A stretch of DNA of 34,786 nt, taken from a virus. Under the pieces are notes generated by a model that ran no database searches, had not been told where the DNA came from, and worked only from the letters and a program-made list of their open reading frames with translations. The stretch spans positions 1-34,786 of IMG/VR virus record IMGVR_UViG_3300048554_000248. One strand, given 5' to 3'. Below, piece by piece: positions 1 to 34,786 of the stretch (position 1 is the stretch's first letter; every line of letters starts with the position of its first letter). The position numbers and the translations under genes were made by a program.

Positions 1-90
1 CTCCTCTGTAGTTCCTGCAATACTGGTCTCGGACTTTTCAAAGACAACCCTGAGCGCCTAAAAGCCGCCATTCAATATTTAACAAAGTAA
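1..90 (+). CDS. Endonuclease VII-family HNH protein, C-terminal end only
   Basis: An open frame enters from the left edge and stops at TAA 88-90, leaving 29 residues. They carry LLCSSCNTGLGLFKDNP followed by a YL-containing helix. This is the usual C-terminus of recombination endonuclease VII-type HNH proteins: the second Cys pair of the zinc site, an Asn, then KDNP. The same pattern (LLCHKCNAGIGMLKDNP) occurs in the complete gene at 33324, so the phage carries two related copies. Gene 11 starts five bases after the stop. The catalytic half lies outside the window, so activity cannot be judged. In a T7-like genome this sits after the capsid gene, suggesting a homing-type insertion between capsid and gene 11 (inference). 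Confidence 0.8.
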   Translation, partial: LLCSSCNTGLGLFKDNPERLKAAIQYLTK

Positions 91-94
91 TAAT

Positions 95-688
95 ATGCCC
101 ACTCTGACATCTAAACTAGAAGCAGTAAATTCGATGCTAGGACACATTGGTGAGACACCAGTCAATAGTATCAGCAACACCAACGCACTCCCTGTTTCCG
201 CTGCTACAGCTATCTCTGCTCTTGATGAGATTAGTCGTGCGGTTCAGTCAGATGGTTGGCAATTCAACACAGAAGTAAATGTATCCCTGAGCCCTGCTGG
301 GGATGGCACTATAACTCTTACAGAGGACATCCTTGAGCTAGACCCCATCGACAAAACAATAGATGTCGTACAGCGTGGTTTAAGTCTCTTTGATCGTTCC
401 AATAACACCACAGTGTTCACCAAGGATCTCAAAGTGAACCAAACACGTCTCCTAGATTGGGACTCTCTACCAGAACCAGCTCGTCGCTATATTGTACTGC
501 GTGCCTCTCGTGTGTTCCAAGGACGCATCATTGGTTCCCGTGAGCTAGAAGCACTTATCGCGAGGGATGAATACAAGGCTTATGCGGCTCTCATGGACTT
601 CGATAGCGGCAGTTCTGATCGGACTATATTTGACAGCTACGACGTAGCCACCAGAATTGGTATTAACCGTAACTACGATCTTATCTAA
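95..688 (+). CDS. gp11: Tail tubular protein A (T7 gp11-like)
   Basis: A 197-residue protein, almost the same length as T7 gp11 (196). The N-terminus has the family pattern of a helix with AVNSMLGHIGETPV, followed by a segment ending IQSDGW-like (AVQSDGWQFNTE). A conserved LPEPARRYIVLRASRVFQ stretch occurs near residues 125-145. In T7 this protein forms the ring between the portal and the gp12 nozzle. The gene overlaps the start of gene 12 by one base (TAATG), a typical translational coupling. There is no clear Shine-Dalgarno; the leader reads TAATAATATG. Confidence 0.92.
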   Translation: MPTLTSKLEAVNSMLGHIGETPVNSISNTNALPVSAATAISALDEISRAVQSDGWQFNTEVNVSLSPAGDGTITLTEDILELDPIDKTIDVVQRGLSLFDRSNNTTVFTKDLKVNQTRLLDWDSLPEPARRYIVLRASRVFQGRIIGSRELEALIARDEYKAYAALMDFDSGSSDRTIFDSYDVATRIGINRNYDLI

Positions 689-3618
689 TGGCTTTAATTA
701 ACACCAGTGTTCCTAACCTTATCCAAGGCGTCTCTCAACAACCCGATGCCACTCGTTTTGATGGACAATGTGAGGAGCAGGAAAACGCTCTTAGCTCTGT
801 TGCAGAGGGACTGAAGAAGCGCCCTAATACTCGGCACGTTGCTAGGTTGTTACAGACGGCTATTGATGAGAACAGCTTTGTTCACTTTATCAATCGTGAT
901 GATAACGAGAAGTATGTAGTTATCCACACTGGTTCGGGAATGGAAGCTTGGAACATTGTGTCGGGTGTTAAATGTTCAATGAATGGAAGTACGTCTCCTC
1001 TTACTCCTCCAACCTATCTTCAAACAAGCACTCCTAGAGAAAGCCTCAAAGCTCTCACGGTAGCCGATAATACTTTCATTGTTAATAAAGAAGTCATTGC
1101 TAGTATATCACAAACCAAAACAGCACCCCTCGCTAAGAAGGGATTTGTTTATATTGCACAAGGAGACTATGAAAAGAAGTATGAGGTTACTGTAGGTGGA
1201 AACATCAGCGCAGCAACATCAAGTTCTACTGCTACTTTTCAAGTGAACGTAGAGAGTTATTATTCTCATAGCGGCTGGGAAAGATTCCGCGTCTCTGGGG
1301 TTACTGTCATAAATGCGGGAAGCGGCTATCCTGTAGGCTCTCCCACTACTTTAAACTTAAATTTTAATTGGGGTACTATAGGGCAAACGGCAGCTAAAAC
1401 TACGTGGGCTGATATTTATGTTAATCCTCAGATAGATGTTACCTTTTCTAACGGTCAAGTAAGCTCGGCAACAGTAGTCAATTCAGGATCGTTTGGTCAA
1501 CACGATGCTGATGTTACTGGTAGTAGTTTTTCAAGTAACTACAACGCCTCAATCACGGCAACCGTCCAAGGGGACACTATTACTGGAACAGATTACGTAT
1601 TCTCCACGGTAGGCAACAGAAATACCGTAGCGGCTGATGCCGACACGACAAACATTGCTACTTCGCTATTTGATGACTCATACGCCACCGCTAACTTTGG
1701 TACTGTCCCTATTTCCACTAACCCTCCTTTTAATGGCTCGTCAATGACAACCAGCAAAGAAGGAAATACCATTATCATCCAGCACACTGGAGCAAGCGGT
1801 GATTTCACATTAGAAACATCAGACGGATTAGGTGGTGCAGGTATTAAAGCTGTATATAAACGTATAGATGCCCTCTCAGACCTGCCAACAAAAGCTCCAA
1901 ATAACTTCGTAGTAGAAGTCGTGGGGGATGCTGATTTAGACCAAGATAACTATTGGGTGAAGTTCACCACTAATAGCGACTCCTCGTTTGGTGAGGGAGC
2001 GTGGGAAGAAACGGTAGCGCCTGATATTTCTGAGGGGTTTAATGCGGACTCTATGCCTATGACTATCCGAAGCACTAACCTTAATACACTTGAGGTTGTT
2101 GCTTTAGACTACATAAAGCGTAAAGCAGGGGATGAAGAGACAAACCCAAATCCATCTTTTGTTGGAAAATCAATCAACGACATTGTATTCTTCAAAAATC
2201 GCTTAGGATTTATTACCGACGACAGCGTAGTGTTCTCCGAAGCTGGGGAGTTCTTCAACTTCTACAGAACCACGGTATCTTCCCTACTCGACTCAGCTCC
2301 AATTGACATTACCGTAAGTAGCACCAAAGTCACCAATTTGAAGTCAGCGACTATTTTCCAAGAGAACTTAATGTTGTTTGCGGACAACGTGCAGTTTGTG
2401 ATGAAAGGTGGTGACGTGTTCACACCTAAAACTGTCTCAGTGTCTCCTACAACTAACTTCAGCTTAGATGACTCTGTTTCTCCTATTCCACTAGGTTCCT
2501 ATATTTACTTCCCGTTCACTCGTGGCTCCTACACAGGACTCCGTGAGTTAGCTCTAAGTGCCAATACAGAGACCTATGACGCGGTAGAAGTAACTGAGCA
2601 TGTCCCCGCTTATATTCCTAGTAACATTATTGGTATGGCTGGGACTACATCGGAGGATATTATTGCTCTCCTCAGTGCTAACGAGAAAGGCTCCTTATAT
2701 ATCTACAATTACTTCTGGAACAACAATCAGAAAGTCCTGAGTGCATGGTCTAAGTTTACCTTCACTGGTGAGATACGAGGTATTGAGTTTATTGACTCTA
2801 CTCTTTACATAATAATGACAAACAACGGTCAGACTCATCTTTTGGATATGCTTCTAGAGGCGGAGCCAGTCAAGCCCTCTCTATACGACCCGAACGCGCC
2901 TTTACCTGAATCTCCAGTGTTAACTAATCCTATTAATGACAATTATAACCCTATACCTATAACCGAACTACCTACTTCTGGGACTGATGAATCTAGGATG
3001 TATCCTCAAGGATACACCCTTATTCTTTATCAAGACGATTATTATAAAATCTATGTAAACCCAGAGACAGGGGTCACTGTCGCTTTCGATTCTGAAGGAA
3101 ATACTGTCGGAGGCGGGCATGTCTATACTAAACCTTCCATTCATAGACAATTAGGAGAGCGTGTTCCAACTTGGGAAGAATTTGAAGAGGACATTAGTCA
3201 AAATGGATTTACGGCATCTTATGATACGATTAAATACGATGAAATTCTTACTGGTAGTGGTAGTACTTCACTACGAACTCATACGCCTACACTTGTTAGA
3301 GGAATGGGTGGTGTTGCATCAACAGTAACCACGACTACGTTAGAGTTTGAGATAGAGGAAATGACAGGTGAATGGGAATTATACCTGAGAGGTAATTCTA
3401 ATTACATAATTGATAGTGACCTTGTATCATTATCTGCCTCAGATACATCAATAACAATCCCACCTCCTGAAGTTGCTTGTGACAGGATTGAATTTCGATT
3501 GAAGTCAACCGCTGGCCTTGGTCAAGGGGTTCCTACAAATACGGAATTAGGTAGTATTAAGATTAAAGACCTTAAAATTACGCTCACTACGCCTACATCT
3601 TCTCACCAAATACCATAG
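688..3618 (+). CDS. gp12: Tail tubular protein B (T7 gp12-like), large N-terminal part
   Basis: A 976-residue protein whose start (LINTSVPNLIQGVSQQPD) is the hallmark N-terminus of T7 gp12, the nozzle of the short tail. The KKRPNTRHVA and later GKSINDIVFFKNRLGF segments also match the family. T7 gp12 has 794 residues. Here the canonical body ends near residue 735 (LLDMLLEAEPVKPSLYD) and about 240 further residues of unrelated beta-rich sequence follow. The usual gp12 C-terminus is instead encoded by the next ORF (3635). A second insertion-like segment around residues 165-310 contains the Gly-Ser-rich motif NAGSGYP near 209 and NSGSFG near 264. Hand counts give 19, 24 and 20 G+C per 60 bases at 3181, 3241 and 3361, against 28 at 4261, so the extra C-terminal domain is AT-richer than its surroundings. 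Confidence 0.9.
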   Translation: MALINTSVPNLIQGVSQQPDATRFDGQCEEQENALSSVAEGLKKRPNTRHVARLLQTAIDENSFVHFINRDDNEKYVVIHTGSGMEAWNIVSGVKCSMNGSTSPLTPPTYLQTSTPRESLKALTVADNTFIVNKEVIASISQTKTAPLAKKGFVYIAQGDYEKKYEVTVGGNISAATSSSTATFQVNVESYYSHSGWERFRVSGVTVINAGSGYPVGSPTTLNLNFNWGTIGQTAAKTTWADIYVNPQIDVTFSNGQVSSATVVNSGSFGQHDADVTGSSFSSNYNASITATVQGDTITGTDYVFSTVGNRNTVAADADTTNIATSLFDDSYATANFGTVPISTNPPFNGSSMTTSKEGNTIIIQHTGASGDFTLETSDGLGGAGIKAVYKRIDALSDLPTKAPNNFVVEVVGDADLDQDNYWVKFTTNSDSSFGEGAWEETVAPDISEGFNADSMPMTIRSTNLNTLEVVALDYIKRKAGDEETNPNPSFVGKSINDIVFFKNRLGFITDDSVVFSEAGEFFNFYRTTVSSLLDSAPIDITVSSTKVTNLKSATIFQENLMLFADNVQFVMKGGDVFTPKTVSVSPTTNFSLDDSVSPIPLGSYIYFPFTRGSYTGLRELALSANTETYDAVEVTEHVPAYIPSNIIGMAGTTSEDIIALLSANEKGSLYIYNYFWNNNQKVLSAWSKFTFTGEIRGIEFIDSTLYIIMTNNGQTHLLDMLLEAEPVKPSLYDPNAPLPESPVLTNPINDNYNPIPITELPTSGTDESRMYPQGYTLILYQDDYYKIYVNPETGVTVAFDSEGNTVGGGHVYTKPSIHRQLGERVPTWEEFEEDISQNGFTASYDTIKYDEILTGSGSTSLRTHTPTLVRGMGGVASTVTTTTLEFEIEEMTGEWELYLRGNSNYIIDSDLVSLSASDTSITIPPPEVACDRIEFRLKSTAGLGQGVPTNTELGSIKIKDLKITLTTPTSSHQIP

Positions 3619-3634
3619 GAGAACTATTTAAAAT

Positions 3635-4222
3635 ATGAGTCAAACGAAGAACCTTATTCATCTTGATATGGCAGTAAATACAATCTTTATTGCTGGGCAG
3701 GATTACATAACGCTACCTTACTTTCCTGAGAGCGTCGAAAAAATCCAAGTGTATACTGTGGATGGATTAAGCTTAAATGTCTCCTCAGTGAGTGGAAACG
3801 TCGTATACCTTGCTTCACCCGCAACTCAGAATACTGAAGTCACCGTGGGTATCCCATATACAATGAAGTATACGTTCTCTGAGCAGCTCTTCAAAGCTAA
3901 AGCAGGGAACGGTAAGAGTCCTAGTAATGCAGCCAAGATGATGATCCGTAATGGCTCGCTGTACTACGACAAATCAGCTTACTTCAAAGTTAAGGTGACC
4001 CCTAAGTTCCGTGATACCTATGAGAATGTCTTTACCCCTAACGTGATAGGTTCCTCTGTGCTTGGTCAACTAAGTCTCGACAGTGGCTTCTATCGCTTCC
4101 CTGTGTTCACTAAGCCACAGGATACAACTATCACCATCGAAAACGAGAGTGCTCTTCCGAGTACATTCCAGAGTGCTGAGTTTGAATCCTTTGTTCACTC
4201 CCGCTCTAACCGATATGGATAA
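3635..4222 (+). CDS. C-terminal part of gp12 as a separate protein
   Basis: A 195-residue protein resembling the C-terminal end of T7 gp12. It begins with an IHLDMAV segment, continues with VTVGIPYTMKYTFSEQ, then MMIRNGSLYYDKSAYFKVKV, and ends with a PSTFQSAEFESFVHSRSNR segment. In standard gp12 proteins these elements follow directly on the LLDM-type segment that in this phage sits about 240 residues before the end of the preceding ORF. An in-frame TAA at 3629-3631 lies just upstream of the ATG, and the frame differs from the preceding gene, so this is a separate polypeptide. AGGAG occurs upstream but about 13 bases from the ATG. It probably assembles with the larger part in the nozzle (inference). 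The stop overlaps the start of gene 13. Confidence 0.8.
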   Translation: MSQTKNLIHLDMAVNTIFIAGQDYITLPYFPESVEKIQVYTVDGLSLNVSSVSGNVVYLASPATQNTEVTVGIPYTMKYTFSEQLFKAKAGNGKSPSNAAKMMIRNGSLYYDKSAYFKVKVTPKFRDTYENVFTPNVIGSSVLGQLSLDSGFYRFPVFTKPQDTTITIENESALPSTFQSAEFESFVHSRSNRYG

Positions 4223-4691
4223 AGTTCTCAGTACCCACGGGGATTGTAAGGTAGTTGTTGCTACCCACGACCACGTAGAGCGTATCTATCCGTATATGCG
4301 TAAAGAAGACCAGATAGAGATAGCCTGTATGGGTCACGAACCCCGTCAGGCGCTCTTGAGTGGCTTAGAGAGTGATGACGTTACCCTGACAGCCCTAGAT
4401 GCTGAAGGGGTTCCCTTTGCAATGTTTGGTGTTGGACAGATAGAGAACCAAGCATATATTTGGTGTTTAGGTACAGAGAGTGTTTCTGATAATGCCTATG
4501 ACTTCCTTAAAGCGTCCCGTGAGTGGACTCAACGACTAACCAAGCCTTATGGCGCAACCTTTAACTTTGTCCATGAGGATAACCACGTAGCCCTTAAGTG
4601 GCTCAAATTCTGTGGAGCAATCTTCATTCGTAAACTTACCTTTAGCAATCAACCCTTCTTTGAATTTATAATTCCCTCTAAACATGCTTGA
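4215..4691 (+). CDS. gp13: Internal virion protein gp13-like
   Basis: A 158-residue protein starting at ATG 4215, inside the last codons of the preceding gene. The frame stays open upstream to 4083, but that extension merely shadows the preceding gene. Length, position and features fit the T7 gp13 family (138 residues in T7), a morphogenesis protein with an acetyltransferase-like fold. Visible features are DHVERIYPYMRKEDQIEI near the N-terminus, a beta segment GVPFAMFGVGQI, the WCLGTESV turn, and a C-terminal FVHEDNHVALKWLKFCGAIF helix-strand unit, which looks like the end of a GNAT domain. Whether it binds acetyl-CoA is unknown. Its last bases overlap the next gene (ATGCTTGA). Confidence 0.75.
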   Translation: MDKVLSTHGDCKVVVATHDHVERIYPYMRKEDQIEIACMGHEPRQALLSGLESDDVTLTALDAEGVPFAMFGVGQIENQAYIWCLGTESVSDNAYDFLKASREWTQRLTKPYGATFNFVHEDNHVALKWLKFCGAIFIRKLTFSNQPFFEFIIPSKHA

Positions 4692-5163
4692 AACATTACA
4701 GAATAGTATGCCTCTCCAACATTTCCGAGATGGCGTGCAAGATATAGCATCTCAAATTAAAGATATGGATGAGGCGCTCACAGAAGACGCAGAGATTGAG
4801 AAGGTAAATCCCTTAGAGCACACCTTTGCAGATGGCATGTATATCCGTAAGATTGTGATGCCAGCAGGACAGTTAATTATAAGTAAGATTCACAAACAAC
4901 AGCATCCCTTCTTTATATTATCAGGAGATGTTTCAGTGATGACTGAGAATGGTGTTGTTCGATATAACAAACCCTTCAACGGTATTACCGAAGCAGGAAC
5001 TCAGCGTATCCTATACACCCACGCAGAGACCACTTGGATTACAGTTCAGCGTACAAACGAGACAGACGTAGAAAAGATTGTAAACAATTTAACAGCAAAA
5101 GATTTTAATGACCCAGAGTTATCAACAGAAACAATTAACGAACTTCTAGGAGGGAACCAATAA
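4684..5163 (+). CDS. Cupin-like virion-region protein
   Basis: A 159-residue protein that overlaps gene 13 by eight bases. Residues about 55-125 look like a single-domain beta-barrel: YIRKIVMPAGQLIISKIHKQ, then HPFFILSGDVSVMTENGV, then a G-containing strand and a final H-containing strand with TWITVQRTNE. This spacing resembles the cupin or sugar-binding barrel found in many phage hypothetical proteins near tail genes. His residues at the expected places (KIHKQQHPF and YTHAET) could bind metal, but no enzymatic activity can be assigned. The acidic C-terminus (DPELSTETINELL) is probably helical. It lies between gp13 and gp14, a slot with no T7 counterpart. Confidence 0.55.
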   Translation: MLETLQNSMPLQHFRDGVQDIASQIKDMDEALTEDAEIEKVNPLEHTFADGMYIRKIVMPAGQLIISKIHKQQHPFFILSGDVSVMTENGVVRYNKPFNGITEAGTQRILYTHAETTWITVQRTNETDVEKIVNNLTAKDFNDPELSTETINELLGGNQ

Positions 5164-5167
5164 TATT

Positions 5168-5797
5168 ATGACAATGGTAGCAATATCAATTGCGGTAACG
5201 GTCGCTTCGACTGGAGCCGCCATTCACGGACAACGTGTAGCCGCTAAAACACAACGAAAGGTGCAAGAGAATGCCTCTATCGCAGAGCGTCAGCGTTACC
5301 TTCAAGAAGTATCTTCGATGCGGATGCAACAAGCACAAGAGCAGGACGCCGCAGCACAACGCCTACAAAACTCTTCCAAGAGAGCGCGTGAGGCACGAGC
5401 AACGGCACGAGTAAGTGCTGGTGAGGCAGGAGTATCTGGACTGAGTGTGGATGCTCTTATCAATAGCTTAACTCAGGAAGAGGCTGGCTTTAACTTTGCC
5501 ACAAATCAACAGCTACAGATGAATGATGTGAACCGCACGATGCAGCTACAACAGTCTGGTCTTGGTTTCACTAATAACATGCTTCGTATCAACAAGCCAA
5601 TTGAAGGCCCAGACTACCTTGGAGCTTTACTCAGTGGTGCTCAAACAGGAATGTCTATGTATTCCATGGGAACTAGTGCGGGTTTCGGATCACCTAAGCC
5701 GTCTAATTTAAGGATACCAAAGTCAACTTCTTCAGGACTACCCGCTGGAACTACCGATCTTTATAAAGCACCTAATTTCAACCAAATGTATAGTTAA
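5168..5797 (+). CDS. gp14: Internal virion protein B (T7 gp14-like)
   Basis: A 209-residue protein (T7 gp14 has 196). It begins with a hydrophobic, small-residue stretch (VAISIAVTVASTGAAIHG), then a long Gln/Arg/Ala-rich helix (residues 25-80) with many QRL and QQA repeats. A conserved RVSAGEAGVSGLSVDALI loop follows, then a second helical part. This is the layout of gp14, which is ejected to form the outer-membrane part of the DNA channel. A second in-frame ATG lies at 5174. An AGGAGG upstream is about 14 bases from the first ATG, too far for ordinary Shine-Dalgarno spacing. The stop overlaps the gene 15 start (TTAATG). Confidence 0.85.
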   Translation: MTMVAISIAVTVASTGAAIHGQRVAAKTQRKVQENASIAERQRYLQEVSSMRMQQAQEQDAAAQRLQNSSKRAREARATARVSAGEAGVSGLSVDALINSLTQEEAGFNFATNQQLQMNDVNRTMQLQQSGLGFTNNMLRINKPIEGPDYLGALLSGAQTGMSMYSMGTSAGFGSPKPSNLRIPKSTSSGLPAGTTDLYKAPNFNQMYS

Positions 5798-7959
5798 TGG
5801 CAACGAAACAAACTCTTAAATCCCTCCTTGGAGGCTCCGACAGTCGTAAACAAGTATCACTCGACCTCGGAACACCTGCGTTACGTCCTACCGTACAACG
5901 AGCAGGACAGTATAATGTAGCTGTTCAAGCGACACCTAAAACTAACTCGGCAATGCAGCTAGCTCAGGCGTTACGTGTAGCTCCTCAAGTTTTAGGACAA
6001 GCTAATAACATTGCTATGGATATGGGCGCTAAAGCAGCAGCCACTACTATGGACGTAGAGGGAGCGCTGGATGATACAGAGCGTAAAGGTATACTAGGTT
6101 ATGACAAAGCATACCAACAAGGTCTCATCAAGCGGCACTTTGTGATGAATGAACAGGCTATCACGGAACGCTTCATGAACCTTTCTCGCACCGATGACTC
6201 CCTGCAAATGACCACTGATCAGTTTGTTGAGCGCATTGAAGGGGAACGCCAAGAGTTTGTGGACGAGCTTGTTGGACAGTTTGGTACAAATTCTAATCGA
6301 GTAGATGCTATTGCAGCACTCACAGGTTCCTTTGTAGATAACCTACGAGATGAATCTATGGGTGCTTGGGTGAAAAACAAGAAAGACCAAGCCTTTATAC
6401 AGCTATCTGCTGATGTATCTCATATGCTCAACAAAAGCGTTACCGATGCTGGCGTTGAAATTCCAATGGCAGTACGAGTGGCTGAAGGTCTTAAACATGC
6501 TCAAACTGAGATTAACGCTTGGGCTCTTGACCTGAAGCCTTCTGAGAAAGCTACAAAGCTCCGTGGGATCATTACAGCGGAAGCAGCGGTGTTACTAGAA
6601 CAAGGCAAACTTTCCCAAGCTGAAGCCCTGTTAAATGAAGCTTCAACTTACAATTTACATAGCAACGCTAAGCTCTTTGGTTCCGCTATGGGTAAGAAAG
6701 AAATCTCAAAACTTAGGAGTTCTATCAAGAGTGCTCGTAACAAAGTGGAGGACAACTTAAAGCCACTCAAAGCCAACGCTGAGATTCTTAATGACAACGT
6801 GATGACCTTGTTCTTATCTAGCGCACCCTTTGAGATAAAACAGAAAGGTATGATGAATGCTTTGTTAGCTATGAAAGTCCCCGAAGCCGATGCTCAGGAA
6901 CAAATAGATACATTATTTAATGACGCTATGTCTCCCAACGATATGTTCCAAGCTTGGACTACTCTTACCTCTGTGTCATCTGTTAATGCAAGTGACATAA
7001 GCCAAACACTTTTATCCTCCATTCAGGATGACAACCTTCGCACCGCAAAGGAAGGTCTATTTGCTAAACCAATTCTAGGTATAACCACGGAAGAGCAATA
7101 TGCGGAAGCATCTACAAAGATCAAAGAATACCTATTGGCTAATCCTACAGCCACTCTTCGGGACATCCCACTAGGTGCTAATGTTCCTAAGTCAGATACC
7201 AAAGTCATTGAGATGTTTGATACTCACAGTGCTGCTGTTAAATGGCGCAACGATGAAGCATCTCAATACAAATTCTATTCAGACAAATACACGTCAGACA
7301 TCACTAGTGAAAGAGATCTAGGCATTGAGTTTGCAGGTGAGTTTAAATCTATCCTGCGTCAAGAAGCTCAAGGAGTCTGGGATGCTTCTGGACGTGATAT
7401 GAACGAATTTAACACTAATATTCAAGTTAAGGCTAAAGAGATACTAACCGATGTTCGCAAGGAAGCATCAATTCAAAAAGCTCTCAACGCTCGCGTAAGG
7501 GATTTCATTAAATCACCTGAAGTTGCTGCTGATGCTGTTGGAGAGGCTCGTGAGATTAACGAAGAGGGCTGGGGAGATGTTCCTTATCCTATCCTTCAAT
7601 CTGGTAAAAAACTAGAAGACGTAAAGACATCAGATCTCGTGGATGAGCGTAAACGTATGCTTGACGATAATGACGCTTCGGCTTTAACTAAAGGAAGCTT
7701 ATTAATCTATGGTTTCCCTACACTCGACAGCTACGACGAAAAGGTACGCGCAAGAGCTCGTATTGGCTTCCAAGACTTTGCACTTGGAGGTGAGGTGTTC
7801 CAAGCGCTCCGTGACGCTGCTGATGGATGGGACATAGATAATCCATCAGAAGAACAACAAAAAGCTATCCAATTCTGGCGTGGTCAAGGTTACCGTTCCT
7901 CAATGGAAATTAATGACATCCTAGACGCTCAAATCTCTTACTACTCCCTCGGCTACTAA
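5797..7959 (+). CDS. gp15: Internal virion protein C (T7 gp15-like)
   Basis: A 720-residue protein, close to T7 gp15 (747), and mostly helical with repeated Ala/Lys/Glu-rich stretches. It lies between gp14 and gp16 with one-base overlaps on both sides. The N-terminus (QVSLDLGTPALRPTVQRAG) is typical of the family in marine T7-like phages: a short basic tail and a Pro-containing strand before the helical body. In T7 gp15 and gp16 form the periplasmic channel and the DNA-translocating motor during ejection. I see no catalytic motif. Assignment rests mainly on position, length and composition. Confidence 0.8.
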   Translation: MATKQTLKSLLGGSDSRKQVSLDLGTPALRPTVQRAGQYNVAVQATPKTNSAMQLAQALRVAPQVLGQANNIAMDMGAKAAATTMDVEGALDDTERKGILGYDKAYQQGLIKRHFVMNEQAITERFMNLSRTDDSLQMTTDQFVERIEGERQEFVDELVGQFGTNSNRVDAIAALTGSFVDNLRDESMGAWVKNKKDQAFIQLSADVSHMLNKSVTDAGVEIPMAVRVAEGLKHAQTEINAWALDLKPSEKATKLRGIITAEAAVLLEQGKLSQAEALLNEASTYNLHSNAKLFGSAMGKKEISKLRSSIKSARNKVEDNLKPLKANAEILNDNVMTLFLSSAPFEIKQKGMMNALLAMKVPEADAQEQIDTLFNDAMSPNDMFQAWTTLTSVSSVNASDISQTLLSSIQDDNLRTAKEGLFAKPILGITTEEQYAEASTKIKEYLLANPTATLRDIPLGANVPKSDTKVIEMFDTHSAAVKWRNDEASQYKFYSDKYTSDITSERDLGIEFAGEFKSILRQEAQGVWDASGRDMNEFNTNIQVKAKEILTDVRKEASIQKALNARVRDFIKSPEVAADAVGEAREINEEGWGDVPYPILQSGKKLEDVKTSDLVDERKRMLDDNDASALTKGSLLIYGFPTLDSYDEKVRARARIGFQDFALGGEVFQALRDAADGWDIDNPSEEQQKAIQFWRGQGYRSSMEINDILDAQISYYSLGY

Positions 7960-10900
7960 TGAATCCTACTGAAGACCGCAATGCTGCGCTAGACGCAATC
8001 TCGTTTAAACTTGAATCTCCTGAACCACAACAGGAAGAGGTAGAGACACCCATAGACCCTGAAGTACAAGCTGAGGCTGACATGAGGCTGGCAGAAGGTG
8101 GGCCTTCAGCGATGCAACAGCTACAAGGGCTCGGTATTGAGATGGGTGGTACTATTGCTGGAACGTACGCCACCACTAAAGCTCTACAAACACAGAAGGT
8201 AGCTAAAGGGTTAAGCCTTCTAAAGAACATCCGTAGAGCTGGTCAAACTGTAGCGGCGGCTGGTACTTTAGGGCCACAAGCGGCTGAACCAGTAAGCACT
8301 ATTGGAGGCTTAGTTACCTTTGGTGTTACTGAGGCTGTTTGGGCTGCTGGCAGTAACTTTGTAAAACAAGAATACTTCAAAGCTCTAGGTGTCCAAGAGG
8401 AGACCTCAGGAGGAGAACTGTTAGCCTCTGCTTTACTTGTTGGCCCTTTGATTAGCCAAGGACGTAAGATACCTAAGCTGGGACAGGTGTTTGATACAGC
8501 TATGATCAACTCTCGTAAGTGGCGCGTAGGTGCTCACATGGTACAAGGGTCGATTATTGGTTCCGTAGAGAGTTCTATTAGACAAACCTTTGACCTAATG
8601 GCGGATGAAGATGCTAGTATTGGTGACTTCAGCATGACTGACTTGTTCACAGGTGCTGCTGGTGGTGCTGCCTTTGGTGGTGCTCTCGGATTAGGTAGTG
8701 ATACAATTGGACTCATAAAGACCTACAGGGCTGTTGTAGCTCGCAGTAAGGTGGAGATGAGGGGTTCCCTAGTAGAGAAGCTTGCAAAGCTCGATGCTTC
8801 CATCACAAAGATGCAGAAGATGAAACAAGGCGGTCGCCGTAAGGTGGTCACTGAGATGCGCTATGCTGAGACCAAGAAGGAACTAGATGAACTAGATGCT
8901 GTTCACGATTCCATTGATGAAAAGCTATCTGAAACTGAAGCGGCTCTTGAGTCTGTAAATGCACCCAAGGAAGCCCCAGAAGCCCCAGCGACACCTAAAG
9001 ATGCTCCAGAGGCTACCCCCGCTCCTAAGACACCCGAAGTAGCACCCAAAGCGGCTCCTAAGACACCCTTCCAAGCCCTCATGGATGACTACGACACTGC
9101 TATTGCAGAACAAAGTCAAGGACGTGGAGCTGACCAAATCATTAAGCTCAATAAACACTTCAACGCTATCTCTGATGACTTTGCTAAGAAAGCTGATGCT
9201 CTCATAGCTAATCCAAATGCTGAGAGTGTTGATGAGTTGTTATCAATGCTGGATGAATACACAGCTTTCGATGCTAAAGATGCAGAGCTAAAACAGAAGA
9301 CAGGACAAGGACTACGAGCTCAAGGACGAGACTCTGGGGATGCTGACTTTGAAAGGGAGAAAATGTCTCCTGAACGTCAAATCCGTAACGATGCACTCAA
9401 GGAAGTTCGTGAGAAGCTCCAAGCAATGAAAGATGACGTTGACGGCGCTGAGATGCAAAAGCTCGTAGATGACATCTTCACCTACCCAGAACCAGTCAAA
9501 GGTAAGAGCACTAGAACTCCGAGCCCTGATGAATCTTTCATGCCTCCACCAAAGGACGGTGAAGCACCCATAGAGACACCTAAAGGCGAAACTAAAGCAC
9601 CAAAGAAGAGCTCTCGTGAACGCTCTATAGCTCGCCTACAGAAGAAACTAGACGAACTCCGCGCTATCCGTAGCGGTGAAAAGGATCCTAAAAACCCTAA
9701 GCCTAAGAAAGCTAAGAGCGCCGAAGAGAAAGACCTAGAGGAGCGCATTAAGTTCTACCAAGGTGAGTCCAAGGAAGTAGCTGATATAGCTTCTACCCAA
9801 GAACGCATCCAAGTGCTCAGTGGTCTTATTCAAGGTAACAGTCAGTCTCAAATACGTCAGCAAATAGGACTACCTCCTAAGCTCCTTCCAGCTCACGCTA
9901 AGCCTAAGAAGATTGAAACAACGCTTACGAAGCTAAAGGCTCAAGAAGCAAAGCTGATGAAGATACTCCGACGTAAGCAAACAGATGCAATCCTTAGTGA
10001 TATGAGGAACGTATTTGACCCATCTCACGAGTCTAGGAGCATCGTTGATAAGGCTCTTAATGGTTACCTGATGGCGCGTACAGATGCCCTTCTGAATCAA
10101 CCATCCACGGCCACTACGGGTCTTCCTTCTGGAGCACTTAGAGTTATATGGGCTCCTATAAAAGCTACAGGTAAAAATACCGTACAAGCCCTCAACCCTG
10201 CCGATAGATCACTCAAAGGTGTTCCTATGACGCAGCGTATGAAGTTTGCTGCTGCTGATATGCTAGCAACGTATGATCAGTTAATAACCTTTGCTCAGAG
10301 TCCCATCGTTACATCAAAACAAGCACTACGTAACACTGTTGATACTTTTAAACAGGGAGGATCAAGTGGTTACTTCTACAAGGATGCTAACAAGATTGAT
10401 ATGAGAGATGATGCTGTAAATGCAGGTAACTCTTCTATCCGAAATACTCGTAACGTTATTCAGGCAGACATCAGAGCTAAAGCAAACGAGCAGAAAAACG
10501 TGATTGTTAAACAAGCTATGAAGCTTATGGGATCTGATCCAGCAACAGCACTGATGGCACTTTCTAAGACTATCTGGAGCGCTGGGCGTAGTGGTGTGGG
10601 TGCTCTTGATGAGCCCTTTAATTTGGTTCTACAAGGTCGCAGTGTTCGCGCAGAGGCTATCAAAGAAGCTATTAAGCAAAAGGTAAAACCTGAAGAAATT
10701 GCTAGGTTTATTGATGACTACATTACTAAGTCTAGCACCGTGGATGCCCAAGGAGTTAAACGCTTCAACTACTTAGATGAGAAGTATAAAAACTTAGCCA
10801 ATCAAACACGCCGTGATCTATTTCGTACAGCCGATTTGGAAAAAGGTGATCCTCGTATTCTCATGGAAGAGCATTTGGTTAATTTCTTTAGATCTGCAGC

Positions 10901-12386
10901 AGGGGGAGATTTAACGGCTGGTAAATTCTTGTTCCGATTTCTTAATCCTATTATTTCAACGCCTACCGTCGCTTTAGCTCAGCAAGGGCGAACAGTAGCA
11001 CAATCTACAGGTGTCCCTGCATTAATTGATATGAGTCAACGAGTTTATGCTGGGGGTGCTAAACGAGTAGGCAAAAAAGGTAAGATAAGTAACGTAATGT
11101 CGGGAGGGGTTAATAAACAAATTAATGACCTAGAGATGAAGGTAGAAGACCTACGAGCTAAGACTAAAGAAAAAGGATTAGACCCAGAAGAACAAAAAAA
11201 GCGCGATGAAGATTTAGCATCTAACAAAGAAAAACTAAAGAGCCTCCGCGACTACAGAGACGAGCAGACCTACGAGAAGATTGCTATGGCCGCACTAGGA
11301 ATGGGAGTAGCCTACACCTTCTTTGAACTTGGTAAGAATGGAAGTGCTACAGGTGCTGGAGCTTTCCTCACAAGAGATCAGCGAAACCAAGGAGAGTTCC
11401 AGAAATATAGAATGCTCGCCGACGAAGACTCCGAAGGTTTTAGCTACCTACTATTTGAGCCTTTGCGGTTCCTAGCTGCTTTTTCTGCTGACTTAGGAGC
11501 TTGGTCTGCTCTTGACGGGTCTACAACCGAAAAACAAACAATAGGAAACTTCGTTACAAGTACGCTTGAAGCCTATGCAACTGACGCTGTTTTCACTACC
11601 AACCTTCGTCACATGAAAGACCTTGCATTTGGTAAAGAGAAGTCTCGCACAGGGGCAGTCATAGACATAGCTGCTGGTGCTATTCCCGTTCCATCGGCAG
11701 TTCGATCAGCGCGTGTTTTGGACGACGAAAACTATTCAGTGTATGATGAAGGAGCTGGCGCTGGTGACATCTTATCAAGGGCATTTGATAAAGCCGTAGG
11801 AACAGAAGCAGAGAATTTCCGAGTAGATAAACTGGGAAGACCTCTATTACGTCCCGAACGTGGCGCTCTGCATTATGTCTTTAGGTATGCACCAGAAGAC
11901 AGAGCTCACAGAATGACAGCAGAGGAAGAAGTGCGTCAAGTTCTCCGTAACGATGGTCTTAGCTACAATCTAATTCCAAAGCTGACCGAGTTTAAAACTA
12001 TCAACGGTGCTCAAGTAAATCTTAAGGAGTTCACTCGTAAAGATCGTTCGTTGTTCAATATGTTCGCTGAGGTAGTTAATGACGGAGATGAAATGCTTCA
12101 CGAGTTACACGACCTAGTAACAGACGATGACTGGCCACTAGACTACGATAATTATACCGTAGAACCAAACCCAGACAACAAGGACGAACTTTACAACAAA
12201 GGCATAGACCGTTTTAAAGAAGTTCGTCAGAAGCACATTGACCGTGCTGTTGACTACATATCAGACGAAGCTAACATTAATCTATATCGCAATAAAGACG
12301 GGCAGACGGTTCACGAGTACATTGAAAGTCTCGAAGACCGTCCTGCACGCTCTGGAAATGTTCTCGAAAAACTTAACCAATTCTAA
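7959..12386 (+). CDS. gp16: Internal virion protein D (T7 gp16-like)
   Basis: A 1475-residue protein, longer than T7 gp16 (1318), last of the three core proteins. Residues about 60-250 hold several Gly/Ala-rich hydrophobic stretches (for example GAAGGAAFGGALGLGSDTIG) that could insert in membrane. Residues about 335-370 are a Pro/Ala/Lys linker of repeated APKxP units. Residues about 500-650 are highly charged and probably coiled. The C-terminal third is globular and ends with LEDRPARSGNVLEKLNQF. I cannot find the lytic transglycosylase motif that T7 gp16 carries near its N-terminus, so this core protein may not degrade peptidoglycan. Function by homology: part of the ejection channel crossing the cytoplasmic membrane. 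Confidence 0.82.
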   Translation: MNPTEDRNAALDAISFKLESPEPQQEEVETPIDPEVQAEADMRLAEGGPSAMQQLQGLGIEMGGTIAGTYATTKALQTQKVAKGLSLLKNIRRAGQTVAAAGTLGPQAAEPVSTIGGLVTFGVTEAVWAAGSNFVKQEYFKALGVQEETSGGELLASALLVGPLISQGRKIPKLGQVFDTAMINSRKWRVGAHMVQGSIIGSVESSIRQTFDLMADEDASIGDFSMTDLFTGAAGGAAFGGALGLGSDTIGLIKTYRAVVARSKVEMRGSLVEKLAKLDASITKMQKMKQGGRRKVVTEMRYAETKKELDELDAVHDSIDEKLSETEAALESVNAPKEAPEAPATPKDAPEATPAPKTPEVAPKAAPKTPFQALMDDYDTAIAEQSQGRGADQIIKLNKHFNAISDDFAKKADALIANPNAESVDELLSMLDEYTAFDAKDAELKQKTGQGLRAQGRDSGDADFEREKMSPERQIRNDALKEVREKLQAMKDDVDGAEMQKLVDDIFTYPEPVKGKSTRTPSPDESFMPPPKDGEAPIETPKGETKAPKKSSRERSIARLQKKLDELRAIRSGEKDPKNPKPKKAKSAEEKDLEERIKFYQGESKEVADIASTQERIQVLSGLIQGNSQSQIRQQIGLPPKLLPAHAKPKKIETTLTKLKAQEAKLMKILRRKQTDAILSDMRNVFDPSHESRSIVDKALNGYLMARTDALLNQPSTATTGLPSGALRVIWAPIKATGKNTVQALNPADRSLKGVPMTQRMKFAAADMLATYDQLITFAQSPIVTSKQALRNTVDTFKQGGSSGYFYKDANKIDMRDDAVNAGNSSIRNTRNVIQADIRAKANEQKNVIVKQAMKLMGSDPATALMALSKTIWSAGRSGVGALDEPFNLVLQGRSVRAEAIKEAIKQKVKPEEIARFIDDYITKSSTVDAQGVKRFNYLDEKYKNLANQTRRDLFRTADLEKGDPRILMEEHLVNFFRSAAGGDLTAGKFLFRFLNPIISTPTVALAQQGRTVAQSTGVPALIDMSQRVYAGGAKRVGKKGKISNVMSGGVNKQINDLEMKVEDLRAKTKEKGLDPEEQKKRDEDLASNKEKLKSLRDYRDEQTYEKIAMAALGMGVAYTFFELGKNGSATGAGAFLTRDQRNQGEFQKYRMLADEDSEGFSYLLFEPLRFLAAFSADLGAWSALDGSTTEKQTIGNFVTSTLEAYATDAVFTTNLRHMKDLAFGKEKSRTGAVIDIAAGAIPVPSAVRSARVLDDENYSVYDEGAGAGDILSRAFDKAVGTEAENFRVDKLGRPLLRPERGALHYVFRYAPEDRAHRMTAEEEVRQVLRNDGLSYNLIPKLTEFKTINGAQVNLKEFTRKDRSLFNMFAEVVNDGDEMLHELHDLVTDDDWPLDYDNYTVEPNPDNKDELYNKGIDRFKEVRQKHIDRAVDYISDEANINLYRNKDGQTVHEYIESLEDRPARSGNVLEKLNQF

Positions 12387-12398
12387 CCCCCACTAATT

Positions 12399-13679
12399 AT
12401 GGCTAACAGCTACATTGAATATACCTCAGGACTCACAGCAACTACCTATAGCGTTCCCTTTAACGTTCTCTCGATTGATGACGTTAACGTGAAGGGATAC
12501 AACGGATCAACTTGGAGTGACCTTACAGTCTCTTCCCGTGACGCCTCAGCAAAGACCGTAACACTCAGTGGAGCACCCAGTGCCTTCCAAAAGATACGCG
12601 TATGGCGCAACACTGGAACCACACAGCTAGTGGACTTCCAGAACGGCTCTAGGTTGTCTGAGAGTGACCTCGACACAGCTTACCAACAAGGTCTGTTTGT
12701 GGCTCAAGAGGTTTCTGAGGACGCCAGTACTAACCAATATGTTGCGTTAAATGAGGCAACTCAAACAGCAATATCGGTGGCGACTGCTGCTACACAGGCA
12801 ATAGCAGATGCTGCTGTAGCTGATGCAGAATCGGCTTCGGAATCGGCTATTCAAGCAGCCTTACAAGCAGGAACACGTCTTACTAACTTCGCAAGCCACG
12901 AGGTTGTATCAGATGCAACAAATGGATTGATTGATGGCACAAATACGGTGTTTAATATTACATCATTTCCTCCTCGGACAGAGACACCAGAGGCATACCG
13001 AGTAACAATCGATGGCATCATGCAATCTCCTACGGATGCATACACAATCGGTATGAATCCTGACATAATTACGTTCTCGTCTGCTCCACCAGTTGGCGCT
13101 AAGATTGTTGTAGTGACGGCTGCGAGTGCTGCTACTGCTGTGTCGGTAGATAATACGACAATTGGTCTTACTTCTACTAATCGAGCTGAGGTTAAAGATG
13201 GAGGTATTACCAACGATAAGCTTGCTGACGTAATAGATGATGACACAATGGCTACAGCTAGTGATACTACACTGGCTACGTCCGAGAGCATTAAAGCTTA
13301 TGTTGATGATGTAGGCACTCGTGTGACTGCGCTAGAATCCACAGCAAGTGTTAGTGCTTATAAAAGCGCATTTACTCAGTGTCCTGCACATAGTTCAAGC
13401 CACTCATTTAGTCACGGACTTTCAGGGGTTCCAGATATTGTCTCCGTTCAATTAAGAGCAAAGACTGCGGGTCAAGGTTTTGCCGAAGCAGAAATTGTTC
13501 TGCTGCCTAATAACACCACCCCAGGCAGTAGTTTCGGGCATGGTATAGAGGTAAATTCAAGTGAGGTAGTATTCATTGTTGGGGCAAATGGATTAGTAGT
13601 AATAGCCCCTGACGGATCGCAGAGTACTATAATTGAAACCAATTTTGAAATTAAGGTTATCGCAGCTACCTTATCCTAA
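12399..13679 (+). CDS. gp17: Tail fibre protein with T7 gp17-type N-terminal dock
   Basis: A 426-residue protein in the position of T7 gene 17. Residues 1-110 match the gp17 tail-attachment domain: YSVPFNVLSIDDVNVKGYNG, then IRVWRNTGTTQLVDFQNG, then the LSESDLDTAYQQGLFVAQE helix. An Ala/Ser-rich coiled stretch follows (130-160). A second beta unit, residues about 162-245 (YRVTIDGIMQSP, ITFSSAPPVGAKIVV), is common in phage fibres and was probably duplicated from the dock fold. The C-terminus is small and lacks a recognised chaperone or enzymatic domain, so receptor binding may be shared with the later adhesins. The leader is CCCCCACTAATTATG, without Shine-Dalgarno. Confidence 0.88.
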   Translation: MANSYIEYTSGLTATTYSVPFNVLSIDDVNVKGYNGSTWSDLTVSSRDASAKTVTLSGAPSAFQKIRVWRNTGTTQLVDFQNGSRLSESDLDTAYQQGLFVAQEVSEDASTNQYVALNEATQTAISVATAATQAIADAAVADAESASESAIQAALQAGTRLTNFASHEVVSDATNGLIDGTNTVFNITSFPPRTETPEAYRVTIDGIMQSPTDAYTIGMNPDIITFSSAPPVGAKIVVVTAASAATAVSVDNTTIGLTSTNRAEVKDGGITNDKLADVIDDDTMATASDTTLATSESIKAYVDDVGTRVTALESTASVSAYKSAFTQCPAHSSSHSFSHGLSGVPDIVSVQLRAKTAGQGFAEAEIVLLPNNTTPGSSFGHGIEVNSSEVVFIVGANGLVVIAPDGSQSTIIETNFEIKVIAATLS

Positions 13680-13691
13680 CCCATTTAAACT

Positions 13692-13784
13692 ATGTCAGTA
13701 ATTAACACAGGAAAGTCCTTCCGATATAATGTAGTAATGGCGCCTGCAAACTGTAAAGCCGTCATTACAGGTTACGTGAACTAG
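13692..13784 (+). CDS. Tiny ORF of unknown function between fibre genes
   Basis: ATG at 13692 opens a 30-codon frame ending TAG at 13782-13784, beginning MSVINTGKSF and ending VITGYVN. Its leader (TTTAAACTATG) resembles those of its neighbours. The short beta-like sequence could be a fibre-tip fragment or a remnant of a longer gene. I see no motif. It could equally be a chance frame; the evidence is only position, a gene-like leader and lack of another explanation for the gap. Confidence 0.35.
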   Translation: MSVINTGKSFRYNVVMAPANCKAVITGYVN

Positions 13785-13840
13785 TTAAATAAATAAATAA
13801 AATAACAAGAGGTATTATAAAATCTTAACAAAAACAAATT
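13785..13840 (+). other. A/T-rich leader before the collar gene
   Basis: This short gap is almost pure A/T, with repeated TAAA units around 13787-13803, followed by AAGAGGTATTATAAAATC and an A-rich run up to the ATG. It has no clear hairpin or T-tract terminator. It may serve as an unstructured leader for the next gene; a promoter role cannot be shown. Confidence 0.3.
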
Positions 13841-14383
13841 ATGTCTATTACAAAATCAAACACTCGGATGCTCGAAGGAGACGTCGACCTGACAACACAA
13901 ATTACTGGGGTTCTCCCCGTGGCTAACGGAGGCACTGGTAGTTCCGCAGGAGCTTCTTCGTTCCCCGCAGGTTCGGTGATTTACCACGCCGCTAATACGC
14001 CCCCTACAGGCTTCCTAAAGGCTGACGGTGCGGCTGTCTCTCGGTCAACTTATTCAGACCTGTTTGCATCCATCGGGACAACCTATGGTGCTGGTGACGG
14101 TAGCACTACGTTCCTTGTTCCTGATTTACGTGGTGAGTTTATGCGTGGCTGGGATGACAGCCGTGGTATTGATAGTGGTCGTAGCTTTGGTAGTTCTCAG
14201 GCTGATGAATTTGAAGCACACAGTCACAATTACACAAACCCTACGAACGGCTCAACACCAACGGGAACTGGTGGAGGCACAAATAGGTCATTTCCCACGA
14301 CTAATGGAGGCACAACTACATCTACAGGCGGCTCAGAAACACGTCCACGCAACGTAGCCCTTCTAGCTTGTATTAAATTCTAA
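13841..14383 (+). CDS. Phage tail-collar domain protein
   Basis: A 180-residue protein with the short trimeric fibre motif TTQITGVLPVANGGTG (about residues 17-32). A tail-collar domain follows: AGSVIYHAANTPPTGFLKAD, STTFLVPDLRGEFMRGWDD, then QADEFEAHSHNY. Next is a Gly/Thr-rich linker and the typical C-terminus ETRPRNVALLACIKF. Collar domains occur in short tail-fibre proteins; the conserved His pair (EAHSHNY) and the final ALLACIKF are diagnostic. It probably acts as a second receptor-binding or fibre-tip component working with the gp17-like fibre just upstream. The domain is common in myoviruses and siphoviruses and also occurs in marine podoviruses. Confidence 0.85.
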   Translation: MSITKSNTRMLEGDVDLTTQITGVLPVANGGTGSSAGASSFPAGSVIYHAANTPPTGFLKADGAAVSRSTYSDLFASIGTTYGAGDGSTTFLVPDLRGEFMRGWDDSRGIDSGRSFGSSQADEFEAHSHNYTNPTNGSTPTGTGGGTNRSFPTTNGGTTTSTGGSETRPRNVALLACIKF

Positions 14384-14416
14384 TTAACCCTCTCAATCCC
14401 TTAACCAACAACCAAA

Positions 14417-14575
14417 ATGTTACCTGAAAACCCTTACGTGACCCCGTTTATAGCCACCAGTGGAATCCTCGGAACCCTTACCCTTGACCATATTAACACA
14501 GCCGTAGCTATAGGCGTAGGTGTCTTAACGATGTTCTATTTAGGTATTAAAATCTACAAGGAATTTACCAAATAA
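14417..14575 (+). CDS. Putative holin (short membrane protein)
   Basis: ATG 14417 to TAA 14573-14575 gives 52 residues, beginning MLPENPYVTPF. A hydrophobic segment covers about residues 10-22 and a clearer transmembrane helix about residues 28-44 (TAVAIGVGVLTMFYLGI). A charged tail (KIYKEFTK) follows. It sits immediately before small terminase, exactly where T7 gene 17.5 (holin, 67 residues) lies. Role by position: permeabilises the inner membrane at lysis. It is shorter than T7's holin, and with one strong helix it would fit a class II or III type. The TAA is two bases before the next ATG, showing tight coupling. Confidence 0.65.
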   Translation: MLPENPYVTPFIATSGILGTLTLDHINTAVAIGVGVLTMFYLGIKIYKEFTK

Positions 14576-14577
14576 TT

Positions 14578-14805
14578 ATGAGTGATAGCAGTGAAAAACT
14601 ATATGGTCTCCAAGACCTACTGATTGATGAGTTCATTAATCGTATCCAGAGTGGCGAGGCGTCTCCAAGTGACCTTAATGCAGCCCGACAGCTCTTAAAG
14701 GACAACCAAATAAGTGCTACGGTAACCAATGACAACCCTATGGCTAATCTTGTTAGTATGCTTCCGTTTGACGATGAAGGCGTTGACAGAGTGGCCTCAC
14801 AATAA
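14578..14805 (+). CDS. terS: Small terminase subunit (T7 gp18-like)
   Basis: A 75-residue acidic protein (T7 gp18 has 89). The pattern LLIDEFINRIQSGEASPSDLNAARQLLKDNQI is characteristic of T7-type small terminases and related packaging proteins: a helix, a Ser-Pro-Ser-Asp-Leu turn and a second helix. A flexible acidic tail follows (MLPFDDEGVD). The subunit recognises concatemer DNA and regulates the large terminase. It is two bases after the holin candidate. Unusually, it is separated from large terminase by about 3.4 kb holding two adhesins and two HNH genes. Confidence 0.85.
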   Translation: MSDSSEKLYGLQDLLIDEFINRIQSGEASPSDLNAARQLLKDNQISATVTNDNPMANLVSMLPFDDEGVDRVASQ

Positions 14806-14823
14806 CAATATAAATTAGATAAA

Positions 14824-15873
14824 ATGAGCTTTTCTTATACGCATTTAGACAACCCCTCTGGTACAGGGCCTTTTACCTTCGTTCCTACATATAGTGATAC
14901 CAAAGAGATCGCTGTTATGGGTTATAATGGTAAGTATTGGTCATCTCTAGAGGTAGCATCCGTAAGTGGTCAAACGGTGACGCTTACCTCGGACACCAGT
15001 GGACTAAATGCAATAAGAATCTCTAACAACAGCTCAAAAGTAAAAGCAGCAGTCACCAATGGTAGCGATGATAACATCCTTAGAGCTGATAGTGCGTTCC
15101 ATGACGATCTTGTAGTACCCGTAGAAGACGTCACAGACCCCACAGGAAACTCTCCGTTAACTCCTGAGAGTGTAACCATAGGTGGCATCAAGAAACACGT
15201 AGGATTGGATGCTAAGGGCGGCTATGAGTTCACTGGCGGTTTCTCTGATAGACTCAGTGGACAATCAGGAGCAAATGACCTTGGGGAATACGTTCAATAC
15301 ACCCAAGCGATGTCAGATGCGGGTCAATGGATGCGCTTTGGTTTCTCTAGTGCCGCTCAGTCAACCAATGACTCTCCTTATTGGACAGAACCAGCGCCCG
15401 CGAGTGCTTCAGGAGTAGGACTATTTGGGGGCTCTTACATGCCAGCAGGTGTCTCTAAGATGTTTGATTATAGTTTCGATGTGTCCTCCTATAGTAACGC
15501 TGTTAATACAGGAGACTTACAATACACAGCCGCTACGGGATCCTATGACTTCTCTGAGTGTAAAGCAGGTGACCTAGGGCTGATCCGCTTTGACTTCAAC
15601 ATTATCCCTCAGTTTGCCAATACTACCCTTGAGGTGGCTCTTATCTGGCAGACAAGGACTGCTGATGGTACTCCTACTTATACTTTCCCGCTAACCACTC
15701 AACCAATCTTCTTTGGCGAAGGCACAGTGGGAACCCCTTATCTTAATCGACCTATTATCTCGGCTTACTTTGCATCCAACGAAGACGTCAACGCCGTCGC
15801 TCTTCCCGCTATTCGAGCAAACAACCAGATACAGGTCTCTCCACTTACAACCCTTGTGACAATTCAACGATAA
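14824..15873 (+). CDS. Second tail-attached adhesin with gp17-like dock
   Basis: A 349-residue protein. Residues 1-75 (FVPTYSDTKEIAVMGYNGKYW, then SGQTVTLTS and IRISNNSS) run parallel to the dock of the fibre at 12399 (VNVKGYNGSTW, KTVTLSG, IRVWRNT). The likely meaning is that the N-terminus binds the tail and the remaining 270 residues form a receptor-binding domain. The C-terminal part has long beta segments (LGLIRFDFNIIPQFANTTLEV, then a TFPLTTQPIFFGEG turn) like a jelly roll. I do not recognise a specific family. It is followed one base later by the LamG-type adhesin, suggesting a two-gene host-range cassette. Confidence 0.6.
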   Translation: MSFSYTHLDNPSGTGPFTFVPTYSDTKEIAVMGYNGKYWSSLEVASVSGQTVTLTSDTSGLNAIRISNNSSKVKAAVTNGSDDNILRADSAFHDDLVVPVEDVTDPTGNSPLTPESVTIGGIKKHVGLDAKGGYEFTGGFSDRLSGQSGANDLGEYVQYTQAMSDAGQWMRFGFSSAAQSTNDSPYWTEPAPASASGVGLFGGSYMPAGVSKMFDYSFDVSSYSNAVNTGDLQYTAATGSYDFSECKAGDLGLIRFDFNIIPQFANTTLEVALIWQTRTADGTPTYTFPLTTQPIFFGEGTVGTPYLNRPIISAYFASNEDVNAVALPAIRANNQIQVSPLTTLVTIQR

Positions 15874-15874
15874 T

Positions 15875-17449
15875 ATGGCTATTAAAGTAATACGTAACGA
15901 CGCAGGAAACTGTGTAAACTTTCTTGGAAGCTCTAATCCTGTCTACTGGAACGCCTGTTTAACGGCTGTTGTTGATAGCACCTACAGTGATCGCATTAAC
16001 GTTATCAATGATGTTCGCACGGTTATTGAAGGAGAGGATGTATATGAGTTCTTTCAAGTTCCCTATACTGACTTTGCTCAAGCTGATGGAACAGTTTTCT
16101 CGGACGCTACTGAGGCATCCGTATATATCACAGCTCAGTGTAACACAGCAGGTAATACAGGCTCCTTTGTTCTAGCATCTACAGACACTCTTAATTTTAG
16201 CATTGATAGCACTAGCACGACTATTCTTGTTGGCAATGGCGACTCCTATGCTGTTAATTCAATCCAAGCTGTAGCAAACGACGATGACCACATTAACATC
16301 GTTAAGCACACCTCTGGAAACATCCTATACAAAGACCTACGAGTCGCTGGAGCATCTATCGATGGCGTATCTGTAACGCAGACCTTAGCGACAGCCGTGA
16401 ACGAGCTTAATAGTCTGTTTACAAACACCGCTTCGGCTTCTGGAACTGCTCCAGCGATCACATCTAACACAACTATCAATCTGACTGCTGGTGAGACCTT
16501 GAACTACGAGCTTGTAGCGACCAATGGGGTAGCTTACGAGTGGTCAGGACTGCCTAGTGGCATTACAACCGTGGATGGAAACGTCAGGAAGCTTATTGGT
16601 GGTTCCTCGTTAGAGATTGGTTCCTATAGCATCACAGCGAAGGCTATCAATTACTTTGGTGAGGACACTCAGACGCTTACCTTGAATGTTGCGGCTCCTC
16701 CCTACTCCAACACCAAGAGCGTAGAGTTTGAAAGCCAAGATTACCTCGGAGCTAATGCAGCTCTCCTTGATGGCGTCTTAGGACGTAACGGGAATGGCTC
16801 TGGTAGTAGTGACGCTTGGACTTTCCACATGTGGTACAAGCCCGACAACTTTAGCAGCGGTCAAGTTCTATTCTACTTTGGGGACTCTGATGTAATTAAT
16901 GGAGGTCACATAGAGCTAAGAACAACGACTTCAGGTAAACTTCGGTTCAGCTATGGATCTAGTAATAACTACATTCGTCGTACAACTACTAATCAGGCAT
17001 TCACTACAGGCAACTGGTACAACATTATAATTACCTACAATGGTGGAACTACTGGTGCTTCCTCTGCTGACGTGTCTGACTACTACAGCCGATTCAATAT
17101 CTACATCAACGGCACATCCCCAAGTCTCATGAACTCTCATGGTAACTACGGGTGGTCTGGTCAGATTGACGGCGAGAACCTCCGTGTAGGACGCTATGCA
17201 AGTGGTAACTACATCAATGGTGGACGTGTAGATGAAATAGCCGTTTGGGATTCTAACCAGAACTCTAATGTGTCCGACATTTACAATGGTGGGACTACCC
17301 ACGATCTCTCTCAGTTGACCACATCGCCTACTCACTGGTGGCGTATGGGAGACGGAGACACCTATTCAACAATTCAAGACAACGTGGGAAGTGCTCACTT
17401 TGTTATGTATAACATGACGGCTGCAAACATCGTCACAGATGCCCCTTAA
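15875..17449 (+). CDS. Adhesin with Ig-like and LamG/lectin-like domains
   Basis: A 524-residue protein starting one base after the previous stop. Residues about 190-273 look like a putative Ig or cadherin-like domain (NLTAGETLNYELVA, then YEWSGLPSGITT, and SYSITAKAINYFGEDTQTLT). Residues about 275-500 form a concanavalin/LamG-type lectin domain: SVEFESQDYLGA, WTFHMWYKPDN, LRFSYGSSN, TGNWYNIIITYNGG, the NIYINGT strand, then VDEIAVWDSN and HWWRMGD. Such domains bind glycans or cell-surface proteins. The N-terminal 180 residues are unrecognised but should connect to the tail or to the previous protein. Probably virion-exposed and fast-evolving. Confidence 0.7.
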   Translation: MAIKVIRNDAGNCVNFLGSSNPVYWNACLTAVVDSTYSDRINVINDVRTVIEGEDVYEFFQVPYTDFAQADGTVFSDATEASVYITAQCNTAGNTGSFVLASTDTLNFSIDSTSTTILVGNGDSYAVNSIQAVANDDDHINIVKHTSGNILYKDLRVAGASIDGVSVTQTLATAVNELNSLFTNTASASGTAPAITSNTTINLTAGETLNYELVATNGVAYEWSGLPSGITTVDGNVRKLIGGSSLEIGSYSITAKAINYFGEDTQTLTLNVAAPPYSNTKSVEFESQDYLGANAALLDGVLGRNGNGSGSSDAWTFHMWYKPDNFSSGQVLFYFGDSDVINGGHIELRTTTSGKLRFSYGSSNNYIRRTTTNQAFTTGNWYNIIITYNGGTTGASSADVSDYYSRFNIYINGTSPSLMNSHGNYGWSGQIDGENLRVGRYASGNYINGGRVDEIAVWDSNQNSNVSDIYNGGTTHDLSQLTTSPTHWWRMGDGDTYSTIQDNVGSAHFVMYNMTAANIVTDAP

Positions 17450-17453
17450 AATT

Positions 17454-17681
17454 ATGAGTGAAAGAGATTATAAATCCGAGTACGAGAACTACCACAAGAA
17501 GCCTGAGCAACGGCGTAGGAACGACGCTAGGAAAGCCGCAAGGCGTCTGATGGTCAAGAAACACGGCAAAGCGGCGTTGAAAAATAAGGATGTGGATCAC
17601 AAAGACAGGTCGCCCTTAAATAATGCCCCAAGCAACCTTCGGATACAATCCAAGAAGGAGAACAGAGGCCGCAACAAGTAA
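17454..17681 (+). CDS. Small HNH endonuclease
   Basis: A 75-residue basic protein starting at ATG 17454; an earlier in-frame ATG at 17439 falls inside the preceding gene and is less likely. The N-terminal half is Arg/Lys-rich. The C-terminus has a compact HNH core: NKDVDHKDRSPLNNAPSNLR, where the Asp-His pair, the Asn pair and NLR are the expected positions, then Gln-Ser and a final Asn. Proteins of this kind nick DNA and often behave as free-standing homing endonucleases in phages. No zinc Cys pairs are visible. It lies between the adhesin genes and a second HNH gene before terminase, a typical landing place. Confidence 0.75.
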   Translation: MSERDYKSEYENYHKKPEQRRRNDARKAARRLMVKKHGKAALKNKDVDHKDRSPLNNAPSNLRIQSKKENRGRNK

Positions 17682-17723
17682 TGAAATTGACATAAAGAAG
17701 TAATTGTCCAAGCTCAAGTTACG

Positions 17724-18296
17724 ATGAGTCGAAGTATACAAACAGGAAGTAAGAGGGGAACCTACAAGGATGGCGACCCTCACCCTTCCGTGCCTGATCG
17801 TTTCTTTGCTGTTTATCGTAAGTTTCCTGATGGCTCTCCTAAGGAGGAATGGCGCTCATTGAAGGCGCAAGAAGCTCTCAGGAAAAGACAGAAAGCTTAT
17901 AGAGATTCCCATAAGGAAGAAGCTAAGAAGTACGGTGAGAAATATCGCAGAGATAATCGGGAAGACCTTCGTGAAAAGAAAAAGGCTTACTTACAAAAAA
18001 CACTAGCGAGGCACAACGCGCGAGCAAAAGCGTATAAACATAAGAAGAGAAAAGAGTACAATAAACTTCCAAAGGAAGAACGAAAATGTGTAATTCGCTT
18101 TTATGAGGCCGCTCAACGCATCTCAAAGTGTCTCGGTGTTTCATTTCACGTCGATCATATCCAACCAATGTCAAGAGGAGGGAAACATAACCGTACAAAC
18201 CTTCAGGTTGTTCCAGCTAAATGGAATATAAGTAAATGTAATAGAAATAATGAATACTTCCCCCACAATACCTCCCCAACTCAAGAATTTTCGTAA
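17724..18296 (+). CDS. HNH endonuclease with Lys-rich repeat arm
   Basis: A 190-residue protein. Residues 50-125 are an extended Lys/Arg/Glu/Tyr arm with repeated units (KAYRDSHKEEAKKYGEKYRR, then DNREDLREKKKAY), like the DNA-binding arms of phage homing endonucleases. Residues about 130-175 hold the nuclease core: FHVDHIQPMSRGGKHNRTNL, followed by NISKCNR. The His-Asp-His, GGKH and N-L positions fit an HNH fold. Its 3' end overlaps the start of large terminase by 47 bases in another frame, so it appears wedged tightly against terL. Its arm composition resembles the minus-strand HNH gene on the other side of terL. Confidence 0.78.
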   Translation: MSRSIQTGSKRGTYKDGDPHPSVPDRFFAVYRKFPDGSPKEEWRSLKAQEALRKRQKAYRDSHKEEAKKYGEKYRRDNREDLREKKKAYLQKTLARHNARAKAYKHKKRKEYNKLPKEERKCVIRFYEAAQRISKCLGVSFHVDHIQPMSRGGKHNRTNLQVVPAKWNISKCNRNNEYFPHNTSPTQEFS

Positions 18297-19926
18297 CTTC
18301 CTGTTCCTATGCTGGAAACAGCTTAATTTACCAGACCCTACGCCGCTTCAATATGACATGGCGGATTATATGCAGCACGGAGACAAGCGTGCTATTATTC
18401 AAGCATTCCGAGGTTGTGGTAAGAGCTACATCTGCTCGGCATACGTGGTGCATCAGCTTTTGATGAATCCAAAGTTGAACATTCTTGTGGTGTCTGCGAG
18501 TAAGACACGTTCAGATGACTTCAGTACCTTCACACTTCGTCTTATCAACGAGATGGAGATACTGCAACACCTACGTCCTAAGGACAACCAAAGGCAGTCT
18601 AAGATCTCTTTCGACGTTGGGTTAGCCCCTGCCTCTCACGCGCCCTCAGTGAAGTCTCTAGGCATATCCTCGCAGCTTACAGGGTCACGTGCGGATATTA
18701 TCATTGCTGACGATATTGAGGTAGCCAATAACAGTGCTACGATGCTCATGCGGGAGAAGCTATCGGAACAGGTAAAAGAATTTGACGCTATCCTGAAGCC
18801 CGATGATACGTCCAAAGTGTTGTTCCTTGGAACACCTCAGACGTTCGATAGTATCTACACGAAGCTCCAAGAGCGGGGCTACAAGAGTCAGATTTGGCCA
18901 GCTACGCATATCACTCAGAGCCACAACGAGAAGATCTATGATGGTAACGTAGCGGACATCTGTGTGAACGCCGAGCAAGAGAACAGATCTACAGAGCCTT
19001 TGCGGTTCTCTGACGTAGACCTAGCGGAACGTAAGATCAGTTATGGATCTGCTGGATACACGATGCAGTTCATGTTGGATAGTAAGCTCTCTGACGTTGA
19101 GAAGTTTCCTCTGAAGATTTCCGACCTGATTGTAACATCTATAGACAACGAGGTGGCTCCCGAACGGTATGTTTGGGCTCGTGACCCCGATAGGGAATGG
19201 GACTCTAGTGTTCCCAATGTGGCCTTTGCAGGTGAGCGGTATTATCGTCCTTTTAAAACACTCGGAGAGATGGTTCCGTACACTGGTAGCGTGCTTGCGA
19301 TTGACCCTGCTGGTCGTGGTAAAGATGAAACTGGTTATGCGGTTTGCAAGATGCTTAACGGTACGCTCTACATTCCTGCTGCTGGTGGTCTTTCGGGTGG
19401 ATACTCCGAGGACACCCTAGTGCAACTCGCGGAGCTCGCTAAGAAACACAAGGTGAATTACATTGTCACTGAAACCAACTTTGGTGACGGTATGTTCAAT
19501 GAGCTTATCAAGCCTGTGTTGACTAGGATATACCCTGTGAGCATTGAAGAGGTCAGACACAGCACTCAGAAGGAGAAGCGTATTATCGATACTCTCGAAC
19601 CTGTAATGGCTGGTCACAGGCTTGTGGTGGATCCTGATGTTGTTAAGGATGACTTCCAGACGATCCAGAAGTATCCCCATGAGAGTCAGTTGAAGTACTC
19701 CCTGTTCTACCAGATGTCTCGCCTAACTAGAGACCGAGGGGCTATTACGCACGACGATAGGCTTGATGCTCTTAGTATTGCTGTGGCCTATTGGACGGAA
19801 CAAATGGCGCAGGATGCAGAGGTGAAAATGACTGAGCGTAGGGTAGAGTTGCTCGACAAGGAGCTAGAGAGGTTTCAAGACGCCTACTTTAAAAACAAGG
19901 GAGGATCCTCAGCACTCACTTGGTAA
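18250..19926 (+). CDS. terL: Large terminase subunit (T7 gp19-like)
   Basis: A 558-residue packaging ATPase/nuclease (T7 gp19 has 586). The Walker A motif is AFRGCGKSY with Lys58; Walker B is IIIADDIE with Asp154, Asp155 and Glu157; a coupling segment VLFLGTPQT follows. The C-terminal nuclease has Asp352 in AIDPAGRGKDETGY, a TETNFGDGMF segment, and HDDRLDALS with His501, Asp502, Asp503 and Asp506. The protein pumps concatemeric DNA into the prohead and cuts it at unit-length ends, working with small terminase (14578) and the portal, which lies outside the window. The start lies inside the preceding HNH gene. The 3' end overlaps the convergent HNH gene by 18 bases. Confidence 0.95.
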   Translation: MNTSPTIPPQLKNFRNFLFLCWKQLNLPDPTPLQYDMADYMQHGDKRAIIQAFRGCGKSYICSAYVVHQLLMNPKLNILVVSASKTRSDDFSTFTLRLINEMEILQHLRPKDNQRQSKISFDVGLAPASHAPSVKSLGISSQLTGSRADIIIADDIEVANNSATMLMREKLSEQVKEFDAILKPDDTSKVLFLGTPQTFDSIYTKLQERGYKSQIWPATHITQSHNEKIYDGNVADICVNAEQENRSTEPLRFSDVDLAERKISYGSAGYTMQFMLDSKLSDVEKFPLKISDLIVTSIDNEVAPERYVWARDPDREWDSSVPNVAFAGERYYRPFKTLGEMVPYTGSVLAIDPAGRGKDETGYAVCKMLNGTLYIPAAGGLSGGYSEDTLVQLAELAKKHKVNYIVTETNFGDGMFNELIKPVLTRIYPVSIEEVRHSTQKEKRIIDTLEPVMAGHRLVVDPDVVKDDFQTIQKYPHESQLKYSLFYQMSRLTRDRGAITHDDRLDALSIAVAYWTEQMAQDAEVKMTERRVELLDKELERFQDAYFKNKGGSSALTW

Positions 19927-20559
19927 CACTCTAGTGTGAACTTCTCGGTGCTCTCGGATGCTTAGTATCTCTACGTTCCAAGGTGCATCTAGGCCACAAT
20001 AGAGGTCTTTGTATTCTAACAGAGGACTTAGGTGGTGTAATTCAAAAGACCAACGAGTCTGCCCATTATATCCTTCAGGAAACTCCCCAGCGCCTATAGC
20101 AGCTAGGTCTAAATCCATACGAAGGTTATGTATATCTTCCATGGCTTTCTTTTGGACTTTGTTAAGCTTTATATTTTCTTTTAAAGATGTGCGTCTACGA
20201 GCATTTTTGTTGCGATAATACGCTTTATTATTCTCATAATACTTATTGTGATAAGCGGCTCGCTTATCTTTTCTACTATCTCGATACTTTTGTCTCGCAG
20301 CCCAATTATCTTTGTAGTATTGATTATCACTCTTCTTCTCTCTTGCTGCCATCTCCGCAGTCCACCACGCTTGTGTTTCTTTAGTCTTTTTTCCTTTATA
20401 ATAAATTCCCTCATAGTGTGGATGTGTATCCCCTCGCTTAAAGTTACCCTCCACTTGGAGAGCCTTTTGGTTCAAACATTCTTTACCATTATGCTGTATA
20501 CGAGGAACCTCAGAAAAGGGTAGTTTAGTAACAAGATCTAGTGTGGTTTGTGTGGTCAT
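19909..20559 (-). CDS. Antisense HNH endonuclease
   Basis: The only convincing gene on the minus strand: 216 residues from ATG 20557-20559. Translation could also start at 20604, but the 20559 start has AGGAG three bases upstream on its own strand. The middle (about residues 80-145) is a Lys/Tyr/Asn-rich arm with repeated YYKDN, YRDSRKDK, YYENNKAYY units. The C-terminal 45 residues have an HNH core: FELHHLSPL, then a GLDAPWNVEILS segment, then EHREVH. This matches HNH proteins of the H-H-N-H type. It is convergent with terL and sits between terL and the early promoters, and is probably a mobile homing gene. Plus-strand frames in this stretch look like shadows. Confidence 0.72.
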   Translation of the reverse strand: MTTQTTLDLVTKLPFSEVPRIQHNGKECLNQKALQVEGNFKRGDTHPHYEGIYYKGKKTKETQAWWTAEMAAREKKSDNQYYKDNWAARQKYRDSRKDKRAAYHNKYYENNKAYYRNKNARRRTSLKENIKLNKVQKKAMEDIHNLRMDLDLAAIGAGEFPEGYNGQTRWSFELHHLSPLLEYKDLYCGLDAPWNVEILSIREHREVHTRVLPSEC

Positions 20560-20739
20560 GACTCCTATCCTGTTATCAGAGAGGGAGATGTCAACTAGGA
20601 ACAATCCCTAAATAGGTAACAAATAATATAAAGCTCATAATGGATTCATAAGTCGTTGATAATCAACATACTCTTAATTAACGACAGTATAGGTAGAGGG
20701 AGGTGTTCTAAAATAATTAATAATTAGAGATATTTACCC

Positions 20740-20769
20740 TTGACAGGGTAGGGGAACAAACCTTAAAAT
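20740..20769 (+). promoter_or_regulatory. Sigma70-type early promoter
   Basis: TTGACA at 20740-20745 and TAAAAT at 20764-20769 are separated by 18 bases; the -35 is perfect and the -10 matches at five of six positions. Transcription would start near 20776 and run into the early operon at 20935. Position matches the host-polymerase promoters at the T7 left end. Confidence 0.65.
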
Positions 20770-20899
20770 AGTCCCTACTAGGAAAGCACTTAGTGTACCT
20801 TTGAAAAAGAGTGTCTGTAAGTTGGCTGGTAATAAGTCCTTCCTTAAAGTTTCCCTTATGTTGAAATAAGAGTGTTCCTTTAAAAGTACTGTAATATGT

Positions 20900-20930
20900 T
20901 TGACAGGTATTAACTACCAACCAGTATTAC
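20900..20930 (+). promoter_or_regulatory. Possible second early promoter
   Basis: TTGACA at 20900-20905 is followed after 19 bases by TATTAC at 20925-20930. The -35 is perfect, but the -10 matches four of six and the spacing is long. If active it would start at or near the ATG at 20935, giving a leaderless or nearly leaderless message. Both early promoters share the flank TTGACAGG. Confidence 0.35.
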
Positions 20931-20934
20931 CTTT

Positions 20935-21150
20935 ATGAAACACACACTAATAATTCTATACATCCTAATCACCTCAGGAGCACTAATACTCCTCAATAAC
21001 TCCCTCAAGGAAACCAATAACGCCCTCAAGTCTTCCGAGAAAAACCTAGAGACTCTCTCAGAAGTCATAATGCATCATGAGGCTGTTCTAAACGATCACC
21101 GTGGGGCTATCTTGATTATGATTGAGAAGCTCAACAACCTGTATATGTAA
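20935..21150 (+). CDS. Small membrane-anchored coiled-coil protein
   Basis: A 71-residue protein. Residues 3-21 are a transmembrane helix or uncleaved signal anchor (LIILYILITSGALILL). The rest is a heptad-like coiled coil (NSLKETNNALKSSEKNLETL and on). The architecture resembles small inner-membrane spanins, but the gene stands first in the early operon behind the strongest sigma70-type promoter, so an early membrane role such as superinfection exclusion or host interference is equally possible. No homologue is recognised. The next gene starts two bases after the stop. Confidence 0.6.
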   Translation: MKHTLIILYILITSGALILLNNSLKETNNALKSSEKNLETLSEVIMHHEAVLNDHRGAILIMIEKLNNLYM

Positions 21151-21152
21151 TC

Positions 21153-21260
21153 ATGGGAAAAGGTCATCAACCAAGAAAAGGTCACAACCCAGCCAAGCAG
21201 CGTAAGAACTACGATAAGATTGACTGGTCAAAGAAGCCTGTTGTAAAGAAATCCAAATGA
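21153..21260 (+). CDS. Short basic protein of unknown function
   Basis: A 35-residue frame from ATG 21153 to TGA 21258-21260, starting MGKGHQPRKGHN and ending KKPVVKKSK, with about one third Lys/Arg/His. It starts two bases after the upstream stop and its own stop overlaps the next start (ATGA), the close packing expected of a real operon member. The composition suggests nucleic-acid or RNA polymerase binding, but no motif supports a specific role. Confidence 0.55.
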   Translation: MGKGHQPRKGHNPAKQRKNYDKIDWSKKPVVKKSK

Positions 21261-21508
21261 CACCCTTTGAGTCCATTCAAGCCCGCCTAGGGGAGCACTG
21301 TAGAAACTTTGTTATAATCATCCAACCTGATGACGCAAAGCACTCCTTCGAGTTGGTCTATAGCGACCCGTTTGCTACCATGGGGCTGCTCAATGAGGCT
21401 TGTAAGCGTCACGCTGGTGTTATGAACCTTTACCAGAACCCTGAAGATGCCTTTGAGTGGCCAGAACTAGAAGATGATGATGATGATGACGAGGAGGATG
21501 TGTTCTAA
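21257..21508 (+). CDS. Small early protein with strongly acidic tail
   Basis: An 83-residue protein whose body (residues 1-65) is a compact alpha/beta sequence (FVIIIQPDDAKHSFELVYSD) followed by a helix (GLLNEACKRHAGV). It ends in an acidic tail of Glu and nine or more consecutive acidic residues (DDDDDDEEDVF). Early phage proteins with acidic tails or surfaces often bind host polymerase or mimic DNA; T7 Ocr and gp2 are known examples of acidic early inhibitors. No sequence relation to either is claimed. It is the last gene of the early operon, directly before the terminator at 21536. Confidence 0.65.
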   Translation: MTPFESIQARLGEHCRNFVIIIQPDDAKHSFELVYSDPFATMGLLNEACKRHAGVMNLYQNPEDAFEWPELEDDDDDDEEDVF

Positions 21509-21535
21509 ACTTTGTTTGTGTGTAACGTGTGTTGA

Positions 21536-21573
21536 CCTCCAGAGAGCCCTTGTGTGCCTCTGGGGGTCTTTTC
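21536..21573 (+). terminator. Rho-independent terminator of the early operon
   Basis: A nine-base-pair stem pairs CCTCCAGAG (21536-21544) with CTCTGGGGG (21558-21566) through one G-T pair. The loop is 13 bases and the stem is followed by TCTTTTC. It lies 28 bases after the stop of the acidic early gene and should end transcripts from the 20740 promoter. Confidence 0.75.
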
Positions 21574-21576
21574 GTA

Positions 21577-21645
21577 TAGGAACACCCTTGTGGAGAGCTC
21601 AAAGGCTTTCTAGGGCATCTCAGAGGTGTCTATGAGTGTTCCCTA
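21577..21645 (+). other. Long-range inverted repeat between terminator and tRNA
   Basis: TAGGAACAC (21577-21585) pairs with GTGTTCCCTA (21636-21645) with one bulged base. The intervening 50 bases hold smaller possible stems and no open reading frame. It might be the 5' part of the tRNA precursor, a processing signal or a small structured RNA. I see nothing that decides between these. Confidence 0.35.
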
Positions 21646-21650
21646 GGTTT

Positions 21651-21720
21651 GGTCGTATGATTTAATGGTAAAATTACTCCCCTATTTGGAGTACATGCAG
21701 GTTCAACCCCTGCTGCGACC
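21651..21720 (+). tRNA. tRNA or tRNA-like gene with atypical anticodon loop
   Basis: A complete 70-base cloverleaf can be drawn. The acceptor stem is GGTCGTA/TGCGACC (one G-T pair), the D stem ATTT/AAAT has loop AATGGTA, the anticodon stem is ACTCC/GGAGT, the variable loop is ACAT, and the T stem GCAGG/CCTGC has loop TTCAACC. CCA is not encoded. The anticodon loop reads CCTATTT. By position the anticodon is TAT (Ile, AUA), but base 33 is C instead of the near-universal T and base 37 is T instead of a purine. It could be a divergent phage tRNA, a degenerate copy, or the attachment site copied from a host tRNA gene. The integrase lies 2.3 kb away. Confidence 0.75.
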
Positions 21721-21778
21721 CCCTGTTGTTTTGTTATAAAAATGTGAGAGGGTATACGTATATACGCAGCGTCGAAAT

Positions 21779-21837
21779 CCCCCCGTGCCGCCCCCGATAT
21801 TGTGTGATTTGTCCGCGATTTGTCAGCACAAGGGGGG
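21779..21837. repeat. G/C-rich inverted repeat enclosing an operator-like site
   Basis: CCCCCCGTGC (21779-21788) is complementary to GCAC-AA-GGGGGG (21826-21837) apart from two unpaired bases. The 37-base interior contains the two GATTTGTC words. It could act as a cruciform or RNA hairpin, or simply frame the protein-binding site. Confidence 0.5.
21806..21824 (-). promoter_or_regulatory. Operator-like paired site, copy 1 (inverted)
   Basis: On the plus strand GATTTGTC occurs at 21806-21813 and 21817-21824, 11 bases apart. Read on the minus strand this is GACAAATCGCGGACAAATC, nearly the same as the plus-strand sites at 25669 and 25906 with the same 11-base step. It lies 47 bases upstream of a perfect TATAAT. 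A dimeric DNA-binding protein on one helix face is the simplest reading (inference). Confidence 0.5.
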
Positions 21838-21844
21838 TATCCCT

Positions 21845-21876
21845 TTGTTTTCCTAGCACATCAAGGGATATATAAT
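21845..21876 (+). promoter_or_regulatory. Candidate promoter for the second early cluster
   Basis: A perfect -10 hexamer TATAAT lies at 21871-21876. The -35 is poor: TTGTTT at 21845-21850 with 20-base spacing, or TTTTCC at 21848-21853 with 17. An activator or the nearby paired site might compensate. The transcript would have a 400-base leader before the gene at 22299. Confidence 0.35.
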
Positions 21877-21999
21877 GCCTTTGGGTGATCAATGAGTGTT
21901 ATATCAGTGTATCATGATGCGTTGATGCGTTTGGCTGTGTTTGTCAAATGCTGTGTTTTTGTCCTTGTTGCGATTGAGTCTCAGCAACACACAGCGGCT

Positions 22000-22051
22000 A
22001 CACATAGACACACATAGACACACAGAGGACACACATAGACACACACAGAGG
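22000..22051. repeat. CA-rich short tandem repeats
   Basis: The ten-base word CACATAGACA appears twice in tandem at 22001-22020 and recurs imperfectly up to about 22051, separated by CACAGAGG variants. A pyrimidine tract of CT repeats follows (about 22058-22080). It does not have the constant spacer length of a CRISPR array. It may be slippage-derived leader DNA like the shorter CA runs before the downstream genes. Confidence 0.6.
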
Positions 22052-22231
22052 CGCACTGTCTGTCTTTCTCTCTCTCTCTTATATATACAAGGCAGGTTTT
22101 TCCTAAGCATCTCAAAAAAACTTTCACGCTCTACGCCAGTAAACAAGCGGCCTCCGAAACTTTCTACAATTAATTTAAATAAAAAGCTTGCATGCATCTA
22201 TTTGTTTCTATTGGTTTGTTTCCATCGAAAG

Positions 22232-22260
22232 GGCGCGACTAGCGTCACTATAGCGACAAA
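22232..22260 (+). promoter_or_regulatory. Candidate phage RNA polymerase promoter
   Basis: TCACTATAG at 22245-22253 is identical to the core of the T7 class promoter (positions around the start site), and is followed by CGACA where T7 has GGAGA. The upstream bases (GACTAGCG) match T7 less well. It lies about 45 bases before the gene at 22299. A related 10-mer, CTATAGCGAC, occurs once more at 21359-21368 inside a gene. With a T7-type polymerase encoded here, such a site is expected, but other clear copies before late genes were not found. Confidence 0.4.
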
Positions 22261-22298
22261 CGCAACGAAACAACCACACAAATAAAACACAAATCATC

Positions 22299-22718
22299 AT
22301 GAAAACACGTAACGAAATCAAGGCCGACCTAATCGCTAACCCTAGCTTCCTGACAATTATAACGGCTAGCATCTTTCACCGCCACGCCGACATTGAGGAA
22401 GTGGTTGAATGGGCTTTATCTAACTACTCTGATTTTTGCGACATTGCGGGGCTTCAGGAGGAAGTTAAGCCAACAAAAGAGGCCGTAACTAGTGCGCAAG
22501 GGAAAGAGATAAAGGCTAGATTAACAGAAACGTTAGGCAAATCCGTGAGCATATGCAAAAACGGTAAATATAGCCTTGCGATGCACGCATTAGGAAAAAG
22601 TGACGATGAAATCAAAGCCGCGTTACTATCCAGCGGTTGCAACATACTAAAGACAGTAAAAGGCAAATTTGGCTCAGGTGCTTACGCCAACGCTCTACTT
22701 TATATCGTCACAGCTTAA
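22299..22718 (+). CDS. Early protein of unknown function (139 aa)
   Basis: A 139-residue protein, mostly helical by composition. Residues 1-50 hold two helices around IEEVVEWALSNYSDF. Residues 65-110 hold a Lys-rich part (KEIKARLTETLGKSVSICKN) that could bind DNA, and the end is SGAYANALLYIVTA. The last 70 residues, with KYSLAMHALGKSDDEIKAAL and SGCNILKTVKG, look like a small HTH-like unit but not one I can assign. It is the first gene after the non-coding control region and shares its CA-rich leader and CATCATGAAAAC start with the next small gene. Confidence 0.6.
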   Translation: MKTRNEIKADLIANPSFLTIITASIFHRHADIEEVVEWALSNYSDFCDIAGLQEEVKPTKEAVTSAQGKEIKARLTETLGKSVSICKNGKYSLAMHALGKSDDEIKAALLSSGCNILKTVKGKFGSGAYANALLYIVTA

Positions 22719-22772
22719 TTCTAATCAAAAGGGGCGGAGCATCCTACACTCCACTTTTAACTACACACACAC

Positions 22773-22807
22773 ACACACACAGAGCGCGACAGCGCGACCA
22801 ACACACA
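22773..22807. repeat. Duplicated leader element, copy 1
   Basis: A 35-base element made of a CA run, then GAGCGCGACAGCGCGACC, then CAACACACA. Copy 2 at 22934-22968 differs at two bases only. GCGC-GACA-GCGC can fold as a four-pair hairpin; in copy 2 the C-to-T change leaves a G-T pair. Both lie just upstream of small genes. It also resembles the GCGCGACTAGCG...GCGACAAAC block at 22233-22262. Confidence 0.6.
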
Positions 22808-22814
22808 CATCATC

Positions 22815-22919
22815 ATGAAAACCACACAGAAAACACTCGATGCTCTCATCTATACACTAGGCATCTTACTCGCGGGCTCTTTAGGCGCTTTGCTTATGTT
22901 CCTAGTCATAGACGTCTAA
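22815..22919 (+). CDS. Very small membrane protein
   Basis: ATG 22815 to TAA 22917-22919, 34 residues: a short charged start (MKTTQKTLDALIYT) and one transmembrane helix of about 20 residues (LGILLAGSLGALLMFLVI). The start sequence CATCATGAAAAC is the same as that of the gene at 22299 and near-identical to the one at 22986, supporting a genuine gene. Role unknown; possible membrane-active early protein. Confidence 0.5.
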   Translation: MKTTQKTLDALIYTLGILLAGSLGALLMFLVIDV

Positions 22920-22933
22920 TCAACCACACAACC

Positions 22934-22968
22934 ACACACACAGAGCGCTACAGTGCGACCAACACACA
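22934..22968. repeat. Duplicated leader element, copy 2
   Basis: Second copy of the element at 22773-22807, with G-to-T and C-to-T changes in the central GCGCTACAGTGC block. It precedes the gene at 22986 by 17 bases. The pair suggests that a leader-plus-gene module was duplicated. Confidence 0.6.
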
Positions 22969-22985
22969 ACCAAATATATAATATC

Positions 22986-23183
22986 ATGAAAACACAAGAT
23001 CAGCTCAATCACATGTACGACACAATCCTAGAACTAGGCCTTTGCACATTCGAAGAATTAGAACTAGTCACATGCATTAACGGCTTTAACGAGAATGCCC
23101 TAAATGACATTGTATATGTCCGTGAAGGATACCAAACACTCGACCAGTACTTAGTATACCTTAACGAGCAAGACCAATACTAA
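22986..23183 (+). CDS. Small acidic early protein
   Basis: A 65-residue protein starting at ATG 22986 (ATATCATGAAAAC); a further in-frame ATG at 22953 lies within the repeat leader and is less likely. The sequence LCTFEELELVTCINGFNENALNDIVYVREGYQ-like resembles short hypothetical proteins seen in marine T7-like phages, with a conserved INGxNExxLNDIxYxRxGY core, though I recall this only as an unnamed family. Strongly acidic C-terminus. Function unknown. Confidence 0.6.
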   Translation: MKTQDQLNHMYDTILELGLCTFEELELVTCINGFNENALNDIVYVREGYQTLDQYLVYLNEQDQY

Positions 23184-23214
23184 CACAACAACACATAAAA
23201 CACACCAAAATACA

Positions 23215-23424
23215 ATGAACACATCAAGAGAAACTCAACGCTTCCAAGCGTACTACATAGACTACCTGTTGAACTACGACAGCATCGGTTCCTATGCCGC
23301 CGCACACGGCCTTACATATGAGACAGCCACGCATCGCATCAAGACGGGCGAACGGGTTCATCTGTCACTAACTGAGAGTATAACTTGTGACACACTGGCC
23401 GCTACTGGCCTCGCTTTCTTCTAG
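23215..23424 (+). CDS. Small protein with possible helix-turn-helix
   Basis: A 69-residue protein. Residues about 24-48 (DSIGSYAAAHGLTYETATHR) have the spacing of a helix-turn-helix: a first helix with Ala-Ala, a Gly at the turn (AHGLT) and a recognition helix ending in ATHRIKTGE. The rest is not distinctive. If real, this is the only candidate transcription regulator in the early region and could bind the paired GACAAATC sites. The evidence is limited to pattern reading. Confidence 0.5.
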   Translation: MNTSRETQRFQAYYIDYLLNYDSIGSYAAAHGLTYETATHRIKTGERVHLSLTESITCDTLAATGLAFF

Positions 23425-23458
23425 GGCGTGCTAACGCTCACTAATCAATAAAACAACC

Positions 23459-23632
23459 ATGCAAGACATAACAGAACGCCTAAACCTAGCACGTATGCTA
23501 ATCCGCAACGCTATTGGTTCCCATCAAGGGACACCTGAATCCGCCGCAAGGTACGCTATAAGACAGCTAGACCTACCAAGCGACGTTAAACAATCACTCA
23601 TTCAATACGCAACAGAACTAAGCAACAAATAA
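23459..23632 (+). CDS. Small helical early protein
   Basis: ATG 23459 to TAA 23630-23632, 57 residues starting MQDITERLNLARML and ending ATELSNK, probably two or three helices. The leader CAATAAAACAACCATG is of the same A/C-rich type as neighbouring genes. No family recognised; it lacks Cys and membrane segments. Confidence 0.5.
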   Translation: MQDITERLNLARMLIRNAIGSHQGTPESAARYAIRQLDLPSDVKQSLIQYATELSNK

Positions 23633-23656
23633 CACACCTAAAACACACACACTATT

Positions 23657-23878
23657 ATGACACCACTACACGCACGACCTAAAGCTTACCGCAACCTTCA
23701 CAACGCACGCCGCGTATCAAATCGCGGAGGCAAATCAGAAGACACACTCGATAGAGAGTACAACAAGCAAACATCCAAGCTTATTGACGAGGGCTGGAAA
23801 GCTTTCTGGAAGAAACGCGGATTAAACAAGCCTCCTTACGTCTCAGACCGACATGTGGGTGTGTTTGATACTTTATAA
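23657..23878 (+). CDS. Small basic early protein
   Basis: A 73-residue protein with a basic N-terminal half (HARPKAYRNLHNARRVSNRG) and an aromatic Lys/Trp segment (DEGWKAFWKKRGLNKPPYV). It is behind a CACACACACTATTATG leader. Composition suggests nucleic-acid binding. The gene is the last of the small cluster before the integrase leader. Function unknown. Confidence 0.5.
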   Translation: MTPLHARPKAYRNLHNARRVSNRGGKSEDTLDREYNKQTSKLIDEGWKAFWKKRGLNKPPYVSDRHVGVFDTL

Positions 23879-23968
23879 GATAACATGAGTCAGATTGTCG
23901 CAGGTTAATATCAAAATTATACTTGAAGAACGCGCGTCACATATTATCTCAACACATTCACAGATTAG

Positions 23969-24015
23969 AATCTTTAAATATCTAAAGGGAGGATTCACAA
24001 GAAGGTTTAAAGATT
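23969..24015. repeat. Inverted repeat upstream of integrase
   Basis: AATCTTTAAA (23969-23978) and TTTAAAGATT (24006-24015) are perfect inverted copies separated by 27 bases that contain CTAAAGGGAGG. It lies 40 bases before the integrase start. Possible roles are operator for the integrase gene, arm-type sites, or an RNA hairpin. CTAAAGGGAG happens to match part of the T3 promoter, but the rest of that promoter is absent. Confidence 0.5.
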
Positions 24016-24055
24016 TAAAATAGCAACACACAAAGACACACAGAAAGACTTAAGA

Positions 24056-25078
24056 ATGAGTATCAGAAAGAGTGGGAAAAACGATAACAGATTCATGGCA
24101 GACTTCATGGTCAAAGGTGTGCGATACCGACGCCAATGGCCAACCTATGAGGAAGCCGCTGCTTGGGAGTCAGAGCTAAAGAAGAGAATACGCCTAGGGA
24201 TACCCTATACGGAACTCTTAGAAGGCACTGGTGACTTCATCACACTAGGCGAACTAGCCGACAAGACAATGATACGTTACTGGGAGGGAACAGCCAACGA
24301 AAGCACCATGCGCTCCAACGTAAAGATAATCCTTGATCACTATGGACAAGGCTACGATGTTTCTCAGCTAGACGTTGCAGCAGTGGACACCCTCATATTC
24401 GCCCTAGAGAAGAAGGGACTGGCAAAGGCTACTATAAATCGCCGCTTGTCTTGCCTGTCCAAGATCCTAACCTTCGGGGTAGATCGTGGGTTCCTTACAC
24501 ACAAGCCTAAGATAGAACAGAAGAAGCTCTCCAACGCTCGCATGCGTTTCCTTACAGAAGAGGAAGAGTACGAGATTGTTGACGCACTCGAAGCCTCTGG
24601 AAGGGATGACTTCGCGAGGTTCTTTGAATGGCAAATAGACACAGGTATGCGACCTATCGAGGCTCGTCATATACCACAAACAGCGGTGAGAGAAGACCCT
24701 GAGCACGGCTGGTTGGTTGACCTGAGCAAGACTAAGAACAACTATCCGCGCACCATATGGCTCACCGAGAGGGCTTACAAAGCTTACCTTGCTTTATCGG
24801 ATGAACAGTTCCCGTTTGCTAGGTTCACAGAAGCTAAGATAGCGAGCACTTGGAAGTTCATACGGGAAGCACTTAACGAAACAGCCGACAAGGACTTTGT
24901 GTTCTATCTTACAAGGCATACCTGCGCGTCTCGATTAGTGCAGCGCAACGTACCTCTCCAAATTGTAAAAGAATGGATGGGACACAGGAACTTTGAGATG
25001 ACCTTGAGGTACGCTAAGCTAACTCCCACTAATATGCTTGACGCAAGGAACGCTCTGGAACAACCTCACATACACTAA
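24056..25078 (+). CDS. int: Tyrosine-family integrase
   Basis: A 340-residue site-specific recombinase. The N-terminal region (1-60) is a small arm-binding type domain with basic residues. Residues about 70-160 form the core-binding helices, with FALEKKGLAKATINRRLSCL. The catalytic domain shows Arg199 (TGMRPIEARH), Lys225 or Lys227 (LSKTKNNYP), Arg287-His288 (LTRHTCASRL), His310 (WMGHRN) and nucleophile Tyr319 (TLRYAKL). The usual first His of the HxxR box is Tyr284 here. It would integrate the phage DNA at a host attB, probably a tRNA gene. Its place just before the RNA polymerase matches integrase-bearing cyanopodoviruses. It starts at a GAATG with no Shine-Dalgarno. Confidence 0.93.
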   Translation: MSIRKSGKNDNRFMADFMVKGVRYRRQWPTYEEAAAWESELKKRIRLGIPYTELLEGTGDFITLGELADKTMIRYWEGTANESTMRSNVKIILDHYGQGYDVSQLDVAAVDTLIFALEKKGLAKATINRRLSCLSKILTFGVDRGFLTHKPKIEQKKLSNARMRFLTEEEEYEIVDALEASGRDDFARFFEWQIDTGMRPIEARHIPQTAVREDPEHGWLVDLSKTKNNYPRTIWLTERAYKAYLALSDEQFPFARFTEAKIASTWKFIREALNETADKDFVFYLTRHTCASRLVQRNVPLQIVKEWMGHRNFEMTLRYAKLTPTNMLDARNALEQPHIH

Positions 25079-25086
25079 CCAACAAC

Positions 25087-25116
25087 GTGTCCTCATTTAA
25101 TTACATCTGAGGACAC
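25087..25116 (+). other. Stem-loop after integrase
   Basis: GTGTCCTCA (25087-25095) and TGAGGACAC (25108-25116) form a perfect nine-pair stem with a 12-base loop. No T-tract follows, so it is not a standard terminator. It lies 9 bases after the integrase stop; it may protect the message, be an RNase site, or bind protein. Confidence 0.55.
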
Positions 25117-25132
25117 ACACCAACCACTAATA

Positions 25133-25291
25133 ATGAAAACAGCACCAACACTATTCCAACCAACAGATATTCAATTGCTCACACGAGGGCTCAACAGTAT
25201 GACCAAAGCGTGTGAAGCCCAAGAGCGCCTTATTAAGCTCATGGAAGCAGACATAGCGGAACTCCGCGCCAAACTTAAAGACAACCAATAA
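25133..25291 (+). CDS. Small helical protein
   Basis: ATG 25133 to TAA 25289-25291, 52 residues. The N-terminus is short and uncharged (MKTAPTLFQPTDIQ). Then comes a long charged helix (EAQERLIKLMEADIAELRAK) with heptad-like spacing, probably a coiled coil. The start sequence ATGAAAACAGC resembles those of the other small early genes. Six bases separate it from the next gene. No function can be assigned. Confidence 0.5.
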   Translation: MKTAPTLFQPTDIQLLTRGLNSMTKACEAQERLIKLMEADIAELRAKLKDNQ

Positions 25292-25297
25292 AGCACT

Positions 25298-25666
25298 ATG
25301 AAACCACTAAGCAAAACACTAACAGAACTAGGTATTGATTGTGCGTTCCCTATCGAGATTATGGAAGCCAACGACAGAGTGACCTACTTCGAGGACTGTG
25401 ACGACTACTGGGAGAGGTACGAGCGTGACGTCAAGGGTCGCCCAACTTACCACGAAGACAGCAATGGCTTCTGGCAGAAGTGGAAGCGCAATGCAGATGG
25501 TGACGTTCTTTATTATGAGGACAGCACAGGCGTAAAGAAAGGCATACCTGAATCATTAACCAAACCACTAACCGAATCGAAGGAGCGTTGTGCCTTCTGT
25601 GAGAAGCCCGATGTGTACCTCAAGGGTCTCTGCCCTGTGTGTTTCGAGGATCACTACGGGGATTAG
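25298..25666 (+). CDS. Tyr/Trp-repeat protein with C-terminal zinc ribbon
   Basis: A 122-residue protein. Residues about 28-82 contain three copies of a unit of about 20 residues: YFEDCDDYWERYERDVKGRP, TYHEDSNGFWQKWKRNADGD and a shorter LYYEDSTGVKKG. They share Y-x-E-D-[SC] plus an aromatic and Lys/Arg; such repeats occur in unnamed phage proteins. The last 25 residues have Cys pairs CAFC and CPVC spaced like a zinc ribbon. The stop overlaps the paired repeat at 25663, so this gene ends directly at the regulatory region in front of the RNA polymerase. A DNA- or RNA-binding role is plausible. Confidence 0.6.
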   Translation: MKPLSKTLTELGIDCAFPIEIMEANDRVTYFEDCDDYWERYERDVKGRPTYHEDSNGFWQKWKRNADGDVLYYEDSTGVKKGIPESLTKPLTESKERCAFCEKPDVYLKGLCPVCFEDHYGD

Positions 25667-25693
25667 GTGACAAATCGCTGACAAAGTTTGTCA
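25663..25693 (+). promoter_or_regulatory. Operator-like paired site, copy 2, with palindrome
   Basis: The 23 bases at 25663-25685 recur at 25900-25922 with one mismatch. They start TTAGGTGACAAATC and carry a second GACAAA 11 bases after the first. In this copy TGACAAA is followed by one base and then TTTGTCA (25679-25693), a perfect 7+7 palindrome. The start overlaps the stop of the previous gene. Confidence 0.55.
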
Positions 25694-25707
25694 AAACAGT
25701 TAAAACA

Positions 25708-25832
25708 AAGGCAAGTAAGAGGTGACACTTAAAAGAAATTATCGTTGCAAATCAATACGTTGACATAGCTTCAAAAAAAGTTAACATATTGCTCATGGGA
25801 TGGTAAATGTCTTTATTGTCACCTCTTGCCTT
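25708..25832. repeat. Inverted repeat flanking the RNA polymerase promoter
   Basis: The left arm AAGGCAAG-TAAG-AGGTGACA (25708-25727) and the right arm TGTCACCTCTTGCCTT (25817-25832) are complementary apart from four extra bases in the left arm. They bracket the promoter candidate at 25760-25787. Sixteen paired bases at 90-base distance are unlikely to be chance; DNA looping or two facing protein sites are possible readings. Confidence 0.65.
25760..25787 (+). promoter_or_regulatory. Candidate sigma70 promoter for RNA polymerase gene
   Basis: TTGACA at 25760-25765 and TAACAT at 25782-25787 are 16 bases apart; the -35 is perfect and the -10 matches four of six. Transcription would start near 25794, giving a leader of about 140 bases that includes the inverted AGGTGACA word and the second 23-base repeat. 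Confidence 0.5.
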
Positions 25833-25899
25833 AACCCTATTGAAATATAAGCATTTTTAAACAAACACTTATCCGTTTTATTCCTAAGTATTTATTTGC

Positions 25900-25922
25900 T
25901 TAGGTGACAAATCACTGACAAA
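25900..25922 (+). promoter_or_regulatory. Operator-like paired site, copy 3
   Basis: Second copy of the 23-base repeat, differing from 25663-25685 at one base (A for G in the centre). It ends ten bases before the RNA polymerase ATG at 25933, a position where a bound protein would block transcription or translation initiation. The beginning (TTAGGTGACA) also matches the SP6 promoter core, so it could instead be a phage-polymerase promoter. Confidence 0.55.
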
Positions 25923-25932
25923 TAAATTGACT

Positions 25933-28353
25933 ATGGACACGCAGCTCACACAAGACGAACTCAACACTGACATGACCACCGTAGGCGTGGGACGCTACCG
26001 TAATAAGGTAGAGGGAGCCCGTGCTCGTGGTATGGAGAGTGAGACATCTTATGGTCAGCGACTAATACGTGGTGCGTTGCCTTCATATATCAAGGCTATT
26101 GATGAAGTAAAAACAAAGTGGCGTGGATTTAAGAACAAAGGAAGGTGGCAACTCGACCTCCTAGAGATGCCCTCTGAGAAGATTGGGTTCCTTGTTATCC
26201 GTACTGTTCTAGACCAGCTCACACAGAACTCCAAGATGACCGCTATGTGTACCAAGGTAGGCAACGTCATCGACTACCAGCGCCGCTCAGAGCACCTCGT
26301 ACGTACCAACCCAAAAGGTGAAGGGATTGTTCTAGGGGCTACCCGTAAGAGCGGCTGGCAAGCTACCAAGAACCACATCCGTCTAAGTACCAAGCACGAG
26401 GTAGAGAAGGGACTCATGGAAGAGATCCCGTCTTGGACACGTAGAGACGTAGCGGCCACAGGACTCAACCTCGTAGAACTCCTTCGGGATGTCACAGGGA
26501 TTATTGAGTACAGGTTCATTACTGATACAGGCAGACGCAACCCTACAAGGTACGTCACAGCCTCTCCAGAGACCTTAAAGTGGATAGACGAGTTCAACTA
26601 CCATAAGGAAATCATAAGCCCCTTCTGGCTCCCTACAGTGGATACACCGATGGAGTGGAAGAACGTGTGGGAAGGTGGATACAAGACAGAAGATACAGAC
26701 CTGCCTAAGCTTCCGTTCATCAAGTCAACCAACATGGACTTCCTCCGTGGTATCGAAGGTAAGATTGAAGAGCCTATGGAGGCTTGTAACCTTATCCAGC
26801 AGACACCTTGGAAGATTAACGAGGACGTCCTGAAGACAATGCAGTGGGCTTGGAAGAACTCCGTAAAGGTCGGTGGGCTTCCTAGTCGTGACGATGAGGT
26901 GATGCCTGACATCCCTGACGACTTCCATGAAAACAAACTAAGCAACCTCCAGTGGCGTACGATGGCTTCAGGGGTTCACAAGCGTAACATGAGTACACGC
27001 TCAAGACGCCTGTTGGTAGCCAAGGTGCTTTACCTAGCAGAGAAGCTTACAGATAGTCGGTTCTTCTATCCATCTCACTGCGACTTCCGAGGTCGTGTAT
27101 ATAACATCCCTGCCTTCCTAGGTATCCAAGGCCCTGATATGTGCCGTGGTCTTCTTCGGTTTGCTAGACCTCAACGTATTAAGACAGCAACAGACCGCAA
27201 GTGGTTAGCTATTCAAGGTGCTAACACTTGGGGCTACGATAAAGTCACACTCGACGAACGCGCTGAGTGGGCTGAGAACTTTTCCAAGAACGCTATCCGC
27301 ATCGCAGCAGATCCTACCAAGGAGCTACTATGGACAGAAGCGGGTGACCCTTGGCAATTCCTTGCGTGGTGCTTTGAATGGGCAACGCTACAGAACACGG
27401 GTAAGCTAGATACCTTCCTCCCAGTGAATATGGATGCCACCAATAACGGCCTTCAGATTCTTTCTATGCTTACCCGTGACCCCTACGGGATGACTGCTAC
27501 GAATGTGTTACCTACAGACAGACCAGCAGACATCTACGGGGTGGTCGCAAAACAAGCGGAGGTAATCCTTAAAGCACAAGCTGCGGAGGGTGATGCTATC
27601 TCTAATGCTTGGGTAAACTTTGGTATCGACCGTAAGACAACCAAGAGACCCGTCATGTGTTACTCGTATGGTCTTACTGAATACAGTAATCGCTTGTATA
27701 TCTCTGATTGGTATGAAGACCAGATACACGGTGAGGGCCGCACCAGACCCTTTGATGAGAAGGAGAAGTACCTTGCCATCCATGTGCTTGCTAAAGCCGT
27801 CTGGAAGGGCATTGAGAGCGTCCTAGAGAAGCCTAAGGAATGTATGAAGTGGTTCCAAGATTGTGCCGCTATACTTACTGAGGCTGATCTTCCTGTGTCT
27901 TGGGTGACACCTAGTGGCTTCCCTGTTCACCAGCAGTATTTCAACTTCACAAGTAAGAACATCAAGACTTGGATTAGCGGAACAGCTACTCACATTCGTT
28001 TTCGTGAGAATGACGATAAGCTTTCCAAGGTTCGCCAGCGTAACGGAGTGAGCCCTAACTTTGTGCACTCACTGGATGCTGCGGCTCTCCATAAGACAGT
28101 CATCAAAGCCAACAAAGAGGAGGGTATTTACGACTTTGCTTTCATCCACGATAGCTACGGAACACACGCTACAGGATGCGAAGCTTTAAGTAAAAGTTTG
28201 CGAGATGTATTTATTTCTACTTTTAGTGTTGACCTCCTGCGTGATTGGAAACATCAATTAGAACAGCAATCGGGATTAGAACTTCCTGAGCCGCCAGAAT
28301 ATGGCACTGCTGACATCTCCCAAATTAAAAATAGCACGTATTTCTTCAGTTAG
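25933..28353 (+). CDS. gp1: T7-type single-subunit RNA polymerase
   Basis: An 806-residue polymerase (T7 gp1 has 883). Start chosen at ATG 25933; a TTG two codons earlier is possible. Catalytic elements match T7: Asp501 in PVNMDATNNGLQILS (T7 Asp537), Lys571 in RKTTKRPVM (T7 Lys631), Tyr579 (T7 Tyr639) and Asp740 in FIHDSYGT (T7 Asp812). The C-terminus ends in Phe-Phe-Ser, near the functionally important C-terminal Phe-Ala of T7. It transcribes middle and late genes from its own promoters. It lies behind the repeat-rich control region, so its expression probably commits the phage to lytic growth. The gene has no Shine-Dalgarno. Confidence 0.96.
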   Translation: MDTQLTQDELNTDMTTVGVGRYRNKVEGARARGMESETSYGQRLIRGALPSYIKAIDEVKTKWRGFKNKGRWQLDLLEMPSEKIGFLVIRTVLDQLTQNSKMTAMCTKVGNVIDYQRRSEHLVRTNPKGEGIVLGATRKSGWQATKNHIRLSTKHEVEKGLMEEIPSWTRRDVAATGLNLVELLRDVTGIIEYRFITDTGRRNPTRYVTASPETLKWIDEFNYHKEIISPFWLPTVDTPMEWKNVWEGGYKTEDTDLPKLPFIKSTNMDFLRGIEGKIEEPMEACNLIQQTPWKINEDVLKTMQWAWKNSVKVGGLPSRDDEVMPDIPDDFHENKLSNLQWRTMASGVHKRNMSTRSRRLLVAKVLYLAEKLTDSRFFYPSHCDFRGRVYNIPAFLGIQGPDMCRGLLRFARPQRIKTATDRKWLAIQGANTWGYDKVTLDERAEWAENFSKNAIRIAADPTKELLWTEAGDPWQFLAWCFEWATLQNTGKLDTFLPVNMDATNNGLQILSMLTRDPYGMTATNVLPTDRPADIYGVVAKQAEVILKAQAAEGDAISNAWVNFGIDRKTTKRPVMCYSYGLTEYSNRLYISDWYEDQIHGEGRTRPFDEKEKYLAIHVLAKAVWKGIESVLEKPKECMKWFQDCAAILTEADLPVSWVTPSGFPVHQQYFNFTSKNIKTWISGTATHIRFRENDDKLSKVRQRNGVSPNFVHSLDAAALHKTVIKANKEEGIYDFAFIHDSYGTHATGCEALSKSLRDVFISTFSVDLLRDWKHQLEQQSGLELPEPPEYGTADISQIKNSTYFFS

Positions 28354-28406
28354 CACTCTGCTGGCTGATTAGTAAAACCACCGATAACAGGTAATAGTAA
28401 AACAAA

Positions 28407-29009
28407 ATGAGTAAAGTAATAACAACACCAAAAGGTAAAGCAGTATGGCCACGCATCGACACACCAGACACCAAGTTTGATGAAGATGGCGTTTATAGCT
28501 GTAAGCTCCACGTAAGTGAAGGTGACTTCAAAGCTTTCGAGGCAATCGTAAAGCCGAAGCTTGACGCCGCTTACAAGGAAGAGTGCAGTCGCCAAGGTAA
28601 AGACAAGATCCGCATGGCTGCGTCATCTCCTCTCCGTATTAACGATGAGGGTGATCACGAGATCTATGCGAAGCAGAAAGCTAAGGTACATACTAAGTCA
28701 AAGGGAACTCTTGAGTTCACCATTGCAGCAGTAGACAGCCAAGGTAAGAAGATCGACATGCCTAAGATTGGCAGCGGTTCTATCTTAAAGATGGCAGTTG
28801 AGGTCAACACTTGGTTCGTTCCAAGTCAAGGCTTCGGATACACCCTGCGTCTCCGTGCAGTACAGGTACTCGACCTGATTGAGTACGGTGGCGGTGATAG
28901 CTCCTTCGGTTTTGGTGCTGAAGCAGACGGCTACGTAGGTAGCGGTGAATCCCTCAACCAAGCATTCGAAGTAGCTGATGAAGCGGAAACGTCCAACGCG
29001 CCGTTCTAA
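28407..29009 (+). CDS. gp2.5: Single-stranded DNA-binding protein (T7 gp2.5-like)
   Basis: A 200-residue protein (T7 gp2.5 has 232). The OB-fold core shows KAVWPRIDTPDTKFDEDGVY, a K-rich DNA-binding region (RQGKDKIRMAASSPLRIND) and strands GSILKMAVEVNTW and GYTLRLRAVQVLDL. The C-terminus is acidic and ends in Phe (DEAETSNAPF), like T7 gp2.5, whose terminal Phe contacts polymerase and helicase. It coats lagging-strand DNA and coordinates the replisome. Its last 32 bases overlap the endonuclease gene in another frame. Confidence 0.92.
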   Translation: MSKVITTPKGKAVWPRIDTPDTKFDEDGVYSCKLHVSEGDFKAFEAIVKPKLDAAYKEECSRQGKDKIRMAASSPLRINDEGDHEIYAKQKAKVHTKSKGTLEFTIAAVDSQGKKIDMPKIGSGSILKMAVEVNTWFVPSQGFGYTLRLRAVQVLDLIEYGGGDSSFGFGAEADGYVGSGESLNQAFEVADEAETSNAPF

Positions 29010-29355
29010 GTTCCGTTCGAAGTTCGAAGAGACAGTAGCCTCCGCCTTAAATGCGGCGGGGGTTACCCACTCTTACGAGTCGATGAAACTGGATTACACG
29101 AAGGTCTGCAAATACACGCCAGACTTCGTTTTAGATAATGGAATAATACTGGAGGTAAAGGGCTATTGGCTAGCATCAGACCGAACCAAACACCTACGAG
29201 TGAGGGAAGCACACCCCGACCTCGACATCCGCTTTGTATTCCAACGAGCATCAAACACACTAAGCAAAAAGAGCAAGACCACCTACGGGGACTGGTGCGA
29301 CAAACACGGGTTCCTCTGGTGCGAGAAAAAGCTCCCACACGAATGGACGATTTAA
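28978..29355 (+). CDS. gp3: Endonuclease I, Holliday-junction resolvase (T7 gp3-like)
   Basis: A 125-residue enzyme (T7 gp3 has 149). The catalytic set matches T7: Glu17 in FRSKFEETV, Asp49 in YTPDFVLDNG, Glu59 and Lys61 in ILEVKGYW, followed by RTKHLRVREAHPDLDIRFVF. It resolves branched DNA before packaging and in T7 degrades host DNA. The gene overlaps SSB at its start and the primase-helicase start at its end. T7 has lysozyme (gene 3.5) between genes 3 and 4; here it is absent and genes 3 and 4 overlap. Confidence 0.93.
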   Translation: MKRKRPTRRSKFRSKFEETVASALNAAGVTHSYESMKLDYTKVCKYTPDFVLDNGIILEVKGYWLASDRTKHLRVREAHPDLDIRFVFQRASNTLSKKSKTTYGDWCDKHGFLWCEKKLPHEWTI

Positions 29356-30968
29356 CGGCAGTAGCCACACACCAACCTTGCCCCGACTGCGGAAGCAGCG
29401 ATGCACTCACACACAACTCTGACGGAAGCACCAAGTGCTATTCCTGCGGTATCTTCACACCGAACAGAGACAAAACAAACACACCAACACAACACACAAA
29501 AATGGAAAATGTATCACCCTTAGGATTCGTAAACGGACAGTTCATGGACATCGCCCCACGTGGCATCAACAAGGACACGTGCGTAAAATATGGTTATCAA
29601 ATCGGGGAGCTTAACGGTAAGCCCTGTCACGTTGCTAACTATCGCAACCTAGATGGCACACAGGTAGCTCAGAAGTATCGGTTCGCTGATAAGAGCTTTC
29701 ACTGTAATGGCTCACCTAATTATTTCTTTGGTCAGAACTTGTGGCCTAATGGCGGTAAGAAGCTGGTCATCACTGAAGGTGAGATCGACTGCCTTACTGT
29801 TAGCCAACTTCAAGGTAACAAGTGGCCAGTAGTATCACTCCCTAGTGGCGCTCAGTCAGCCAAGACAATCTTCAAGAAGCAACTTGAATGGCTCTCCTCG
29901 TGGCAGGAGGTCGTTGTTATGTTTGACGAAGACAAGGCAGGACGTGAAGCGGCTGAGAGTGTAGCCCACATCCTTCCTGCTGGTACTTGTAAGATCGCTC
30001 GGTTGTCTATGAAAGACCCGAACGAAATGCTTCTGGCTAACAAAGGAGAAGAAGTTATCCAAGCTTTCTGGAACGCTAAGGTATGGCGTCCTGATGACAT
30101 TGTAGATGGTACTGAGTTGTATGACCGTCTTACTGTCCCCAAGGAAAATGACAGCATCCCTTATCCTTACTATGGACTTAACTCGCTCACTCACGGACTG
30201 CGTAAAGGTGAGATTGTTACCTTCTGTGCTGGCTCAGGCATCGGTAAGTCTGCTGTATGTAAAGAGATTGCTCTACACGTCCTCAAGACCACTGACCGTA
30301 AGCTGGGTTACATCGCCCTTGAGGAATCCATTGAGCGTACCGCTAACGGCATCATCGGTCTGGAGATGTCCAAGCCTCTACACCTAGAGCCCTTCGAGCC
30401 TGATGCTAAATACAACGAGGCTTACAAGAAGACAGTCGGCTCTGGTCGCTTCTACCTGTATGACCACTGGGGTTCCCTAGACAGTGACAACCTACTTGGA
30501 CACATCCGCTACATGGCTAAGGCTATGGATGTAGACTACGTGGTTCTGGATCACCTCTCTATCATTGTATCTGGTATGGGTGACGGTGACGAGCGCCGCA
30601 TGATTGACAACACAATGACCAAGCTACGTGCTCTTGTAGAAGAGACTAAGATTGGTGTTGTTCTTGTTAGCCACCTCAAGCGTCCTGAAGGAAAGGGACA
30701 CGAGGAAGGCGCTGCAACATCCCTAGCACAACTCCGAGGCTCTGCGGCTATCGCTCAGTTGTCCGATATGTGCATTGGCTTAGAGCGTAACCAGCAAGAC
30801 GTAGAGAACCGTAACAGGACAACCCTGCGTGTGCTGAAGAACCGTTTCAGCGGTGAGACAGGCGTAGCTTGTAATCTGCTTTACGACAAAGAGACCTGCC
30901 GTCTCTCAGAGGACACTAACCCTCTCTTCGAGGACACCGATGACGCCACAGCAGGATTCGGACACTAA
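29343..30968 (+). CDS. gp4: Primase-helicase (T7 gp4-like)
   Basis: A 541-residue protein starting at ATG 29343; an in-frame ATG at 29166 lies inside the endonuclease gene and is rejected. The zinc-binding domain has Cys13, Cys16, Cys32 and Cys35 (CPDCG, CYSC). The TOPRIM primase domain has ITEGEIDCLT (Glu146) and FDEDKAG (Asp195, Asp197). The helicase domain has Walker A GSGIGKS (297-303), Walker B VVLDHLSI and the LVSHLKRP segment. The C-terminus ends FGH, close to the Phe-ended tail of T7 gp4 that binds polymerase. Codon 54 is an ATG (29502) behind a CA-rich leader-like sequence; it could give a zinc-free helicase form like T7 gp4B (inference). Confidence 0.95.
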   Translation: MDDLTAVATHQPCPDCGSSDALTHNSDGSTKCYSCGIFTPNRDKTNTPTQHTKMENVSPLGFVNGQFMDIAPRGINKDTCVKYGYQIGELNGKPCHVANYRNLDGTQVAQKYRFADKSFHCNGSPNYFFGQNLWPNGGKKLVITEGEIDCLTVSQLQGNKWPVVSLPSGAQSAKTIFKKQLEWLSSWQEVVVMFDEDKAGREAAESVAHILPAGTCKIARLSMKDPNEMLLANKGEEVIQAFWNAKVWRPDDIVDGTELYDRLTVPKENDSIPYPYYGLNSLTHGLRKGEIVTFCAGSGIGKSAVCKEIALHVLKTTDRKLGYIALEESIERTANGIIGLEMSKPLHLEPFEPDAKYNEAYKKTVGSGRFYLYDHWGSLDSDNLLGHIRYMAKAMDVDYVVLDHLSIIVSGMGDGDERRMIDNTMTKLRALVEETKIGVVLVSHLKRPEGKGHEEGAATSLAQLRGSAAIAQLSDMCIGLERNQQDVENRNRTTLRVLKNRFSGETGVACNLLYDKETCRLSEDTNPLFEDTDDATAGFGH

Positions 30969-30998
30969 TCACCACATAACCACAAACCAAAGGAGTAT

Positions 30999-31505
30999 AT
31001 GAGCAGATGGATACAAGACCAATCATGGAAGCGAGGTCAAGGCGTAGAAGCCATGTTCGCTAAACTGTTAAACGAAAAAGCTATTGAAGCACGAGCGGCT
31101 GACCTTATGGAGCAGTTCTCTCATGTGGATTACGTCTCTGACTTCGGTAAGATTGACGTGAAGGCTCGCAAGCGTGTTGCCCGTAAGGACTCAGACGTAC
31201 AAGACGACCTTGTATGGTTAGAGTTCAAGAACGTCCAAGGAAAGATTGGATGGGTCTACGGGAAAGCCGACTGGATTGCCTTCGAGCGTGAAAAGGACTT
31301 CGTTTTAGTTAAGCGTGCTGACCTAGCCCTTATGGGTGAGAAGCTATGTGATCTTGGAGATCGAGTGTCGGTAGGACGTGACGCTCTCTACAAGGGATAC
31401 CAACGCAGAGGCCGCAAAGACCTCTTATCAATCGTGAAGATGTCAGACGTTCTTAAGTTGTATCATCAACTATGGACAAAAGACGTTGACAACACCGAAC
31501 ACTAA
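30999..31505 (+). CDS. Nuclease-like protein, PD-(D/E)XK-type candidate
   Basis: A 168-residue protein between helicase and polymerase. The central part has DYVSDFGKIDVKARKR, then VWLEFKNVQGKIGWVYGKAD. The Asp in KIDVKA and the Glu-Phe-Lys in LEFKN fit the D...ExK layout of a PD-(D/E)XK nuclease or a restriction-enzyme-like fold, and the following Gly-Trp-containing strand is conserved in the unnamed phage proteins I recall in this position. The start has a good Shine-Dalgarno (GGAG, four bases before ATG), rare in this genome. Likely a replication or recombination function, unproved. Confidence 0.6.
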   Translation: MSRWIQDQSWKRGQGVEAMFAKLLNEKAIEARAADLMEQFSHVDYVSDFGKIDVKARKRVARKDSDVQDDLVWLEFKNVQGKIGWVYGKADWIAFEREKDFVLVKRADLALMGEKLCDLGDRVSVGRDALYKGYQRRGRKDLLSIVKMSDVLKLYHQLWTKDVDNTEH

Positions 31506-31525
31506 CCTTTGATTTAAGTACACAC

Positions 31526-33322
31526 ATGAAAACAATAGCTTACTTCGACATTGAAACCAACGGCATCACGGACTGGTCAACTCTATCTGACCTTAAAGAT
31601 CTGCACTGCCTTGTAGTAATAGACCAGCACGGTACTTGGGCTTATCGTTCTAACACCATCCAAGAAGGACTGGCTCGTCTATCTGCTGCTGACCATATAG
31701 TAGGACACAACAGTATCGGCTTTGACGCCATCGCCCTTTGGAAGCTCTACGGCTACCGTCACACTGGTGTGTTAGACTCAGCGGTGATTGCTCGCCTGAT
31801 GTATCCTGACGTTCGTAGCGATGACTTCAAGCGTAACGACTTCCCTAAACAACTCATTGGTTCCCACAGCTTAAAGGCTTGGGGTTATCGCATTGGTAAC
31901 AACAAGAGTGACCACGGGGAGACTGAAGATTGGTCTACTTGGTCTCAAGAGATGGAAGACTACTGCGTTCAAGATGTGGAGGTCACCAAGTCTCTCTATG
32001 AGTTCTTTCTCAAGAAGGGCTTAGGTGGCCTCCAGCAAGCGTGTGACTTAGAGCATGCCTTTGCTAAAGCTATCCGTGTCCAAGAGATGAACGGTTTCCC
32101 TTTTGACGTTAAAGCAGCAGAAGAACTTACAGCTACCCTTATGGGTCGCCGTGCTGCTCTTGACGTAGAATTGCGTGAGTTATTCACGCCTACTACAGAG
32201 ACCACCAAGAGTAACTGGTGGCTCGCTCCTGATGGCACAAAGTCCCGCACCAAGAAAGCCTTGGTCGAAAAAGGATTCAAGCCAAAGGAGATTACTAAGG
32301 GTGAGCCTGTGACGAAGCTCATTCCTTTCAACCCAAATAGCCGCGACCAAATAGCGGAACGTCTAATGGCTAATGGCTGGAAGCCTAGCGCCTACGAAGG
32401 TAAACGCCCAGCAATCAACGAGGCGGTACTCAAGGACATCGGTACACCCCAATCCGAGAAACTCCTTGAGTACCTCCTCGTCACCAAGCGTCTCGGTCAA
32501 GTGGCTGAGGGTAAACAAGCGTGGCTCAAGCTAGAGCGCAACGGACGTATCCACGGCTCTGTGAATACCAACGGGGCTGTCTCTGGTCGATGCACTCACA
32601 GGAATCCTAATGTGGCTCAAGTGCCATCTACTCGTGCTCCTTATGGTGGCGAGTGTCGCTCTTGCTTCACTGCTCCAGAAGGCAAGGTGCTTGTAGGTGC
32701 TGACGCTAGTGGCTTGGAGTTACGGTGTCTTGCTCACTACCTCCACAACTGGGACGACGGTGCTTATACCAAGGAGATTCTCACTGGAGATATCCACACA
32801 GCAAATCGCATAGCAATGGGTTTGGAGACGCGCGATCAAGCAAAAACGGCGATATATTGCCTCATTTACGGCGGAGGTGATGCTCGTCTAGGTTCCATAT
32901 CAAATGGCGGAGCTAAGGAAGGTAAACGTCTTAAAGCTTCCTTCGTCAAAAAGGTTCCCGCGTATCGCCATCTTACAGAAGCCGTATCAAATGCTTTGGA
33001 AATGAAGGGCATGTTACGAGGTATTGACGGACGTCCTTTGCCTTGTCGTAGTCCGCACTCGGCGTTGAACTTATTACTTCAATCGGCGGGCGCTGTTGTT
33101 ATGAAGCAAGCACTCATTGAGTTCGTAAGGATGGCAAAGCTTCCCTACGAGGTTCACGGGACGATCCATGATGAAATCCAGTTTAGCTGTGCTCCAGAGC
33201 ACGCTGATGAATTAGGTCGCACCTTCTGCAATGCGCTGAGCAAAGCGGGTAAGACTCTCAACTTTAACTGCCCAATTGATGGAGAGTTCTCTATCGGTAA
33301 AAATTGGAAAGACACGCACTAG
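31526..33322 (+). CDS. gp5: DNA polymerase, family A (T7 gp5-like)
   Basis: A 598-residue polymerase (T7 gp5 has 704). The 3'-5' exonuclease has Asp8 and Glu10 in YFDIETNG, GHNSIGFDAIA, and YCVQDVEVT. Polymerase motifs: A with Asp393 (GADASGLELR), B with Lys440 and Tyr444 (AKTAIYCLIYGGGD), and C with His548-Asp549-Glu550. The Tyr in motif B predicts acceptance of dideoxynucleotides, as in T7. The thumb region between ELFTP and FNPNSRDQI is about 40 residues, shorter than in T7, where the thioredoxin-binding insertion lies, so host thioredoxin may not be its processivity factor (inference). One base separates it from the endonuclease VII gene. Confidence 0.95.
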   Translation: MKTIAYFDIETNGITDWSTLSDLKDLHCLVVIDQHGTWAYRSNTIQEGLARLSAADHIVGHNSIGFDAIALWKLYGYRHTGVLDSAVIARLMYPDVRSDDFKRNDFPKQLIGSHSLKAWGYRIGNNKSDHGETEDWSTWSQEMEDYCVQDVEVTKSLYEFFLKKGLGGLQQACDLEHAFAKAIRVQEMNGFPFDVKAAEELTATLMGRRAALDVELRELFTPTTETTKSNWWLAPDGTKSRTKKALVEKGFKPKEITKGEPVTKLIPFNPNSRDQIAERLMANGWKPSAYEGKRPAINEAVLKDIGTPQSEKLLEYLLVTKRLGQVAEGKQAWLKLERNGRIHGSVNTNGAVSGRCTHRNPNVAQVPSTRAPYGGECRSCFTAPEGKVLVGADASGLELRCLAHYLHNWDDGAYTKEILTGDIHTANRIAMGLETRDQAKTAIYCLIYGGGDARLGSISNGGAKEGKRLKASFVKKVPAYRHLTEAVSNALEMKGMLRGIDGRPLPCRSPHSALNLLLQSAGAVVMKQALIEFVRMAKLPYEVHGTIHDEIQFSCAPEHADELGRTFCNALSKAGKTLNFNCPIDGEFSIGKNWKDTH

Positions 33323-33323
33323 G

Positions 33324-33752
33324 ATGAGAACCTGTAAGAAATGCGGAGAGACTAAAGAGTTAACTGATTTTGTGTCTAACAAGTCATGTCGAGGCGGTCG
33401 TACACATACGTGTCACAAGTGTAACTATCAGCTCCTAAAAAGCAGACCAGCAGCCGCTCAAGAGCAGCATCGAAAAACTCAACGCCGTTCGTATCTAAAG
33501 CGTAAGTATGGCGTCACCATGGAGTGGTACGAGAATAAGTTAGAAGAGCAAAAAGGCTTATGCGCTATATGTTCCTGTGACTCCTCAGAACTCCGTAACC
33601 GAGATGCTATGTTTTGTGTTGACCATTGTCACACCACAGGACAGCCTAGAGCTTTACTTTGTCACAAGTGCAACGCGGGGATTGGGATGTTGAAAGACAA
33701 TCCTATTCTAGTAGCACGCGCTTGGACATATCTACAACAACACCAACACTAA
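33324..33752 (+). CDS. Endonuclease VII-family HNH protein
   Basis: A 142-residue protein starting at ATG 33324, one base after the polymerase stop; a longer in-frame start at 33276 lies within the polymerase and is less likely. The N-terminus has zinc Cys pairs (CKKCGE, CHKCNY). The C-terminal nuclease core has CAICSCDSSEL, FCVDHCHTTGQPRALLCHKC and NAGIGMLKDNP, matching phage T4 endonuclease VII-like recombination nucleases: His-Cys-His, Asn and the KDNP helix. It lies between polymerase and exonuclease, where T7 has small genes only. It resembles the C-terminal fragment at position 1. Likely free-standing homing or junction-cleaving enzyme. Confidence 0.85.
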   Translation: MRTCKKCGETKELTDFVSNKSCRGGRTHTCHKCNYQLLKSRPAAAQEQHRKTQRRSYLKRKYGVTMEWYENKLEEQKGLCAICSCDSSELRNRDAMFCVDHCHTTGQPRALLCHKCNAGIGMLKDNPILVARAWTYLQQHQH

Positions 33753-33761
33753 AATACACAC

Positions 33762-34511
33762 ATGAAAGAAACAAAGAATAAGTTATTATTGATAGATGGG
33801 GACATGATCCTCTACAAGGCTGCTTGTGCGGCTGAGCAAGAGATGCGCTGGGATGACAACACGTGGACACTTCAAACCAACATGGTGGAAGCTAAAGCTG
33901 AGGCAGACCGCAACATTGATACCATCAGTAAAGCACTTAAGAGTAAGAAGATTAAGGTCTTCTTCACTCCCAGTCTTACGTTCCGTCACGACATGTGGCC
34001 AGCCTACAAAGCTAATCGTAAAGACAAGCGTAAGCCTCTAGGTATTGGCGAGCTTCGCGACTGGATGATGGAGGAATATGACTCTGAGATGTATCCCAAC
34101 ATTGAGGCTGATGACGCTATCGGTATCTGGGCTACAGAAGACCCTGAGAACCGTGTTGCTGTCTCTGGTGACAAGGACTTCGGAACACTCCCAATTCACT
34201 GGTACAATCATCTAAAGGACACCTTGCGTATCATCACCAAGGAAGAAGCAGACCACTTCCACCTAGTACAATCCCTCATGGGAGACACTACGGATGGCTT
34301 TGGTGGTCTCAAAGGTTGTGGCCCTATGACCGCTAAGAAACTCCTAGAGAAGAACGGAGCTACTTGGCAGACTGTTGTAGACGCCTACGAAGCCAAAGGG
34401 TTCACCGAGGATGACGCACTAATGACAGCTCGCCTAGCTCGTATACTCCGACACGGGGACTACGACTTTGACACTAACGAAGTAACCCTGTGGAATCCTA
34501 CAAATGCTTAA
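33762..34511 (+). CDS. gp6: 5'-3' exonuclease (T7 gp6-like)
   Basis: A 249-residue protein (T7 gp6 has 300) of the FEN family. The motifs present are LLIDGDMILYKAA (Asp12, Asp14), FFTPSLTFRHDMWPAYKANR, the IEADDAIGIWA acid cluster, VAVSGDKDFGTLP, and a helix-hairpin-helix-like LKGCGPMTAKKLLEKNGA. The enzyme removes RNA primers and digests host DNA. It is preceded by a CA-rich leader (CACACATG), and its 3' end overlaps the next gene by eight bases. Confidence 0.92.
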   Translation: MKETKNKLLLIDGDMILYKAACAAEQEMRWDDNTWTLQTNMVEAKAEADRNIDTISKALKSKKIKVFFTPSLTFRHDMWPAYKANRKDKRKPLGIGELRDWMMEEYDSEMYPNIEADDAIGIWATEDPENRVAVSGDKDFGTLPIHWYNHLKDTLRIITKEEADHFHLVQSLMGDTTDGFGGLKGCGPMTAKKLLEKNGATWQTVVDAYEAKGFTEDDALMTARLARILRHGDYDFDTNEVTLWNPTNA

Positions 34512-34786
34512 TTCAATTGACAAATTAGTACACGACATCGAACAAGCCAACATCAAACACAACACAAATATGACTGAAGTAATTAAAACTGTTCTCCCTG
34601 ACTCTGGGGCTCGCTCCGAATTCACCACTGGTGCTGTCCGAGATGCCTCCGAAGGAAAGGGGAATCCCTCCTTGATACCTGTAGATGCTCTTCGGGCTGT
34701 TGCTCGGAGGTTTGAAGACGGAGCTACCAAGTACGGACGTGATAACTGGAAGCAAGGTATTCCTCTTAGTCGCTACGTAGACTCCC
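34504..34786 (+). CDS. dATP/dGTP diphosphohydrolase-type protein, N-terminal part
   Basis: A frame starting at ATG 34504 and open to the window's end; it overlaps the exonuclease stop (AAATGCTTAA). An alternative ATG lies at 34570. The visible sequence includes SEFTTGAVRDASEGKG, then PVDALRAVARRFEDGATKYG, then NWKQGIPLSRYVDS. This pattern (GAxRD, IPxxALR, GAxKYG, NWxxGIPLSRYxDS) is the N-terminal domain of phage proteins annotated as dATP/dGTP diphosphohydrolase or unnamed nucleotide hydrolases. It probably adjusts nucleotide pools during replication. The catalytic half is cut off. Confidence 0.75.
   Translation, partial: MLNSIDKLVHDIEQANIKHNTNMTEVIKTVLPDSGARSEFTTGAVRDASEGKGNPSLIPVDALRAVARRFEDGATKYGRDNWKQGIPLSRYVDS

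Follow-up and report, generated by a model that had tools for sequence, protein, structure and literature searches.

How can a T7-like phage that carries an integrase be temperate when no repressor is known, and by what means is its own RNA polymerase kept silent? This question is raised by three paired sites in the window, by which we mean the whole analysed stretch of 34,786 bp, probably an incomplete record of a marine T7-like phage, in which tail genes are followed by the terminase gene (18250-19926), early genes, the integrase gene (int), the RNA polymerase (RNAP) gene and replication genes (Table 1). A first-pass annotation had described three copies of a paired GACAAATC site with a fixed step, a 23-base extension with one mismatch of the two copies near the RNA polymerase gene, and a perfect 7+7 palindrome at one of the sites, and all of this was borne out. 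Exact copies of GACAAATCNNNGACAAA lie at 25669-25685 and 25906-25922 on the plus strand and at 21808-21824 on the minus strand, whereas simple arithmetic with 14 fixed bases and two strands gives a chance expectation of about 0.0003. There are no further copies at 0-2 mismatches in the 34.8-kb record, and at up to 3 mismatches 10 matches are found versus 4.0 in shuffled sequences. The two RNAP-side sites have 23 bp in common with one mismatch (25663-25685 and 25900-25922), and the first continues into the palindrome TGACAAA-G-TTTGTCA at 25679-25693, the inverted half-site of which is kept in relatives. The step of the direct repeat is 11 bp at all three sites and 10-12 bp in other lineages. 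The conservation in relatives, proposed by the same annotation as a check, is indeed found: both RNAP-side sites are present in 10/10 aligned close relatives, with a spacing of 237 bp every time, and the third site holds its position in about 30 relatives, one of its half-sites being often degraded. Together with the co-variation described below, this conservation rules out a chance origin of the third site.

Table 1. Sites and genes of the proposed recombination set in the window (positions count from the first base of the 34,786 bp).
Feature	Position	Strand	Description
Most likely attP arm, int side (P arm)	25663-25693	+	direct pair TTAGGTGACAAATCGCTGACAAA plus inverted half-site TTTGTCA; exact pair, in 10/10 aligned relatives
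Most likely attP arm, polymerase side (P' arm)	25900-25922	+	direct pair TTAGGTGACAAATCACTGACAAA; ends 10 bp before the RNAP ATG; conserved
Inferred attP core	25797-25811		GGGAT-GGTAA-ATGTC, conserved inverted arms with variable 5-bp centre; from an alignment of eleven attP regions
Single half-site AGGTGACA inside putative attP	25720-25727	+	conserved in most aligned relatives
Single inverted half-site AGGTGACA inside putative attP	25817-25824	-	conserved in most aligned relatives
Sigma70-like TTGACA-16-TAACAT	25760-25787	+	on the int side of the core, directed toward RNAP; 10/12 matches
Third site, pair TGACAAATCGCGGACAAAT	21806-21824	-	predicted position in the terminal repeat, ~40-70 bp inward from the left genome end
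Conserved element TTTTGTTATAAAAATGTGAGAGGGTATACGTATATA	21728-21764	+	predicted terminase cut region where the terminal repeat starts; ~44 matches across loci
Tyrosine integrase with predicted N-terminal arm-binding-type domain	24056-25078	+	PHROG and Pfam integrase matches
73-aa conserved protein directly upstream of int	23657-23878	+	possible accessory or directionality factor
Phage RNA polymerase	25933-28353	+	PHROG 414, E 1.7e-208; would be parted from int by integration

The key to the two RNAP-side sites is found in phages with related RNAPs, which have the same kind of paired repeats directly before the RNAP start codon and in many cases carry tRNA halves or whole tRNA genes between these repeats. 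As far as the tRNA identities could be read by eye, the inserts are the 3' half of tRNA-Leu(CAA) in L014, L017, L020, L022 and L024-L026, the 5' half of tRNA-Leu(UAA) in most of L029-L041, the 5' half of tRNA-Arg in L036/L038, the 5' half of tRNA-His in L051, and a whole tRNA-Leu in L126. The tRNA halves stop in or near the anticodon loop, where tRNA-targeting integrases commonly have their crossover. No tRNA piece was found in the middle of the aligned attP regions of the window's own clade, but the short inverted motif RRRAT-N5-ATGYC with its variable centre sits where the alignment places the tRNA pieces of the relatives, and we infer that this motif is the attP core of the window. Repeated sites flank this putative core on both sides, as in lambda-type attP. 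Not every relative conforms to this arrangement: L046, L171 and L215 possess int and no visible attP beside RNAP, an Rfam search for tRNA pieces in these three and in L011 gave nothing, and for HTVC019P the scan that was used for the other lineages detected no clear pair of arms in the interval from int to RNAP. The attB of the window was not found when the tRNA half of a relative, and also the integrase, were searched in 286 genomes from the class to which an Opitutia MAG belongs, the sole match being the MAG contig that already contains a relative.

If the RNAP-side pair brackets an attachment site, integrated genomes should be opened between its two members, and this is what the prophages of distant relatives, the only ones in which the split was seen, show; the window's own clade yielded no prophage. 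Most T7-like RNAP genes in bacterial chromosomes have no int within the surrounding 10 kb, and in five prophages (one each in Parvibaculum, P. putida and Reyranella, two in Xanthobacter) int follows 35-40 kb downstream of the polymerase gene on the same strand, whereas in the phages it lies just upstream; the lengths of the contigs are in agreement with this distance. At the int end in Xanthobacter, GGTGACAAATCCCGGTGACAAAACC...GGTGACAAAG are followed by a complete tRNA-Cys, and at the RNAP end a 3' remnant of tRNA-Cys precedes GGTGACAAATGGACCTAGTGACAAATT and then RNAP. Both ends of the P. putida prophage have GGGACAC repeats, and these surround a split tRNA-Leu. Equivalent repeats therefore remain on the RNAP side as well as on the int side of these prophages, and as a split tRNA is bordered on each side by matching repeats, the crossover is flanked by repeats of this kind. 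Because tRNA pieces lie between them in relatives, and because prophages are opened exactly there, the RNAP-side sites of the window are most likely attP arm-type sites.

What is the third site, some 4 kb away from this region? Its surroundings were found in about 30 relatives with blastn as anchor, and the elements follow each other in this order: the conserved element TTTTGGTATAAAAATSTGAGRGGGTATACG, a C-rich stretch, the pair TTTGTC-NNCNN-TTTGTCA, a G-rich sequence, and a -10-like TATAAT or TATAGAT. In LUZ100, the genome of which is annotated with a terminal repeat of 244 bp at each end, the conserved element stops directly before the right copy of the repeat, and the pair occupies positions 90-107 of the repeat. 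In Pasto, the conserved element finishes at the right genome end, and pairs are found at 103-190, inside the annotated 271-bp terminal repeat. By analogy to these end positions in LUZ100 and Pasto, the left end of the window's genome is predicted at ~21755-21767, which would place the third site ~40-70 bp inside. Compared across these sequences, the constant relation of the third site is that to the genome end, and not to a promoter. In every lineage where a terminal pair was found, it lies on the strand opposite to that of int, and no clear terminal pair was recognized in the int-bearing L021, Xanthobacter, YIMV22061, RHEph21 and HTVC019P. A DNA hairpin at 21720-21900 is predicted no better than for shuffled sequences (z -0.7).

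The distant third site and attP are linked in that the two change together. The arm word of attP differs among about nine lineages, and each time the word is found again as a pair near the left end of the genome, on the minus strand. The first sign of this co-variation came from L206, which has the attP arms GGGACAAACCACGGACAAA and the early minus-strand pair CACGGACAAAGCACGGACAG. The shared words are TGACAAA in the window, GGACAAA in L206, TGTGGCG in L248, GTGGTC in L239, GTGTCG in LUZ100, GTGTGCC in Pasto, GTGACAAA in Lo5R7ANS, GGTGCAA in CRP-113 and GGGACAC in the P. putida prophage. In the upstream regions that were tested, the null expectation is mostly 0-0.1, and only L239 is weak (0.095). 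A test that does not depend on any chosen word leads to the same result: with 17- and 19-mers, the own attP ranks first, alone or tied, in 10/10 lineages (permutation p < 1e-5), and with 22-mers it does so in 7/10 (p = 3e-5), whereby the attP segments of Pasto and Lo5R7ANS had been placed by their repeats, which is mildly circular, and L227 is a tie. The test is thus strong, yet not free of choice. As the attP words and the terminal words change together between lineages, it is probably one protein that reads both the attP arms and the terminal site.

Which protein could that be? The integrase is encoded in 18/18 of the compared genomes, a MarR-like protein in 11/18 and the 73-aa protein in 6/18, and as the integrase is the sole candidate present in every lineage, it is the most likely reader of the sites. 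The residues expected for catalysis (Arg, Lys, His, Arg, His, Tyr) show little or no variation among 25 homologues. The structural model has three strands and a helix within residues 3-47 (strands 3-5, 13-19 and 22-28, helix 31-47), its best PDB match is the Tn1549 integrase (6en2), and lambda integrase (1z1g) matches over the full length, so that the N-terminal domain is predicted to be of the arm-binding type. The other small proteins do not qualify as a universal reader. The 73-aa protein, whose low-confidence model is helical and not a winged helix, occurs in 13/16 int-bearing relatives and is absent from distant lineages, which rules it out, and the HTH-like ORF 23215 is ruled out by its occurrence in only 7/16 relatives. 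A Pfam search with the small early ORFs gave nothing above the curated cut-offs.

Taken together, the three sites quite probably constitute one arm-type set for a site-specific recombination complex, consisting of two attP arms around the core and of the terminal pair, most likely bound by the N-terminal domain of the integrase. Integration would open the genome at attP and thereby bring the RNAP gene to one end of the prophage, where it would be parted from int, from the early promoters and from the promoter-like sequence at 25760. As this removes RNAP from the int/early transcription unit, it should help to keep the polymerase silent, and the position of the attP arms between int and RNAP suggests that the polymerase gene is cut off from its early transcripts by integration itself. 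For the third pair, which would lie in the terminal repeat close to the left end of the virion DNA, our preferred guess is that the recombination complex acts on the genome end. It might help the linear genome to become an integrable circle, or it might allow the complex to hold the terminase off the junction. Such a structural role in end joining or terminase interference is favoured over a simple operator because of the similar distance to the end and the fixed orientation, but a control of early transcription by the terminal site is nearly as likely. It is only tentatively that we propose a terminal-repeat site of the integration complex that co-evolves with attP and acts on genome ends, either by circle joining or by a terminase block that diverts packaging to lysogeny. 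From the co-varying copy in the terminal repeat one would expect the integration machinery to be physically linked to the ends of virion DNA, and if the proposal is true, the lysogeny decision would be made at the ends of the DNA and not by a repressor of the classical kind.

Parts of this picture have precedents. That attP follows int, that tRNAs are targets and that integration takes place is already known for T7-like phages (PMC8776855, PMC3861242, PMC10134795), and the attP part of our analysis extends this known biology to a new group of phages. The T7-like cyanophages S-TIP37 and P-SSP7 have an attP, and integration of S-TIP37 was shown to need int and attP; stable lysogeny is doubtful for the cyanophages (PMC8776855). 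Integrase-bearing pelagiphages such as HTVC019P have a tRNA-type attP and int upstream of RNAP (PMC3861242). The position of attP directly downstream of int and the tRNA target are common to these systems, but here arm repeats are described that recur near the genome end, and the putative core of the window's clade is of non-tRNA type. The similarity to lambda attP (P1, P2, P'1-3) lies in a tyrosine integrase with an arm-binding-type N-terminus and in repeats on both sides of the core, some of them one turn apart. In contrast to lambda, an extra copy is found ~4 kb off near the genome terminus, the sequences are unrelated, and the sites here are predicted from sequence. A recurrence of arm words in terminal repeats was not described in the literature searched.

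What alternatives exist for a set of sites that is read by the integrase? The sites could belong to a recombination directionality factor of the Xis/Cox/Apl type that also regulates early promoters, binding head-to-tail to one-turn repeats for excision at att and for transcriptional control in the early region. Apl of phage 186 does exactly this, with direct repeats of 10-11 bp at att and at pR-pL, and like Cox of P2 it thereby combines att with a distant place in the early region (PMC7498355). The third site of the window lies directly before an early promoter, which would fit, but the second place is here tied to the genome terminus and not to a face-to-face promoter pair, and in LUZ100 the terminal pair precedes the first mapped host promoter by ~250 bp. 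A directionality factor usually binds a single arm, whereas many lineages have the repeats on either side of the core, which is the reason why the integrase is favoured. Moreover, no candidate besides Int is common to all lineages, and no Cox/Apl homologue was identified. We regard this explanation, although it is the main alternative, as unlikely.

Lower still is the probability that a lysogeny repressor, such as a MarR-like regulator encoded beside int, uses the sites as operators around the RNAP promoter and at the early promoter. Such a MarR switch has been hypothesized for LUZ100 and, as cited there, for Pasto, both integrase-bearing T7-like phages with repeated sites around the region upstream of RNAP (PMC10134795). 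The co-occurrence of the MarR-like gene with int in the majority of the compared genomes and the location of the third site near an early promoter agree with it. However, a MarR-like ORF was detected neither in the window, with the incompleteness of the record to be kept in mind, nor in L121, L122, L123, L118, L125, L009, L013 and L016, and the sites of this clade are intact and as well conserved as in L019, which has the gene. MarR operators are usually palindromic, whereas the repeats here are mainly direct, and the segment between the RNAP-side sites appears to be attP. In Pasto and LUZ100, the repeats between int and RNAP match the terminal-repeat pair, which offers an alternative reading of repeats that have previously been taken as MarR operators. 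From the operator set of a lysogeny switch that the first-pass annotation had envisaged, it remains that there is one set, that it is linked to lysogeny, and that the early and RNAP-side copies probably have one reader, but repressor operators around the RNAP promoter are not supported, because the RNAP-side pair flanks the attachment core and prophages are split there. Its association of the sites with sigma70-like promoters is less well supported: the TTGACA-16-TAACAT sequence, the TTGACA of which is invariant in the aligned clade, lies between the RNAP-side sites, but promoter-like matches in the region are not in excess (7 versus 6.9 in shuffles); a TATAAT at 21871-21876 was read by eye.

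The competing reading that the phage RNA polymerase uses the sites as its promoters, in favour of which one site ends just before the polymerase start codon and TTAGGTGACA matches part of the SP6 consensus, has next to no probability, as there are only three copies in two orientations with none before late genes, and as the word changes together with attP and the copies flank the prophage crossover. Two related promoter readings were rejected as well: AGGTGACA has four copies in the window, and its confinement to attP argues against SP6-like phage promoters, while GTGAGAGGGTATACG, as the basis of a repeated phage promoter, is present in a single copy.

The centre of the inferred attP core, which is flanked by conserved inverted arms, is hypervariable among near-identical phages: GGTAA, AGTAA, GGCTA, ACAAC, GTTAA and ACCCA are found in the window and at the equivalent place in the related loci L004-L019, as if different attB sites were in use among close relatives. 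Another relative, L215, lacks an attP between the integrase gene (int) and the phage RNA polymerase gene (RNAP), which immediately adjoin, and despite this absence retains the early-region repeat TTGTCTTCTTTTTGTCA; it is possibly a phage that has lost integration. As L085, a contig of an Opitutia MAG, encodes an RNAP of 39% identity and carries an attP with a tRNA-Leu(CAA) 5' half and GGTCAC arms, there is a hint that Verrucomicrobiota are hosts of at least some relatives.

Features in the window and in related loci
Feature	Locus	Position
tRNA-Ile(TAT) gene	window	21651-21723
'tRNA-Stop' (ARAGORN)	L014	478-552
Small early ORFs	window	22000-24060
ORF between int and attP	window	25298-25666
Two related ORF copies, same interval	L121	11182-12100
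Two related ORF copies, same interval	L014	
Inferred core	window	25797-25811
int-RNAP junction	L215	9986-11000
attP	L085	2300-2730

The ORF between int and attP encodes an acidic product with a zinc-ribbon-like end, and two related copies occupy this interval in each of two relatives. Just upstream of int, many relatives (L014, L019, L041, L206, L248) carry a gene for a MarR-like winged-helix protein, which could be a regulator or directionality factor and is absent from the window's own clade. Several of the small early ORFs are preceded by CA-rich leaders (CACACACA...), and a start region, AAATCATCATGAAAACA, is repeated ahead of several of them. The tRNA-Ile(TAT) gene lies immediately ahead of the predicted genome end, and at the equivalent place in L014 ARAGORN reports a 'tRNA-Stop' with the anticodon tta, the complement of a stop codon, possibly a suppressor tRNA or a degraded gene.
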